Assembly (NCBI GenBank): GCA_001512435.1
Contig: LFRS01000142.1
Coordinates: forward strand, 28,865-83,361
Length of the DNA: 54,497 nt
Source of the DNA: Halothermothrix sp. DTU029
GTDB taxonomy: Bacteria; Bacillota; Halanaerobiia; Halanaerobiales; DTU029
Reading direction: 5' to 3'
This document shows, piece by piece, positions 1 to 54,497 of this stretch. The position numbers and the translations under genes are program-made. The stretch's first letter is position 1. Each line of letters starts with the position of its first letter. Under the pieces are notes generated by a model, which made no database searches, was not told where the DNA came from, and was given only the letters and a program-made list of their open reading frames with translations.

Positions 1-1589
1 CCATATTCAAAGGCCTCCAGCAAATAGGAAAACTTATCCCTGGCCTCTTCTTCTCCAATATTGAGGGCTTTAAATACTCTCTCCTGTAAATCCCTCTGAT
101 TGATACGAATACTTCCCCCACCTAATTCTTCTCCATTGAGAACCAGGTCATAGGCTTTTGAACGTACCTTTTCCGGCTCTGTCTCAAGAAGGTCTAAGTC
201 TTCATCCAGTGGAGCTGTAAAGGGATGGTGTACTGAAACATAGCGTTTTTCCTCTTCACTGTATTCAAACATGGGGAAATCTATCACCCAGAGAAATTCA
301 TAAATATCTTCTGGAATCAAGTCAGCCTCCCGGGCAATCTTCAGGCGGAGATTACCCAGGGCATCTGCAACAACCTTCCTGTTATCAGCTACAAAGAGGA
401 GTAAATCACCTTCTTCTCCTTCCATTATTTCAATAATCCTGGCTATTTCTTCTTCAGTCAGGAACTTGGTAATAGGTGATTTTATTTCTCCTTCTTTTAA
501 GGCCATCCAGGCCAGGCCCTTGGCATTAAACTCTTTGACATAATCTACATAGCCATCAATAGTCCGTCTTGGTGTATCAGCACCACCTTTAAAATTAATG
601 CCCTTTACCTGGCCACCATTGGAGACAGTAGCACTGAAAACCTTAAATTCACTGTCCTTGACCGCAGGAGAAATATCCTTCAGTTCCATACCAAAACGGA
701 GATCAGGCTTATCTGAGCCAAACCTATCCATGGCTTCCTGATAAGTCATAACTGGTATTTGAGCCGGTAATTCCACATCCCTGAGGGCAAATAGCCGTCT
801 CATTAAACCATCAACTAATTCAAAAATATCCTCTCTGCTTATAAAGGACATCTCAATATCAATCTGGGTAAATTCTGGTTGCCGGTTTGCCCGCAAGTCT
901 TCATCTCTGAAACATCTGGCAATCTGAAAATATCTCTCTATACCCGCAACCATTAATAATTGTTTATAGATCTGTGGTGATTGTGGTAAGGCATAAAAGG
1001 AACCTGGATTAACCCTGCTGGGTACCAGATAATCCCGGGCTCCTTCTGGAGTACTCCTGGTCAGTATCGGAGTTTCAATCTCCCAGAAACCTTTTTCATC
1101 CAGATAATCCCTGGTGATTTTGCTTACTTTATGACGCAAGCCCATAATCTCCTGCATCTTCGGCCTTCTCAAATCAAGATAACGGTATTTTAGTCTTATC
1201 TCTTCACTGACCCCGGTCTTATCCTGGATTTGAAAAGGAGTGGTTTTAGCACTATTTAAGATCTTTATTTCCAGGCCATTTACTTCAATCTCACCGGTGG
1301 AAATCTCCGGATTTATATTTTCTACCGGCCTTGCCTCAACCCGCCCTTTTATAGCTACTACATACTCTGAGCGCAATTTATTGGCAGTCTGAAAGGAATC
1401 CATGTTTATCTCTGGATTAAAGACCACCTGGACAAGACCGGAACGATCCCGTAAATCAATAAATATCAGGCCACCAAAATCCCTTCTTTTATGTACCCAG
1501 CCCATTAAAACAACTGTTTCACCAACATATGCTTTATTTAATTCTCCACATAAATGTGACCTTTTTAATTCTCCTAGTTCCTGTTCCAT
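1..1589 (-). CDS. aspS: Aspartyl-tRNA synthetase, C-terminal end outside window
   Basis: Class II aminoacyl-tRNA synthetase that charges tRNA-Asp in the cytoplasm. The frame is open from the ATG at 1589 to the window edge, giving about 529 of the expected roughly 590 residues, so only the C-terminal end is missing. The N-terminal anticodon-binding OB fold carries [19 protein letters not shown], followed by the motif 2 region ([20 protein letters not shown]) and a bacterial-type GAD insertion in the middle. Whether the enzyme is discriminating or also charges tRNA-Asn cannot be decided here. It is last in the recJ-to-aspS series and starts 16 bases after the hisS stop. The start is supported by AGAAAGGAGT, which is present as two tandem copies just upstream. 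Confidence 0.95.
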   Translation of the reverse strand, partial: [529 protein letters not shown]

Positions 1590-1616
1590 TTTGAATTACT
1601 CCTTTCTACTCCTTTC
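1590..1616 (-). promoter_or_regulatory. Duplicated Shine-Dalgarno upstream of aspS
   Basis: On the minus strand the decamer AGAAAGGAGT occurs twice head to tail just before the aspS ATG. The proximal copy has normal spacing for initiation. The distal copy overlaps the last codons of hisS. This is seen directly; any effect on translation is inference. Confidence 0.5.
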
Positions 1617-2865
1617 TAAAATTCTCCTGGAGTATATTTTCCAGGACCATCTCCTGCTGGTCTCCTGTTTCCATATCCCTGACTATTGCCTTTCCCTGGG
1701 CAAGTTCATCTTCCCCAAGGATAATTGCATATTTAGCCTGCAGGCGATCTGCTGTCTTCAACTGGCTTTTCATATTACGGGCCAGATAATCGATTTCTGC
1801 CTTATAGCCTTTATGCCTTAATAGATATAAATATTTTAAGGCTTCCTTCCTGGCCTGATCACCTATAGTAACTATAAAGAGGTCCAGTTCAGGGCTTTCC
1901 GGCAACTTAACCTGCTCTTTTTCCAGGGTTAGCAATAATCTTTCCATACCAGCAGCAAAACCTATTCCTGGTATAGATCTGCCCCCAATTTCTTCCGTCA
2001 AACCATTGTAACGGCCTCCGGCCAGGACTGTATCCTGAGCACCCAGGCCTCTATATTTTATTTCAAAAACTGTATTTGTATAATAATCCAGGCCCCTGAC
2101 CATCCTGGCATCAATTGTATAATCAATATTCAGGAAGGAGAGATACTCCTGTACCTGGTCAAAATGTTCCCGGCAATCAGGACAAAGATAATCCAGGATA
2201 CTGGGAGCATCAAGGCTGATCTCCTTACAGCCCTTTTCTTTACAATCCAGGACCCGCATTGGATTACGATCAATTCTGGACTGACAATCCTGGCAGAGCT
2301 CCTCCCGGTACTGATTAAGATAAGCCTTTAATTCTTTAAAATATTCCCCCCGGCAGGCAGGACAACCTATACTATTAATATATACATCCAGTTTTTCCAG
2401 ACCCAGTTTCTTTAAATAATCTACCCCCAGGATAATAACCTCTGCATCAAGGGCTGGATCATTAGAACCAAAAACCTCTACCCCAAATTGGTGGAATTGA
2501 CGAAAACGACCAGCCTGTGGTCGTTCATATCTGAACATAGGGCCTATATAATAAAGTTTTACCGGCTGGGCCTGCCCATATAGTTTGTTTTCCAGGTAAG
2601 AACGGACAATACCTGCTGTACCTTCCGGACGCAGGGTTATACTCCGCCCACTTTTGTCAGTAAAAGTGTACATTTCCTTTTCCACTACATCAGTGGTTTC
2701 TCCAATACTTCTCTGAAACAACTCTGTATATTCGAAGATAGGAGTCCTGATCTCCTGATAATTATAACTGGCCATTAATTCCCTGGCCACTTCTTCGATA
2801 TACTGCCATTTTAAAGAAAGGGGGGGCAAAATATCATTTGTCCCCCGCGGTGCATTCATCTTCAT
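1606..2865 (-). CDS. hisS: Histidyl-tRNA synthetase
   Basis: Class II synthetase that charges tRNA-His. The 419-residue length is normal for bacterial HisRS. Motif 2 appears as RPEGTAGIVRSY (around residues 78-89), the histidine-specific motif as VRGLDYYTNTVFE (around 256-268), and motif 3 as PGIGFAAGMERL (around 295-306). A C-terminal anticodon-binding domain follows. The ATG is preceded by GGGGTGAGCAG; a second ATG two codons later is also possible. It sits between the PpiC-TPR gene and aspS, the usual hisS-aspS pair of Bacillota. I looked for a T-box leader upstream and saw none in the 48-base gap. Confidence 0.97.
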   Translation of the reverse strand: MKMNAPRGTNDILPPLSLKWQYIEEVARELMASYNYQEIRTPIFEYTELFQRSIGETTDVVEKEMYTFTDKSGRSITLRPEGTAGIVRSYLENKLYGQAQPVKLYYIGPMFRYERPQAGRFRQFHQFGVEVFGSNDPALDAEVIILGVDYLKKLGLEKLDVYINSIGCPACRGEYFKELKAYLNQYREELCQDCQSRIDRNPMRVLDCKEKGCKEISLDAPSILDYLCPDCREHFDQVQEYLSFLNIDYTIDARMVRGLDYYTNTVFEIKYRGLGAQDTVLAGGRYNGLTEEIGGRSIPGIGFAAGMERLLLTLEKEQVKLPESPELDLFIVTIGDQARKEALKYLYLLRHKGYKAEIDYLARNMKSQLKTADRLQAKYAIILGEDELAQGKAIVRDMETGDQQEMVLENILQENFRKE

Positions 2866-2913
2866 CTGCTCACCCCATTATCTGTCTTCCATAATTAAAC
2901 CGAGTTTTTTGCC

Positions 2914-4320
2914 TTATTCTTCAGTATTATCTTCCACAACTTCTTCTGTTTCAGCTACACTTGCTTCCAGGGCTTCCTGAGCTTCCATAAACATTTGCTG
3001 AATTTCATTGATCTTATCCAGTTCTCTTTGAGCTCTTTCCTCATCCCCTAACTGGCTAAAGGCAATATAGAGCTGGTAACGGGCTGTAAAGTCGTCTCCA
3101 GCCAGTTCAGAAGCCTTGTCCAGGAGGATTTTAGTATCCTCTTGATTATCTTCTCTGGCCTGTAACATGGCATAGTAGTAATATAAATCCCAATCCTCAG
3201 GATAAAGGTCTACAGCCTTATTCATTGTTTCAATAACTTTATCATTTTCATCTAAAGCCAGGTAGGCTTCTGCCAGATAAACATAAAGCATTGGTGCCTG
3301 GTACTGTTCCAGGGCCTTCTTGAGTTCTTTGCTGGCCAGTTCAAATTCTCCATGGACCAGGGCCCTATAACCATTTAAGGATGGATCTTTGATGGAAATT
3401 TTGCTCTTGGCCTTGAGCTCATTAAACCAATTGACGAAGGCTGAATCCTGTTTCCGGGCCAGTAATTCATTTTTAATTCCTTCCCTGGCTTCTTCGTATT
3501 CTTCCCCGACAGCCAGTTTTTTGTCTACCAATTTAACCAGATAATAGGCATCATCTGCTTCCATTATCTCACTAATTTCACCTATCTCCAGAGTAAAAGC
3601 ATTTTCTATAATTTCAGTTGGCAAATAGTAGGCATTTCTATTAACCCTACCTATATTTACCAGGTGGAAATCAGAAACTTCCTCTGCTATTGTGGCAAAA
3701 TCCTCACCATTTTCAATCCTCTTTAAAGCATCTTCTATTATATCCCTGGCATTTTCCATTTCCTTTTCTTTTCTGATTAATTCAAATTCTACTTCTTCAT
3801 ATTCACGAACAATATCTTCTTCTTCCACTACCACATCTTCATAAGAACGTTCAATAACCTGTGCCAGACGGTCATTGTTATCCAGGGCATTCTTGATTTG
3901 CTGTCTTAATTCCTTTATACTACTTTGATTATTTTTCAGCTCTGCTTCCAATTCCTCTTCAGTCATCTGATTACTTTCCAGTATCATGGCATAATACTCA
4001 TCAATATCTTCCTCTGTAATCTGAGATTTGATTTTGAGCCTGTCAGCCTCCTGAAAAAGTAATTCTGTGTTAATAATATTATCTAATACCTCGTACTTGA
4101 AAGGAAACTCCTGGTCCCGGCTAATATAATTAGAACCAAGTTGATTATAAAGGGCATAGTAAAATTGTTCTCCTGTAATATCCGCACCATTAACAGTGGC
4201 TACTGTAACTCTGTTAGAGCCACCGGAAGAGCCAACACCATATAATAAGCCGGTTACAACCATGGCAACTGCTACAACTATTATAATTACTGTACTATAT
4301 TTCTTTAGTTTATTAAACAA
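2914..4320 (-). CDS. Membrane-anchored PpiC/SurA-type foldase with C-terminal TPR
   Basis: Probable extracytoplasmic chaperone or peptidyl-prolyl isomerase. A short basic N-terminus leads into one transmembrane segment (about residues 9-28) with no lipobox, so it is anchored by a signal anchor rather than as a PrsA-type lipoprotein. Next come a SurA-like N-terminal helical region, a divergent rotamase region (about 175-290, with GEDFATIAEEVSD and GEISEI), and from about residue 320 three or four TPR-like helical pairs, ending in an acidic tail. An upstream GTG at 4329 overlaps the Shine-Dalgarno AAAGGAG. The TTG at 4320 has ideal eight-base spacing, so I use it. The foldase plus TPR arrangement is unusual, and enzymatic activity is uncertain because the rotamase core is weak. 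Confidence 0.75.
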   Translation of the reverse strand: MFNKLKKYSTVIIIVVAVAMVVTGLLYGVGSSGGSNRVTVATVNGADITGEQFYYALYNQLGSNYISRDQEFPFKYEVLDNIINTELLFQEADRLKIKSQITEEDIDEYYAMILESNQMTEEELEAELKNNQSSIKELRQQIKNALDNNDRLAQVIERSYEDVVVEEEDIVREYEEVEFELIRKEKEMENARDIIEDALKRIENGEDFATIAEEVSDFHLVNIGRVNRNAYYLPTEIIENAFTLEIGEISEIMEADDAYYLVKLVDKKLAVGEEYEEAREGIKNELLARKQDSAFVNWFNELKAKSKISIKDPSLNGYRALVHGEFELASKELKKALEQYQAPMLYVYLAEAYLALDENDKVIETMNKAVDLYPEDWDLYYYYAMLQAREDNQEDTKILLDKASELAGDDFTARYQLYIAFSQLGDEERAQRELDKINEIQQMFMEAQEALEASVAETEEVVEDNTEE

Positions 4321-4375
4321 AACGTCCACTCCTTTCTATAATACTGTTTAATTTTATCCTATTAGCTTAAAAATG

Positions 4376-4972
4376 TCAACTTATATATCTCTTGAACTCT
4401 GCTATGGTAGTGCTTGGTCCATGGCCAGGCAAAACTATTGTCTCATCAGGTAATTGCAGTAATTTTCTGATAGAATTAAATAAGGTTTGCTGGTCTCCAC
4501 CGGGAAAATCAGTCCTACCATAGCCATTTTTAAAAATGGTATCACCACTAAACAAAATCCCTTCCTCTTCATTATACAGGCAAATACTTCCAGGGGTATG
4601 GCCTGGGCTATGAATAACCCTGAAATTTCCTATAAGATCCCCTTCTTCCAATAAACTGTCAGGACTAACGGTTTCGATCAGGTCTCCAGTAAAATAGGAG
4701 AGGTTTTTTTGACCATCCATTAAATATTCTTTATCTTCTGAATGTATAAACAGCTTTGCCCCGGTTTTTTCCTGTATATAAGCCACCGCTCCAATATGAT
4801 CAAAGTGCCCATGGGTAAGGATAATCTTATCCACTTCCAGGTTTTTTTCCTGAATAAAGGCCAGTATTTTCTCCCCATCTGCACCTGGATCAATAATAAA
4901 AGTACTATCCTGATCTGACACAAGATAAGAATTGGTACCATTGAAGCCAAGTTCCATTCTATGTAACTTCAT
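4376..4972 (-). CDS. MBL-fold metallohydrolase (GloB-like)
   Basis: Metallo-beta-lactamase fold hydrolase resembling hydroxyacylglutathione hydrolase. The metal-binding signature THGHFDHIG is complete, and further metal ligands are visible in HSPGHTPGS, FSGDTIF and LPGHGPST. About 198 residues is the short form common next to dtd and rel in clostridia; its substrate is unknown and may be a small thioester rather than glutathione conjugates. The ATG at 4972 lies seven bases after GGGGGA and is preferred over an in-frame TTG two codons upstream. It lies between dtd and the foldase gene in the recJ-to-aspS series. Confidence 0.88.
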   Translation of the reverse strand: MKLHRMELGFNGTNSYLVSDQDSTFIIDPGADGEKILAFIQEKNLEVDKIILTHGHFDHIGAVAYIQEKTGAKLFIHSEDKEYLMDGQKNLSYFTGDLIETVSPDSLLEEGDLIGNFRVIHSPGHTPGSICLYNEEEGILFSGDTIFKNGYGRTDFPGGDQQTLFNSIRKLLQLPDETIVLPGHGPSTTIAEFKRYIS

Positions 4973-5005
4973 TTGCAAATCCCCCAGTTCTATTATTTTC
5001 CTCCC

Positions 5006-5455
5006 CTAAAATTCTTTTTTACTATCCAGGAGGATAGTCACCGGGCCATCATTAATTGATTCAATCTCCATCATAGCCTGAAATTCTCCACTGGCAATTT
5101 TTAATCCTGTTTCTTCTAGAGCCTCCAAAAAAGCAAGATATAGCTCTTTGGCTTTTTCAGGAGCTGCAGCAGCAGTATAATTGGGCCGCCGCCCTTTACG
5201 ACAATCTCCCAGGAGGGTAAATTGAGAAATTAGGAGGATCTCTTTTCCCAGTTCCAGGGCTGAGAGATTCATTTTACCCTCTGCATCAGCAAAAATTCTT
5301 AAATTCACTATCTTATCCACCAGGTATTCTAAATCTTTCCGGCTATCATCGGCTGCAATTCCCAAAAAAACCAGGAGACCGGCCTGGATTGCACCAATAA
5401 TTTTGTTATCTACAGAAACAGTGGCTTCTTTAACCCTTTGTACTACAGCACGCAT
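5006..5455 (-). CDS. dtd: D-aminoacyl-tRNA deacylase
   Basis: Hydrolyses D-amino acids (and mischarged glycine) from tRNA, a proofreading step in translation. The 149-residue length is standard. Both family signatures are present: SQFTL at residues 77-81 and NDGPVT at 135-140, the latter containing the Gly-Pro pair that forms the chiral filter across the dimer. It follows rel with a 49-base gap, the usual rel-dtd order in Bacillota. Nothing is odd. Confidence 0.96.
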   Translation of the reverse strand: MRAVVQRVKEATVSVDNKIIGAIQAGLLVFLGIAADDSRKDLEYLVDKIVNLRIFADAEGKMNLSALELGKEILLISQFTLLGDCRKGRRPNYTAAAAPEKAKELYLAFLEALEETGLKIASGEFQAMMEIESINDGPVTILLDSKKEF

Positions 5456-5504
5456 AATTCTCTTTCACCCCTGAACAAAATTTCACAAAAAGAAAGAACT
5501 GGCA

Positions 5505-7655
5505 TCAGGCCCTATGAACAGAGAGTATTCCTGGTATCTGGTCCAGTTTCTGCATTATTTCCTGCATATGTTGCAGGTTATTTAATTCCAGAGATAACTG
5601 GATATGGGCTCTATTATACCTGTCTGTCCTGGCCACTACTGAAGAGAGTTCTATCTGTTCTTCCTTCATTAAGGAAGTAATGTCATTTAATAAGGCCTTT
5701 TTATTGTAGGCTTCTATAGCCAGGTTCACCTGGTAAAATTCATTTTCCCTATTATCCCATTCTACAGGGATAATTCTTTCTTTTTCTGTATCCACCAAAA
5801 TCTGCATATTGGGACAATCAGCCCTGTGTATGGAAACACCCCGGCCTCTGGTGATAAAACCATTGATTTTATCTCCAGGTACAGGGTTACAACATTTGGC
5901 CAGCCTGACCAGCAAATTCTCTACCCCTTTAACCCTGACCCCTTTATCTGTAGAACTACGGTGTGGAGATTTGCGTTTCTCTTTCAGGGCTAATACATCA
6001 GATAGTTCCGTATTTTCCTGGACAACCTTCAGGCGGTTTACTATCTGTTGGGCAGTGACCTGGTTATAACCAATCATCTCCAGTATTTCTTCAGCAGTGT
6101 TCTTGCCCATTTTTTTGGCCAGCCGCTCAAATTCCTTCTGCCTCTCGCTATCTTTTAATTCTATCTGGCGTCTACGGAGTTCTTTTTCAACCAGCTCTTT
6201 ACCTCGCTGGAGAATCTCATCCCGGGCCTGCATCTTAAACCAATATTTTATTTTACTGCGGGCCTTGGATGTCTTGACAAAGTTCAACCAATCCCGGCTG
6301 GGGCCTGTACTAACCTTGGTGGTCTGGATTTCTACAATATCACCATTCTGCAACTGGTAATCCAGAGGTTTTATCTGGCCATTTACCTTAGCCCCAATAC
6401 AGCTATAACCTATCTCGGTATGAATGGAGAAGGCAAAGTCTACCGGTGTAGAATCCCTTGGTAAAGAAATAACATCACCCTTTGGTGTAAAGACAAAGAC
6501 CTCATCTTCAAAGAGATCGATCTTGAGAGCCTCCATAAATTCCTGGGGCTCCTGTAATTCCTTTTGCCATTCCAGCAATTGCCTCAACCAGGATAATTTC
6601 TCCTCAAAAGCCTGGTCCCCGGTTTTACCTTCTTTATACCGCCAGTGGGCAGCAATACCATATTCTGCTGTCCGATGCATTTCCTGTGTCCTGATCTGGA
6701 TTTCCAGTGGATCTCCCTTAGGGCCAATCACAGTTGTATGCAGGGATTGATACATATTTGATTTTGGCATGGCTATATAATCTTTAAACCTGCCTGGTAT
6801 AGGTTTCCAGAGTTCATGGACTATGCCCAGTACCTCATAACAACCCCGGACAGAATCCACAATAATTCTTACAGCAGTCAGGTCATAGATTTCTTCAAAT
6901 TCCACCTCTTTTTTCTGCATCTTTTGATAGATACTATAGAGGTGTTTGGGCCTGCCATAAGTCTCAGCTTTCAGTTTGGTTTCATTAAATCTAGCCTGCA
7001 AAATATCCAGGGCCTGTTGGATATCCTTTTCCCGCTGAGCCCTATTGGCAGCTACCTTTCTGGCAACTTCATAATATTTCTCTGGTTCCAGAAAAAGAAA
7101 AGCAAGATCTTCCAGCTCCCATTTCAGCCTTGAAATACCCAGTCGATGGGCCAGAGGGGCATAAATCTCCAGGGTTTCCTGTGCTTTGATAATCCTCTTT
7201 TCCTTATTAAGGTATTTCAAGGTCCGCATATTATGCAGGCGGTCGGCCAGCTTAATCAAAATAACCCTGATATCTTCTGCCATGGCAATAAACATTTTGC
7301 GTAAATTTTCCGCCTGGAGCTCTTCCCTGGTCTGAAACTTTAACCTGCTTAATTTGGTTACCCCATCTACCAGTATGGCAATCTCTTCACCAAATTCCTT
7401 TCTGATAGCTTCACTGCTTACTTCTGTATCCTCCACTACATCATGAAGGAGGGCAGCAGCGATAGAGATAATATCCAGCTCCAATTCCGCAAGGATAAAG
7501 GCTACCCCCAGGGGATGTTCTATAAAAGGTTCGCCGGAATACCTAAACTGCCCCCTATGGGCTTCCTCTGCATAAGCATAAGCCTTTTCTATAATAGAAA
7601 GATCAGGGTCCTGCATATATTTTTTTATCTGAGCTAAAAGATCTTCCAGCAACAT
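5505..7655 (-). CDS. rel: Bifunctional (p)ppGpp synthetase/hydrolase Rel
   Basis: Makes and degrades the stringent-response alarmones pppGpp and ppGpp. The 716 residues hold, in order, an HD hydrolase domain (LLHDVVEDT near residue 68, LADRLHNMRT near 136), the synthetase domain with RFKDYIAMPK near 290, a TGS domain near 385-445 and a C-terminal ACT domain. The RFKD form of the synthetase motif is the one associated with bifunctional Rel enzymes rather than synthetase-only RelA. Both catalytic halves look intact. The ATG follows AGAAGGACTTAA. It lies 11 bases after apt, the conserved recJ-apt-rel arrangement. Confidence 0.96.
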   Translation of the reverse strand: MLLEDLLAQIKKYMQDPDLSIIEKAYAYAEEAHRGQFRYSGEPFIEHPLGVAFILAELELDIISIAAALLHDVVEDTEVSSEAIRKEFGEEIAILVDGVTKLSRLKFQTREELQAENLRKMFIAMAEDIRVILIKLADRLHNMRTLKYLNKEKRIIKAQETLEIYAPLAHRLGISRLKWELEDLAFLFLEPEKYYEVARKVAANRAQREKDIQQALDILQARFNETKLKAETYGRPKHLYSIYQKMQKKEVEFEEIYDLTAVRIIVDSVRGCYEVLGIVHELWKPIPGRFKDYIAMPKSNMYQSLHTTVIGPKGDPLEIQIRTQEMHRTAEYGIAAHWRYKEGKTGDQAFEEKLSWLRQLLEWQKELQEPQEFMEALKIDLFEDEVFVFTPKGDVISLPRDSTPVDFAFSIHTEIGYSCIGAKVNGQIKPLDYQLQNGDIVEIQTTKVSTGPSRDWLNFVKTSKARSKIKYWFKMQARDEILQRGKELVEKELRRRQIELKDSERQKEFERLAKKMGKNTAEEILEMIGYNQVTAQQIVNRLKVVQENTELSDVLALKEKRKSPHRSSTDKGVRVKGVENLLVRLAKCCNPVPGDKINGFITRGRGVSIHRADCPNMQILVDTEKERIIPVEWDNRENEFYQVNLAIEAYNKKALLNDITSLMKEEQIELSSVVARTDRYNRAHIQLSLELNNLQHMQEIMQKLDQIPGILSVHRA

Positions 7656-7666
7656 TTAAGTCCTTC

Positions 7667-8179
7667 TCACTCCTTCATTAATGAAAAAACATCATAAGCG
7701 GCCAATAACTCTCTTCCCTTGAGGCTAGATAATTCGTATAAAAAGCCGATACCGGCAACCTCTCCACCCAATTCCTCGATTAATTGAACTGCAGCGACTA
7801 TGGTTCCTCCTGTAGCCAGTAAATCATCAATAATAAGAACCTTATCGCCTGGGGCTATAGCATCCCGGTGAATCTCGATCTCATTACTGCCATATTCCAG
7901 GTCATAGCTTTTTGATAAGATTTCTCCAGGTAATTTGCCTGGCTTTCTGATAGGAATAAATCCTTTTCCCATCCTTATGGCCATAGGGGCTCCGAACAAA
8001 AATCCACGGGCCTCTATACCAACAATATAGTCAAAATCAAAGTTCTGGTAGTAATCAATCATTCTATTTATTGCTTCATCAAAGGCTGCAGCATCTTTTA
8101 ATAAGGGAGTTATGTCCTTAAATATAATTCCCTCTTTAGGGAAATCTGGAATATCCCTGATAAATTTTTGTAAATCCAT
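7667..8179 (-). CDS. apt: Adenine phosphoribosyltransferase
   Basis: Salvages adenine by converting adenine and PRPP to AMP and pyrophosphate. The PRPP-binding loop VLIIDDLLATGGT is at residues 114-126, and the N-terminal DFPKEGIIFKDITPLL region is typical of the family. The 170-residue length is normal. A strong AAAGGAGG precedes the ATG. It lies 14 bases downstream of recJ and just upstream of rel, the standard Bacillota order. Confidence 0.97.
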   Translation of the reverse strand: MDLQKFIRDIPDFPKEGIIFKDITPLLKDAAAFDEAINRMIDYYQNFDFDYIVGIEARGFLFGAPMAIRMGKGFIPIRKPGKLPGEILSKSYDLEYGSNEIEIHRDAIAPGDKVLIIDDLLATGGTIVAAVQLIEELGGEVAGIGFLYELSSLKGRELLAAYDVFSLMKE

Positions 8180-8193
8180 TCCATATCCTCCTT

Positions 8194-10650
8194 TTATGAT
8201 TTAAGTTGATCTATTAATACAAATAAATCCCTGCCCAATGCTAATTTGACAAAAGCGTCAAAGTTCTTGACTATATTAATATTATTATTATAACTGATGG
8301 AGTTAGATAAGTCCAGCTTTTTGCCAGCTTCAGCCAGGAGAAAAATCCTCTCCCCCACCCTGTTAATAATATTTAATTCTTCAAATATAGTCAAGGAATT
8401 CTCTACCTTTTCTTCAGAGGTGCAGCTAATTTCTGCCATAATTTCTGCAAGGAATAATTCAGGCCTGGCCTGCTTTTTTAAAAAGTTATATAATTCTGTA
8501 AGATCATTAGCAAGAGGCAATCTGGCTGCCAGTATCTTTTTATTCAGCATTAGTTCCCTGGCAGAATAAAGGAGATGTACTTTTATAGCCGCCGGCTTCA
8601 CGAGGGCCAGGACCCTTTGCATTTCCTCCAGGGAAAAAGGTAGGGAAAGAAAAACCAAATCCCATTCAAAGGTATCCTCCTGCCAACTGGCCAGATCCTG
8701 TAACATCCGGTGAGTAAAAAATAGTATGCCTTCCCTGGCCTCCTGATATTGCTCATATTCCCTTTTATTTTCTGCAAGAAAGACCAGGCCTTTTCCCAGT
8801 TCCTTAAGGCTTTGCCGGTAATAATTAAGGTTATTGACATAAACCAGGAATTTATCCCTATAAGCCAGTAATTCCTTAAAATAGGCATTAAAATCAGGAC
8901 ACCCTCTCTTATCAGCCAGGATAAAGTCCTGGCCCCTGTAATAGATAGGGAAATCTCCTGCATCCTCTCTCTTTTTCCAATCCTTCAGATTCAACTGTAA
9001 TTCCTTTTTACCATTCCACTGGTTTAATTCCAGGGTAAAAAGCAGGTCCACCGGCTTGTTCATAAAGTCCTTCAGTTCACCTTCAAAAGCAAAGGCAATA
9101 CCATTAAGGCCATTATCCAGAGTAAATTTCAGGTGTTCCCCCTCTTTACCTACCTTATAGGCCCTGTCTATTTTAGCCTCACTCAGGAGCAGGTTAGGCC
9201 TGGGATTCCCTACACCATGGGGCTCTAACAAAGATAATTCTGCAAAAAAATCCTCATTAATATCCCCTGCTTCCAGGACCAGGTCCAGGTCTATTTCAGG
9301 GATTAAATCTTCCTTTACCAGCTTTTCATCTAAAATCCTATTAAAATGCTCCTTAAAAAACCCTATTTTATCCTGAGCTATTGTCAGGCCTGCCGCCATT
9401 TCATGACCACCAAAGGCCTCCAAATAGGCAGAAGAGTCCTGGAGGGCCTGAAAGATATTCAGATTCCTGATACTGCGGCAAGACCCCCTGCCTATTCCAT
9501 CTTCATTGATAGCAATAAGAATAACAGGCCGGTAATACAATTCAACTAATCTGGAAGCAACAATGCCAATAACACCCTGGTGCCAGCCTTCCCCTGCCAG
9601 GACAATCCCTTTCTCTTTGTTTAAATCGACCTCTCCCTCTATCTTTTCTTTTGCTTCCTGAAAAATCCTTTCCTCTACTGCCTGCCTTTCTCTATTTTCT
9701 GCCCGTAGTTCCAGGGCAATCTCTTCAGCTACCAGTTCATCCTCTGTAATTAATAATTCCACACATTTTTCTGCACTATCCATTCTACCGGCAGAATTTA
9801 GATGGGGGGCCAGGATATAGGCAACATTACCAGTATTGATATTCCGGCCAGCCAGGCCAATTGCCTGGATTAATTTCTCCAGGCCTATATTTCCGGTGTT
9901 TTCAATTAACTTTAACCCTTCCCTGACTATAATCCGGTTTTCCCCGGTCAGGGGAACAATATCTGCTATGGTTCCTAAAGCAACCAGGTCAAGGAGATTG
10001 GTCAAATCAGGAGAAAGGTACCTGTTACTTCTCCTGTATTCCAGGGCCTGGCAGAGCTTAAAGGCTACCCCTACTCCAGCCAGAGTCTTATAGGGATAGG
10101 GATCATCTTCCCTGTGGGGATCAATAACTGCCAGGGCAGGAGGGATTTCCCTGCCAGGCTGATGATGGTCAGTTATAATTAGATCAAGGCCCTGGCTATT
10201 ACTGTATTTAACTTCTTCATGGGCAGATATTCCACAATCCACCGTAATTAATAAGTCATAACCTGCCTGGATAAATTCTTCTACTGCAGCCTGATTTAAA
10301 CCATATCCCTCTGTCTTACGCCGGGGAATATAGTAGTCCAGCTGAAAATTATAGGCCCTTTTAAAATAATGGTATAGTAAGGCAATGGAAGTAATACCAT
10401 CAACATCATAATCCCCATAGACCAGGACCCTTTCTTTCTTCTTTATAGCCTTTTCTATCCTTTCTACCGCCTCCTCCATATCTTGCAATAAAAAGGGATC
10501 CTCCAGATCCTCCAGGCCCCCATATAAAAATCCATTAATAGCTGTTTCCTCTCTTAGGCCCCTATTAGCCAGTAATTGCATAAGCAGAGGGGATAAAGCA
10601 CCAATTTCTTTAATTGTTCCTTCTCTCTTGATACACCATTTTTTCTTCAT
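8194..10650 (-). CDS. recJ: Single-stranded-DNA exonuclease RecJ
   Basis: 5'-3' exonuclease acting on single-stranded DNA in recombination and repair. DHH-family motifs are clear: YGDYDVDG at residues 78-85 and TDHHQPG at 160-166, with the DHHA1 motif GGHEMAAG near 415. An OB-like region and a C-terminal extension bring the protein to 818 residues, close to the long RecJ form of Bacilli. The ATG lies about nine bases after GGTGGAGA. It is first in the recJ-to-aspS series and is separated from trpP by a terminator. I see no convincing promoter in the 85 bases upstream. Confidence 0.95.
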   Translation of the reverse strand: MKKKWCIKREGTIKEIGALSPLLMQLLANRGLREETAINGFLYGGLEDLEDPFLLQDMEEAVERIEKAIKKKERVLVYGDYDVDGITSIALLYHYFKRAYNFQLDYYIPRRKTEGYGLNQAAVEEFIQAGYDLLITVDCGISAHEEVKYSNSQGLDLIITDHHQPGREIPPALAVIDPHREDDPYPYKTLAGVGVAFKLCQALEYRRSNRYLSPDLTNLLDLVALGTIADIVPLTGENRIIVREGLKLIENTGNIGLEKLIQAIGLAGRNINTGNVAYILAPHLNSAGRMDSAEKCVELLITEDELVAEEIALELRAENRERQAVEERIFQEAKEKIEGEVDLNKEKGIVLAGEGWHQGVIGIVASRLVELYYRPVILIAINEDGIGRGSCRSIRNLNIFQALQDSSAYLEAFGGHEMAAGLTIAQDKIGFFKEHFNRILDEKLVKEDLIPEIDLDLVLEAGDINEDFFAELSLLEPHGVGNPRPNLLLSEAKIDRAYKVGKEGEHLKFTLDNGLNGIAFAFEGELKDFMNKPVDLLFTLELNQWNGKKELQLNLKDWKKREDAGDFPIYYRGQDFILADKRGCPDFNAYFKELLAYRDKFLVYVNNLNYYRQSLKELGKGLVFLAENKREYEQYQEAREGILFFTHRMLQDLASWQEDTFEWDLVFLSLPFSLEEMQRVLALVKPAAIKVHLLYSARELMLNKKILAARLPLANDLTELYNFLKKQARPELFLAEIMAEISCTSEEKVENSLTIFEELNIINRVGERIFLLAEAGKKLDLSNSISYNNNINIVKNFDAFVKLALGRDLFVLIDQLKS

Positions 10651-10732
10651 TATAAATGTTCTCCACCTGTTTATTTTTCTTCCTTGTAACTATTCCATAA
10701 TCTCAAGCTGTTTTCTGAATAAAAGTTCCAGG

Positions 10733-10766
10733 AAAAAGAAAAACCCCTCGAAAGGGGGCTTTTTCT
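10733..10766 (-). terminator. Intrinsic terminator after trpP
   Basis: On the minus strand, CCCCT-TTCG-AGGGG forms a five-pair stem with a TTCG tetraloop, followed by GTTTTTC. An A-run on the other side makes it potentially bidirectional. It lies just after the trpP stop and separates that gene from recJ. Confidence 0.85.
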
Positions 10767-10787
10767 TAATAATACTCCTGTTCTCTC

Positions 10788-11330
10788 CTAGGCTTCCTCA
10801 CTGGTAAACTTAATCGACTTGCGGCTATAGGAAAAAGCCAGAAAGATAATAATTGCAGTTACTGTATTAACAGCTGCTGCAGGTAATACTACTGTATAAA
10901 AGAGAACCTGAAAAGAACCGGGCAAACCGGATATTAAAGCAGCTGAACCCAGGAATACAGAACCACTGATGATAGTACCCAGTGCGGTTATAATTCCGAC
11001 AGCAAGACGCTGATCAAGCCTGTCTCCTATTGCCTTGATTATCAGGCTGACCAGTAAAAATGTAACCAGTTTGTCAATTAGATTGGCATACTGTCCCCCG
11101 GGAAAAGTTGTGGTCAGGGCTGTAAAAATACCTGTTGCCAATGCAGCCAGAAATCCCAGCTTAAAATCCCTCTTAACAATCAAAACAATGAAGAGCATAG
11201 CCAGGGAAAAATCAGGCTTCATTCCCAGGACAATTGCAGGAAAAAAGGCATGTAATAAAAACCCAATCCCCACCAACAAAGCTGTCTCCGCTAAATCTCT
11301 TGTCTTAATGACATAACTCTCTCTACTCAT
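10788..11330 (-). CDS. trpP: Tryptophan transporter TrpP family (ECF S-component-like)
   Basis: Integral membrane protein of 180 residues with about five or six hydrophobic segments. The early GMKPDF motif after the first helix is, from family memory, characteristic of TrpP/YhaG, the tryptophan uptake protein of Bacillus that resembles ECF transporter substrate-binding components. Vitamin-type ECF S subunits are the alternative. The gene is monocistronic: a consensus sigma-A promoter lies directly upstream, overlapping the end of lapA, and a terminator directly downstream. The predicted leader is only about 25 bases, leaving no room for a T-box, TRAP site or riboswitch. The start is supported by AGAAAGGTGA. 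Confidence 0.75.
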   Translation of the reverse strand: MSRESYVIKTRDLAETALLVGIGFLLHAFFPAIVLGMKPDFSLAMLFIVLIVKRDFKLGFLAALATGIFTALTTTFPGGQYANLIDKLVTFLLVSLIIKAIGDRLDQRLAVGIITALGTIISGSVFLGSAALISGLPGSFQVLFYTVVLPAAAVNTVTAIIIFLAFSYSRKSIKFTSEEA

Positions 11331-11362
11331 CTCTTCTCACCTTTCTCTATAGAATTTTTTTT

Positions 11363-11391
11363 ATTATATCGGAATAATCTATCTTTGTCAA
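11363..11391 (-). promoter_or_regulatory. Sigma-A promoter of trpP
   Basis: On the minus strand, TTGACA (11386-11391), a 17-base spacer and TATAAT (11363-11368) match both consensus hexamers perfectly. The expected start is near 11356, about 26 bases before the trpP ATG. It sits immediately downstream of the lapA stop. Confidence 0.85.
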
Positions 11392-11399
11392 GAATAGGA

Positions 11400-11777
11400 T
11401 TATTCCTCTTCAGTACTGGCATCCCTGTCTTCAGTATTATCACTGGTTTCATTATTACCAGCAGTAGAATCAGAATCATAGTCCCCGGATTTAGCCAGTA
11501 AATCCTGATAGTTTCTTTTCATTTCTTCCAGTTCAGCCAGGAGCTCTTCTTTCTCCCTTTTTTCCATTTTGATTTCTTTATTTAATCTCAGGCTGCTTAA
11601 GGAAGTAACCAGGGTCATTAAGATGGCACCAAAAACTATTGCTCCCAGGACTATTAGAACCAGGGATATATTAAAATCCCAGACAAATAAACGGATTAAG
11701 ACAGGACTGGCATTCTGAATAGAAAAAACAGCAATAAATAAAGCAAACAATAAAATCAAGAGAATCTTTTTGTTCAC
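11400..11777 (-). CDS. lapA: LapA-domain membrane protein
   Basis: Small membrane protein of 125 residues with the LapA (DUF1049) layout: a first transmembrane helix ending in the signature IQNASPVLIRLFVW, a second helix at about 38-62, then a cytoplasmic coiled coil rich in Glu and Lys and an acidic tail. In proteobacteria LapA/LapB control lipopolysaccharide assembly. Its role in Bacillota is unknown, though Halanaerobiales do have a diderm envelope. Translation starts at a GTG behind GGGGGTGG. It is last in the ruv-queA-tgt-yajC-lepB series. Confidence 0.75.
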   Translation of the reverse strand: MNKKILLILLFALFIAVFSIQNASPVLIRLFVWDFNISLVLIVLGAIVFGAILMTLVTSLSSLRLNKEIKMEKREKEELLAELEEMKRNYQDLLAKSGDYDSDSTAGNNETSDNTEDRDASTEEE

Positions 11778-11852
11778 CCCAATACCACCCCCGGTTTGAG
11801 AAGCAATTCTGGCAGGTGCTTATATAAGCCCCTCCTTGTTTAAAACCTGGCC

Positions 11853-12380
11853 TTAATTATGATCAATTAATCTCATCCTATTTAATGGCCAGTAAACCCA
11901 AAAGGCTTTCCCGGAAATTGACCTGTACTTCACATTACCAACATAGGACCGTATACGGCTATCAGCACTATCATTCCGGTTATCCCCCATGACAAAAACC
12001 TCGTCTTCCCCTACCAGATAGGGGCCATAATCACCCAACATCTTTTCATATAAATATTCTTCTTTCAGGGGTTGCCCGTCTATGTAAGTAATGCCATCTT
12101 TAATAAAAACAGTTTCACCGGGAAGGCCTATTACTCTCTTAATAAACTTACTGTCCGGCTGACCATTTGGTGTGAAAATTATAATTTCAAAACGTTCTGG
12201 TGGACGAAAACGATAAATAAACTTATTGACAAATAACCTCTCCCCATGATTAAGAGTAGGATACATGGATTTTCCGTCAACAATAAAGGATTGAGCTACA
12301 AAGGTTATTATAAATATTGCCAGGATACCAGCTATTAGCAGTGATTGAAAAAATTCCTTAATATCTCCCCTATCAAGCAT
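11853..12380 (-). CDS. lepB: Signal peptidase I
   Basis: Membrane-bound serine/lysine protease that removes signal peptides from exported proteins. One N-terminal transmembrane helix (about residues 12-30) precedes the catalytic Ser38 in GKSMYPTL. The general-base Lys81 lies in KRVIGLPGE, and the C-terminal box GDNRNDSADSR is at 132-142. The 175-residue length matches the single-helix Bacillus type. It follows yajC by 19 bases, where many clostridia instead carry secD and secF. Confidence 0.95.
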   Translation of the reverse strand: MLDRGDIKEFFQSLLIAGILAIFIITFVAQSFIVDGKSMYPTLNHGERLFVNKFIYRFRPPERFEIIIFTPNGQPDSKFIKRVIGLPGETVFIKDGITYIDGQPLKEEYLYEKMLGDYGPYLVGEDEVFVMGDNRNDSADSRIRSYVGNVKYRSISGKAFWVYWPLNRMRLIDHN

Positions 12381-12399
12381 AAAAATCCTCCACCATCAA

Positions 12400-12726
12400 T
12401 TATTCTTCAGACTCTATTAGCTCCTCACTCTTATTGTCTTTTACTTCAGCCTTTTTCTCTACTCTGGAAATACTATTGCGTACGAAATCAATATCTACAT
12501 TGGATGATACACGTAGTCTAATATTGTCTTCTTTAATCTTTATAATTTTCCCTTTAATTCCGCCAATAGTAACTACCTGATCTCCTGGTTGCAGGTTGGA
12601 CAACATCTCCCGATGGGCCTTTTCCTGCTTTCTCTGTGGCCTGATGATTATCAGCCAGAAAAAACCTAAGATAACTGCAAAGTATATTACCATGCTTAAG
12701 ATACTGTTCATTGGTGTTGCTTCCAT
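12400..12726 (-). CDS. yajC: Preprotein translocase subunit YajC
   Basis: Accessory subunit of the Sec translocon, associated with SecDF. A single membrane helix near residues 8-26 ends in IIRPQRKQEK, the family signature, followed by a small cytoplasmic domain (LQPGDQVVTIGGIKGKI) and an acidic tail. The 108-residue length is normal. The ATG follows AGAGGAGG. It sits between tgt and lepB; secD and secF, which usually come next, are absent from the window. Confidence 0.95.
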   Translation of the reverse strand: MEATPMNSILSMVIYFAVILGFFWLIIIRPQRKQEKAHREMLSNLQPGDQVVTIGGIKGKIIKIKEDNIRLRVSSNVDIDFVRNSISRVEKKAEVKDNKSEELIESEE

Positions 12727-12805
12727 TAATAAAACCTCCTCTAATTATATTTTTCTATACAGTATTTTATTCAACAATCCATATAGAAATCCTGCAAAAA
12801 AATAA

Positions 12806-13930
<1,125 letters not shown>

Positions 13931-13985
13931 CTACAAAATAAATAAAAGATCCTGGTTGATAAATATGGTCCTGAAAGACAAAGGC

Positions 13986-15011
13986 CTAAATAATAAACAT
14001 GGCATCACCGAAACTGAAGAAACGGTATCTATTGGCCACGGCCTGCTCATAGGCCTTCAGAACCTGGTCCCGGCCGGCAAAGGCACTTACCAGCATTAAA
14101 AGGGTTGACCGGGGCAGATGAAAATTGGTTACCAGGGCATCGACTACCTTAAACTCATAACCAGGATAGATAAAGATATCTGTCCAGCCCTTACTGGCTG
14201 TCAATTGACCCTGCTCACTTGCAATTGCTTCCAGGGTTCTGGTAACTGTAGTACCCACAGCAATAACCCTTTTCCCCTCTGCCTTTTTTTGATTGATCAG
14301 GCCTGCTGTCTCCTGACTGAGTTCATAGTATTCGGCATGCATTTGGTGTTCTTCAATATTGTCAACTTTCACTGGCCTGAAAGTCCCCAGGCCCACATGG
14401 AGGGTCAAATAGCTTCTTTCAATACCTTTCTCCTCCAGTTTCTCCAATAATTCAGGAGTAAAATGGAGGCCAGCTGTCGGGGCAGCAACAGAACCCCGTT
14501 CCCTGGCGTAGACAGTCTGGTAACGGCCTGGATCAGCCGGCTTTTGGTGTATATATGGTGGCAGGGGTAATTCCCCTAATTCATCAATGATTTCATCAAA
14601 ATTGCCCTCATAGGAGAACTCCATCAGCCGGCCTCCATATTCCGTATAATCCAGGGCCTTGCCCACCAGTTTCCCTTCTCCAAAGGAGATTTCAACACCC
14701 TGCTTGACCCTTCTGCCAGGCTTAACCAATACTTCCCAGATATCCTTCTCCTTTTCATTAAGGAGCAAGACCTCTATCTCTATCCCGCTTGAAAGCTTTT
14801 TTCCCATCAACCTGGCCGGGATTACTTTGCTGTTATTCAAGACCAGGAGGTCTCCTGGAGCCAGATAATCTATTATGTCTTTAAATTTCCTTTCCTCTAT
14901 CTTGCCACTTTCTCGCCGGAGAATCATTAAGCGGGATTCATCTCTAACCTTTGCCGGGTTTTGTGCAATTAACTCTTCTGGTAAGTGATAGGTAAAATCA
15001 TCTACTTTCAC
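13986..15011 (-). CDS. queA: S-adenosylmethionine:tRNA ribosyltransferase-isomerase QueA
   Basis: Transfers and isomerises the ribosyl moiety of SAM to preQ1-modified tRNA, making epoxyqueuosine. The 341-residue length and segments such as [17 protein letters not shown] near the N-terminus, [15 protein letters not shown] in the middle and [17 protein letters not shown] near the C-terminus are typical. Translation begins at a GTG nine bases after GGAGG; an overlapping ATG is out of frame. It sits between ruvB and tgt, as in Bacillus and clostridia. Confidence 0.96.
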
Positions 15012-15076
15012 ATTAATATACCTCCAGGATTATTATCAATATTATTTGCCAGTTTTTAAAAATATATGATATAGAT

Positions 15077-16099
15077 TCAATCAAAGAGGCTTCTTTCTGG
15101 CCCTTGATAATCCAGGCCCAGATGTTTATAGGCTAGAGCAGTAGCCACCCTGCCCCGGGGAGTCCTTTCCAGGAAACCAATCTGCAATAAATAGGGTTCA
15201 TAGACCTCTTCGATGGTTTCACTCTCTTCATTAACAGCAGCAGAAAGGGTATTCAGTCCTACCGGCCCTCCGCCGAATTTACAGATAATGGTCTGTAATA
15301 ATTTATGATCAAGGCTATCCAGGCCAAGTTTATCAATTTCCAGGAGATTTAAAGCAGCATCTACTACCTCTTTTGTAATCTCTCCCCCTGCCTGGACCTG
15401 GGCGTAATCCCGGACCCTTTTTAACAATCTATTGCTGATCCGGGGAGTCCCCCTGGAACGCCTGGCAATCTCCAGGGCACTTTCTTCTTCTATTTCTATA
15501 TCCAGGATCCGGGCAGAACGCCTGATAATCTCACTTAATTCCTGATTATTATAAAGCTCCAGTCTATTAATAATTCCAAACCTATCCCTTAGAGGGGCAC
15601 TCAATAAGCCTATTCTGGTAGTAGCCCCTACCAGGGTAAAGGGGGCCAGATCCAGCCGTAAGGAACGGGCACTGGGACCCTTGCCTATAATGATATCAAG
15701 AGAAAAGTCTTCCATGGCAGGATATAAGACCTCTTCCACCACCTTGTTTAACCGATGGATCTCATCAATAAAAAGCACATCATTTTCCTGGAGATTAGTC
15801 AAGATGGCAGCCAGATCACCAGGCCTCTCAATGGCCGGGCCAGATGTAACATGGATATTGACATTTAACTCATTGGCTATAATATTGGCCAGAGTGGTTT
15901 TCCCTAAACCAGGGGGCCCGTATAAGAGGACATGATCAAGGGCTTCTCCCCTCTCTCTGGTGGCTTCAATGAAAATACGCAGTTTTTCCTTGACATTGGC
16001 CTGGCCGATATAGTACTGCAACCTCTGGGGCCGTAATGTTCTATCAATAAGCCGGTCTTCTTCTCTTTTGTTTCCTGAAATAATCCGTTTATCCAACAT
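15077..16099 (-). CDS. ruvB: Holliday junction branch-migration ATPase RuvB
   Basis: AAA+ motor that drives branch migration of Holliday junctions with RuvA. Walker A is GPPGLGKTT near residues 61-69, Walker B is LFIDEIHRL, sensor 1 is GATTRIG and the arginine-finger region is PLRDRFG. A winged-helix DNA-binding domain closes the protein. The ATG at 16099 has AAGGGGA seven bases upstream; a GTG one codon earlier overlaps the ruvA stop by one base and is a possible alternative. It belongs to the ruvC-ruvA-ruvB series. Confidence 0.97.
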
Positions 16100-16101
16100 C
16101 A

Positions 16102-16686
16102 CTAAATCCCCTTACCTAAATAAGATAGAACTGCCTTCAATCTTTCCTCAATACTGGTTCCCCCATCCAGCTTTAACTCTGCCAGAGCCCTGTCAATCTC
16201 GGCACTGCTATAACCTAAGCCCATCAGGGCATTATAGAGGTCTTCATCAAAATAACTTTCTGCCAGATCTATTTCATACTTATCAGCCATTTTCTCCATT
16301 TTATTTTTCAATTCCAGTATTAGTCTCTGGGCTGTTTTCATACCTACTCCGGGAATCTGTTTTAAAACAGCTACATTCTCTGTCAGGATGGCATCTACAA
16401 ACCTGTCTGCAGATATAGTAGACATTATCTTCAAGGCCACTTTAGGCCCAATACCGGATATACCTATTAAAGTAATGAAAAGCTCCCGGTCACTCAGGCT
16501 TTTGAACCCATAAAGCTGTAAGGCATCTTCCCTGACATGGGTATAAATATATAAGTCCAGTTCCCTGTCTTTGTTAATACTGATTTCTGGATTTACCAGC
16601 TCTACCAGGTAGCCTATATCACCGACCTTAAGAATAATTTTGTTTTCTTTTTCCCAGATAATCTGACCCTTTAAATAAGCAATCAC
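16102..16686 (-). CDS. ruvA: Holliday junction DNA helicase subunit RuvA
   Basis: Tetrameric Holliday-junction binding protein that loads RuvB. It has an N-terminal OB fold, paired helix-hairpin-helix motifs ([17 protein letters not shown] and [19 protein letters not shown]) and a C-terminal UBA-like RuvB-binding domain. I start it at the GTG at 16686, giving the canonical MIAYLKG N-terminus. That GTG has GGGAGGAT correctly spaced and overlaps the ruvC stop as GTGA, a sign of translational coupling. A longer frame from an ATG five codons upstream would place the ribosome site inside the gene. Confidence 0.96.
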
Positions 16687-17186
16687 AGATAATCCTCCCA
16701 TTTTACCTTACTGATGATAGTTCTGCTATTTCCATGACAAATAGCAACAGCCAGGGCATCAGCAGCATCATCAGGTTTTGGCAAGCTGGATAAATTCAAT
16801 AAAGCCTTGACCATCTGTTGGACCTGATCTTTAGTAGCCCGGCCATAGCCCACCACAGACTGTTTCACCTGTAATGGGGTATATTCAGCCACCTTGATAC
16901 CTGCCTGGGCTCCTGCCAAAAGAATTACACCCCTGGCCTGTCCTACCTCAATAGCTGTTTTGGCATTTTTATTAAAAAACAACTCCTCTACAGCCATCTC
17001 CTCAGGTTGATATGTATTAATTAAGTCCGTCAATTCCTGATATATATTCAAAAGCCTCTGGCTATTTGTTTCTCCAGCAGAGGTCTTGATAACTCCATAA
17101 TCACAAACCCTATATTTATTACCCTTTTTTTCGATAAGGGAATAACCGACAATAGCCAGTCCAGGGTCGATACCTAAAATAAGCAA
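16683..17186 (-). CDS. ruvC: Holliday junction resolvase RuvC
   Basis: Endonuclease that resolves Holliday junctions by symmetric cuts. The acidic catalytic residues are visible: Asp7 in [12 protein letters not shown], a glutamate in AVEELFF and the aspartates in [15 protein letters not shown] near the C-terminus. The 167-residue length is normal. Translation starts at a TTG behind AGGGGTGG. It is upstream of ruvA, with a four-base overlap. Confidence 0.97.
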
Positions 17187-17216
17187 AAAACCACCCCTAG
17201 TCTTGATTTAGATTCT

Positions 17217-17675
17217 TTAATCATCATTAATCCTGCTAATATAACCATCAAGAAGAGCCAGGAGCTCTTCTTCACTGGCAATCCTGAGACCTTTTTCTAA
17301 AAGCTGCTGTTCTTCAGGTGCTAATTGTTCTATCTCTATATCTGTTATTGCCTTTAAGCTTTTCTTTTCTTCATTGCCGGAAAATATAGCCAGCCTACCT
17401 TCCACTATACCAAGATAAGCCCCCTTAGTCTTTTCTTCATAGTCAAGAGGAAAACTGCTAATATCTTTTTCCTGGCCAGCCTGGAAACTGTCAGGACCTT
17501 CATCATTAACCAAATAGAAACTGCCAGCATTATTTTCGATTCCAGGATAGGAAGTATTGTTGGTAATTCCTGTAGCCGGAGGCCTTTCAGAATTAGGCAG
17601 GCCATTATCTCCCACTTCATTCCAGAGAAGCAGGATAATAAAGATCAAGACCAGAACTGTCACAAGTCTCTTCAT
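17217..17675 (-). CDS. BofC-like secreted or anchored protein
   Basis: Protein of 152 residues with an N-terminal hydrophobic segment (about 4-18), a low-complexity linker and a C-terminal domain resembling the BofC C-terminal domain: GAYLGIVEGRLAIFSG, then IEIEQLAPEEQQLLEKGL and a final LLDGYISRI. In Bacillus subtilis BofC is a forespore-secreted inhibitor in the sigma-K checkpoint, and its gene lies immediately upstream of ruvA, so position supports the call. The same domain also occurs in other small envelope proteins, and true BofC function is not established. It is the first gene of the ruv-to-lapA series; I did not find a convincing promoter. Confidence 0.6.
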   Translation of the reverse strand: MKRLVTVLVLIFIILLLWNEVGDNGLPNSERPPATGITNNTSYPGIENNAGSFYLVNDEGPDSFQAGQEKDISSFPLDYEEKTKGAYLGIVEGRLAIFSGNEEKKSLKAITDIEIEQLAPEEQQLLEKGLRIASEEELLALLDGYISRINDD

Positions 17676-17721
17676 AGAAAATCAGCTCCTGTATATTCTT
17701 TGCCTTATTATTCCCTATAAA

Positions 17722-17760
17722 GCAAAAAATATACAAAGGACACTGATTAATTCAGTGTCC
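17722..17760 (-). terminator. Intrinsic terminator after yebC
   Basis: On the minus strand, GGACACTGA-ATTAA-TCAGTGTCC forms a perfect nine-pair stem, followed by a T-rich tract with a run of six Ts. It lies just after the yebC stop and separates yebC from the bofC-like/ruv series. Confidence 0.9.
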
Positions 17761-17768
17761 AGGCTTTT

Positions 17769-18530
17769 CTATACTTCTTCGGCAATTTCCTGCATAATTT
17801 CATCCGGGATATCGAAGTTTGAATAAACTTCCTGTACATCATCATGATCTTCCAGTACATCCATCAATTTCAGGGTTTTTCTTGCTGTATCAGCATCCAG
17901 TTCAATAGTGTTTTCTGGAATCATGGCAATATCAGCAGAAACAAACTCGATCCCTTCCCCTTCCAGGTTTTTCCTAACCTCTTCCATATTAGCTGCTTCT
18001 GTATATATATTTACTAGATTACCCTCTGTAACTATATCATCAGCTCCAGCTTCTATAGCCATTAGCATTAAGGTATCTTCATCTAAACCTGTATTGTCCA
18101 GATCCACTACCAGTTGTCCCCTACGCTGAAACATCCAGGCAACGCAACCGGTTTCACCTAGATTACCTCCATATTTTGATAAGAGATGTCTTATTTCTGA
18201 AGCAGTCCGGTTACGGTTATCACTCATCATTTCCATGTATAGGGCAACACCACCTGGACCATATCCTTCATAAACAAATCTCTCATAATTTACACCACTG
18301 ATTTCACCAGTGCCTCTTTTAATCGCCCGTTCGATATTGTCATTAGGCATATTTTGATCTTTTGCCTTTTGTATCACTAATCGCAGTTCTGAATTTGTAT
18401 CAGGATCTCCGCCACCCTCTCTGGCAGCTACGGTAATCATCCTGCTAAGCTTGGAAAACAGCTTACCACGACGGGCATCTTCTCTACCTTTTTTATGTTT
18501 TATATTGGCCCACTTAGAATGACCAGCCAT
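17769..18530 (-). CDS. yebC: YebC/PmpR-family protein
   Basis: Conserved cytoplasmic protein of about 253 residues from the YebC family, annotated as a transcriptional regulator and more recently linked to translation of difficult proline-containing stretches. The N-terminus MAGHSKWANIKHKKGR is the family hallmark. NDNIERAIKRGTGE and YEGYGPGGVALYME are further signatures. The start is the ATG at 18530, with GGGAGGAATTGCAT before it; a longer frame from 18551 adds seven residues carrying the ribosome site. It has its own sigma-A-type promoter and terminator, so it appears monocistronic. Confidence 0.95.
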   Translation of the reverse strand: MAGHSKWANIKHKKGREDARRGKLFSKLSRMITVAAREGGGDPDTNSELRLVIQKAKDQNMPNDNIERAIKRGTGEISGVNYERFVYEGYGPGGVALYMEMMSDNRNRTASEIRHLLSKYGGNLGETGCVAWMFQRRGQLVVDLDNTGLDEDTLMLMAIEAGADDIVTEGNLVNIYTEAANMEEVRKNLEGEGIEFVSADIAMIPENTIELDADTARKTLKLMDVLEDHDDVQEVYSNFDIPDEIMQEIAEEV

Positions 18531-18561
18531 ATGCAATTCCTCCCTTCCCATTCACCCTTCA

Positions 18562-18590
18562 ATTTTAACATAAAGCGTCGATTATTTCAA
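18562..18590 (-). promoter_or_regulatory. Sigma-A promoter of yebC
   Basis: On the minus strand, TTGAAA (18585-18590), a 17-base spacer and TAAAAT (18562-18567) give ten of twelve consensus matches. It begins within the T-tract of the preceding terminator and lies about 30 bases before the yebC ATG. Confidence 0.7.
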
Positions 18591-18626
18591 TAAAATAAAT
18601 GTCAAGGACTGATACCTTCCTTGACA
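18588..18626 (-). terminator. Intrinsic terminator after the small-protein pair
   Basis: On the minus strand, TGTCAAGGA, a nine-base loop and TCCTTGACA form a perfect nine-pair stem, followed by TTTATTTTATT. It lies 21 bases after the stop of the 18648 gene and ends that transcript before yebC. Confidence 0.85.
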
Positions 18627-18647
18627 TATCTTTTCTTTAAACTATGC

Positions 18648-18863
18648 TTATTGGGTTTGTCTTAATTGCCTGATAATAGTCTGCAAGCTTTCTTTACCTT
18701 CCTTTTCCCACCGTTCTAAAAACTCATCAATCTCTTCCAGACCTTTTTTCATGGTCTCTATATTGCCATCTCCTACAAAGGGATCCTCTGTGTCAATATT
18801 TTGAATCATATTAATGGCTTTCTTTAAAGGATACTGTATTTTGTAGTAAATCTGATCAGTCAC
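18648..18863 (-). CDS. Unknown small helical protein, downstream partner
   Basis: I do not recognise this protein. It has about 71 residues, is predicted to be largely helical and soluble, and is rich in Glu, Lys and Gln (for example KKGLEEIDEFLERWEKEG). It has no cysteines, signal peptide or membrane segment. Three GTGs compete as start (18872, 18866, 18863); the last has the best spacing to the GGTAGG/AGGTGG region. It overlaps the end of the preceding small gene by about eight bases, suggesting translational coupling, and a terminator follows directly. The two genes look like one small transcription unit. Confidence 0.6.
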   Translation of the reverse strand: MTDQIYYKIQYPLKKAINMIQNIDTEDPFVGDGNIETMKKGLEEIDEFLERWEKEGKESLQTIIRQLRQTQ

Positions 18864-19077
18864 CACTACCACCTACCTGTTTTTCAATATTATTACGGAT
18901 TGTAGTTAATTTGGGTATAGCCTCATTTTCTATAAATCTTATATATCCTTCAAGGGTAATTATTCTATTGTCAAGAACCCTTTCACTCAGGTCAATACTC
19001 GAAAGATCAAAGTCTTCAACTTTATTTATCGTAGATGTAAGACGGTCTATGGCATCTAAAACATTTACTTTTCCCAT
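18856..19077 (-). CDS. Unknown small helical protein, upstream partner
   Basis: Unrecognised 73-residue protein, probably a short helical bundle, with an acidic middle (KVEDFDLSSIDLSERVLD) and no cysteines, signal peptide or membrane segment. The ATG follows GGGGTGTTGAA. It is similar in size to its overlapping downstream neighbour but without obvious sequence similarity by eye. XseB (exonuclease VII small subunit) was considered because of its size, but its characteristic repeated Leu-Glu helices are absent. A weak promoter lies just upstream, after the GGDEF gene. Confidence 0.6.
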   Translation of the reverse strand: MGKVNVLDAIDRLTSTINKVEDFDLSSIDLSERVLDNRIITLEGYIRFIENEAIPKLTTIRNNIEKQVGGSGD

Positions 19078-19108
19078 TTCAACACCCCATTTTGTTAGAT
19101 TTATTAAT

Positions 19109-19139
19109 ATTATAATATCTTTGCTTAAAAAAAATTCAA
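19109..19139 (-). promoter_or_regulatory. Possible promoter of the small-protein pair
   Basis: On the minus strand a perfect TATAAT (19109-19114) lies downstream of TTGAAT (19134-19139) with a long 19-base spacer. The spacing is poor, so this is tentative. Confidence 0.3.
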
Positions 19140-19153
19140 AATATGTAAAATAT

Positions 19154-20629
19154 CTATAGCTCTGCTACTGCCCTATTTTTTCCAGTATTTTTGGCCTTGT
19201 ACAATAATTGGTCCACCTTATCTACAAATTCTTCTTTGGTCCATCCTTCTTCATACTCTGCTACTCCTATACTTACTGTGATATTAAGGGGTTTTTGGTC
19301 TTCAATATCAATCTTTGTATTGGCAACTACCTTGTTTAATCTTTCTGCAAAACTATAAGCAGCCTTGATATCTGTGCCAGGCAAGAGAATGGCAAATTCT
19401 TCTCCTCCATATCTGGCTACTAAATCTCCTTCTCTACTATTACTTAATAATATGTCGGAAAGTTTCTTTAATACTTTGTCCCCGGTTAAATGACCGTATA
19501 CATCATTGACCTTTTTAAAATCATCAATATCCAGAATTATTAAAGAAAGTGGCCACAGCTTTTTCTCTTTGATTAAAAAATCCAGCTTGTTTTGAAAATA
19601 GGCATGGTTATATAAGGAGGTCAGTCCATCCTTTTGGGCCATTTCTTCCTGTTGCCTATATAACTGTGCATTCTGTAAGGCTATACTGACCTGATTAGCA
19701 AAAGATTGCAAAAAGTTGTTATCAATATTATTGAGATGGGTTAATGTAGGATCAAAGATGTTTATTGAACCAAATAAATCGTCACCTCTGCTAATAGGTA
19801 TAATAACAAATTGTACTTCTTCGCCTTTTTTGATATTCAGGGAAGGTAACAACTCTAATATCCTATCACCAACCCTGGTAACTCCAGAGGATAATTTTTT
19901 TTCTTTTGCCAAACATTCATAGATATCTTTGGTGAAATTTAGTTCTATCTCCTGGCTGGATTGAATAGTCTTGATCAGGACTTTTTGTTTACGGGTATAG
20001 ACTTCTTCACATAATTTGTTCTTAAAAACTGTAATAGAGCATGTCCGTAAGCCAATTAGCCCAACAATAGCATCCAGTGTTTTGTCCAATAATACCTCAA
20101 AATCCAGGGTAGAGTTAACAAAATCACTGACTATCTGTAGGGTAATCAGTTCTCCCAATCTCTGTTCCATTTTGACATAATAATAATTGTTTTTGATCAA
20201 AAGAAAAATATATTTGGCAATAAAGCGGAAAATATTCTCATAATCCTGGTTAAGCTCCAGTGTGTTTTGATAGCAAAAATATAAAATCCCCAGAAAATCA
20301 TTATCTTCCTCTAAGGGTAAAAGTAAGACATCATCAGTTTCTTTCAGGATAAAGGGAATAGTTATAAATACATCTTTGCTTTTTTTAATCACTGGTTTCT
20401 TTTCCCTTTGTAACAAGTTAATAATATTTTCCTGTAAGGTAAGCTGCTTAATTTCGGGATAAGTTATAGCCCTTAAGCTGCCACCTTCAAAAAGATAGAC
20501 CCCAGATAATAAAAAAGAAAAGTACCTGCTGACAAAATTATAAATTTCCTTTAATATATTGCCAGGTGCAGCAGTACCTAATGATAGAAAAAAATGCAAA
20601 AACTGTTTTTCAAAAGAGCCTAAAGACAT
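19154..20629 (-). CDS. GAF-GGDEF diguanylate cyclase
   Basis: Likely synthesises c-di-GMP from two GTP. Of 491 residues, an N-terminal region of about 150 is unassigned, a GAF-like sensor domain spans about 160-320, and the GGDEF domain runs from about 325 to the end. The active-site signature is GGEEF at 408-412, and an RxxD product-inhibition site (REGD, 399-402) lies exactly five residues upstream, so the enzyme looks catalytically active and feedback-controlled. No membrane segment is apparent, so it is probably cytoplasmic. It lies directly downstream of rnpB with no clear promoter in the 160-base gap. Confidence 0.9.
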   Translation of the reverse strand: MSLGSFEKQFLHFFLSLGTAAPGNILKEIYNFVSRYFSFLLSGVYLFEGGSLRAITYPEIKQLTLQENIINLLQREKKPVIKKSKDVFITIPFILKETDDVLLLPLEEDNDFLGILYFCYQNTLELNQDYENIFRFIAKYIFLLIKNNYYYVKMEQRLGELITLQIVSDFVNSTLDFEVLLDKTLDAIVGLIGLRTCSITVFKNKLCEEVYTRKQKVLIKTIQSSQEIELNFTKDIYECLAKEKKLSSGVTRVGDRILELLPSLNIKKGEEVQFVIIPISRGDDLFGSINIFDPTLTHLNNIDNNFLQSFANQVSIALQNAQLYRQQEEMAQKDGLTSLYNHAYFQNKLDFLIKEKKLWPLSLIILDIDDFKKVNDVYGHLTGDKVLKKLSDILLSNSREGDLVARYGGEEFAILLPGTDIKAAYSFAERLNKVVANTKIDIEDQKPLNITVSIGVAEYEEGWTKEEFVDKVDQLLYKAKNTGKNRAVAEL

Positions 20630-20789
20630 AATTTTTCCCCCGTATCTCCTATAAATGAGTTATTATGGAATCTTTCAGGGAACAATTTGATTAAAAATTT
20701 GCTCAATTGCTCCTATAATTACATACGAGGAGAAACAAAAGTTTGATTTATTGCCAGGATTTAAACAAGATTATGTACATGGAAAAAGT
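20630..20789. other. AT-rich gap between rnpB and the GGDEF gene
   Basis: This 160-base gap has no credible open frame. Immediately after the RNase P RNA 3' end the minus strand reads ACTTTTT, so the P1 helix plus this T-run may act as the rnpB terminator. I found no well-spaced promoter for the GGDEF gene, and no c-di-GMP riboswitch was evident. Confidence 0.4.
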
Positions 20790-21135
20790 ATAAGTTGACC
20801 TGTAAGCCGAGTTCTGTCGTGGATGATCATCTGTCTTAGATATCAGTTACCTGAATATCTTTAGCGTCTTTACCCGGAGAAAAGGCGGGCCACCTTATCC
20901 TTCTCCCTATTTAGACTTTCTCCAGATGGGGTTTACCTAGCAGCCCAGTCACCTGGACCCTGGTGAGCTCTTACCTCACCTTTTCACCCTTACCTATTAA
21001 AAAAATAATAGGCGGTATATCTCTGTGGCACTTTCCTGGGAGTCACCTCCACTGGATGTTATCCAGCACCCTGCCCTATGGAGCTCGGACTTTCCTCAGC
21101 CATTATTCATGGCCGCGATCACCCGGTCAACTTAT
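20790..21135 (-). ncRNA. rnpB: RNase P RNA, bacterial class A
   Basis: Catalytic RNA that removes 5' leaders from precursor tRNAs. The ends pair perfectly: GGTCAACTTAT at 21125-21135 and ATAAGTTGACC at 20790-20800 form an 11-base P1 helix. Conserved blocks are present in order on the minus strand: GAGGAAAGTCCGAGCTCC near the 5' end, CAGGGTGCTGGATAAC, a GGTAAACCCC segment, and ACAGAACTCGGCTTACAG at the 3' end. At about 346 nucleotides, with P1-type closure, it fits the ancestral A type rather than the Bacillus B type. A strong promoter lies 30 bases upstream. Confidence 0.96.
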
Positions 21136-21164
21136 ACTGTTTTCTCCCTCTAAATTACAATGCT

Positions 21165-21194
21165 AGTATAACATAGACAATTTTCTAATGTCAA
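21165..21194 (-). promoter_or_regulatory. Sigma-A promoter of rnpB
   Basis: On the minus strand, TTGACA (21189-21194), an 18-base spacer and TATACT (21165-21170) are accompanied by an extended -10 TG at TGTTATACT. The expected start is near 21158, slightly upstream of the mature RNA end. Confidence 0.8.
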
Positions 21195-21208
21195 GTGTTC
21201 TAAAGGAT

Positions 21209-21400
21209 TTAACTCCTGATAGCACCAAGCAGGTCCTTATAGGTTTCTGGGTCCATTCCCACTTCTTTGCGGGGCAATATTAAGTCACTGCCACTGACTT
21301 CCGCGCAGTCTTTACATATTTTGGTTTCAGGCAAGGCCTGGAGTCTTTCAGGATTAATCCCCTTTCCACAATAGAGACAGGTATGGTAAAAAAACAACAT
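21209..21400 (-). CDS. Short DksA/TraR-type zinc-finger protein
   Basis: Protein of 63 residues containing a four-cysteine zinc finger, CLYCGKGINPERLQALP then CKDC, which matches the DksA/TraR zinc-finger pattern (CxxCG, Ile, Arg-Leu, Ala-x-Pro, CxxC). Unlike DksA it lacks the N-terminal coiled coil with acidic tip that enters the RNA polymerase secondary channel, so it is unlikely to act as a classical DksA. The ATG is preceded by GGGAGATCTT. It follows the Nif3-like gene by 26 bases, probably in the same transcript, and precedes the rnpB promoter. Confidence 0.75.
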   Translation of the reverse strand: MLFFYHTCLYCGKGINPERLQALPETKICKDCAEVSGSDLILPRKEVGMDPETYKDLLGAIRS

Positions 21401-21426
21401 AAGATCTCCCTTTCCTGAAAAAATAC

Positions 21427-22221
21427 TTAAGTTAAATAATTCCAGGGTTCTGTATTAAGCTCTGATTTGTATAGCTTAAGCCCAGGTAAATTCTGATTAA
21501 AATAATCATATAGTAAAGATTTTACAATAACCTCAGTCTGATAATGGCCAGCATCTACAAGTCCAAGGCCCAATACTTCAGCCTCTTGAGCCTGGTGGTA
21601 TTTTATATCCCCGGTAAGTAATAGATCTGCTCCTTCTGCTGCAGCCAGGGAAATAAAATCTGCCCCACTCCCACTACAGATAGCAATAGTCTTAACACCT
21701 GTATTGAGATCACCAACATAGCGTAATTGTTCTATCTTTAATTTCTCCTTGACCATTTCTAGGAATCCTCCTAAAGAAATTTCTGTATCTAAAGAACCAA
21801 TCCTGCCTGGTCCAGGTTCTGTCATTAAATCATCTTCAGCCCTTAAGTCCCTTACTGCAGTCAAACCAAAGATATTGGCCAGGTAATCATTAATCCCGCC
21901 TTCTGCCTTATCCAGGTTAGTATGCATGGTAAAAACATTTATTTTGTTGGCAATAATTTTGTAAATCATTCTGCCCTGCTGATCCTCTTTTTTGATTTTT
22001 TTAAGAGGCCTAAAGATAAGTGGATGGTGGGTAATTATCATTTGGCAATTTTTTGCTATAGCTTCATCGACAACGGCTTCATTTATATCCAGGGATAACA
22101 AAAGGCCAGTAACCTCCTGTTCAAGTTCACCAATCTGTATGCCGGTATTATCCCAGGCATAGGCCAGGTTTTGAGGTGCTAATTTATTGGCCATGGCTAT
22201 TATGTCTTTAACTTTATACAT
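21427..22221 (-). CDS. Nif3-like dinuclear metal-centre protein (DUF34)
   Basis: Member of the Nif3/YbgI/YqfO family; structural homologues are hexameric rings with a dinuclear metal site. Metal-ligand motifs include ITHHPLIF near residue 65, TMHTNLDKA and, near the C-terminus, LVDAGHYQTE. The 264-residue length corresponds to the short form without the inserted PII-like domain of Bacillus YqfO. Biochemical function is unsettled; a GTP cyclohydrolase I type 2 label is often transferred but poorly supported. It lies downstream of rpoD, as in many Bacillota, but a terminator separates the two. Confidence 0.93.
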   Translation of the reverse strand: MYKVKDIIAMANKLAPQNLAYAWDNTGIQIGELEQEVTGLLLSLDINEAVVDEAIAKNCQMIITHHPLIFRPLKKIKKEDQQGRMIYKIIANKINVFTMHTNLDKAEGGINDYLANIFGLTAVRDLRAEDDLMTEPGPGRIGSLDTEISLGGFLEMVKEKLKIEQLRYVGDLNTGVKTIAICSGSGADFISLAAAEGADLLLTGDIKYHQAQEAEVLGLGLVDAGHYQTEVIVKSLLYDYFNQNLPGLKLYKSELNTEPWNYLT

Positions 22222-22271
22222 AAAATCTACCCCTTTATTTTATTCATAAGTAAAGCATTATGTTCATAGAA

Positions 22272-22303
22272 AACAAAAAACCCTGTCCTGATTAAGAACA
22301 AGG
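22272..22303 (-). terminator. Intrinsic terminator after rpoD
   Basis: On the minus strand, CCTTGTTCT-TAATC-AGGACAGGG forms a nine-pair stem including two G-U pairs, followed by six Ts. It ends the long dnaG-rpoD transcript. Confidence 0.88.
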
Positions 22304-22325
22304 CCTTATAATAAATTCTTGCAAA

Positions 22326-23423
<1,098 letters not shown>

Positions 23424-23457
23424 AAAATTCCCTCCTTTCAACAAATACAGGTAAATA

Positions 23458-25194
23458 TTAAGCAGTTATCCTGATAAATCTCAATAATAACTGATTAATT
23501 TCTCCTAAACTATAATCTTTATTGGCATTTAATTCTCTATAAATATCCCTCTTAATTTTTTTGCTAAAACTACTGATAATTTCCCGGGGATGCTGGTGAT
23601 TATCCCTGACCAAGAGGGCCATAATAAGCTTTCTGCTCTCCTCATCTACCCTGGCTATTAATTCATCCAGGTTATCAGTAGCCTCTGCCAATAATACTTT
23701 TACCAACTTCTTATAAGGACCTGTAAAATTAACAGGCTCTAAATATTGCAAGAATTTTTCTCTCTCTGCAATTTTCTCCAGGTATAATTTTAAAAAATTG
23801 CCTTCAATATTATTTATATTTACCTTATCTCTTGTCTTATTATCTATTTTAGTATATCTGTAATTATAATTTTTATCCTTATTTTTACTATCTTTACTCC
23901 GGTACAGCCTGATAGCTTTATTAATAGTTTCTATTTCTATATTATATTTTTCAGCAAGAGCCTGAACATAAATATCTCTTTTAACCTGGTCATCTATTCT
24001 GGCAAATAAGCGGGCTAATTCTTTAGTAAAACTGATCTTGCCTTCTATTGTTGCTGGATCATGTTCTTTTTCCAACTGCTGTACCTTATAATCAATCAGG
24101 CTTACTGCGGACTCTACTAAACTACTAAAGCCTTCTTTTCCTTCTTTTTTGATAAAGTCATCAGGATCCATACTGGCTGGTAGCTGAATCACTTTTACAT
24201 TTAAGCCTTCCCTTTCCAGTAGTTCCATTCCTCTTAAGGTAGCCGCAGCTCCTGCTGTATCAGCATCATAGGCAATGTAAATATTTTGGGCATATCGTTT
24301 TAATAGTCTGGCATGTTCTGCAGTAAAAGCAGTCCCTAAGGAAGCTATAGTATTATTGAGCCCATATTTATGGGCTGTCATTACATCAGTATATCCTTCC
24401 ATAACTATTGCACTGGCACTTTCCCTGATACTGTTCCGGGCCCAATTTAGACCATAGAGGTTTTCACTTTTCTTAAAAATCACTGTTTCCGGGGAATTAA
24501 GATATTTTGGTGCAGAATTGCTTTCCTCCAGTATCCGGCCGCCAAAGGCAATCACTTCTCCCCTGATATTAAAAATCGGGAAAATAACCCGATCCCTGAA
24601 ACGATCATAATAATGACCACTTTTACCCCGGGTAACAAGCCCTGCCTTTAAGATCTCTTCTGTAGTAAAGCCTTTTTTCAGAAGGAATTTCAGCAGGCTG
24701 TCCCATGTTTGGGGAGCATAACCAAGATAATAATTCCTAAAGTCCTCTTCAGTAAATCCTCTTCTACTCAAATATTCCAGAGCTTTTTTTCCTGCTGTAG
24801 TTTTTAATAAGATATAATGATAGAACCTTGCTGTTAAACTGTGTAAATTAAAGATTCGTTCTCTTTCCAAAATCTCCTGCTCTTGATAAGGACTATTATA
24901 AGTAGGGATACTTAGGCCAGCCCGGCTGGCCAATACTTCCAGGGCCTCCTTAAAGGTGATATTCTCTATCTCCATCAGGAATTTAAAAAGGTCTCCTCCT
25001 GCTCCACAGCCAAAACAGTAATAAAACTGATTTTCCTGATTCACATTGAAGGAAGGGGTTTTCTCCTGATGAAATGGACAAAGTCCCTTGTAATTATTAC
25101 CAGACCTTTTTAATGGGACATAGTCAGATATAAAATCTACAATATCTACGGTGTTTTTGATTTTTTCTACAAACTCCTCGAAGTTCCCCGACAA
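23458..25194 (-). CDS. dnaG: DNA primase DnaG
   Basis: Synthesises RNA primers at the replication fork. The CHC2 zinc site is complete (Cys39, His42, Cys60, Cys63). The RNA polymerase core includes a TOPRIM region with VMEGYTDVM and [10 protein letters not shown], and a helical helicase-binding region forms the C-terminus. The 578-residue length is normal. The start is a TTG eight bases after AAGGGTG; no better start lies nearby. A tandem AT-rich motif occurs in the upstream gap. It precedes rpoD, so primase and the main sigma factor are co-transcribed. Confidence 0.96.
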
Positions 25195-25209
25195 TTTTTT
25201 TCACCCTTA

Positions 25210-25245
25210 ATTAAAAATTCTGCATGCATTAAAAAATTCCTGCAT
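25210..25245. repeat. Tandem 16-18 base motif upstream of dnaG
   Basis: Two near-identical units, ATTAAAAATTCTGCAT (25210-25225) and ATTAAAAAATTCCTGCAT (25228-25245), sit side by side in the 85-base gap before dnaG, joined by a GC dinucleotide. They differ by two single-base indels. They could be a protein-binding site or a slippage product. Confidence 0.55.
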
Positions 25246-25279
25246 CTATTTTTCTTTTTTTATAATTGACCAAAAGCAC

Positions 25280-26269
25280 TTAAAGGTTTTCTTTCCAGGG
25301 TAAGGGAACAAATAATTCCTGCCATTTTTTTATGGCATAGGTATCAGTCATCCCAGCAATATAATCAACAACCAACTGTTCCTTTTCACTTTTTATGGAC
25401 TTGTTTTCAGGGATAACCTCCGTAGGATTATTCATATAATAGGCAAATAAACTTTTGACTAAATTGATGGCCTTGTCTTCTTCCTTTTTGGCCAGAGAAT
25501 CAATATAAACATTCTCATAGAGAAAGGCCCTTAATTCTTCACTGGCCTTTTCCACTGCCGGGGACCGCCTGATCTTCTTTTCCCCCCAACTATGGCTGAT
25601 TATATCCCTGATCATCCGGTCTACCCTGGCAGAATGGGTATAGCCCAGGACATCTAAAATATGAGCCGGTATATCTTCCAGCTTGATTATTCCTGCCCGG
25701 ATAGCATCATCAATATCATGATTTATATAGGCAATCCGATCGGCAAACTTGACAATCTGGCCTTCCAGGGTCTCCGGTTCTGTCTGGCCGGTATGGTTTA
25801 GAATCCCATCCCGTACTTCATGGGATAGGTTCAGGTCTTCTATTATATCCACGACCCGCAGGCTTTGTTCATTATGTTTAAAACCATTTTTACATACATC
25901 TTCCAGAGCATATTCACCAGCATGTCCAAAAGGAGTATGGCCTAAATCATGGCCTAAAGCTATTGCTTCAGTCAGGTCTTCATTTAAAGCCAAAGCCCTG
26001 GCGATAGTCCGGGCAATCTGGGCTACCTCCAGGGTATGGGTTAACCTGGTCCGATAATGATCCCCTTCTGGAATTAAAAAAACCTGGGTTTTATGCTTTA
26101 ACCGCCTGAAAGCCTTGGAGTGGATTATCCGGTCCCGATCATGTTGAAAGATTGTTCTAATATCACATTTCTCCTCTTCTTTTGCCCTTCCTTTACTGTT
26201 TTTACTCAAACAGGCGTAAGCTGATAAGGTGCTGGCTTCTCTTTCTTCTATATCAATCCTTTTTAACAA
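25280..26269 (-). CDS. Deoxyguanosinetriphosphate triphosphohydrolase-like HD protein
   Basis: HD-superfamily phosphohydrolase of the dGTPase-like family, which hydrolyses dNTPs to deoxynucleosides and triphosphate. The metal ligands are visible: RLTHTLEVAQ and GHDLGHTPFGHAGE contain the first His and the HD pair, and DRIAYINHDIDDA the final Asp. About 329 residues matches the short Bacillota type; substrate preference is not inferable. The TTG at 26269 has GGGGGAGG correctly spaced, so I prefer it to a TTG six codons upstream that overlaps the ribosome site. It lies directly upstream of dnaG. Confidence 0.93.
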   Translation of the reverse strand: MLKRIDIEEREASTLSAYACLSKNSKGRAKEEEKCDIRTIFQHDRDRIIHSKAFRRLKHKTQVFLIPEGDHYRTRLTHTLEVAQIARTIARALALNEDLTEAIALGHDLGHTPFGHAGEYALEDVCKNGFKHNEQSLRVVDIIEDLNLSHEVRDGILNHTGQTEPETLEGQIVKFADRIAYINHDIDDAIRAGIIKLEDIPAHILDVLGYTHSARVDRMIRDIISHSWGEKKIRRSPAVEKASEELRAFLYENVYIDSLAKKEEDKAINLVKSLFAYYMNNPTEVIPENKSIKSEKEQLVVDYIAGMTDTYAIKKWQELFVPLPWKENL

Positions 26270-26371
26270 TTCTTTGTCCTCCCCCAAAGAGTATTTTTAT
26301 AGAAGAATCCAATATATTAGATTATGCCAGTAATCTGCCTTTATTTTTTAAAGTTCTACAACTTAAGCCTC

Positions 26372-26758
26372 TTATTCTACTATAACTGTATTACGGTCAA
26401 TCTCCAGGGTATAATCTTTATATAAGGCTGCAGCTCCAGCCAGGAGGGTTAGATAAGGAAACAAAACCAGACTGATTACTCCTGCTGTAACTGGTATTTC
26501 CATTAAGGTTTGTTCTTCATTTTTTACTACAATCTTATTGACATTGCCTTCCTTGATTATTTCTTTGATTTTATTGATTAACTCCTGGGCCTTAACCTGG
26601 ATTACATCAACATGTTTCCCTGCCTTTTGCTTTTCTTTTTCCAATTTTATTATGGCAGCAATCAAATCTCCATTACAATCTTCTAAGGCTTGATAGGCTG
26701 CTTCATAAGAAACTCCTAACCGCTTTCTGATTTGATCTATTTTTTCTAAAAGATCCAT
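26372..26758 (-). CDS. DUF4342 protein with N-terminal UBA-like domain
   Basis: Protein of 128 residues with two parts: a UBA-like three-helix domain (about 1-42, including RLGVSYEAAYQALEDCNGDL, as in the N-terminus of EF-Ts) and a DUF4342 domain with a hydrophobic segment near 90-110 and a short positive beta-strand region. Function is unknown. In several clostridia such proteins stand near recO and dnaG, as here. The ATG follows GAGGTGATAAG. It lies 14 bases after recO. Confidence 0.8.
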   Translation of the reverse strand: MDLLEKIDQIRKRLGVSYEAAYQALEDCNGDLIAAIIKLEKEKQKAGKHVDVIQVKAQELINKIKEIIKEGNVNKIVVKNEEQTLMEIPVTAGVISLVLFPYLTLLAGAAALYKDYTLEIDRNTVIVE

Positions 26759-26772
26759 CTTATCACCTCAGT

Positions 26773-27552
26773 TTAAGTTTCTCCTAATTTTTTTATCATA
26801 TGCAAAAAATCATAGGATTTTATCTTTAATTCCAGGTGATATTTGATAAAAGCATCACTTAGTTGGTCCAACTGCCGGTATTCCCTTTCTGTGCCTTCCC
26901 AGTCTCTTAGTCCTTTAAAGCCATTATTAATGATTTTTTTTAAGCTTTCTACCATCTGCACAGATAAGATATAGCCCTGAAAACGGAAATCCTCTTGATT
27001 ATCCTGGTAACATTCCGGACAAATTAAGCCCCCCTGCTGGACATGGAAATAATTTTTTTCAGCATAGGCCAGCTTTTTATTGCAGCTGACACAATAATCC
27101 AACTGGGGTTTTAAGCCCAGGACAACCAACAGGCTTATCTTGAAAACCAATTCTATATAAGGTAATTTCTCTTCTTCTACCATTATTTTATGTAGGGTAG
27201 ATAGAAGAAGTGCAAAAAGGGCTTCATTGGCCTGGTTCTCCTGGCTTACTTTTTCCACAGCTTCAGCGACAAAGGAGGCATAGGCCATTTTGATTAAGTC
27301 TTCCCGCACTTTATTAAAAGTAAAGATATTTCTTATTTGATTAATCCTGTCAATGGATTTCCCCCGATAGATTGTTATCAGATTATAGTTAAAGGGCAAA
27401 ACAATGCCGGAAATGGAACTTTTACTTTTGCGTACACCTTTAGCCACAGCCCTGATCTTCCCGTAATCTTTCGTAAAAAAGGTAATTATCTTATCAGCCT
27501 CTCCCAGATCAAATTGTTTCAGCACTATGGCTTCTGTCCTCAAAATAGCCAT
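26773..27552 (-). CDS. recO: DNA repair protein RecO
   Basis: Recombination mediator that helps RecA load onto SSB-coated single-stranded DNA. The N-terminal OB fold begins LRTEAIVLKQFDLGEADKI, and a C-terminal zinc finger is present (CVSCNKKL and CPECYQ). The 259-residue length is normal. The ATG is one base after the deoC stop, with its ribosome site (GAAGAAGG) inside deoC. recO normally follows era directly; here deoC is inserted. Confidence 0.95.
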   Translation of the reverse strand: MAILRTEAIVLKQFDLGEADKIITFFTKDYGKIRAVAKGVRKSKSSISGIVLPFNYNLITIYRGKSIDRINQIRNIFTFNKVREDLIKMAYASFVAEAVEKVSQENQANEALFALLLSTLHKIMVEEEKLPYIELVFKISLLVVLGLKPQLDYCVSCNKKLAYAEKNYFHVQQGGLICPECYQDNQEDFRFQGYILSVQMVESLKKIINNGFKGLRDWEGTEREYRQLDQLSDAFIKYHLELKIKSYDFLHMIKKLGET

Positions 27553-27553
27553 T

Positions 27554-28252
27554 TTAACCTTCTTCTTCGGATATGCCTTCTCCGTTGACTATGGCTACTC
27601 CAGAACTTGTTCCAATCCTGTTAGCACCGGCATTCAGCATATCCAGAGCATCCTGATAATTTCTAATGCCACCAGAAGCCTTAACACCAATGTCCCTGCC
27701 AACTGTTTTTCGCATCAGGCTGACATCTTCTATAGTAGCCCCGGCAGGACCAAATCCAGTAGAGGTTTTTACAAAATCAGCTCCAGCATTTTTGGCCAGG
27801 AGGCAGGCCTGTACAATCTCTTCTTCATTGAGATAACAGGTCTCCAGAATGACTTTGACAATGATATCAGAAGAAATACCGGTGGTTTTGGTGGCATCAA
27901 CTACAGCCTTGATATCATTTGCTACCAGCTCATAGGCTCCTGATTTAAAGGCCCCTATATTCATGACCATATCTATTTCCTGGGCACCATTTTTTACGGC
28001 ATTACGGGTTTCAAAGGCTTTGACCTCGGTAGTATTGGCTCCCAGGGGGAAGCCAATCACTGTTGTTACTTTTACAGAAGTATTTGCCAGTAATTTTGCA
28101 GCCATAGGTACAAAGATAGGGTTTACACAGACTGAAGCAAATTCATAATCATAGGCTTCCTGACATAAGTCCCTAATATCCTCCACCCTGGCTGTAGGTT
28201 TTAATAATGTATGGTCAATCATTTTAGACATATCACGAGGTTTAATCGCCAT
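27554..28252 (-). CDS. deoC: Deoxyribose-phosphate aldolase
   Basis: Class I aldolase that splits 2-deoxyribose-5-phosphate into acetaldehyde and glyceraldehyde-3-phosphate in deoxynucleoside catabolism. The Schiff-base lysine is Lys162 in FVKTSTGFG, with the supporting Lys191 in KASGGIRN and an Asp at about residue 94 in DMVMNIG. The 232-residue length is normal. It lies between era and recO, close to cdd, so two nucleoside-salvage genes flank era. No phosphopentomutase or nucleoside phosphorylase gene is present in the window. Confidence 0.96.
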
Positions 28253-28339
28253 AAAAATTCACTCCCTGAACGATATTGTGTTCTTCACAAGCTATATTCT
28301 TCACCTTTGGGATTATTCCTTCATCTTTCTCTTTTTCTC

Positions 28340-29224
28340 CTATTCCCTGTAACCCATTCTCCTGACTAACTCTTCTTTTTCCCGCCAGTCTTTTAATACT
28401 TTTACCCAGAGATCCAGATAAACATCAGTTTGTAAGAGATTCTCAATATCTGCCCGGGCCTGTCTCCCTATTTCCTTTAACATTCTGCCATCTTTACCGA
28501 TAATAATACCCTTATGGGATTTTTTCTCTACAAAGATATCTGCCCTGATATAAAATAAGCCATTTTCCCTTTCAGCCATTTCCTCAATAAGGACAGCAAT
28601 TCCATAAGGGATCTCTTCCCTGGTTAAGTAAAAGATCTTTTCCCTGATCATCTCCGCAATAATAAACTGTTCAATCTGGTCAGTAATCATGTCCTCAGGA
28701 TAATACTGGGGTCCTTCCGGTAAATGCTGAAAGATAATATCAATGAGATAATCAATATTATCACCATCAAGGGCAGAAATAGGGATAACACTTTTCCCTG
28801 TCTTTTCTTCTATCTCCTTTACTTTCTCTGCCAGTTCATCCCCTTTTAATTGATCAATTTTATTTAATACTACCAGAATGGGTTTTTTATGGGCTTTTAG
28901 TTCCTGGAAGACAAATTCATCCCCCTTGCCAAAAAAACTGCTGCCATCAAGCAAAAAGAGGGCCAGGTCCACACCATCAAGGCTTTTATATACCTGATCC
29001 AGCATGAATTTATCCAGTTGATTCTTGCCTTTCAGGACTCCCGGGGTATCAACAAAGATAATCTGTCCCCTTTCCTCGGTATAAACAGCCTGAATTCTAT
29101 TTCTGGTTGTCTGGGGTTTAGGTGAGGTAATGGCAATCTTTTCCCCAATTATCCTATTTACAAGGGTTGATTTCCCTACATTAGGCCGGCCAATAACTGA
29201 AATAAAACCTGATTTAAAAGTCAT
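28340..29224 (-). CDS. era: GTPase Era
   Basis: Essential GTPase that binds the 3' end of 16S rRNA during 30S assembly. The G motifs are clear: GRPNVGKST at 12-20, DTPG in the switch II region and NKID for guanine specificity. The C-terminal KH domain includes IIGKDGRMLKEIGRQARADIE. The 294-residue length is normal. The start overlaps the cdd stop region by 11 bases. An 87-base gap without a recognised promoter separates it from deoC. Confidence 0.97.
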   Translation of the reverse strand: MTFKSGFISVIGRPNVGKSTLVNRIIGEKIAITSPKPQTTRNRIQAVYTEERGQIIFVDTPGVLKGKNQLDKFMLDQVYKSLDGVDLALFLLDGSSFFGKGDEFVFQELKAHKKPILVVLNKIDQLKGDELAEKVKEIEEKTGKSVIPISALDGDNIDYLIDIIFQHLPEGPQYYPEDMITDQIEQFIIAEMIREKIFYLTREEIPYGIAVLIEEMAERENGLFYIRADIFVEKKSHKGIIIGKDGRMLKEIGRQARADIENLLQTDVYLDLWVKVLKDWREKEELVRRMGYRE

Positions 29225-29621
29225 TTTCCATATCCTTTCTGCTAAAAGCTCCTGGTAATAATTCTTTAATTAGATATTGCTGATACTCTCCCTGGAGGTT
29301 GGCCAGGACAATCTGGATATCCTCCCCATATTCCAGGATAACCTGGCGGCAGGCTCCACAGGGAGGAACTGGCCGTTCAGTATCAGCAACAACAAGTATT
29401 GTATCAAAATCCCTATTACCTTCAGAAACAGCCTTAAAGATAGCTGTTCTTTCAGCACAGTTAGTTAAACCATAAGAAACATTTTCTATATTGGCTCCGG
29501 TATATATTTCCCCATTTTTACATAAAAGGGCTGCTCCAACGGCAAAATTAGAATAGGGTGAATAGGAGTTTTCCCTTGCTTTTATTGCAATTTCAAGCAA
29601 ATGGGCAATTTTTTTATCCAC
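29214..29621 (-). CDS. cdd: Cytidine deaminase
   Basis: Zinc-dependent deaminase converting cytidine and deoxycytidine to uridine and deoxyuridine. Zinc and catalytic residues are complete: Cys55 and Glu57 in NCAERTA, and Cys88 and Cys91 in PPCGACRQ. The 135-residue length is the tetrameric type of Bacillus. Translation starts at a GTG behind GGAGAGTG, one of two tandem copies of a ribosome-site-containing 15-mer. It is in the standard cdd-era order. Confidence 0.96.
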   Translation of the reverse strand: MDKKIAHLLEIAIKARENSYSPYSNFAVGAALLCKNGEIYTGANIENVSYGLTNCAERTAIFKAVSEGNRDFDTILVVADTERPVPPCGACRQVILEYGEDIQIVLANLQGEYQQYLIKELLPGAFSRKDMENDF

Positions 29622-29623
29622 AA

Positions 29624-29653
29624 ATTTTCACTCTCCTTATTTTCACACTCCTT
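29624..29653 (-). repeat. Tandem 15-base repeat containing the cdd ribosome site
   Basis: On the minus strand AAGGAGTGTGAAAAT is followed directly by AAGGAGAGTGAAAAT, two 15-mers differing at one base. The proximal one serves cdd. The same type of Shine-Dalgarno duplication is seen before aspS. Confidence 0.7.
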
Positions 29654-29657
29654 AGAT

Positions 29658-31031
29658 TTAATCCAGGCCTGTCTCATTTTCTGACAGGGCAGAATCAGCT
29701 TCATCTATTTTTTCTCCTGTATTTTCCTCTCTAATTTCCGCTCTTGTTTCTGCTTCAATATTTTCTATGTTCTCTTCTGTGTTATCTTCAGTGTTTTCTC
29801 CTGTAATTTCCTCCTGCTTTTCTTCTTCGAGCTCTCCTGTCTTTTCTTCACTTTCCACCAGCTTGCTGCTATCCTGGTATTCTACCTTTATGGTATCTGG
29901 AACTACCTGGATCCAGGTCTGGCCAGGATTAAAGGTCAGCTTCTCACTCTGCATATTATAAAAACGGGTAAAAGAATCAGTATCCTTGATCCAGAAACCC
30001 TCTATTACTACTCCATCTTTAAACATCAAGGCTGCACCACTACCCTCTAATTCTATCTCCAGCCGGCCTTCAGCATCGACAGCCCTGGTATTGGTATATT
30101 GTATTATTATATTGTTTGCTGTAATCTGTTTATTATTATCCAATAAATGAGGGGTTTCCATGAAGCCATAATAACGGTAATATAGATTTTCTTCTTTATT
30201 ATACCTGTAAATGATATAGGTACCACCCCAGTAAGGGATCCTGATAAAGTCTGCTTTTTCATCAGTAGGCTTGATAAAACTGACCGGCTGGAAATCAAAT
30301 CTTTCACTATACTCCTGCCCGATCATTTGGTCTAAATACCTTTCTATCCTTTTACTTCCTGTATACAGGTTATGGGGGGCCCTCCGATCACTGCTCCGCC
30401 AATAATACTGTCCATTGTAGATTTGATCCAGGTGGGCTACCTGGCCCTCAGCCAGGATGGCAAAACCCTCCGGGCTGGCCCCGGCATGTAATAATAAGGC
30501 ATCATATTCCCTGGCTATTTCTATAAAATATGGTCTGGCACTACGTACCGGGCCTATCTTTTCGGGGATCTTATCCCAATATAAAGCCAGAAATCTGGTA
30601 ATACCTCCCTCAACCAGGAACTCGTAAACAATAGAGGCTTCCTCCAGGCCTGATTGGGGCCGGGAATAGGGTGAGTTTTCTATAATAACCATTAAAGCCT
30701 TCCTTAGATAATAATCATCTACAGGCTCTCCGGTAAATGGGGAATAATAGATTTTGCCAGAGAGGGAAGCTTCCCCTCCTGCTTCTTCAGCAATAAGTTG
30801 CCCTTCTGGAAGACCCTCTAGATCTACAAGGGAGAAATCAGGAATATCCTCTTTTTCACCTTCCTCCCCCAATTCACCTGTTTCCTGATCCAGTTCGGTA
30901 ACTGGTTCTTCTGTCAGATAAGTATCCTGGGATAAGGCCTGCTCATCCCGGCTGCTGTCTTCTGCACCGGAACAGGCCACAAGGATAAGTATTAATAATA
31001 GTAAAATACCAGCATAAGAGATTTTTTTCAT
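29658..31031 (-). CDS. DUF3048 (YerB-type) lipoprotein
   Basis: Predicted lipoprotein of about 457 residues. A signal sequence ends in the lipobox LVAC, followed by an acidic linker, the two-part DUF3048 region (from about 95 to 390, with IVYEFLVEGGITRFLALY and IGPVRSARPYFIEIA) and a long, strongly acidic C-terminal tail rich in Glu, Asn and Thr. The family is widespread in Bacillota (Bacillus YerB) and functionally unknown. The start is the ATG at 31031, five bases after AAAGGTGA; an earlier in-frame GTG overlaps that site. It follows the DUF881 gene by five bases, suggesting a shared envelope role. Confidence 0.85.
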   Translation of the reverse strand: MKKISYAGILLLLILILVACSGAEDSSRDEQALSQDTYLTEEPVTELDQETGELGEEGEKEDIPDFSLVDLEGLPEGQLIAEEAGGEASLSGKIYYSPFTGEPVDDYYLRKALMVIIENSPYSRPQSGLEEASIVYEFLVEGGITRFLALYWDKIPEKIGPVRSARPYFIEIAREYDALLLHAGASPEGFAILAEGQVAHLDQIYNGQYYWRSSDRRAPHNLYTGSKRIERYLDQMIGQEYSERFDFQPVSFIKPTDEKADFIRIPYWGGTYIIYRYNKEENLYYRYYGFMETPHLLDNNKQITANNIIIQYTNTRAVDAEGRLEIELEGSGAALMFKDGVVIEGFWIKDTDSFTRFYNMQSEKLTFNPGQTWIQVVPDTIKVEYQDSSKLVESEEKTGELEEEKQEEITGENTEDNTEENIENIEAETRAEIREENTGEKIDEADSALSENETGLD

Positions 31032-31036
31032 CAAAA

Positions 31037-32044
31037 TCACCTTTCATAATTACTTTGACCGCTTAAGCGAACTTCTTCCTCAATAGTAATATCCATTCTG
31101 ATCCCAAAATTCCTTAATTGGTTTTTAATTATATCAAGGCTGCTGGCTAATACCTCTGGGTTGCCTATGGCTTTAATTGTAATGGGATTGACCGGAATTG
31201 GTTTATTATTGACCAGGATAGTAGGCCCTACACAGCGGATGGCAGAAGTCACATTGAGGCGTTGGCCGCCTACCTCTATACCCGTTGCACCGGCAATTTT
31301 AAGTTCATTGACAATATTCCTGATATCCTGATCATGGACTATCCCTGTATTCTCGTTATTACCCATATTATCATAAACCATTACAGTTATACCCTTGCCA
31401 GTCAGGGCATCATAACCGGCCTTTTGTTCCAGGGCCTTTAACTGTCTTTCCAGGGAAGCCACCTTGGTCTGAAGAAAATTAACCTGATTAAAGATATCTC
31501 CAGTAGGTACCAGTCTGGCCCTGCCATCTATAATTTCTATTTCCAGGGTTAGATTAAAGGAAAGATCCTCTATCCTTTTTTTACTTTCTTCTGTGAGGAT
31601 ATTATCTGGATCCAGGATCTGCATTTCATTCTCAAACTTGGCTATGGAAATCTTCCCTTCCTGGGGCAGGCTCTGGCTATTTATGATACTAAAGATGAGA
31701 TTAATCTCTTTTTCCTGTAATAAGCGGAAAATAACATCCTGGGTTTGCCTGCCATAATCCAGCATTAAACTGGCTACAGCCTCTTCGTTTTCGGCTTTTT
31801 CTATTTCATATTTAAATTTGGCCAGGATATCCCTTACCTCTTTATTGTTGGCCAATTCATAGCTGGCAGCCAGATCTTCACTATATTTTATCACAGATTG
31901 AGCACCCTGTTTGGCCTTATCCAGGGGAGTAATTTCTCCTGGCAAATAGATCATACCCAGGACCCGTGCCAATATAATGATATTAGTAATAAGGGCTAAT
32001 ATTAAAATTATACGAAATAAAATGGTTCCTATTTGATTTTTCAC
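31037..32044 (-). CDS. Membrane protein with C-terminal DUF881 domain
   Basis: Protein of 335 residues with one N-terminal transmembrane segment (about 8-35), an extracytoplasmic helical region of about 160 residues that I cannot assign, a short coiled coil near 195-215 and a C-terminal DUF881-like domain (GKGITVMVYDN, IRNIVNELKIAGATGIEVGGQRL, TIKAIGNPEVL). DUF881 proteins such as YlxW/YlxX are usually about 240 residues, so this one has an extended N-terminal part. Translation starts at a GTG behind GGGGAGACA. It is paired with the DUF3048 lipoprotein. Function is unknown. Confidence 0.75.
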   Translation of the reverse strand: MKNQIGTILFRIILILALITNIIILARVLGMIYLPGEITPLDKAKQGAQSVIKYSEDLAASYELANNKEVRDILAKFKYEIEKAENEEAVASLMLDYGRQTQDVIFRLLQEKEINLIFSIINSQSLPQEGKISIAKFENEMQILDPDNILTEESKKRIEDLSFNLTLEIEIIDGRARLVPTGDIFNQVNFLQTKVASLERQLKALEQKAGYDALTGKGITVMVYDNMGNNENTGIVHDQDIRNIVNELKIAGATGIEVGGQRLNVTSAIRCVGPTILVNNKPIPVNPITIKAIGNPEVLASSLDIIKNQLRNFGIRMDITIEEEVRLSGQSNYER

Positions 32045-32076
32045 TGTCTCCCCTCCTGTAAATACTGGGGCTAAAT

Positions 32077-32529
32077 TTATCTTACCCTTCTAGCCCGGTA
32101 TAATATAAAACAAGCCAGCACTATAAAAAGAAAGAGTGGAATTAAATACCAGGCCAGGGCTATCTCTTTTAGAATTTGTATCAGTTTATCCAGAAAAACC
32201 AGATAAGCTACTATAACTGCATTAAAAGCCGCCACCAATACTGCTGCTGCAGAAACATTTTTAACAATTTTGGCCCTGATATTATACTCACTGGAAATCA
32301 TATCTATTATTATTTCAACAGCTGTATTGAATAATTCCATTGATATTACAAGAAAGATAGAGAAAAAGACCATTAACAACTCTGTCCTGCTTATCTTGAG
32401 AAAGACACTCAGCAGGAGGGCCAGAATTGCAATAATAAAATGGATTCTCATATTCCTCTGGGTCTTCAGTGTATGCTTTAAACCTGCAAAAGCATTTTTA
32501 AAACTCTCCATCAGCTGTACTATATTCAA
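32077..32529 (-). CDS. dgkA: Diacylglycerol/undecaprenol kinase family protein
   Basis: Small integral membrane kinase; in Gram-positive relatives it phosphorylates undecaprenol for cell-wall lipid recycling. The active-site helix MELFNTAVEIIIDMIS is present, with three or four membrane helices over 150 residues, slightly longer than the usual 120-130 because of an extra C-terminal helix and basic tail. The start is a TTG six bases after GGGGGA. It follows ybeY by 13 bases, matching the common pgpH-ybeY-dgkA-cdd-era order. Confidence 0.92.
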   Translation of the reverse strand: MNIVQLMESFKNAFAGLKHTLKTQRNMRIHFIIAILALLLSVFLKISRTELLMVFFSIFLVISMELFNTAVEIIIDMISSEYNIRAKIVKNVSAAAVLVAAFNAVIVAYLVFLDKLIQILKEIALAWYLIPLFLFIVLACFILYRARRVR

Positions 32530-32542
32530 CTTTTTTCCCCCA

Positions 32543-32977
32543 TTATCTTTCCCTGCTTAGCTTTAATTTATTTAAGACTTTTTCTTCCTTGAGGCGCATC
32601 ACGGCCTCTTCTTCTGCTGACTGGTGATCATAACCCAGCAAATGCAAAATACCATGTACAGCCAGAAAGCCTAATTCCCTTTCCAGGGAATGGCCATATT
32701 CCTCTGCCTGGCTGAGGACCTTTTCAGTGGAAATGATAATATCCCCCCAGATCTCCTCATCCATTGGAAAAGAGAGGACATCAGTCGGCTCATCTATACC
32801 CCTATATTCTTTGTTTAATTCCTGGATTTGCTCATTATCCACCAGGGCAAAACTGATTTCTCCCTCTTTATAGCCTTCCATTACAGCTGTTATATCTGCT
32901 ATATCCTGGAGGAGCTTTTCCAGGTCCTCATTAAAGTCAAGGACATCCTGCATATTATTTATTGCTATCTTTATCAT
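32543..32977 (-). CDS. ybeY: Endoribonuclease YbeY, rRNA maturation factor
   Basis: Metal-dependent endoribonuclease implicated in 16S rRNA 3'-end processing and ribosome quality control. The zinc motif HGILHLLGYDH gives His108, His112 and His118. The 144-residue length is normal. Its start lies inside the end of pgpH (23-base overlap), with GAAGAAGG as the ribosome site, so the two genes are probably translationally coupled. Confidence 0.96.
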   Translation of the reverse strand: MIKIAINNMQDVLDFNEDLEKLLQDIADITAVMEGYKEGEISFALVDNEQIQELNKEYRGIDEPTDVLSFPMDEEIWGDIIISTEKVLSQAEEYGHSLERELGFLAVHGILHLLGYDHQSAEEEAVMRLKEEKVLNKLKLSRER

Positions 32978-35225
32978 TTTTATCAGCCTTCTTCATTTCT
33001 TTTAAAACATTTTCTGGATAATCGATCCGCTGGTGGTATATACCAGTCAGGACCTTAACAAAACTATCTATAATAATATCCAGTTCCCTGAAGGTTAGAT
33101 CTGATTCATCCAGCTGTCCCTCGATTAATTTGCCTCTAATTAATTCTCTAACCAGGCCTTCTATCCTGTTTTGATTGGTTTTGCTGAAATTTTTCGAACG
33201 CACTGCTGCCTCAGATATATCTGCTAACATGATAATGGCGGCTTCCTTGGATTTTGGCTTTGGCCCATCATAGCGGAAATCACTTTCTTCCACTAAATCA
33301 TGTTTATTCTCTTCCAGGGCCTGTTGATAAAAATAGCCGATCAGGTTTGTACCATGATGTTGTTTTATAATATCTATTATCTGTTCTGGTAATTTATACT
33401 CCCTGGCCAGTTCTACCCCGTCTTTGACATGAGACTTAATTATTAAGGCACTTAGATTAGGTGATAGCTTATCATGGGGGTTCTCCCTGCCCATATGATT
33501 TTCTGTAAAAAAGTAGGGCCTTTTTATCTTACCAATATCATGGTAATAAGAACCAACCCTGGCCAGAAGAGAATTGGCACCAATATTATTGGCCGCTGTT
33601 TCAGCCAGGTTAGCCACTATGAGACTATGGTTATAGGTGCCCGGTGCATCAAAGACCATCTTGCTCAAGAGCGGGTGGCTGGGGTTGGATAATTCCAGTA
33701 ATTTTACTGATGAGGTTAAACCAAAAAAGTTCTCCAGATAGGGCAATAAACCATTGGCAAAGATAGCAACAATAATACCATTGGCAACGGCCATAATTAA
33801 ATCCCCAACAATATGCCACCAGTTATCCAGATGATTGATAAAGCCTAATCCTATAACCAACAAAGACAGGACTCCACTGACATTAAAGCCAGCCCTGACC
33901 AGGTCATTTCTCTGGCTTAACCTGGAGACACTGAATATACCCACTAAGCCACTGACAAAACCCAGTAAGGCTACACTGTAATCACTATTAAAAAGCAAGG
34001 CCACCATCAAACTAATAAAGACAGTAATAAACATGGCTGTTTCAGTACTGATTAGTATTGTAACCAGTATAGAAACCATGGCTACCGGCAACAAATAAGG
34101 CAGATAAAAATAATTTACTGCTGGGATGAGATCTATTATTTTTGCTAAGACGAGAATAATTAAAACCATCACTTCCAGAAAAGCCAGTTTTCCTGGATCA
34201 TCCCAGATTTCCTTTTTATATTTTTGTAAATAAATGCTGGCAATGGCCACCAGAGAGAGTACTATAAAAATAACCCCTGTAATGGAAAGAAAATTGACCT
34301 CTGGTTTCAGGAGGCCCAGGGCTTCCAGTACCTTTATATCATCTCCTGTTACAACATCACCACTCCTGACAATCATCTCATCCTGTCTGACAGTATAGGT
34401 TACAGGAGTAACCTTCTTTCTAGCTTCCTCTCTCTTCTCATTTGTTGCCACTTCATCAAAGATCATATTAGGCCTGATAAATACTTCCAGTAGATCAGCT
34501 AAAGCCAGCCGGTGTTCCCTGGAAATATCCAGAGCCATTAGTTCCTGGGTGACCCCTTCTTTGATTTTAGGTAAATCCTCTGGGGTAAATTTCTGCTGAT
34601 AAATATTATCAACTAATCTGTATGCCTCTATTTCCAGGACCTGCAATTCTTCTTCAGAAGAAATCAGTAAATTAGCAATGGTTTCATCACTTACCGCCGG
34701 GTTTTTTTCGATAATTCTTGCTATTATCTTCTCTTCCTCAAGAAGCTGCCTGCCTACTCCATTTTCCTGTAGATCTTCTATATCTTCCCGGAGACCCTCT
34801 TCATTTTCCAGCAGGCCTTCTTCCCTATCCTGAAGCCCCTCTGCAGAACTTTCCAATAAGGCCAGTTCTCTTTTGGCATCCCTGATTACTGTGAAATAAT
34901 CACTGAAATCCCTCTTTACATTTTTATTGATATTAACATCCTCTTCATAAACCCGGCCAACCGATTGGGCCGCCCTTTCCCTGAGCTCATTGGTCTTTTC
35001 TTCATCAACAAAGGTGATTGTACGCGGAGCCGTAATATCCATCCTGCTAACCTGGCCCTCTTCCAGCTCAATGGGATTAGGGATAAAGTCAATGGTCAGA
35101 ATTAAGGAAATAGCAACAACAAAGATTACACCCCAGAAAATCCTGATATATTTGGGGTTGAGATTTATTTCCTGGGGGAAAACCTTCCGCCACCATTTCT
35201 TTATTTTTTCAAATGATTTTAACAT
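32955..35225 (-). CDS. pgpH: 7TM-HD phosphohydrolase PgpH, c-di-AMP phosphodiesterase
   Basis: Hydrolyses the second messenger c-di-AMP. From the N-terminus: a transmembrane helix, a large extracytoplasmic 7TMR-HDED domain (about 55-290), a bundle of membrane helices (about 300-480) and a cytoplasmic HD domain with GTYNHSLIVANLAE, YYHDIGKIKRP and ENHMG. The 756-residue length is normal for PgpH/YqfF. The HD residues appear intact. It lies between phoH (two-base gap) and ybeY (overlap), as in Listeria and Bacillus. Confidence 0.95.
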   Translation of the reverse strand: MLKSFEKIKKWWRKVFPQEINLNPKYIRIFWGVIFVVAISLILTIDFIPNPIELEEGQVSRMDITAPRTITFVDEEKTNELRERAAQSVGRVYEEDVNINKNVKRDFSDYFTVIRDAKRELALLESSAEGLQDREEGLLENEEGLREDIEDLQENGVGRQLLEEEKIIARIIEKNPAVSDETIANLLISSEEELQVLEIEAYRLVDNIYQQKFTPEDLPKIKEGVTQELMALDISREHRLALADLLEVFIRPNMIFDEVATNEKREEARKKVTPVTYTVRQDEMIVRSGDVVTGDDIKVLEALGLLKPEVNFLSITGVIFIVLSLVAIASIYLQKYKKEIWDDPGKLAFLEVMVLIILVLAKIIDLIPAVNYFYLPYLLPVAMVSILVTILISTETAMFITVFISLMVALLFNSDYSVALLGFVSGLVGIFSVSRLSQRNDLVRAGFNVSGVLSLLVIGLGFINHLDNWWHIVGDLIMAVANGIIVAIFANGLLPYLENFFGLTSSVKLLELSNPSHPLLSKMVFDAPGTYNHSLIVANLAETAANNIGANSLLARVGSYYHDIGKIKRPYFFTENHMGRENPHDKLSPNLSALIIKSHVKDGVELAREYKLPEQIIDIIKQHHGTNLIGYFYQQALEENKHDLVEESDFRYDGPKPKSKEAAIIMLADISEAAVRSKNFSKTNQNRIEGLVRELIRGKLIEGQLDESDLTFRELDIIIDSFVKVLTGIYHQRIDYPENVLKEMKKADKNDKDSNK

Positions 35226-35227
35226 AA

Positions 35228-36190
35228 CTAATTCCTACCTTCATACCTTTCATAGGCTTTGATTATATCTTTAACCAATTTATGTCTTACAACATCCTCT
35301 TTACTTAGATATATAAATTCAATTCCTTCTATATCTTTCAGGATAGCCTGTACCAAATTTAAGCCTGAAATTTTATTATCCGGCAGATCAATCTGGGTAA
35401 TATCCCCAGTAATCACCACCTGGGAATTTAAGCCCATTCTGGTCAGAAACATCTTCATTTGTTCCGGAGTAGTATTCTGGGCTTCATCAAGGATAACAAA
35501 GGAATTATCCAGGGTTCGGCCACGCATATAGGCCAGGGGAGCAACTTCAATAATATCCTTGCTCAGGTAAGTGCTAACTTTCTCCGGGCCTAGAATATCA
35601 TATAAGGCATCATATAAAGGCCGTAAATAGGGGTCAACCTTTTCCTGGAGATCACCTGGCAGAAAACCCAGTTTTTCCCCTGCTTCTATGGCTGGCCTTG
35701 TTAATATTATTCGCGTAACATCCTTATTTAATAAAGCCTTGACTGCCATTACCATGGCCAGATAGGTTTTCCCTGTACCGGCCGGGCCGATGGCAAATAC
35801 AATAGAAGACCTTTTGATGGCATCTATGTAAACTTTTTGGCCCAGGGTTTTAGGCCTGATTTTTTTACCCCGGTAATTTACCTGTAATATTTCATTATAA
35901 AGGTCATGGAGATTCATTAAGGGGTTTTTCTTCAATAAGCCTACAATATATTTGACCTCCTGTTTGCCAAGGCTCTTTTCTTCTAAACTGATCCCCAGTA
36001 ATTTGCTGATTATGTTTTCTGTTTCCTTTACTGCTTCTTTTTCACCTTTTATCTTGATAATATTGCCCCTTACCAGGAGATCGATCCCCATTTCCTCTTC
36101 AATTATCTTGATATTTTCATCTTTATGTCCCAGAAAATTTCTTACAGCTTGATAATTTTCTACAATTAGCTCTTTTTCAATTCCGGCCAC
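35228..36190 (-). CDS. phoH: PhoH-family ATPase
   Basis: Cytoplasmic P-loop ATPase of the PhoH/YbeZ family, linked to RNA metabolism together with YbeY. Walker A GPAGTGKT is at 135-142 and Walker B is VILDEAQNTT. An N-terminal KH-like region is visible from about 10 to 65. The 320-residue length is normal. The start is a GTG seven bases after GGAGGAT, inside the end of yqfD (14-base overlap). Confidence 0.96.
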   Translation of the reverse strand: MAGIEKELIVENYQAVRNFLGHKDENIKIIEEEMGIDLLVRGNIIKIKGEKEAVKETENIISKLLGISLEEKSLGKQEVKYIVGLLKKNPLMNLHDLYNEILQVNYRGKKIRPKTLGQKVYIDAIKRSSIVFAIGPAGTGKTYLAMVMAVKALLNKDVTRIILTRPAIEAGEKLGFLPGDLQEKVDPYLRPLYDALYDILGPEKVSTYLSKDIIEVAPLAYMRGRTLDNSFVILDEAQNTTPEQMKMFLTRMGLNSQVVITGDITQIDLPDNKISGLNLVQAILKDIEGIEFIYLSKEDVVRHKLVKDIIKAYERYEGRN

Positions 36191-37343
36191 TAAAATCCTC
36201 CTTCAAACATGCAATATTTTCTTCAGTTTTTATCATCAATCTCAGCTTTATTTTCTCATTATTATTATCTTCATTTTCCACTACTTCTAAGTAAACTGAT
36301 TCTATTAGAGAACCCTCCTCTATATGTAAAAGTATCCCTGCCAGGGCCTTTTCTTTGGCTTTAAACAAGGCCAGTTCAGCACTATTATTCATTTCTAATA
36401 TTTTTATCTCCTGATACTCTTCCTTAAATAATTCGATAGGAAGAGAAATATTCCTCCATGCAAAAATCTTTTTAGAGCTTCTTTTCAGCCGGTATTGATC
36501 ATAGGGAGGGATAGTTGTGGAAAAACGGATCAGCCGGTCAGCAAGCTTAACCCCCCATTTAGTCCTCTTCTTTCCGGTATTTATTATTAACTGTTCCTTT
36601 AAGGGAGATTCAGCCCTTGCTTCATACCAAATTTCAGCCTTTATTATAGCCCGGGCTTCCCCGTCGCTCCCCGGCAGAACCAGGACCTGGCCTTCTGTAA
36701 CTGTATCCCCTTCCTTTACTAGGGCCTGGCCCTTCAGGACAATTAGTTTACTGATAATACCATCCTTGCTGGCAACCAGGGCACCTTTCTCAACAGGCTT
36801 AACCAGTTTTTTTTCCACCAGGTCTACAGTTAAACGGGTACCTTGCCAGGACAGGTCTGCCCAGGATATGGCCGGAATCCTTTGTAAGAGGTAGTTTTCA
36901 ATTTCCATTAAATCCAGGTCTTTTTTTAAGATTCCCTTTCTTATCCCGGCTTCTTCCAATACCTCCAGGATTGTTTCTTCCTCTATATTTTCCAGCCCCT
37001 TGAACTCATAGGACCACAAAAAGGAAGTTCCAAGCTTAAAGATAAATAAAATCATTAAGATACCCAGGAGGAGAAAAACTCTCCTCCGTATTTGCAAAAA
37101 TAAAAAAGGAAAACCTCTTTTTTCAATTATCCTGACCTGACACTTCCGCCTGCGCAATAAGGGCCTTAATCTATTATAATCATCCTTATATAGATAAGCC
37201 CGGTAATGGTCATAGCTTAGATATTCTATGTCCCAGAGGAGAATGCCCTCTTCACTGATCTGGCTTATAAACCTGCCCAGGGCATTACCCCTGATATCTA
37301 TTTTCAAATAACCCTTCCAGTAGTGAAGTATTTTTTTATTCAA
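36177..37343 (-). CDS. yqfD: Sporulation protein YqfD
   Basis: Membrane protein of about 388 residues from the YqfD family; in Bacillus its gene belongs to the mother-cell sigma-E regulon. A cytoplasmic N-terminal domain (about 1-85) leads to one membrane helix (about 88-107), then an extracytoplasmic domain with POTRA-like character (LENIEEETILEVLEEAGI). The start is the TTG at 37343 shortly after GGGGGAGA, overlapping the yqfC stop by eight bases. An upstream frame from 37370 is less likely. It forms a coupled pair with yqfC. Confidence 0.9.
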   Translation of the reverse strand: MNKKILHYWKGYLKIDIRGNALGRFISQISEEGILLWDIEYLSYDHYRAYLYKDDYNRLRPLLRRRKCQVRIIEKRGFPFLFLQIRRRVFLLLGILMILFIFKLGTSFLWSYEFKGLENIEEETILEVLEEAGIRKGILKKDLDLMEIENYLLQRIPAISWADLSWQGTRLTVDLVEKKLVKPVEKGALVASKDGIISKLIVLKGQALVKEGDTVTEGQVLVLPGSDGEARAIIKAEIWYEARAESPLKEQLIINTGKKRTKWGVKLADRLIRFSTTIPPYDQYRLKRSSKKIFAWRNISLPIELFKEEYQEIKILEMNNSAELALFKAKEKALAGILLHIEEGSLIESVYLEVVENEDNNNEKIKLRLMIKTEENIACLKEDFSGRN

Positions 37344-37626
37344 CCCTGTCTCCCCCTTTTCGCAGCTCATAACTTATAGAAAAAATTTTGCCGGAGATAG
37401 TCAGGGTTTCCCTGTTAATTTCACAGATAGATAAATCCTTGCCCTGTAAGATTATAAAGCCATTTTTTATCTTAACCTTAATTTCTTCACTCTGGAAATA
37501 ACTGATTCCTTTATGATTTTCCAGGTATAATTTATTATCAAAGACCAGCAGTAACAAGGGTAAATCCATGATTATATCTGCCGGTAAATCAAAAAGGCGA
37601 ATAAACTGTCTTTTAAGCTTATCCAT
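37336..37626 (-). CDS. yqfC: YabP/YqfC-family sporulation protein
   Basis: Small soluble protein of 96 residues from the YabP/YqfC sporulation family, recognised by the central ENHKGISYFQSEEIKVKIKN and the following beta-rich segment. In Bacillus yqfC is sigma-E controlled. The ATG follows GGGAGGAGGAT. A sigma-E-like promoter lies just upstream, and the gene overlaps yqfD by eight bases. The exact molecular role is unknown. Confidence 0.88.
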   Translation of the reverse strand: MDKLKRQFIRLFDLPADIIMDLPLLLLVFDNKLYLENHKGISYFQSEEIKVKIKNGFIILQGKDLSICEINRETLTISGKIFSISYELRKGGDRVE

Positions 37627-37652
37627 CAGAAAATCCTCCTCCCTGCATATAA

Positions 37653-37681
37653 AATTTATGCGAAGAGGAGTTTAATAATGC
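37653..37681 (-). promoter_or_regulatory. Sigma-E-like promoter of yqfC-yqfD
   Basis: On the minus strand, GCATTAT (37675-37681), a 14-base spacer and CATAAATT (37653-37660) resemble the Bacillus sigma-E elements KMATATT and CATACAHT, with five of seven and seven of eight matches. The predicted start is about 20 bases before the yqfC ATG. An overlapping TGGTATAAT farther upstream could serve sigma-A. Confidence 0.45.
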
Positions 37682-37747
37682 TTCTTATATTATACCACAA
37701 TTTCAAAAACTACATGGTAAAGAGGGAACAATTCCTCTTTTTCTTCC

Positions 37748-37894
37748 CAGGTAGAGTCAATAACAGGGTCTTTCCCGGAACAAGCCTCTACCTGACTCTT
37801 CCGCCTTCCTGAAGGCAGAGGACAGAAGAGGACGGTCTGCCTGTGTTCCTCCATAAAAAATTGGCTCAAGGACACAGGAGAACCGTCCCCCTGT
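37748..37894. mobile_element. REPIN-like inverted-repeat element
   Basis: A structured 147-base segment in an otherwise plain intergenic gap. Two imperfect inverted arms share GACGGT and CTGTGT cores: 37820-37849 and 37871-37894 (its minus strand reads ACAGGGGGACGG, TTCTCC, TGTGTC). They flank a 21-base AT-rich spacer. Next to them are a hairpin GCCTTC-CT-GAAGGC (37803-37816) and a nine-pair inverted repeat CAGGTAGAG / CTCTACCTG (37748-37756 and 37786-37794). The GGGGACGGTTCTCCTGTGTC-type arm resembles, from memory, repeats scattered in many clostridial genomes and linked to REP-associated transposases. No transposase is present here. The element begins a few bases after the stop of the 37899 gene. 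Confidence 0.75.
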
Positions 37895-37898
37895 TTTT

Positions 37899-38300
37899 TT
37901 ATCTTCTACAACGGGGTTCCCCCAGTATTTCCTGAAAGATAATTCCCTTGATTAAATCTTCTTCAGTAATACCTTCAGAAAAAAGACCCTTTTGCTCTTT
38001 TCTCTTGCTTCTTTGCTTTACTCTGGAGCCGGTTTTTTTAGCCTGGTTCCTCTCTATACCTGGATCCTCTGCAAAATAAGGATTCAGGTCCGGCACAGGG
38101 AGGTCCTCCACCACTGTCCGGCTACTGGTAGTTTCATAGACAGGTACAGAAGTTTGTGGTTTGGCCTCCCTGGTCTCCCCTACAGGTTTTTTTTCCTGTA
38201 TTAATTCTTCTGCCCCCTGTTTATTGATTTTTTCCATCAACTTGCTTATTCCAGAAAATATAATACTTATAGCCACCAGGAGAGATATAATATCTTCCAT
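37899..38300 (-). CDS. Small membrane protein downstream of floA
   Basis: Unassigned 133-residue protein with an N-terminal hydrophobic segment (about 4-20), a charged, Pro/Thr-rich linker and a conserved-looking C-terminal helix, DLIKGIIFQEILGEPR. I recall similar ends (EILGxPR) on proteins encoded next to floA in other Bacillota, which suggests a conserved partner. The last residues before the stop (CRR) adjoin the REPIN-like element. It follows floA by 12 bases and may be its membrane partner; that is inference. Confidence 0.7.
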   Translation of the reverse strand: MEDIISLLVAISIIFSGISKLMEKINKQGAEELIQEKKPVGETREAKPQTSVPVYETTSSRTVVEDLPVPDLNPYFAEDPGIERNQAKKTGSRVKQRSKRKEQKGLFSEGITEEDLIKGIIFQEILGEPRCRR

Positions 38301-38312
38301 ATTCTACTCCTT

Positions 38313-39308
38313 CTATTCCTTATCAGACTTTGATCTATTATCTTTACCTATATCTGATATATTTTTGCGCATATCAGTATCAGCCTGTAAGTTTTTAAGA
38401 TTCCAGTAATCCATTACCCCCAGCTTGCCGCTTCTTAAAGCCTCTGCCATGGCCTTGGGTACTTCTGCTTCAGCCTCAACCACCTTGGCCCTCATTTCTG
38501 CTACCCTGGCCTTCATTTCCTGTTCCTGGGCAACAGCCATGGCCCTTCTTTCTTCCGCTTTGGCCTGGGCAATTTCCTTGTCAGCTTCGGCCTGATCGAT
38601 CTGTAATTGGGCCCCGATATTTTTTCCTACATCTACGTCTGCAATATCAATTGACAATATTTCAAAGGCAGTACCGGAATCCAGTCCTTTTTCCAATACA
38701 GTCTGGGAAATAGAATCAGGATTTTCCAGTACCATTTTATGAGTAGATGAGGAACCAACAGTAGTTACAATACCTTCACCAACCCTGGCCAGTATGGTCT
38801 CCTCTCCAGCACCCCCTACCAGGCGTTCGATATTAGCCCTGACTGTAACCCTGGCATGGGCCATAACCTGGATACCATCCTTGGCTACAGCAGAAACTAC
38901 AGGGGTCTGGATAACCTTGGGATTAACACTCATCTGGACAGCTTCCAGGACATCCCGGCCTGCCAGGTCAATGGCTGCAGCCCTTTCAAAGCTAAGGTCA
39001 ATCTCTGCCCTCTGGGCAGCAATTAAGGCATCAATAACCCGGTCTACATTACCACCAGCCAGGTAATGGGCTTCCAGCTGATCACTGGTAACGGTTATTC
39101 CAGCTTTGTGAGACTTGATCATGGGCTGAACAATAGCAGAAGGCGGAACCCTTCTTAAACGCATCCCAATTAGCGTAATAATACTGACCTTTACTCCAGC
39201 AGCCCAGGAAGAAATCCAGAGACCGACAGGAATAAAGTAAAAGAAAAACGGTACAACTATTACTATCAGAATAATGATAAACAGGGCAATTATACTCATA
39301 CTATTCAT
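38313..39308 (-). CDS. floA: Flotillin-like protein FloA
   Basis: Membrane scaffold protein of functional membrane microdomains. An N-terminal hydrophobic hairpin (about 5-45) is followed by an SPFH/band 7-like domain and a helical region rich in Ala, Glu and Lys with repeated EA motifs (about 230-290). The 331-residue length and segments such as [21 protein letters not shown] match FloA/YqfA. It overlaps nfeD by eight bases, the usual flotillin-NfeD pairing. Whether a stress sigma factor controls the operon as in Bacillus is not visible here. Confidence 0.95.
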
Positions 39309-40614
39309 CTCCCTCTATTTTTTTTACTACAATGCGGTTACCCGCTATTTTTGTAACCATAACCTCTACACCTTTTTCTATAAAACGGCCTTCACTGACT
39401 ACATCTATTCTTTCCCCATCTATCTCTACAATACCAGCTGGTCTTAAAGGAGTTACTGTTTTCCCCTTTTTATTTAATAACTCTTTCCGGTCACTCTGTG
39501 CCCGATAACCAGCTTCTACGGTCTGGCTTTCACCTAAAGCAATCCTCCTGGAAAGGGCACTACTGCCAAAGAACTTTAACATGATAATAAAGCCAGCAAT
39601 ACTTAAAACCAGGACTGTTGCTATACCTATCATAGCAGCATCAAAATTGGGGAAAAGGAAGTAAATACTGGCCAGAATAAGTATTAAACCACTGATTCCA
39701 GTAAGACCAAAACCTGGTGTTACAAAAATCTCTACTGCCAGCAAAATTAAGCCAGCCAGAAATAGGACCGCAAGGCCCCAGCCAGCTAAACCATAATAGA
39801 TATGGCTACTGAATACTATGGCCAGAGATAATAAGCCCACAGTTCCAGGCAGGCCAAAGCCTGGCAGGAATATCTCTGCAATTAAGCCCAAAAGGCCGAT
39901 AGTAAGCAGGATAATTGTTACATAAGGCCTGGTGATAATCCGGGCAGCCTTTTCTGCCATGCTCTGTTCTACTTCTACAATTTGCCCGGGACTATAGCCC
40001 AGTTCTTCATATAACCTGAAGTGATTGGCTACCTTATAGTCTGCTATTTGATGTTCTATAGCTTCATCAACAGTCAAAGTAAGTAGTTTCCCCTTAGGAG
40101 AAATCCCCTCAATCTCTATATCCTTATCAACCATAGCTGCTGCCAGTTCTGTATTTCTGCCTCTGGCCTCTGCTGTAGCCTTAAACTCCTTGCGGACAGC
40201 AGAGATATACTTTTCTTCCTCCGGCCTGGTCTCTGCAGCCCCAATACTACTTCCCTCAGCCATAACCAGTTTTTCTCCCGCCAGGGCAATCAAAGCTCCG
40301 GCAGACCAGGCTCTGCCCCTGACATAGGTCACTGTATAAATATTGCTTTTCAGGATCAGGTCTCTGATCTTAATAGCCGGATCCAGGTATCCACCATATG
40401 TATCAATCTCAAATATTACCAGATTTGCTCCCTTTATATGGGCCTCTGCCAGGGCCCGCTCTGTTAATTTAAATAAACCATTGTCAATATTGCCTGTAAT
40501 CGGTACCTGGTAAACCAGATCAGCCCGTTCTGCAGCTACATAATTAAAAGAGCAAAAAAACAAAAAGAAGATAGCACTAAAAAGGAATAATTTTAAATAA
40601 GCTCTTTTCTTCAT
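39301..40614 (-). CDS. nfeD: NfeD-family membrane protease
   Basis: Membrane protein of 437 residues with a signal segment, an N-terminal ClpP-like serine protease domain (catalytic Ser104 in [11 protein letters not shown], candidate Lys in [11 protein letters not shown]), four or five membrane helices (about 230-345) and a C-terminal NfeD OB-fold domain (from about 375). This is the long NfeD class that accompanies flotillins. The pair is thought to act in membrane quality control. It is first in the nfeD-floA unit, downstream of a terminator; no strong promoter was found in the gap. Confidence 0.93.
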
Positions 40615-40754
40615 TTTTCACCACCATTTCTAGATAATTTAGTAAAAACCTCCCATATATTCTTTAATATTATTTTACCAGTTCAGTTAAAACCTTTACA
40701 GCTTTCAATTAATATTATAATTCTCAAAAAAAAGCAAAAGTCCTGCTTGAACTG
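40615..40754. other. Intergenic region upstream of nfeD
   Basis: AT-rich gap without an open frame. It holds an inverted repeat CCAGTTCA (40678-40685) and TGAACTGG (40748-40755) and a TATAAT-like hexamer without a properly spaced -35. No sigma-W-like TGAAAC/CGTA pair was found, although Bacillus floA operons use one. Confidence 0.3.
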
Positions 40755-40787
40755 GAAAATATAAAGCCAGGGTCATTGAGGCCCTGG
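40755..40787 (-). terminator. Terminator-like hairpin after yqeY
   Basis: On the minus strand, CCAGGG, a nine-base loop and CCCTGG form a six-pair stem followed by CTTTATATTTT, an imperfect T-tract. A second weak stem AAGCA/TGCTT followed by a long T-run lies about 30 bases farther on. Together they plausibly end the hrcA-to-yqeY transcript. Confidence 0.6.
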
Positions 40788-40806
40788 TATATATAGTTTA
40801 GCTATT

Positions 40807-41100
40807 CTATTTTTCCGGTAAGTAGGCTGCCAGAATTTCAATCTCCTGATTTAATTTCTTCAGCATATTCTTTTCACCGGTATTTTCATATTCTTTAATT
40901 GCCTCACGGCGTTCTTCTATCTCTCTCTGAAGAACTTCAAGAACTTCATCATCTTCCAGATCTTTTCTCTTTTCAATTTCCAGATTTTTTATTGCTGCCC
41001 TTGCTGTTTTAATTACAGATAATTTTTCCTTTTCTTTATTTTTCATGGCTAATTTCATATCTTCCAGCAGCTGTTCCTTTAGCGACGAGATCTTTTTCAC
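40807..41100 (-). CDS. yqeY: YqeY N-terminal domain protein, C-terminal domain missing
   Basis: Homologue of YqeY, a GatB-related protein proposed to act on tRNA metabolism. The family is usually close to 148 residues. This one has 97 and stops at AYLPEK, the linker that normally leads into the GatB-like C-terminal domain. The N-terminal helical domain looks complete (LLEDMKLAMKNKEKEKLSVI). Only about 20 bases separate the stop from the terminator hairpin, so the missing domain is deleted, not frameshifted. It starts three bases after the HIT gene, where rpsU would normally stand. Confidence 0.88.
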   Translation of the reverse strand: MKKISSLKEQLLEDMKLAMKNKEKEKLSVIKTARAAIKNLEIEKRKDLEDDEVLEVLQREIEERREAIKEYENTGEKNMLKKLNQEIEILAAYLPEK

Positions 41101-41103
41101 CCC

Positions 41104-41445
41104 CTAACAGAGATCCCCTAACTTTTCACCACCTAAGAGATGGAAGTGAACATGATATACCACCTGTCCGCCATCATCCTTGCAGTTAGCCACCATCCGG
41201 TAACCCCTTTCAGCTATATTATATTCCTCTGCCAGCTTTTTGGCTACCTGATACATATGGCCAACCAATTGATTGTCCTCTTCCTCCAGGTCATAAATTG
41301 TAGGGATATGTTTGACAGGAATGATTAAGAAATGAATAGCTGCCTGTGGATTGATATCTTTAAAAGCCACCACCTGCTCATCCTTGTACAAAAGCTCAGT
41401 TTCCATTTCACCATTGGCAATTTTACAGAATATACAATCTGACAT
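41104..41445 (-). CDS. HIT-family nucleotide-binding protein
   Basis: Histidine-triad hydrolase of the HINT type acting on purine nucleoside phosphoramidates. The triad HVHFH (His98, His100, His102) is complete, and CIFCKIANGE at the N-terminus with a His at 48 gives the common zinc-binding pattern. The 113-residue length is normal. It lies between mtaB and yqeY, the usual neighbourhood. The ATG is preceded by AGGAGGGGG. Confidence 0.95.
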   Translation of the reverse strand: MSDCIFCKIANGEMETELLYKDEQVVAFKDINPQAAIHFLIIPVKHIPTIYDLEEEDNQLVGHMYQVAKKLAEEYNIAERGYRMVANCKDDGGQVVYHVHFHLLGGEKLGDLC

Positions 41446-41502
41446 CTTTTTCCCCCTCCTTTTATGATTATATATTCGCTTTTAGAAATGAAATTCCTCT
41501 TT

Positions 41503-42810
41503 TTACACTATTTCACCGATAACAGTTTCGTGGCTATGGCTTTTCAGCAATTTCACCTTGACCAATTGGCCCATATAGGTCTCATCTGCATCCACCAATA
41601 CCCTTAGATAATTATCGGTCATCCCTGTTAAGAGCTTTGTTTCCTGATCCCTCTTTTCCTCTACAATTACTGGCCTTACTGTACCAAGAAACCTGCTTTG
41701 ATATTCCAGCATTAATTCCTCATTTAAGGCCAGCATTTTATTGCTGTAAATCTTTTTCTGTTCGGCAGAAACCTGTTCCCCCATCCGGGCTGCCGGTGTT
41801 CCCTCTCTTTTGGAAAAGGGAAAGACATGGAGGCGACTAAAGGCCATTTCTTTGACAAAATTATAATTTTCCTGAAAAGCCTCTTCATCTTCTCCTGGGA
41901 AACCAACAATCACATCAGTAGTTATGGCTATATCCTTTATTCTTTCTCTAAGTTTTTCTACCATGGCTCTAAATTCAGCTGTACTATAGGGCCTTCTCAT
42001 CAATTTCAGTATTTTATCACTACCACTCTGTAAGGGTAAGTGGAGGTGGGGACAGACTTTCTGTTCAGTAGCCAGGATATCTATTAAGCCTTCTGTTATT
42101 TCGGTTACTTCAATAGAACTTAAACGGATATGTTCCAGGCCATCTATTTTAACCAATTCCTGCAATAATTGCTCCAGGCTATCCTCTTTACCCCAGTCAG
42201 TACCATAGGCACCCAGATGGGTTCCAGTGAGAATAATCTCTTTGACACCCTTGTCCACCAATTCCTTGATTTCTTCCCTTACGGATTCAGGCTCCCTGCT
42301 CCGCACTGGTCCCCGGGCATAGGGAATAATACAATAACTGCAGAACTGATTACAACCTTCTTCTATCTTCACATAGGCCCTGGTGGTCTCCTGCAGGCTT
42401 TCCACCCTCAAATCCTCAAAAACACTTAAATCCTGCCTCTTCAGGATTTCTATATTGGCTGATCCCAGTTTTTGAAATTCCTCTACATATTCTACAATAT
42501 GGCTGCGGTTACTGGTCCCCAGGAAGAGGTCTACACCTTCAATCCCCTTGACTTCATCTGGAGCCACCTGGGTATAACAACCCACCAGGGCTACAATGGC
42601 CTCTGGGTTGATCCTCCTGGCCTTCCGGGCCAGCTGTCTGGATTTGCGGGCTGCTTCATTGGTTACTGTACAGGAATTAACCACATAGACATCTGCCTCT
42701 TCATTAAAATCAACAATATCATAACCTTTTTTCTTAAATAAATCCATCATTGCCTCTGACTCATAATGATTTACCTTACAACCCAGAGTATGGAATGCAA
42801 CTTTTGCCAT
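41503..42810 (-). CDS. mtaB: tRNA t6A37 methylthiotransferase MtaB
   Basis: Radical SAM enzyme that adds a methylthio group to t6A37 of tRNA-Lys. The N-terminal cluster cysteines are Cys11, Cys47 and Cys78. The radical SAM motif CNQFCSYC supplies Cys153, Cys157 and Cys160. A C-terminal TRAM domain follows. The 435-residue length is normal. It follows rsmE by three bases in the conserved dnaJ-prmA-rsmE-mtaB series. Confidence 0.96.
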   Translation of the reverse strand: MAKVAFHTLGCKVNHYESEAMMDLFKKKGYDIVDFNEEADVYVVNSCTVTNEAARKSRQLARKARRINPEAIVALVGCYTQVAPDEVKGIEGVDLFLGTSNRSHIVEYVEEFQKLGSANIEILKRQDLSVFEDLRVESLQETTRAYVKIEEGCNQFCSYCIIPYARGPVRSREPESVREEIKELVDKGVKEIILTGTHLGAYGTDWGKEDSLEQLLQELVKIDGLEHIRLSSIEVTEITEGLIDILATEQKVCPHLHLPLQSGSDKILKLMRRPYSTAEFRAMVEKLRERIKDIAITTDVIVGFPGEDEEAFQENYNFVKEMAFSRLHVFPFSKREGTPAARMGEQVSAEQKKIYSNKMLALNEELMLEYQSRFLGTVRPVIVEEKRDQETKLLTGMTDNYLRVLVDADETYMGQLVKVKLLKSHSHETVIGEIV

Positions 42811-42813
42811 TCT

Positions 42814-43563
42814 TTAGCCTCCTAATTCTCCTGCCTGATATAAAAGAGCAGTCAATGTTACAAAGCCTGCTGTTTCTGTTCTCAAGATACGGGGACCAAG
42901 GCTTACTGCTATTCCGCCGGCTTTCTGGACAAAGTCTACCTCTCCTTGAGAAAAACCCCCCTCAGGGCCGATTATAATCAAGATTCTTTTCTTTTCCTGT
43001 AAATTGACTTTTTCCAGGACACTCTTTAAGCCCCGCCCTTTTTCTTCTTCCCAGGGGATTAAGACCAGATCAAATTCGGGAAAAATACTATCCAGCTGGC
43101 GGAGATTATAGAATTGATCGATGAGGGGTATCCGGCCCCGCCGGGACTGTTTGGCAGCTTCTTCCGCTATTTTCTGCCACCTTTCCCGCCTCTGGTCCTG
43201 CTTTTTACCCTCCAGCTTAACAATAGTCCTTTCTGTATTCAGGGGTATAATCCTCTCTATCCCCAGTTCTGTACACTTCTGAATGATTAATTCCATATTG
43301 CTTTTCTTGGGGATAGCCTGAGCCAGAGTGACCTCCAGGACAGGTTCATTCTCATTCCGGTAACTTTCCTTAATAACTGTTATGACCGCATCATCCTGAA
43401 AATCCCGTATTTCCACCCGGTGATCCAGGCCATCACCACTGGAAACAATGATTTCCTCCCCAATCCCCAGGCGAAGGGACCGGTAAATATGATTATAATC
43501 ACTACCACTAATCCTGATTATCCCCTCAGAAATATCTTCAGGCTGAACAAAAAACCTGTGCAT
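42814..43563 (-). CDS. rsmE: 16S rRNA m3U1498 methyltransferase RsmE
   Basis: SPOUT-class methyltransferase acting on U1498 of 16S rRNA. The N-terminal PUA-like domain begins MHRFFVQPEDI, and the C-terminal knot region has IIGPEGGFSQGEVDF and LGPRILRTETA. I start it at the ATG at 43563, giving the canonical MHRFF end; a GTG three codons upstream is less well spaced. The 249-residue length is normal. It sits between prmA and mtaB. Confidence 0.95.
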   Translation of the reverse strand: MHRFFVQPEDISEGIIRISGSDYNHIYRSLRLGIGEEIIVSSGDGLDHRVEIRDFQDDAVITVIKESYRNENEPVLEVTLAQAIPKKSNMELIIQKCTELGIERIIPLNTERTIVKLEGKKQDQRRERWQKIAEEAAKQSRRGRIPLIDQFYNLRQLDSIFPEFDLVLIPWEEEKGRGLKSVLEKVNLQEKKRILIIIGPEGGFSQGEVDFVQKAGGIAVSLGPRILRTETAGFVTLTALLYQAGELGG

Positions 43564-43572
43564 CCTTAACAC

Positions 43573-44442
43573 CTACTTCCCAATAACCAGGGCAACCCAG
43601 TCATTTAAGACCTGCTCATCGATAAGTTTATAACCCAACTCATAGGCCTTTTCTAAAACCAGATCCCGTTTTTTCATGATAATACCAGATAAGATAATGA
43701 TAGGATCCTCTTCCAGAAAAGGTGCAAGGGTGGGCAGGAGTTTTATAATCAGATCATGGATAAGATTGGCTGTAATAATAGAAAACTTGCCATTAAGGTT
43801 TTTGGTCATATCTCCCTGTAAAACCTCAACCTGGCCTTCCACCTGGTTAATCCTGATATTTTCCCGGGCTGCTTCTACAGCCAAAGGATCTATGTCTACA
43901 GCTGTTATATCTTTTATTCCTAGATAAGCAGCTACTATAGCCAGGATCCCGGTACCAGTACCAATATCCAGCATCCTTTTTTCCTCCCAGCCAGCTCCAA
44001 GATGTTTTTCCATCAGTTCTATACAGAGACGGGTACTTTCATGGCTGCCGATACCAAAGGCCATCCCCGGATCAATCCTGATAATCTTTTTCTCTTCATC
44101 AGCAAGGGACTCCCAGCTGGGGGCAATTATAAATTTCTCGCCAATTTCCAGTGGTTTAAAGAATTTATGCCAGTTGCTGGTCCAGTCCTCATCTTTCCGC
44201 TCCTGAACTGTAATAAGAGTTTCACCGGCATTGAGGGCATAAGCTGGCAAGTCATTGATTCTCTTCTTTAATGTTTCCAGCAAGCCAGGAAAATTTTCAT
44301 CATTATTATAATAAGCAGTAATTTTAACCCGGTCTCCACATTCCTCAAAAACTACACCATTACTGCCCAACTCATTCAGGATATTGGCCACTGCCTCAAA
44401 AGACTCTGCACCTATTTCAATACTTAATTCCTTCCAGTTCAT
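43573..44442 (-). CDS. prmA: Ribosomal protein L11 methyltransferase PrmA
   Basis: SAM-dependent enzyme that trimethylates ribosomal protein L11. Substrate-recognition and linker segments lead to the class I SAM-binding motif MLDIGTGTGILAIVAAYLG (near 160), then VDIDPLAVEAARENI and NLIHDLI. The start is the ATG at 44442 seven bases after GGAG; a GTG two codons upstream has poor spacing. The 289-residue length is normal. It follows dnaJ almost without gap, as in most Bacillota. Confidence 0.95.
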   Translation of the reverse strand: MNWKELSIEIGAESFEAVANILNELGSNGVVFEECGDRVKITAYYNNDENFPGLLETLKKRINDLPAYALNAGETLITVQERKDEDWTSNWHKFFKPLEIGEKFIIAPSWESLADEEKKIIRIDPGMAFGIGSHESTRLCIELMEKHLGAGWEEKRMLDIGTGTGILAIVAAYLGIKDITAVDIDPLAVEAARENIRINQVEGQVEVLQGDMTKNLNGKFSIITANLIHDLIIKLLPTLAPFLEEDPIIILSGIIMKKRDLVLEKAYELGYKLIDEQVLNDWVALVIGK

Positions 44443-44444
44443 CT

Positions 44445-45599
44445 TCACACTCCTAAAGCATCACGTACTTTTTTTAACCAGCTTTTCTGCTCCGGATTGA
44501 TCTCATCACCACTTACTTCAGCAAACTCCAGGAGCAATTCCTTCTGTTTGGCATTCAATTTCCTGGGGATAACCACTTTGACCGTCACAAATTCATCCCC
44601 CCTGCCATAGCCATTCAGATGGGCAATACCTTTATTCTTCAACCTGAAGGAAGTCCCTGGCTGGGTTCCTTCCGGTATTTGAAACTTAACCTTGCCTTCC
44701 AGGGTTGGTACCTCAATCTCGTCCCCTAAAGCAGCCTGAACAAAACTGATGGGCACCTCACAATAGATATCATCTCCCCGCCGGGTAAAGATTTCATGGG
44801 GTTTTACCTGTAATAAAATATATAAATCCCCATTGGGAGCACCTGGATCTCCTGCTTCACCTTCTCCTGCCATCCTTAATCTGGTTCCAGTTTCAACACC
44901 AGCCGGAATATTGACAGTTATCTTCCGCTCTTTTCTTACTTTACCACTACCATGACAGGTAGTACAGGGGGTTATAACTATCTTACCCTCACCAGCACAA
45001 CGGTTACAGATCCTGGTCTGGGTAAAATGGCCAAAAGGAGTCTGCTGGCTGATCCGGATCTGGCCACTTCCCTGACAATCAGGGCAGGTTTTTACTTCTG
45101 TTCCCGGTTTGGCTCCACTACCATTACAGGTATTACAGGACTCAGTCCTGGGGATAGTTATTACCTCTGAACCTCCAAAAGCAGCCTTTTCAAAGCTTAT
45201 CTCCAGCCGGTACTGCAGGTCACTACCCCGCTGGGGGCCCCGCCTCCTGCTGCCACCCATACCACCAAAGCCGCTAAAACCACCGAAGAACATATCAAAT
45301 ATATCATCTAAACCACCAAAGCCGCCCCGGGCAAAATCTTCAAAATTAAAGTCATTTTCGTTGATTCCAGCATGACCATACTGGTCATAACGGGCCCTTT
45401 TATCTGGATCACTTAATATCTCATAAGCTTCAGAGAGTTCCTTAAACTTCTCCTCTGCCTGGGGATCATCTTTATTTACATCAGGATGTAGTTTGCGGGC
45501 CAGCCTGCGATATGCCTTTTTTATCTCTGCCTCATCAGCATCCCGACCAACTCCCAGTACTTCATAATAATCTCTTTTACTGGCCAAACCTTCCACCAC
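44445..45599 (-). CDS. dnaJ: Chaperone DnaJ
   Basis: Hsp40 co-chaperone that stimulates DnaK ATPase. The J domain carries the HPD motif ([10 protein letters not shown]), followed by a Gly/Phe-rich region, four CxxCxGxG zinc repeats ([32 protein letters not shown]) and the C-terminal substrate domains. The 384-residue length is normal. The initiation codon is uncertain: GTG at 45599 or 45596, or a TTG at 45587 with better spacing from AAAGGTGG. A terminator-like hairpin separates it from dnaK, which may lower its expression relative to dnaK. Confidence 0.96.
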
Positions 45600-45610
45600 C
45601 TTTCCTAAAA

Positions 45611-45643
45611 CTGAGAAAAGAGGGAGAAAAACTCCCCCTTTTA
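45611..45643 (-). terminator. Terminator-like hairpin between dnaK and dnaJ
   Basis: On the minus strand, AAGGGGGAG-TTTTT-CTCCCTCTT forms a nine-pair stem with one G-U pair, followed by TTCTC in a T-rich context. It lies between the dnaK stop and the dnaJ start and may attenuate transcription into dnaJ and the genes after it. Confidence 0.7.
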
Positions 45644-45674
45644 TTCTACAACATTTTAATTAAAATCTCACCTA

Positions 45675-47522
45675 TTATTCCTTATCTTCATCATCCTTAA
45701 CTTCTTCAAAATCAACATCTACTGTTTTTCCATCATCTTCACTGTTTGCGGCCCCGGCATCAGCACCTCCAGCAGCCTGTTGGTCTGCCTGGGCTTTCTG
45801 GTATAATTCGGTGCTGAATCCTGTTAAGGCATCTGTCAGGCCTTCTATTTTTTGCTTGATTTCCTCAATATTATCCCCTTCCAGGGCTTTCTTTAATTCA
45901 TCCTTAGCCTTTTCAACCTTATCCTTAACCTCCTGGCTAACCTTATCTCCGGCATCTTTCAGGGTCTTATCTGTTTGATAGATCAGGCTGTCAGCTTCGT
46001 TCCTGGTTTCGATTTCTTCTAAGCGTTTTTTGTCCTCTTCTTCATGAGCCTGAGCCTCTTTTACCATTTGTTCAATCTCTTCATCGGTGAGGCCACTGGA
46101 GGACTTTATGGTAATATTCTGTTCATTACCAGTACCCAGATCCTTGGCAGACACATTTACAATACCATTTGTATCAATCCTGAAAGTTACTTCAATCTGG
46201 GGAATTCCCCTTGGTGCAGGAGGTATATTGGTCAACTGGAAACGGCCCAGGGTCTTATTATCTTTGGCCATCTTTCTTTCACCCTGGAGAACATGGATAT
46301 CAACACTGGTCTGATTGTCAGTAGCAGTGGAAAAGATCTGGCTTTTTTCTGTCGGAATAGTGGTATTCCTGTCAATTAATTTGGTAAATATACCCCCAAG
46401 GGTTTCAATACCCAGGGATAGAGGTGTAACATCCAGGAGGACGATATCACTGACTTCACCGGCCAGGATACCACCCTGAATAGCTGCACCCATTGCCACA
46501 ACTTCATCAGGATTAATACCTTTATGGGGTTCTTTACCAATTAAGTTCTTTACTGCTTCCTGAACAGCCGGTATTCTGGTAGAGCCCCCAACCAGGATAA
46601 CCTCATCAATGTCTGAAGGGCTTAAACCGGCATCTTCCAGGGCCCTTCTGGTTGGCCCCATGGTTCTTTCTACCAGATCAGCAGTCAGCTCTTCAAATTT
46701 TGCCCTGGTAATATCTATATCCAGATGTTTGGGGCCATCTTCAGTCTGGGTAATAAAGGGTAGGTTTACATTGGTAGTCAACACTGAAGAAAGCTCTTTT
46801 TTGGCCTTTTCAGCTGCATCCTTCAGTCTCTGCATGGCCATATTATCATTTCTAAGATCTACACCATATTCTTTCTTGAACTCATCTGCCAGGTAGTCGA
46901 TCAGCTTCTGGTCAAAATCATCTCCACCCAGGTGATTATCTCCACTGGTAGCTATAACCTGAAATACACCATCACCTAATTCAAGGATAGAGACATCAAA
47001 GGTACCTCCACCAAGGTCAAAGACCAGGATAGTCTGTTCTTTATCATCATCTAAACCATAAGCCAGAGAAGCAGCTGTAGGTTCGTTGATTATCCTCTTA
47101 ACATCCAGGCCAGCAATCCTGCCGGCATCTTTAGTAGCCTGGCGCTGGCTATCTGTAAAATAAGCAGGAACAGTAATAACGGCTTCTGTTACTGTTTCAC
47201 CCAGGTATTCCTCCGCATCCCTTTTTAGTTTTTGCAGGATCATGGCAGAGATCTCCTGGGGGGTATGATCTTTACCATTAAGATTTACCTTATAATTAGA
47301 ACCCATATGAGTTTTAATAGAACTTACAGTCTGATCTGGATTGGTAATAGCCTGCCTTTTGGCAGTTTCTCCAACCAGTCTTTCTCCTTTTTTAGAATAT
47401 GCTACAACAGAAGGAGTGGTTCTATTACCCTCTGCGTTAGGTATAATAACAGGTTCACCGCCTTCAATTACTGCGACACAGGAATTGGTTGTTCCCAAAT
47501 CAATACCGATGATTTTACCCAT
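45675..47522 (-). CDS. dnaK: Chaperone DnaK (Hsp70)
   Basis: ATP-dependent chaperone. The N-terminal phosphate-binding loop [13 protein letters not shown], the second phosphate loop [13 protein letters not shown] and the connect region [11 protein letters not shown] mark the ATPase domain. A substrate-binding beta domain follows (from about 385), then a helical lid and a Gly/Ala- and acid-rich tail. The 615-residue length matches Bacillota DnaK, which lack the short ATPase insert of proteobacteria. It lies between grpE and dnaJ. No CIRCE precedes it directly, so control comes from the hrcA promoter. Confidence 0.98.
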
Positions 47523-47673
47523 TTTAATTTCCTCCCTTATATAATGTTATATTGCTAAATAGATGGATAATTTAAAAATATATTTAAACCGCTGTACAGC
47601 AGTTAGAATTCACAAAACAAATGATAGTTTTACCAAATATTGTATTATTTTCCAGCAGCAGGGAAAAGGCCTT

Positions 47674-48309
47674 TTATTTAGCCACCTTGACCATGGATGG
47701 CCTGATTACCAGTTCCTTATTTAATATGTAACCCTTCTGGAGTTCTTCCACCACTATACCGGATTCATGTTCCTCACTTTCAACCTGTAGGACAGCATTA
47801 TGATAATTATGGTCAAACTCTTTACCTACTGCCTCGATATTTTCCACACCCTGTTTAGCCAGAAAATCCAGCAATTGTCTATGGATCATCTCAATCCCCT
47901 TGCGGAAATCTTCACCACTTCCCTCCTGGGCCAGGGCCCGGTCAAAATTATCCAGTACTGGCAGCAAATCTTCCATTATTGCAGCTACTATTGCAGCCTG
48001 TATTCTTTCTGCTTCCTTTTCATTTCTTTTTCTATAATTGCTAAAATCAGCCTGTAACCTGACCAGGCGGTTATTGAGGGCTTCTTTTTCCTCTTCTTCT
48101 GCAGCCAGCTTTTTTTCTATTTCAGCTATTTTCTCCAGCAACTCCTCAGTACTGGGTTCTTTATTTTCCTCTCCTGCCTCTTCTTCCACCTTATTTTCTT
48201 CTAAGGTCTCTTTTTCTTCAGTTTCCGTATTTACTTCCACTTCTTCATTATTATCTGTTCTTTCTTCCAGATTTTTTTCTTCAGCCTTGCTTCCATTTAT
48301 ATTTTCCAT
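47674..48309 (-). CDS. grpE: Nucleotide exchange factor GrpE
   Basis: Releases ADP from DnaK. A long, acidic, disordered N-terminus (about 1-60) is followed by a coiled coil (EEKEALNNRLVRLQADFSNYRKR) and the beta-wing domain (ENIEAVGKEFDHNYHNAV, VVEELQKGYILN). I start it at the ATG at 48309 after GGTGAG; the frame is open four codons further to a GTG without a ribosome site. The resulting 211 residues are typical. It is between hrcA and dnaK. Confidence 0.95.
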   Translation of the reverse strand: MENINGSKAEEKNLEERTDNNEEVEVNTETEEKETLEENKVEEEAGEENKEPSTEELLEKIAEIEKKLAAEEEEKEALNNRLVRLQADFSNYRKRNEKEAERIQAAIVAAIMEDLLPVLDNFDRALAQEGSGEDFRKGIEMIHRQLLDFLAKQGVENIEAVGKEFDHNYHNAVLQVESEEHESGIVVEELQKGYILNKELVIRPSMVKVAK

Positions 48310-48313
48310 CTTC

Positions 48314-49375
48314 TCACCCACTTAACTCAGAAATTATTTTACTTATTAATCTGGACATGGTATTTACTGAGGCCAGAACCCGGGGATATTCCATCCTGGT
48401 TGGGCCAATTACACCAATCCTGCCAATAGCACTATTATCAACAAAATAAGTAGCTATAACTACACTGCATTTTTGCATATCCTTGATTATATTTTCCTGG
48501 CCGATTAATACTACCAGGTCTTGCTCAGGTATTTTAACAAAAAGATCTTTCAAGATTTCTTCCTCTTCCAGGATCTTCATTACCTTCTTCAGGCTATCTC
48601 TATCATTGAATTCAGGTTGATCCAGAATATAGGAAGTACCACCGAGATAGATCTTAAAATCATTAGGACTGGAAAGGACAATAATCCCTTTATGGATTGA
48701 ATCCAGGATATCACCGGGAATATCTACTTTGCCCAGTAATTCGGCACTTAATTTTTCCAGGTAGTCAGGAGTAATACTCTCCAGATCCCGATGGCAGAGC
48801 TTATCATTAAAGAAATTGTTCAGGTAGTTTATTTGCCTGTTGTTTAGAGGACCATTGAGTTTAATAATCTTATTATGCACCAGGCCAGTATCTGTTATAA
48901 GCAGCAACAAATAACTCTGACTATCAACCGGAGTTAATTGAATGTGTTTTATTCGAACATTTGGGGCCAGTGGTTCAGATACAATTGAGGTATGTTGAGT
49001 GATCCGGGAAAGCATCCGGGCTAAGTGGCTCATTATATTCTGAATCCCATTCTTATAATGGAGATCCTTCAGAATTTGTTCTACCTGTATCTTCAGGTCG
49101 ATCTCCTGGGGAAAGGCCTCTTCACCCCTCATCAGACTATCTACATAAAAACGATACCCTTTATCAGAAGGTATTCGTCCGGCAGAGGTATAAGGTTGTT
49201 CAATCAAGCCCAGTTCTTCCAGATCAGACATCTCATTTCTAATGGTAGCTGAACTGATGCCTAGTTTATATGTCTTGGCCAGGGTTCTGGAACCAACAGG
49301 TTCTGCAGTTAAAATATGTTCATGAATAATGGCCTTAAGTATTCTCTTCTTGCGCTCATCAACCTTTTTAACCAC
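48314..49375 (-). CDS. hrcA: Heat-inducible transcription repressor HrcA
   Basis: Repressor of class I heat-shock genes that binds CIRCE elements and depends on GroEL for folding. An N-terminal winged helix (SRTLAKTYKLGISSATIRNE) is followed by a GAF-like dimerisation domain, and the C-terminal GPTRMEYPRV segment is typical. The 353-residue length is normal. The start is a GTG eight bases after GGGGTG. A perfect CIRCE lies 18 bases upstream, so hrcA represses its own operon. Confidence 0.96.
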   Translation of the reverse strand: MVKKVDERKKRILKAIIHEHILTAEPVGSRTLAKTYKLGISSATIRNEMSDLEELGLIEQPYTSAGRIPSDKGYRFYVDSLMRGEEAFPQEIDLKIQVEQILKDLHYKNGIQNIMSHLARMLSRITQHTSIVSEPLAPNVRIKHIQLTPVDSQSYLLLLITDTGLVHNKIIKLNGPLNNRQINYLNNFFNDKLCHRDLESITPDYLEKLSAELLGKVDIPGDILDSIHKGIIVLSSPNDFKIYLGGTSYILDQPEFNDRDSLKKVMKILEEEEILKDLFVKIPEQDLVVLIGQENIIKDMQKCSVVIATYFVDNSAIGRIGVIGPTRMEYPRVLASVNTMSRLISKIISELSG

Positions 49376-49392
49376 AAAAATTCACCCCTTTG

Positions 49393-49419
49393 TTAGCACT
49401 CTCATTTAAAGAGTGCTAA
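49393..49419 (-). promoter_or_regulatory. CIRCE operator for HrcA
   Basis: TTAGCACTC-N9-GAGTGCTAA is a perfect match to the CIRCE consensus with nine-base arms and nine-base spacing. It lies between the promoter and the hrcA start, 12 bases downstream of the -10, where bound HrcA would block transcription. Confidence 0.97.
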
Positions 49420-49430
49420 TCGTTAATAAT

Positions 49431-49459
49431 AAGATAACACAAGAGAATTACTTTGTCAA
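49431..49459 (-). promoter_or_regulatory. Sigma-A promoter of the hrcA operon
   Basis: On the minus strand, TTGACA (49454-49459), a 17-base spacer and TATCTT (49431-49436). The predicted start falls at the upstream edge of the CIRCE element. The -35 abuts the hemW stop. Confidence 0.82.
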
Positions 49460-49461
49460 TA

Positions 49462-50622
49462 TCAAGGCAAAAATTCCATAAAAACTAAATTCCCCAATAA
49501 TAGGCCCTTTTCTGTTAAAGAGATTCTATCATTACCAATGGTAATTAATCCCTGTGACTGCAATTTCTCTATTTCCCTGGCATAGTATTCAGTTAAACTG
49601 ACATTAAACATCTTATAGAATTCTGTCAGGGAAACCCCTTCCAGTAAACGAAGGCCCATAAAGACCATCTCTGCCATTTGTTCTTCTCTACTTAATTGTA
49701 TTCTTTCCTGGACCGGTAATTCCCCCTGGTTTAATTTCTCCATATATAGAGATAGGTCAGCATGGTTCCAGAACCGCTCTCCTCCCATAAAACTATGGCT
49801 ACCAGGCCCTACCCCCAGATATGGTCTGAACTCCCAATAAAGGCGGTTGTGCCTGGACTGATAGCCATTCCGGGCAAAATTGGAGATTTCATAGTGTTCA
49901 TAGCCACTGGCCCTTAAAAACTGCCGGGCCAGGAGGTACATTTCTGCATCCAGGGAATTATCTGTTTCTTCAAATTCTCCGGCTGCCAGGGAGCTGGCCA
50001 GGGGAGTGCCTTCTTCGATCTGCAGGCTATATAAGGATACATGGTAGGGAGAGAGCTGAATTGCCTGCTGGAGAGTCCTTTCCCAATCTGCCAGCTCCTG
50101 GTCAGGGATAGCATAGATAAGATCTATACTATAATTATCAAAATACCGGCCGGCCAATTCTATCTTCTCCCTGGCTTCCCGGGCATCATGCCTCCTGCCC
50201 AGGAAACTTAATTCCCGGTCATTAAAGGATTGTACCCCGATACTGAGCCTGTTAATACCGCTTTTTCGATAGGCCTGAAGCTTCTCCCCTGTTAAAGAAG
50301 ATGGATTTACTTCCAGACTTACCTCTGCAAGAGGAGAAAGGGAAAACTCTTGAGAGATCAGGTCCAGTACTTGAGCCAGCTCTTCTGCTGACAAAAGGCC
50401 AGGTGTACCACCACCAAAATAAATAGTCTCCAGTTCTACTTTCCTGCCTTTACCCTGTAATAATATAGAATAACTTAAAAGCTCTTTCTTGAGATAAGAC
50501 AGGTATTTCTCCAGTAAAGCCTGCTCAAAATTTACTGAGTAAAAATCACAGTACCTGCATTTCCCCTGACAAAAAGGGATATGCAGGTATAGACCAAGGG
50601 TATCTTTATTCATCTTCATCAC
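49462..50622 (-). CDS. hemW: Heme chaperone HemW (radical SAM)
   Basis: Radical SAM protein related to oxygen-independent coproporphyrinogen III oxidase. HemW family members bind and deliver heme rather than making it. The cluster motif CQGKCRYC gives Cys18, Cys22 and Cys25. GGGTPGLLS and the C-terminal HemN-type domain ([16 protein letters not shown]) are also present. The 386-residue length is normal for HemW and shorter than HemN. Its start lies within the end of lepA (17-base overlap); GTG or one of the two following ATGs may be used. It is the usual lepA-hemW-hrcA order. Confidence 0.94.
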
Positions 50623-52399
50623 GTTGTAATACTGCCATAAAGGCTTCCTGTGGGATTTCCACCTTGCCTACCATCTTCATCCTCTTCTTGCCCTCTTTTT
50701 GCCTTTCCAGCAGCTTTCTCTTTCGGGTCACGTCTCCACCATAACATTTGGCCAGAACATTCTTCCTTAAAGCCTTAATATTCACCCGGGCAATAATCTT
50801 ATTCCCAATGGCTGCCTGGACAGGCACCTCGAACATCTGCTGGGGAATAAGTTTTTTCAATCTGCTGACCAGGGAACGGCCTTTTGCTTCAGCTGTATCA
50901 GCATGGACAATAATAGATAGGGCATCTACCGGCTCCCCGCTGATGAGGATATCCAGTTTCACCAGTTTGCTCTCCTTAAAGCCGATAAACTCATAATCCA
51001 GGGTTGCATAACCACGGGTCCTGGACTTCAAATGATCGAAAAAGTCAGTGATTAATTCACTTAAAGGTATATCATAAACCAGCCTGACCCTGTTTTCATC
51101 AATATATTGCATATCCTTAAATTCTCCACGATTTTGCTGGCAGAGCTCCATGGCCTGGCCAACAAACTCATCAGGTAAAAAGATCTCTGCCTTTACATAG
51201 GGTTCTTCAATCTTTTCGATATTATTGACATCAGGGAAATCCGCCGGATTTTCTATTTCCAGGATTTCTCCATCTTTCAAGCTTATTAAGTATTCAACAC
51301 TGGGAGCGGTAACAACCAGGTCCAGCCCATATTCCCTTTCCAGCCTTTCCTGGATAATCTCCATATGGAGCAGACCCAGAAAACCTACCCGGAAACCAAA
51401 ACCCAGGGCTTCTGATGTTTCCGGTTCATAGGTCAGGGAAGCATCATTTAGCTGGAGTTTTTCCAGGGCATCATTTAAGAGGCCATAATCAGCATTATCT
51501 GTCGGATATAGCCCACTATAAACCATGGGTTTGATCTTCTTATAGCCAGGCAAAGGTTCACTGGCCGGGTTCTGGGCACTGGTTATGGTATCTCCCACCC
51601 GGCAGTTTTTCACATCTTTAATACCGGCTATGATGTAGCCTACCTCTCCACTGGACAGGATACCGGTCTTTACCATATCAGGTTTAAAGACACCTACTTC
51701 ATCCACCTCATAAACCTTATTATTGGACATCAGTTTGATCTCTTCCCCAGGCTTTACCTGTCCATCAACTATACGTACATAGGCGATAACCCCCTGGTAG
51801 GCATCATAAATAGAGTCAAAAACCAGGGCCCGGAGGGGACTGTCAATAGTATTCTCCGGTGCCGGGATATATTTTATAATGGCATCCAGAATATCCTCAA
51901 TACCGGTTCCATCCTTGGCACTGGCCAGGATAGCCCCTTCCACATCAATACCAATATCCATTAGCTGTTCCTTTACCCAATCGGGATTAGCACTGGGTAA
52001 ATCGATCTTATTAATAACCGGAATTATCTCCAGGTCATGTTCCAGAGCCAGGTAGATATTGGCCAGAGTCTGGGCTTCCACCCCCTGGGAGGCATCTATC
52101 ACCAGAAGTGCCCCTTCACAGGCTGCCAGGCTGCGGGAGACCTCATAGGCAAAGTCAACATGTCCGGGTGTATCGATGAGATTTAGTTCATAACCCTTAT
52201 ATTCCAGACGTACTGCCTGGGCTTTGATGGTTATGCCCCTCTCCCTCTCCAGGTCCATCTTGTCCAGTACCTGGTCTTTCATCTCCCGTTCAGATAATAC
52301 TCCAGTATATTCCAGTAATCTATCAGCTAAGGTAGATTTTCCGTGATCTATATGGGCAATTATGCAAAAATTACGGATATGATCAGTTTTCCCCTTCAA
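50606..52399 (-). CDS. lepA: Elongation factor 4 (LepA)
   Basis: Ribosome-associated translational GTPase, also called EF4. GTPase motifs are [18 protein letters not shown] and NKIDLPSA, followed by domains II, III, V and the LepA-specific C-terminal domain ([21 protein letters not shown]). I start it at the TTG at 52399, seven bases after GGAGG, giving the usual 597 residues. An in-frame ATG at 52492 lies upstream of the promoter and is ruled out. It is the first gene of the lepA-hemW unit. Confidence 0.97.
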
Positions 52400-52433
52400 G
52401 CAAGTTCCTCCTTCTTCCACTAATTCATAGAAT

Positions 52434-52462
52434 ATTATAACACTGCCCCGTTTTTTTATCAA
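52434..52462 (-). promoter_or_regulatory. Sigma-A promoter of lepA
   Basis: On the minus strand, TTGATA (52457-52462), a 17-base spacer and TATAAT (52434-52439) give 11 of 12 consensus matches. The start is expected near 52427, about 28 bases before the lepA TTG. The position also settles the lepA start. Confidence 0.85.
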
Positions 52463-52524
52463 CAAGCAAGGGAAATATCCCCTGCTCATCATTTTTACAC
52501 AAACCTTTACTGTTATTTATATCA

Positions 52525-52550
52525 TTAAAAAGGCGGGACTTCTCCTGCCA
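52525..52550 (-). terminator. Intrinsic terminator after the FAD oxidoreductase gene
   Basis: On the minus strand, GGCAGG-AGAAGT-CCCGCC forms a six-position stem with one A-C mismatch, followed by five Ts. It lies 20 bases after the stop of the 52571 gene, before the lepA promoter. Confidence 0.8.
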
Positions 52551-52570
52551 GAAAAAAATACCTTATCGTA

Positions 52571-54034
52571 TCATCTAGCTATTTCTTTAATTACCTGATT
52601 TATCAAATTCTTACCTTGTGCCATACACATTGGAACACCACCTCCTGGAAACACCCATTGACCTATCATATAAAAGTTACGTAATCCAGGTAGTTTTTTA
52701 GGTAAAATAACACCAAATGTATCCACTGTAGGCAGCCATCCCTCATAAGATCCTTGCCAATTACCTGTATATCTCTCCCAGGTAACTGGAGTAGCAATAT
52801 CAGCTATCTCAATATCTTCCTTAATTCCGGGTAATATTTCTTCCAATACATTAATATAAGTTTTCAATATTCTTTCTTTTTCTCTATAATATCCATCTCT
52901 ATCTTTTTCGTATAATTCTTTCCAATAGAAATAATCACTTTCTATTTGTGTTTTAAGAACACTCTTCCCTTTAGGTGCAAAATCTTGATCATGACAATAG
53001 TGGAAAAAACCTGACCAATAAATCTCTTTGCCATTAATTATAATAGGCTCTCTTAATTTAAAATCATATATTGCTGGCATACCTGAAAAATCTCTTTTAA
53101 CTCCTAAACTTATTGATATTATTGGTGGCCATAATTGGGGCTTATGGTAAAATTCTTTAATCCTTTTAGGAAGGTAGTTTCCCTCAAGCATTTCAAATAA
53201 TGTTGTTCTCCCATCACAGGCGGAGATTACAATATCTGCAGGAATAAACTTTCCATTGTCCAGTTCAATTCCAATTGTACAGCAGTCTTTAACAATGATT
53301 TTTTTGACCCTACAATTATAGTGTACTTTTCCACCCAGGTCAGTATATTTCTTTTCAATCTCTTGCGCAAAATTTAAGGAACCACCCAGTGGATAACCAG
53401 CTTCCTTTCGGTGCATAAAACTTAGTGGCATAATTGCCATCAAAGCTGGTAATTTTTTAACAGGAAATATCCGGTAAAGCATTTCCTTTAAAAGGTTATT
53501 ACTAAATAGGCTATCGAAAAACTCTTCTACCGTAATCTTTTTCAATTTCATAAAGGATGGCATGAAAGGAAGGAGTTTGATAAAATCCTTGAACTTAAAA
53601 TTTCCAAAATCACCATCCATCGGAGGATTGAACTCCGTATATTTTTTTAAAAGATTGATATACTTCTTGATCCCTCTCTTCTCTTCTGGGAATAAGCGCA
53701 ACAATTCAGATTCAAACTTATTGATATCCGTATAAACAGTCATCTTTAAACCATTTGCTGAGATAACGCGAAATATATCAGTATAGAGAAATTCAATAGA
53801 ATCAGCTATACCCAGTTCCTTAAAAATAGGGTACAAAGTGGTCCCTTTGTTTGAACCTATTACCCAGTGAAGACAATGATCAAATAGATAATCGCCTCTT
53901 TTCCAGGATGTACAAACACCCCCAGGAACTGAGTGCATCTCATATATCTCAGATTGGAATTTGTTCATTTGGGCATAACATCCAGTCGATAATCCAGCTA
54001 TACCAGCACCAATAATCACTATTTTTTTATTCAT
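52571..54034 (-). CDS. CrtI/phytoene desaturase-like FAD oxidoreductase
   Basis: NAD(P)/FAD-dependent oxidoreductase of 487 residues. The N-terminal dinucleotide-binding motif is GAGIAG (9-14), with a conserved acidic/Gly segment after it (YEMHSVPGGVCTSW). The C-terminal FAD-binding segment GQWVFPGGGVPMCMAQGKN is typical of CrtI-like enzymes and of retinol saturase/CrtISO relatives. No phytoene synthase or other carotenoid gene is visible, so the substrate is unknown. Codon usage is more AT-rich than in the genes to its left, and it breaks the usual gene order beside lepA (rpsT, gpr, spoIIP), suggesting later insertion. The ATG follows GGAGGG. Confidence 0.82.
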   Translation of the reverse strand: MNKKIVIIGAGIAGLSTGCYAQMNKFQSEIYEMHSVPGGVCTSWKRGDYLFDHCLHWVIGSNKGTTLYPIFKELGIADSIEFLYTDIFRVISANGLKMTVYTDINKFESELLRLFPEEKRGIKKYINLLKKYTEFNPPMDGDFGNFKFKDFIKLLPFMPSFMKLKKITVEEFFDSLFSNNLLKEMLYRIFPVKKLPALMAIMPLSFMHRKEAGYPLGGSLNFAQEIEKKYTDLGGKVHYNCRVKKIIVKDCCTIGIELDNGKFIPADIVISACDGRTTLFEMLEGNYLPKRIKEFYHKPQLWPPIISISLGVKRDFSGMPAIYDFKLREPIIINGKEIYWSGFFHYCHDQDFAPKGKSVLKTQIESDYFYWKELYEKDRDGYYREKERILKTYINVLEEILPGIKEDIEIADIATPVTWERYTGNWQGSYEGWLPTVDTFGVILPKKLPGLRNFYMIGQWVFPGGGVPMCMAQGKNLINQVIKEIAR

Positions 54035-54074
54035 TTAGCCCTCCGACCACTAAGAATTTAAACCTAAATATTAT

Positions 54075-54275
54075 TTAATTGCTGTTATAGGTGGATCTTA
54101 TAGGTGCTTCTAAATAACTGACAATTTTCACTGTTGGTTTTATTAGTTTATCTAAATCTTGTACTCCTTCTACCATTTTGCTATCCTTAAAACCTGGTTG
54201 CAACAAGTCCACCGCTATATGTGAAGTAACCTTATTAAAACCTATTTCATTATTACTGGCTTTTATTAATCTTTT
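54075..54275 (-). pseudogene. Short open frame, possible gene remnant
   Basis: About 66 codons are open with no upstream in-frame ATG at the beginning. The C-terminal half could be read as a 33-residue peptide from an ATG at 54176, which has AAGGAT six bases upstream. The composition (DLLQPGFKDSKMVEGVQDLD) looks protein-like rather than random, but I cannot assign a family. It may be the tail of a truncated gene. Confidence is low. Confidence 0.3.
54097..54124 (-). promoter_or_regulatory. Possible promoter of the FAD oxidoreductase gene
   Basis: On the minus strand, TTGTCA (54119-54124), a 16-base spacer and TATAAG (54097-54102) give ten of twelve consensus matches. It lies about 60 bases before the ATG and overlaps a decayed reading frame. 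Confidence 0.4.
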
Positions 54276-54308
54276 TTATAGTTATAACTATATTCATCAT
54301 ATTCTTCC

Positions 54309-54497
54309 TTATTTCCTTCTTTTATCATATTTATAAATCCTAAGGATAGATTCTTCGCCTTTTTCAACATATACTCCAACATATTTTTCAGTGATTATAA
54401 TTTGAGGTACATATTCAATAAAATCATCCCTTATTTCATCTTTCCATAAAATATCTCCTGTTTTTATATCCATAACTGTAAAACTATCTAAAAAAAT
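54309..54497 (-). CDS. C-terminal end of an unidentified protein (beta-propeller-like)
   Basis: The frame is open from the window edge to a TAA at 54309, giving 62 residues of a gene that begins outside. The segment FTVMDIKTGDILWKDE resembles the PQQ-type repeat of beta-propeller proteins (Asp, x, x, Thr-Gly, x, x, x, Trp), and the rest has alternating hydrophobic strands (PQIIITEKYVGVYVEK). It ends with a basic KYDKRRK. An overlapping frame continues another 13 codons (EEYDEYSYNYKKD), so a frameshift near the end cannot be excluded. The region is strongly AT-rich. Confidence 0.55.
   Translation of the reverse strand: MFLDSFTVMDIKTGDILWKDEIRDDFIEYVPQIIITEKYVGVYVEKGEESILRIYKYDKRRK

Follow-up and report, generated by a model that had tools for sequence, protein, structure and literature searches.

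A probable REPIN from a family of GACGGTT-loop palindromes associated with RAYT transposases in Bacillota

In a 54,497-nt stretch of the Halothermothrix sp. DTU029 draft genome (hereafter the window), the segment at 37820‒37895 is very likely a REPIN, consisting of two head-to-head REP units with a variable stem and a near-constant GACGGTT loop, and a likely substrate of a RAYT transposase. The window element belongs to a dispersed and probably mobile DNA family that travels with this single-strand DNA transposase. The anatomy of the REPIN, the pairing of its arms, the orientation of its units, a RAYT gene bracketed by such units in a relative, the genome-wide association with RAYT genes and the covariation of the stems are all directly observed. 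The element is a short imperfect palindrome found at dispersed extragenic sites, and its inverted pair folds as a hairpin, as broadly expected of REPs and REPINs. A RAYT gene flanked by the same units was found in the relative G005 and not in the own genome. In our usage, a REPIN need not share its genome with a RAYT, although it would need one there to be mobile today; the sections of PMC3733652 considered here allow that REPtrons may be absent where they have been deleted.

The element lies in the gap between the last gene of the floA unit, a 133-aa ORF on the minus strand (37899‒38300 in the ORF list), and yqfC, the first gene of the next unit, also on the minus strand (37336‒37626). Both gene names are those of the original prediction. 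This gap contains a 147-nt hairpin block (37748‒37894), whose edge is 4 nt from the stop codon of the 133-aa ORF; its place directly after a stop codon is as predicted. As RNA, the block folds with −63.2 kcal/mol (z = −5.5), which none of 200 shuffles equaled. Its arms, GGACGGTCTGCCTGTGT (37830‒37846) and ACACAGGAGAACCGTCC (37872‒37888), lie 25 nt apart and are 82% complementary over 17 nt, so that the predicted inverted arms and structured block are real. Both arms fit the same degenerate pattern with zero mismatches, one on each strand. With up to three mismatches, this pattern has three matches in the window versus a mean of 0.57 in 100 shuffles, one of which reached three. Folded as single-stranded DNA, the inverted pair has a z of −3.8 on the plus strand (equaled by 1 of 200 shuffles) and −4.6 on the minus strand (equaled by none of 200).

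The two units differ in preservation. The left REP unit (37820‒37849, plus strand), delimited by sequence, arm and fold, is decayed; its 5′ arm is GGACAGAAGA, its 3′ arm is TGCCTGTGTTCC, and its loop GACGGTC (37831‒37837, plus strand) is one base off the family GACGGTT. The right REP unit (37870‒37895, minus strand) is well preserved and reads ACAGGGG-GACGGTT-CTCCTGTGTCC on the minus strand, with the GACGGTT loop at 37881‒37887, and is defined by sequence, fold, BLAST and exact arm copies. Between them, a spacer (37850‒37869) recognized from sequence and DNA fold forms the apical part of the fold.

The two further hairpins of the original prediction also exist. A perfect 9-bp inverted repeat, CAGGTAGAG/CTCTACCTG (37748‒37794), has a DNA fold with a z of −3.1, equaled by 1 of 200 shuffles, and is placed outside the repeat family by fold, BLAST and relatives. 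This inverted repeat is single copy in the genome and is missing at the same place in G001, G002 and G005. The second hairpin (37795‒37829), recognized from the DNA fold, is weak and does not stand out (DNA z = −1.05, equaled by 36 of 200 shuffles; BLAST matches at chance level only); it adjoins the REPIN and is not treated as part of it. The proposed 147-base REPIN-like element is therefore kept as an inverted pair of a dispersed repeat and not at its proposed length, since two of its three hairpins are not repeats. A search of Rfam with 37300‒38400 (E up to 1) gave a single match, to a human lncRNA family far below its cut-off, which we take as chance. A separate hairpin covers the ribosome-binding site of yqfC on the minus strand, directly before the gene (about 37626‒37672 of the window). 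It is kept in eight genomes of the family and order, with 13 pairs, three of which have changed on both sides, and it may control yqfC translation, to judge from these alignments.

Only about 37820‒37895 is repeated, and the other sequence of the block is single copy in the own genome and missing from the corresponding place in the two congeners. BLAST of 37748‒37898 against this genome (a draft of 1.95 Mb in 187 contigs, 95.55% complete) found the window itself and 20 other places, ten of them at E < 0.01, and all ten match the right-hand arm; no credible second copy of the two left hairpins was found by this search. Fourteen of the 21 BLAST places were inspected; of the seven omitted, four had an E of 3.1 and three were among the four at E 0.89, and one of these three (C83) is of the family type. 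All 14 lie between ORFs, as called by a simple script, and each adjoins the 3′ end of one ORF or more. Exact copies of the strict arm GGACGGTTCTCNTGTG number five in the own genome, five and four in its congeners, 13 in G005 of the same family and one in G045 of another family of the class; the other 56 of the 61 genomes scanned have none, and the reversed control has none in all 61. A one-mismatch version of the arm pattern was dropped as evidence in the own genome, with 18 matches versus 15 in the reversed control, so the exact copy number there is uncertain. The original prediction had proposed searching the genome with each arm and with the paired arms. The arm proved to be multi-copy, with five exact copies versus none in the control, but the strict paired pattern did not match. 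This strict REPIN pair pattern had no match in G000, G001, G002 or G005, and it misses the window copy because the left loop is GACGGTC and the spacing is longer.

The same slot is occupied in close relatives. In the congeners G001 and G002, the corresponding stop codon is directly followed by family units, and the aligned gaps differ in unit content from the window. G005, in a sister genus of the same family, has no unit in the slot and carries a plain intrinsic terminator instead. The promoter-like sequence TGTGGTATAATA before yqfC is kept in all four genomes (the window, G001, G002 and G005), and the unit therefore sits between the end of one operon and the next promoter. Since same-family units occupy the same place in two congeners, the insertion probably predates the split of the genus, as far as these alignments indicate, and the simplest history would be an insertion in the ancestor of the genus that was remodelled afterwards. 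The shared place fits an old insertion and also fits a kept local function.

A kept function is the core of the strongest alternative, in which the block serves the floA‒yqfC gap locally, as a regulatory or terminator structure conserved for its own sake. That three congeneric genomes all have same-family units directly behind this stop codon is what it expects, as are the unit of G002, which itself fits an intrinsic terminator pattern with the tail ATTTTT, the shorter stem that fits this pattern in the G001 slot, and the plain terminator of the sister genus. We nevertheless consider this alternative unlikely, since the arm is found in multiple copies at unrelated places and the three gaps differ in unit content. 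A scan of the gap found no terminator-like site on the sense (minus) strand of the window version, so the terminator role that had been suggested for it is not supported. Among 21 kin units, the T-run behind the hairpin differs greatly from one unit to the next and is not general among the copies, and termination was rejected as a general function of the units. The original prediction had opposed a mobile repeat to a single-copy structure conserved in place, and the outcome is split: the repeat is multi-copy, yet same-family units occupy the same place in two congeners.

The REPIN reading gains from the RAYT gene of a relative. G005 encodes a 256-aa RAYT with inverted copies of the units on both sides, and the same gene is carried by L166, a MAG of the Halanaerobiaceae; cultured kin such as Thermohalobacter or Alkaliphilus also have a RAYT. 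Searches for Y1_Tnp in the own genome, an incomplete draft, and for a RAYT in G000, G001 and G002, all incomplete draft assemblies, gave no match. Thus, the expected Y1 or RAYT gene flanked by the same arms exists in G005 but was not found in the own genome. The RAYT of L166 matches the NCBIfam model NF047646 (REP_Tyr_transpos) with 64.4 bits, below the curated cut-off of 80; all 31 members of alignment A2 match this model at E ≤ 0.01. The predicted RAYT structure (pLDDT 89) has as its best match 4er8, the E. coli RAYT bound to a REP hairpin (Foldseek 6e-8; Z 18.2, rmsd 2.6, 162 residues aligned), versus a Z of 11.2 for IS608, and 4er8 is the sole solved relative found by sequence. His60, His62, Tyr119, Asn123 and Pro124, which form the HuH pair and the Y---NP motif, are invariant in the 23 sequences of alignment A1 (23 of 32 RAYT loci, with full flanks; not every such locus was taken) and in the 31 sequences of A2 (31 of the 37 first-listed loci; one with a stop codon and five others were omitted). 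A C-terminal helical domain of 70 residues is also predicted (pLDDT 91). It has weak Pfam HTH matches and structural matches to KorB, DnaA and TrpR of only Z 3‒5, and fold comparison gave no firm match.

Across the phylum, the tag follows the enzyme. We sampled 398 genomes of Bacillota and scored a genome as RAYT-positive when a single query protein matched it at E ≤ 1e-10, a rule under which distant RAYTs count as absent; 121 genomes were positive. The tag GGGGACGGTTCT is present in 188 of the 398. At least three copies occur in 82 of the 121 RAYT-positive versus 20 of the 277 RAYT-negative genomes (Fisher 1e-35, a figure that overstates certainty since the genomes are phylogenetically non-independent), and at least ten copies in 50 of 121 versus 7 of 277, with medians of 7 and 0. 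The exceptions are 16 of the 121 positive genomes that have no tag and 16 of the 277 negative genomes that have at least five copies, the genome of the window included. Few genomes, eight of the 398, have the narrower arm type seen in the window, and six of these are RAYT-positive. The repeat type, described in the original prediction as widespread in clostridial genomes and mobilized by such transposases, is indeed present in many Bacillota genomes and tied to RAYT genes, but no Y1 transposase was found in the own genome. Five genomes, G435 (32 copies), G388 (27), G164 (21), G168 and G060, are tag-rich (17‒32 copies) and have no RAYT match at E ≤ 1e-10. The enzyme of such genomes could be lost, divergent or missing.

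The association is also local. Among 79 named RAYT loci, GACGGT[TC] lies within about 250 nt upstream of the RAYT in 39 of 74, downstream in 37 of 78, and on both sides in 32 of the 73 loci taken into the two-sided count; the order around the RAYT is head to head in 27 of these 73. Blocks of RAYT flank within 250 nt carry the tag in 75 of 152 cases, versus 21 of 412 blocks at 750‒2000 nt. Thirty-two loci are tag-less with enough flank, and in 18 of them an inverted pair with a related core of the GGGAC[AG]G type was read by eye. Strict pairs in 28 genomes, chosen as tag-rich or kin, are head to head in 134 cases (19 genomes) and tail to tail in three (one genome). The sole genome with tail-to-tail pairs is G328, which has 111 tags in total. 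Paired arms often vary between copies with complementarity kept.

Covariation of the stems was assessed in upstream units, which were usable at 38 of the 79 RAYT loci. Stem pairs 4‒8, counted outward from the loop, are formed in 71‒92% of the 38 units versus 44‒65% after shuffling, and they are paired on average in 83% versus 34‒53% when the partners are slid by one to three positions. Pairs changed on both sides number 53 versus 10‒25 in the slid registers. Since the units were collected by their core, a constant loop is in part built into the set, but the stem result is not. Stem similarity tracks RAYT similarity at 36 of the 38 loci, stop-containing translations having been dropped (r = 0.48, reached by 0 of 2000 permutations; this Mantel figure likewise overstates certainty for non-independent genomes). 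The two units of one RAYT are alike at 0.78, versus 0.46 between different RAYTs (24 loci).

These stems bear on a second alternative, in which the unit is a protein-binding operator, for example of a nucleoid or replication protein, and is merely accompanied by RAYTs. Its constant core and intergenic placement would suit an operator, as would the tag-rich genomes without a detected RAYT, G435, G388 and G164 with their 32, 27 and 21 copies. However, a duplex operator would keep its stem letters, and stem covariation around a constant loop points to a folded single strand; neither the bias of 134 versus 3 in orientation nor the covariation with RAYT is predicted by an operator. We therefore consider it very unlikely.

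The upstream unit keeps a regular distance from the RAYT gene, with 59‒72 nt between the start of its loop and that of the RAYT in 35 of 41 cases. This spacing, together with a tag that follows RAYT presence and a stem type that follows RAYT similarity, makes it hardly credible that the units, instead of being RAYT-linked REPs, come from an ordinary insertion sequence of the IS200/IS605 or DDE type as its terminal repeats or as MITE-like debris, even though such debris can likewise be short, dispersed and inverted and G001 has one IS200-type Y1 gene, a 138-aa open frame.

Of the 35 loci with a unit 55‒75 nt upstream, 24 have a sigma-70-like site, with no fewer than 9 of the 12 letters of TTGACA-16/18-TATAAT matched, that starts inside the 3′ arm or right behind it. 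Shuffles gave a mean of 2.4 and a maximum of 8 in 200, and downstream units 1 of 12; as the best site in a window was compared with mononucleotide shuffles, this excess is indicative only. At these 24 loci, all from the named RAYT set L165‒L243, the −35 box touches or overlaps the upstream REP unit. The unit abutting a putative promoter suggests RAYT autoregulation, and we propose that RAYT bound to its upstream unit would block its own promoter.

We consider the head-to-head units a likely substrate of the cognate RAYT, a HuH/Y1 enzyme of the IS200/IS605 superfamily. The RAYT would recognize the single-stranded hairpin by its loop and stem, and would cut and rejoin it, moving or copying the inverted pair. 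Such movement would most likely take place at the replication fork, and the pair would spread into tolerant spaces after genes. The window copy is in a tolerant slot of this kind, downstream of the stop codon that closes the floA unit and ahead of the conserved yqfC promoter, and locally it is a 3′-UTR hairpin. Since no RAYT was found in the own genome, the window copy is probably an inherited, immobile relic.

The family shares much with the REPINs and RAYTs of Pseudomonas and E. coli, as these are described in the relevant parts of PMC3116915 and PMC2817692: short dispersed extragenic palindromes, pairing in inverted order into a long hairpin, copies of the palindrome on either side of the cognate RAYT, and letters that change without loss of palindromicity. 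Unlike those REPs, which have GT(A/G)G at the hairpin foot, the units here have the constant GACGGTT in the loop. Within the 16 nt before the stem, GT[AG]G is found in five of the 39 units upstream of a RAYT and in one of the 21 kin units, with 7% expected by chance, and is absent at both window units. The units were therefore not assigned to the GTAG-tagged REP super-family, GT[AG]G near the foot being at about chance level. The CGTC-tagged REPs are likewise small palindromes with head-to-head dimers, and CGTC is the complement of GACG. However, in the passages of PMC3733652 that concern them, their tag is at an unpaired end with no linked transposase, whereas the units here carry GACG in the loop and are tied to RAYTs, and this super-family was also rejected.

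A closer likeness is to the TIRYTs, genes with terminal inverted repeats that form TIRtrons, as set out in the sections of Di Nocera 2013 (PMC3733652) drawn on here. In both, inverted repeats with a GGGG-type core stand on either side of a RAYT-like gene, and the same sections describe some TIRs as self-complementary, forming moderately abundant families with dimers. The TIRYT motif GGGGWSAS given there differs from GGGGACGGTT here, which fails at the seventh base; the exact motif is not found in the family, whose core is GGGGACGG, and the units were not classed as TIRYT terminal repeats on this motif. Several tag-less RAYT loci carry GGGGACAG, which fits GGGGWSAS. Since tag-less RAYT loci have GGGAC[AG]G-type cores, several with this sequence, the GACGGTT family and the TIRs of Di Nocera probably grade into each other at the level of their core letters.

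The enzymes resemble TnpAY1 subclass 2.1, or RAYT group 1, by their motifs. The sections of Quentin 2018 (PMC6006769) considered here present this subclass as the second largest RAYT class and give the Y---NP signature and the HuH pair as common to all of class 2. The RAYTs here share both features with subclass 2.1, and their C-terminal extension with helix-turn-helix-like letters may correspond to the HTH/Bac_DnaA_C-like extension of that subclass. According to the same sections, neither automatic nor manual search found REP-like sequences beside subclass 2.1; if the RAYTs here belong to it, they differ from that description in having REP-like units. We regard it as possible, somewhat short of probable, that the GACGGTT-loop palindromes are the unrecognized REPs of RAYT group 1/subclass 2.1 (TIRYT) in Bacillota, with RAYTs that would read a loop tag and not a GTAG foot, each repressing its own promoter via the REP at the −35 box and with free units titrating the enzyme.

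The words "clostrid" and "firmicutes" are both absent from the main text of Di Nocera 2013. Among open-licence papers on RAYTs, REPINs, TIRYTs, REPtrons and TIRtrons, the listed titles and abstract starts gave no description of clostridial REPs, and by title none of those listed for GACGGTTCTC and core spellings concerned repeats. Thus, we found no print record of the loop-tagged family in open-licence papers; as the original prediction already refers to this repeat type, specialists may know it from unpublished work or from papers outside this set.

Taken alone, the window element is ordinary and of modest significance, as an old REPIN, probably an immobile one, within a 3′ untranslated slot. 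What is new in the family is a putative recognition tag in the hairpin loop, versus the hairpin foot of textbook REPs. The family is a natural set of matched enzyme and hairpin variants for the question of how HuH transposases choose their hairpins, and it offers a predicted feedback circuit at the RAYT promoter. If the Bacillota RAYTs belong to group 1, this class would gain its missing substrate, a hairpin with a GACGGTT loop.
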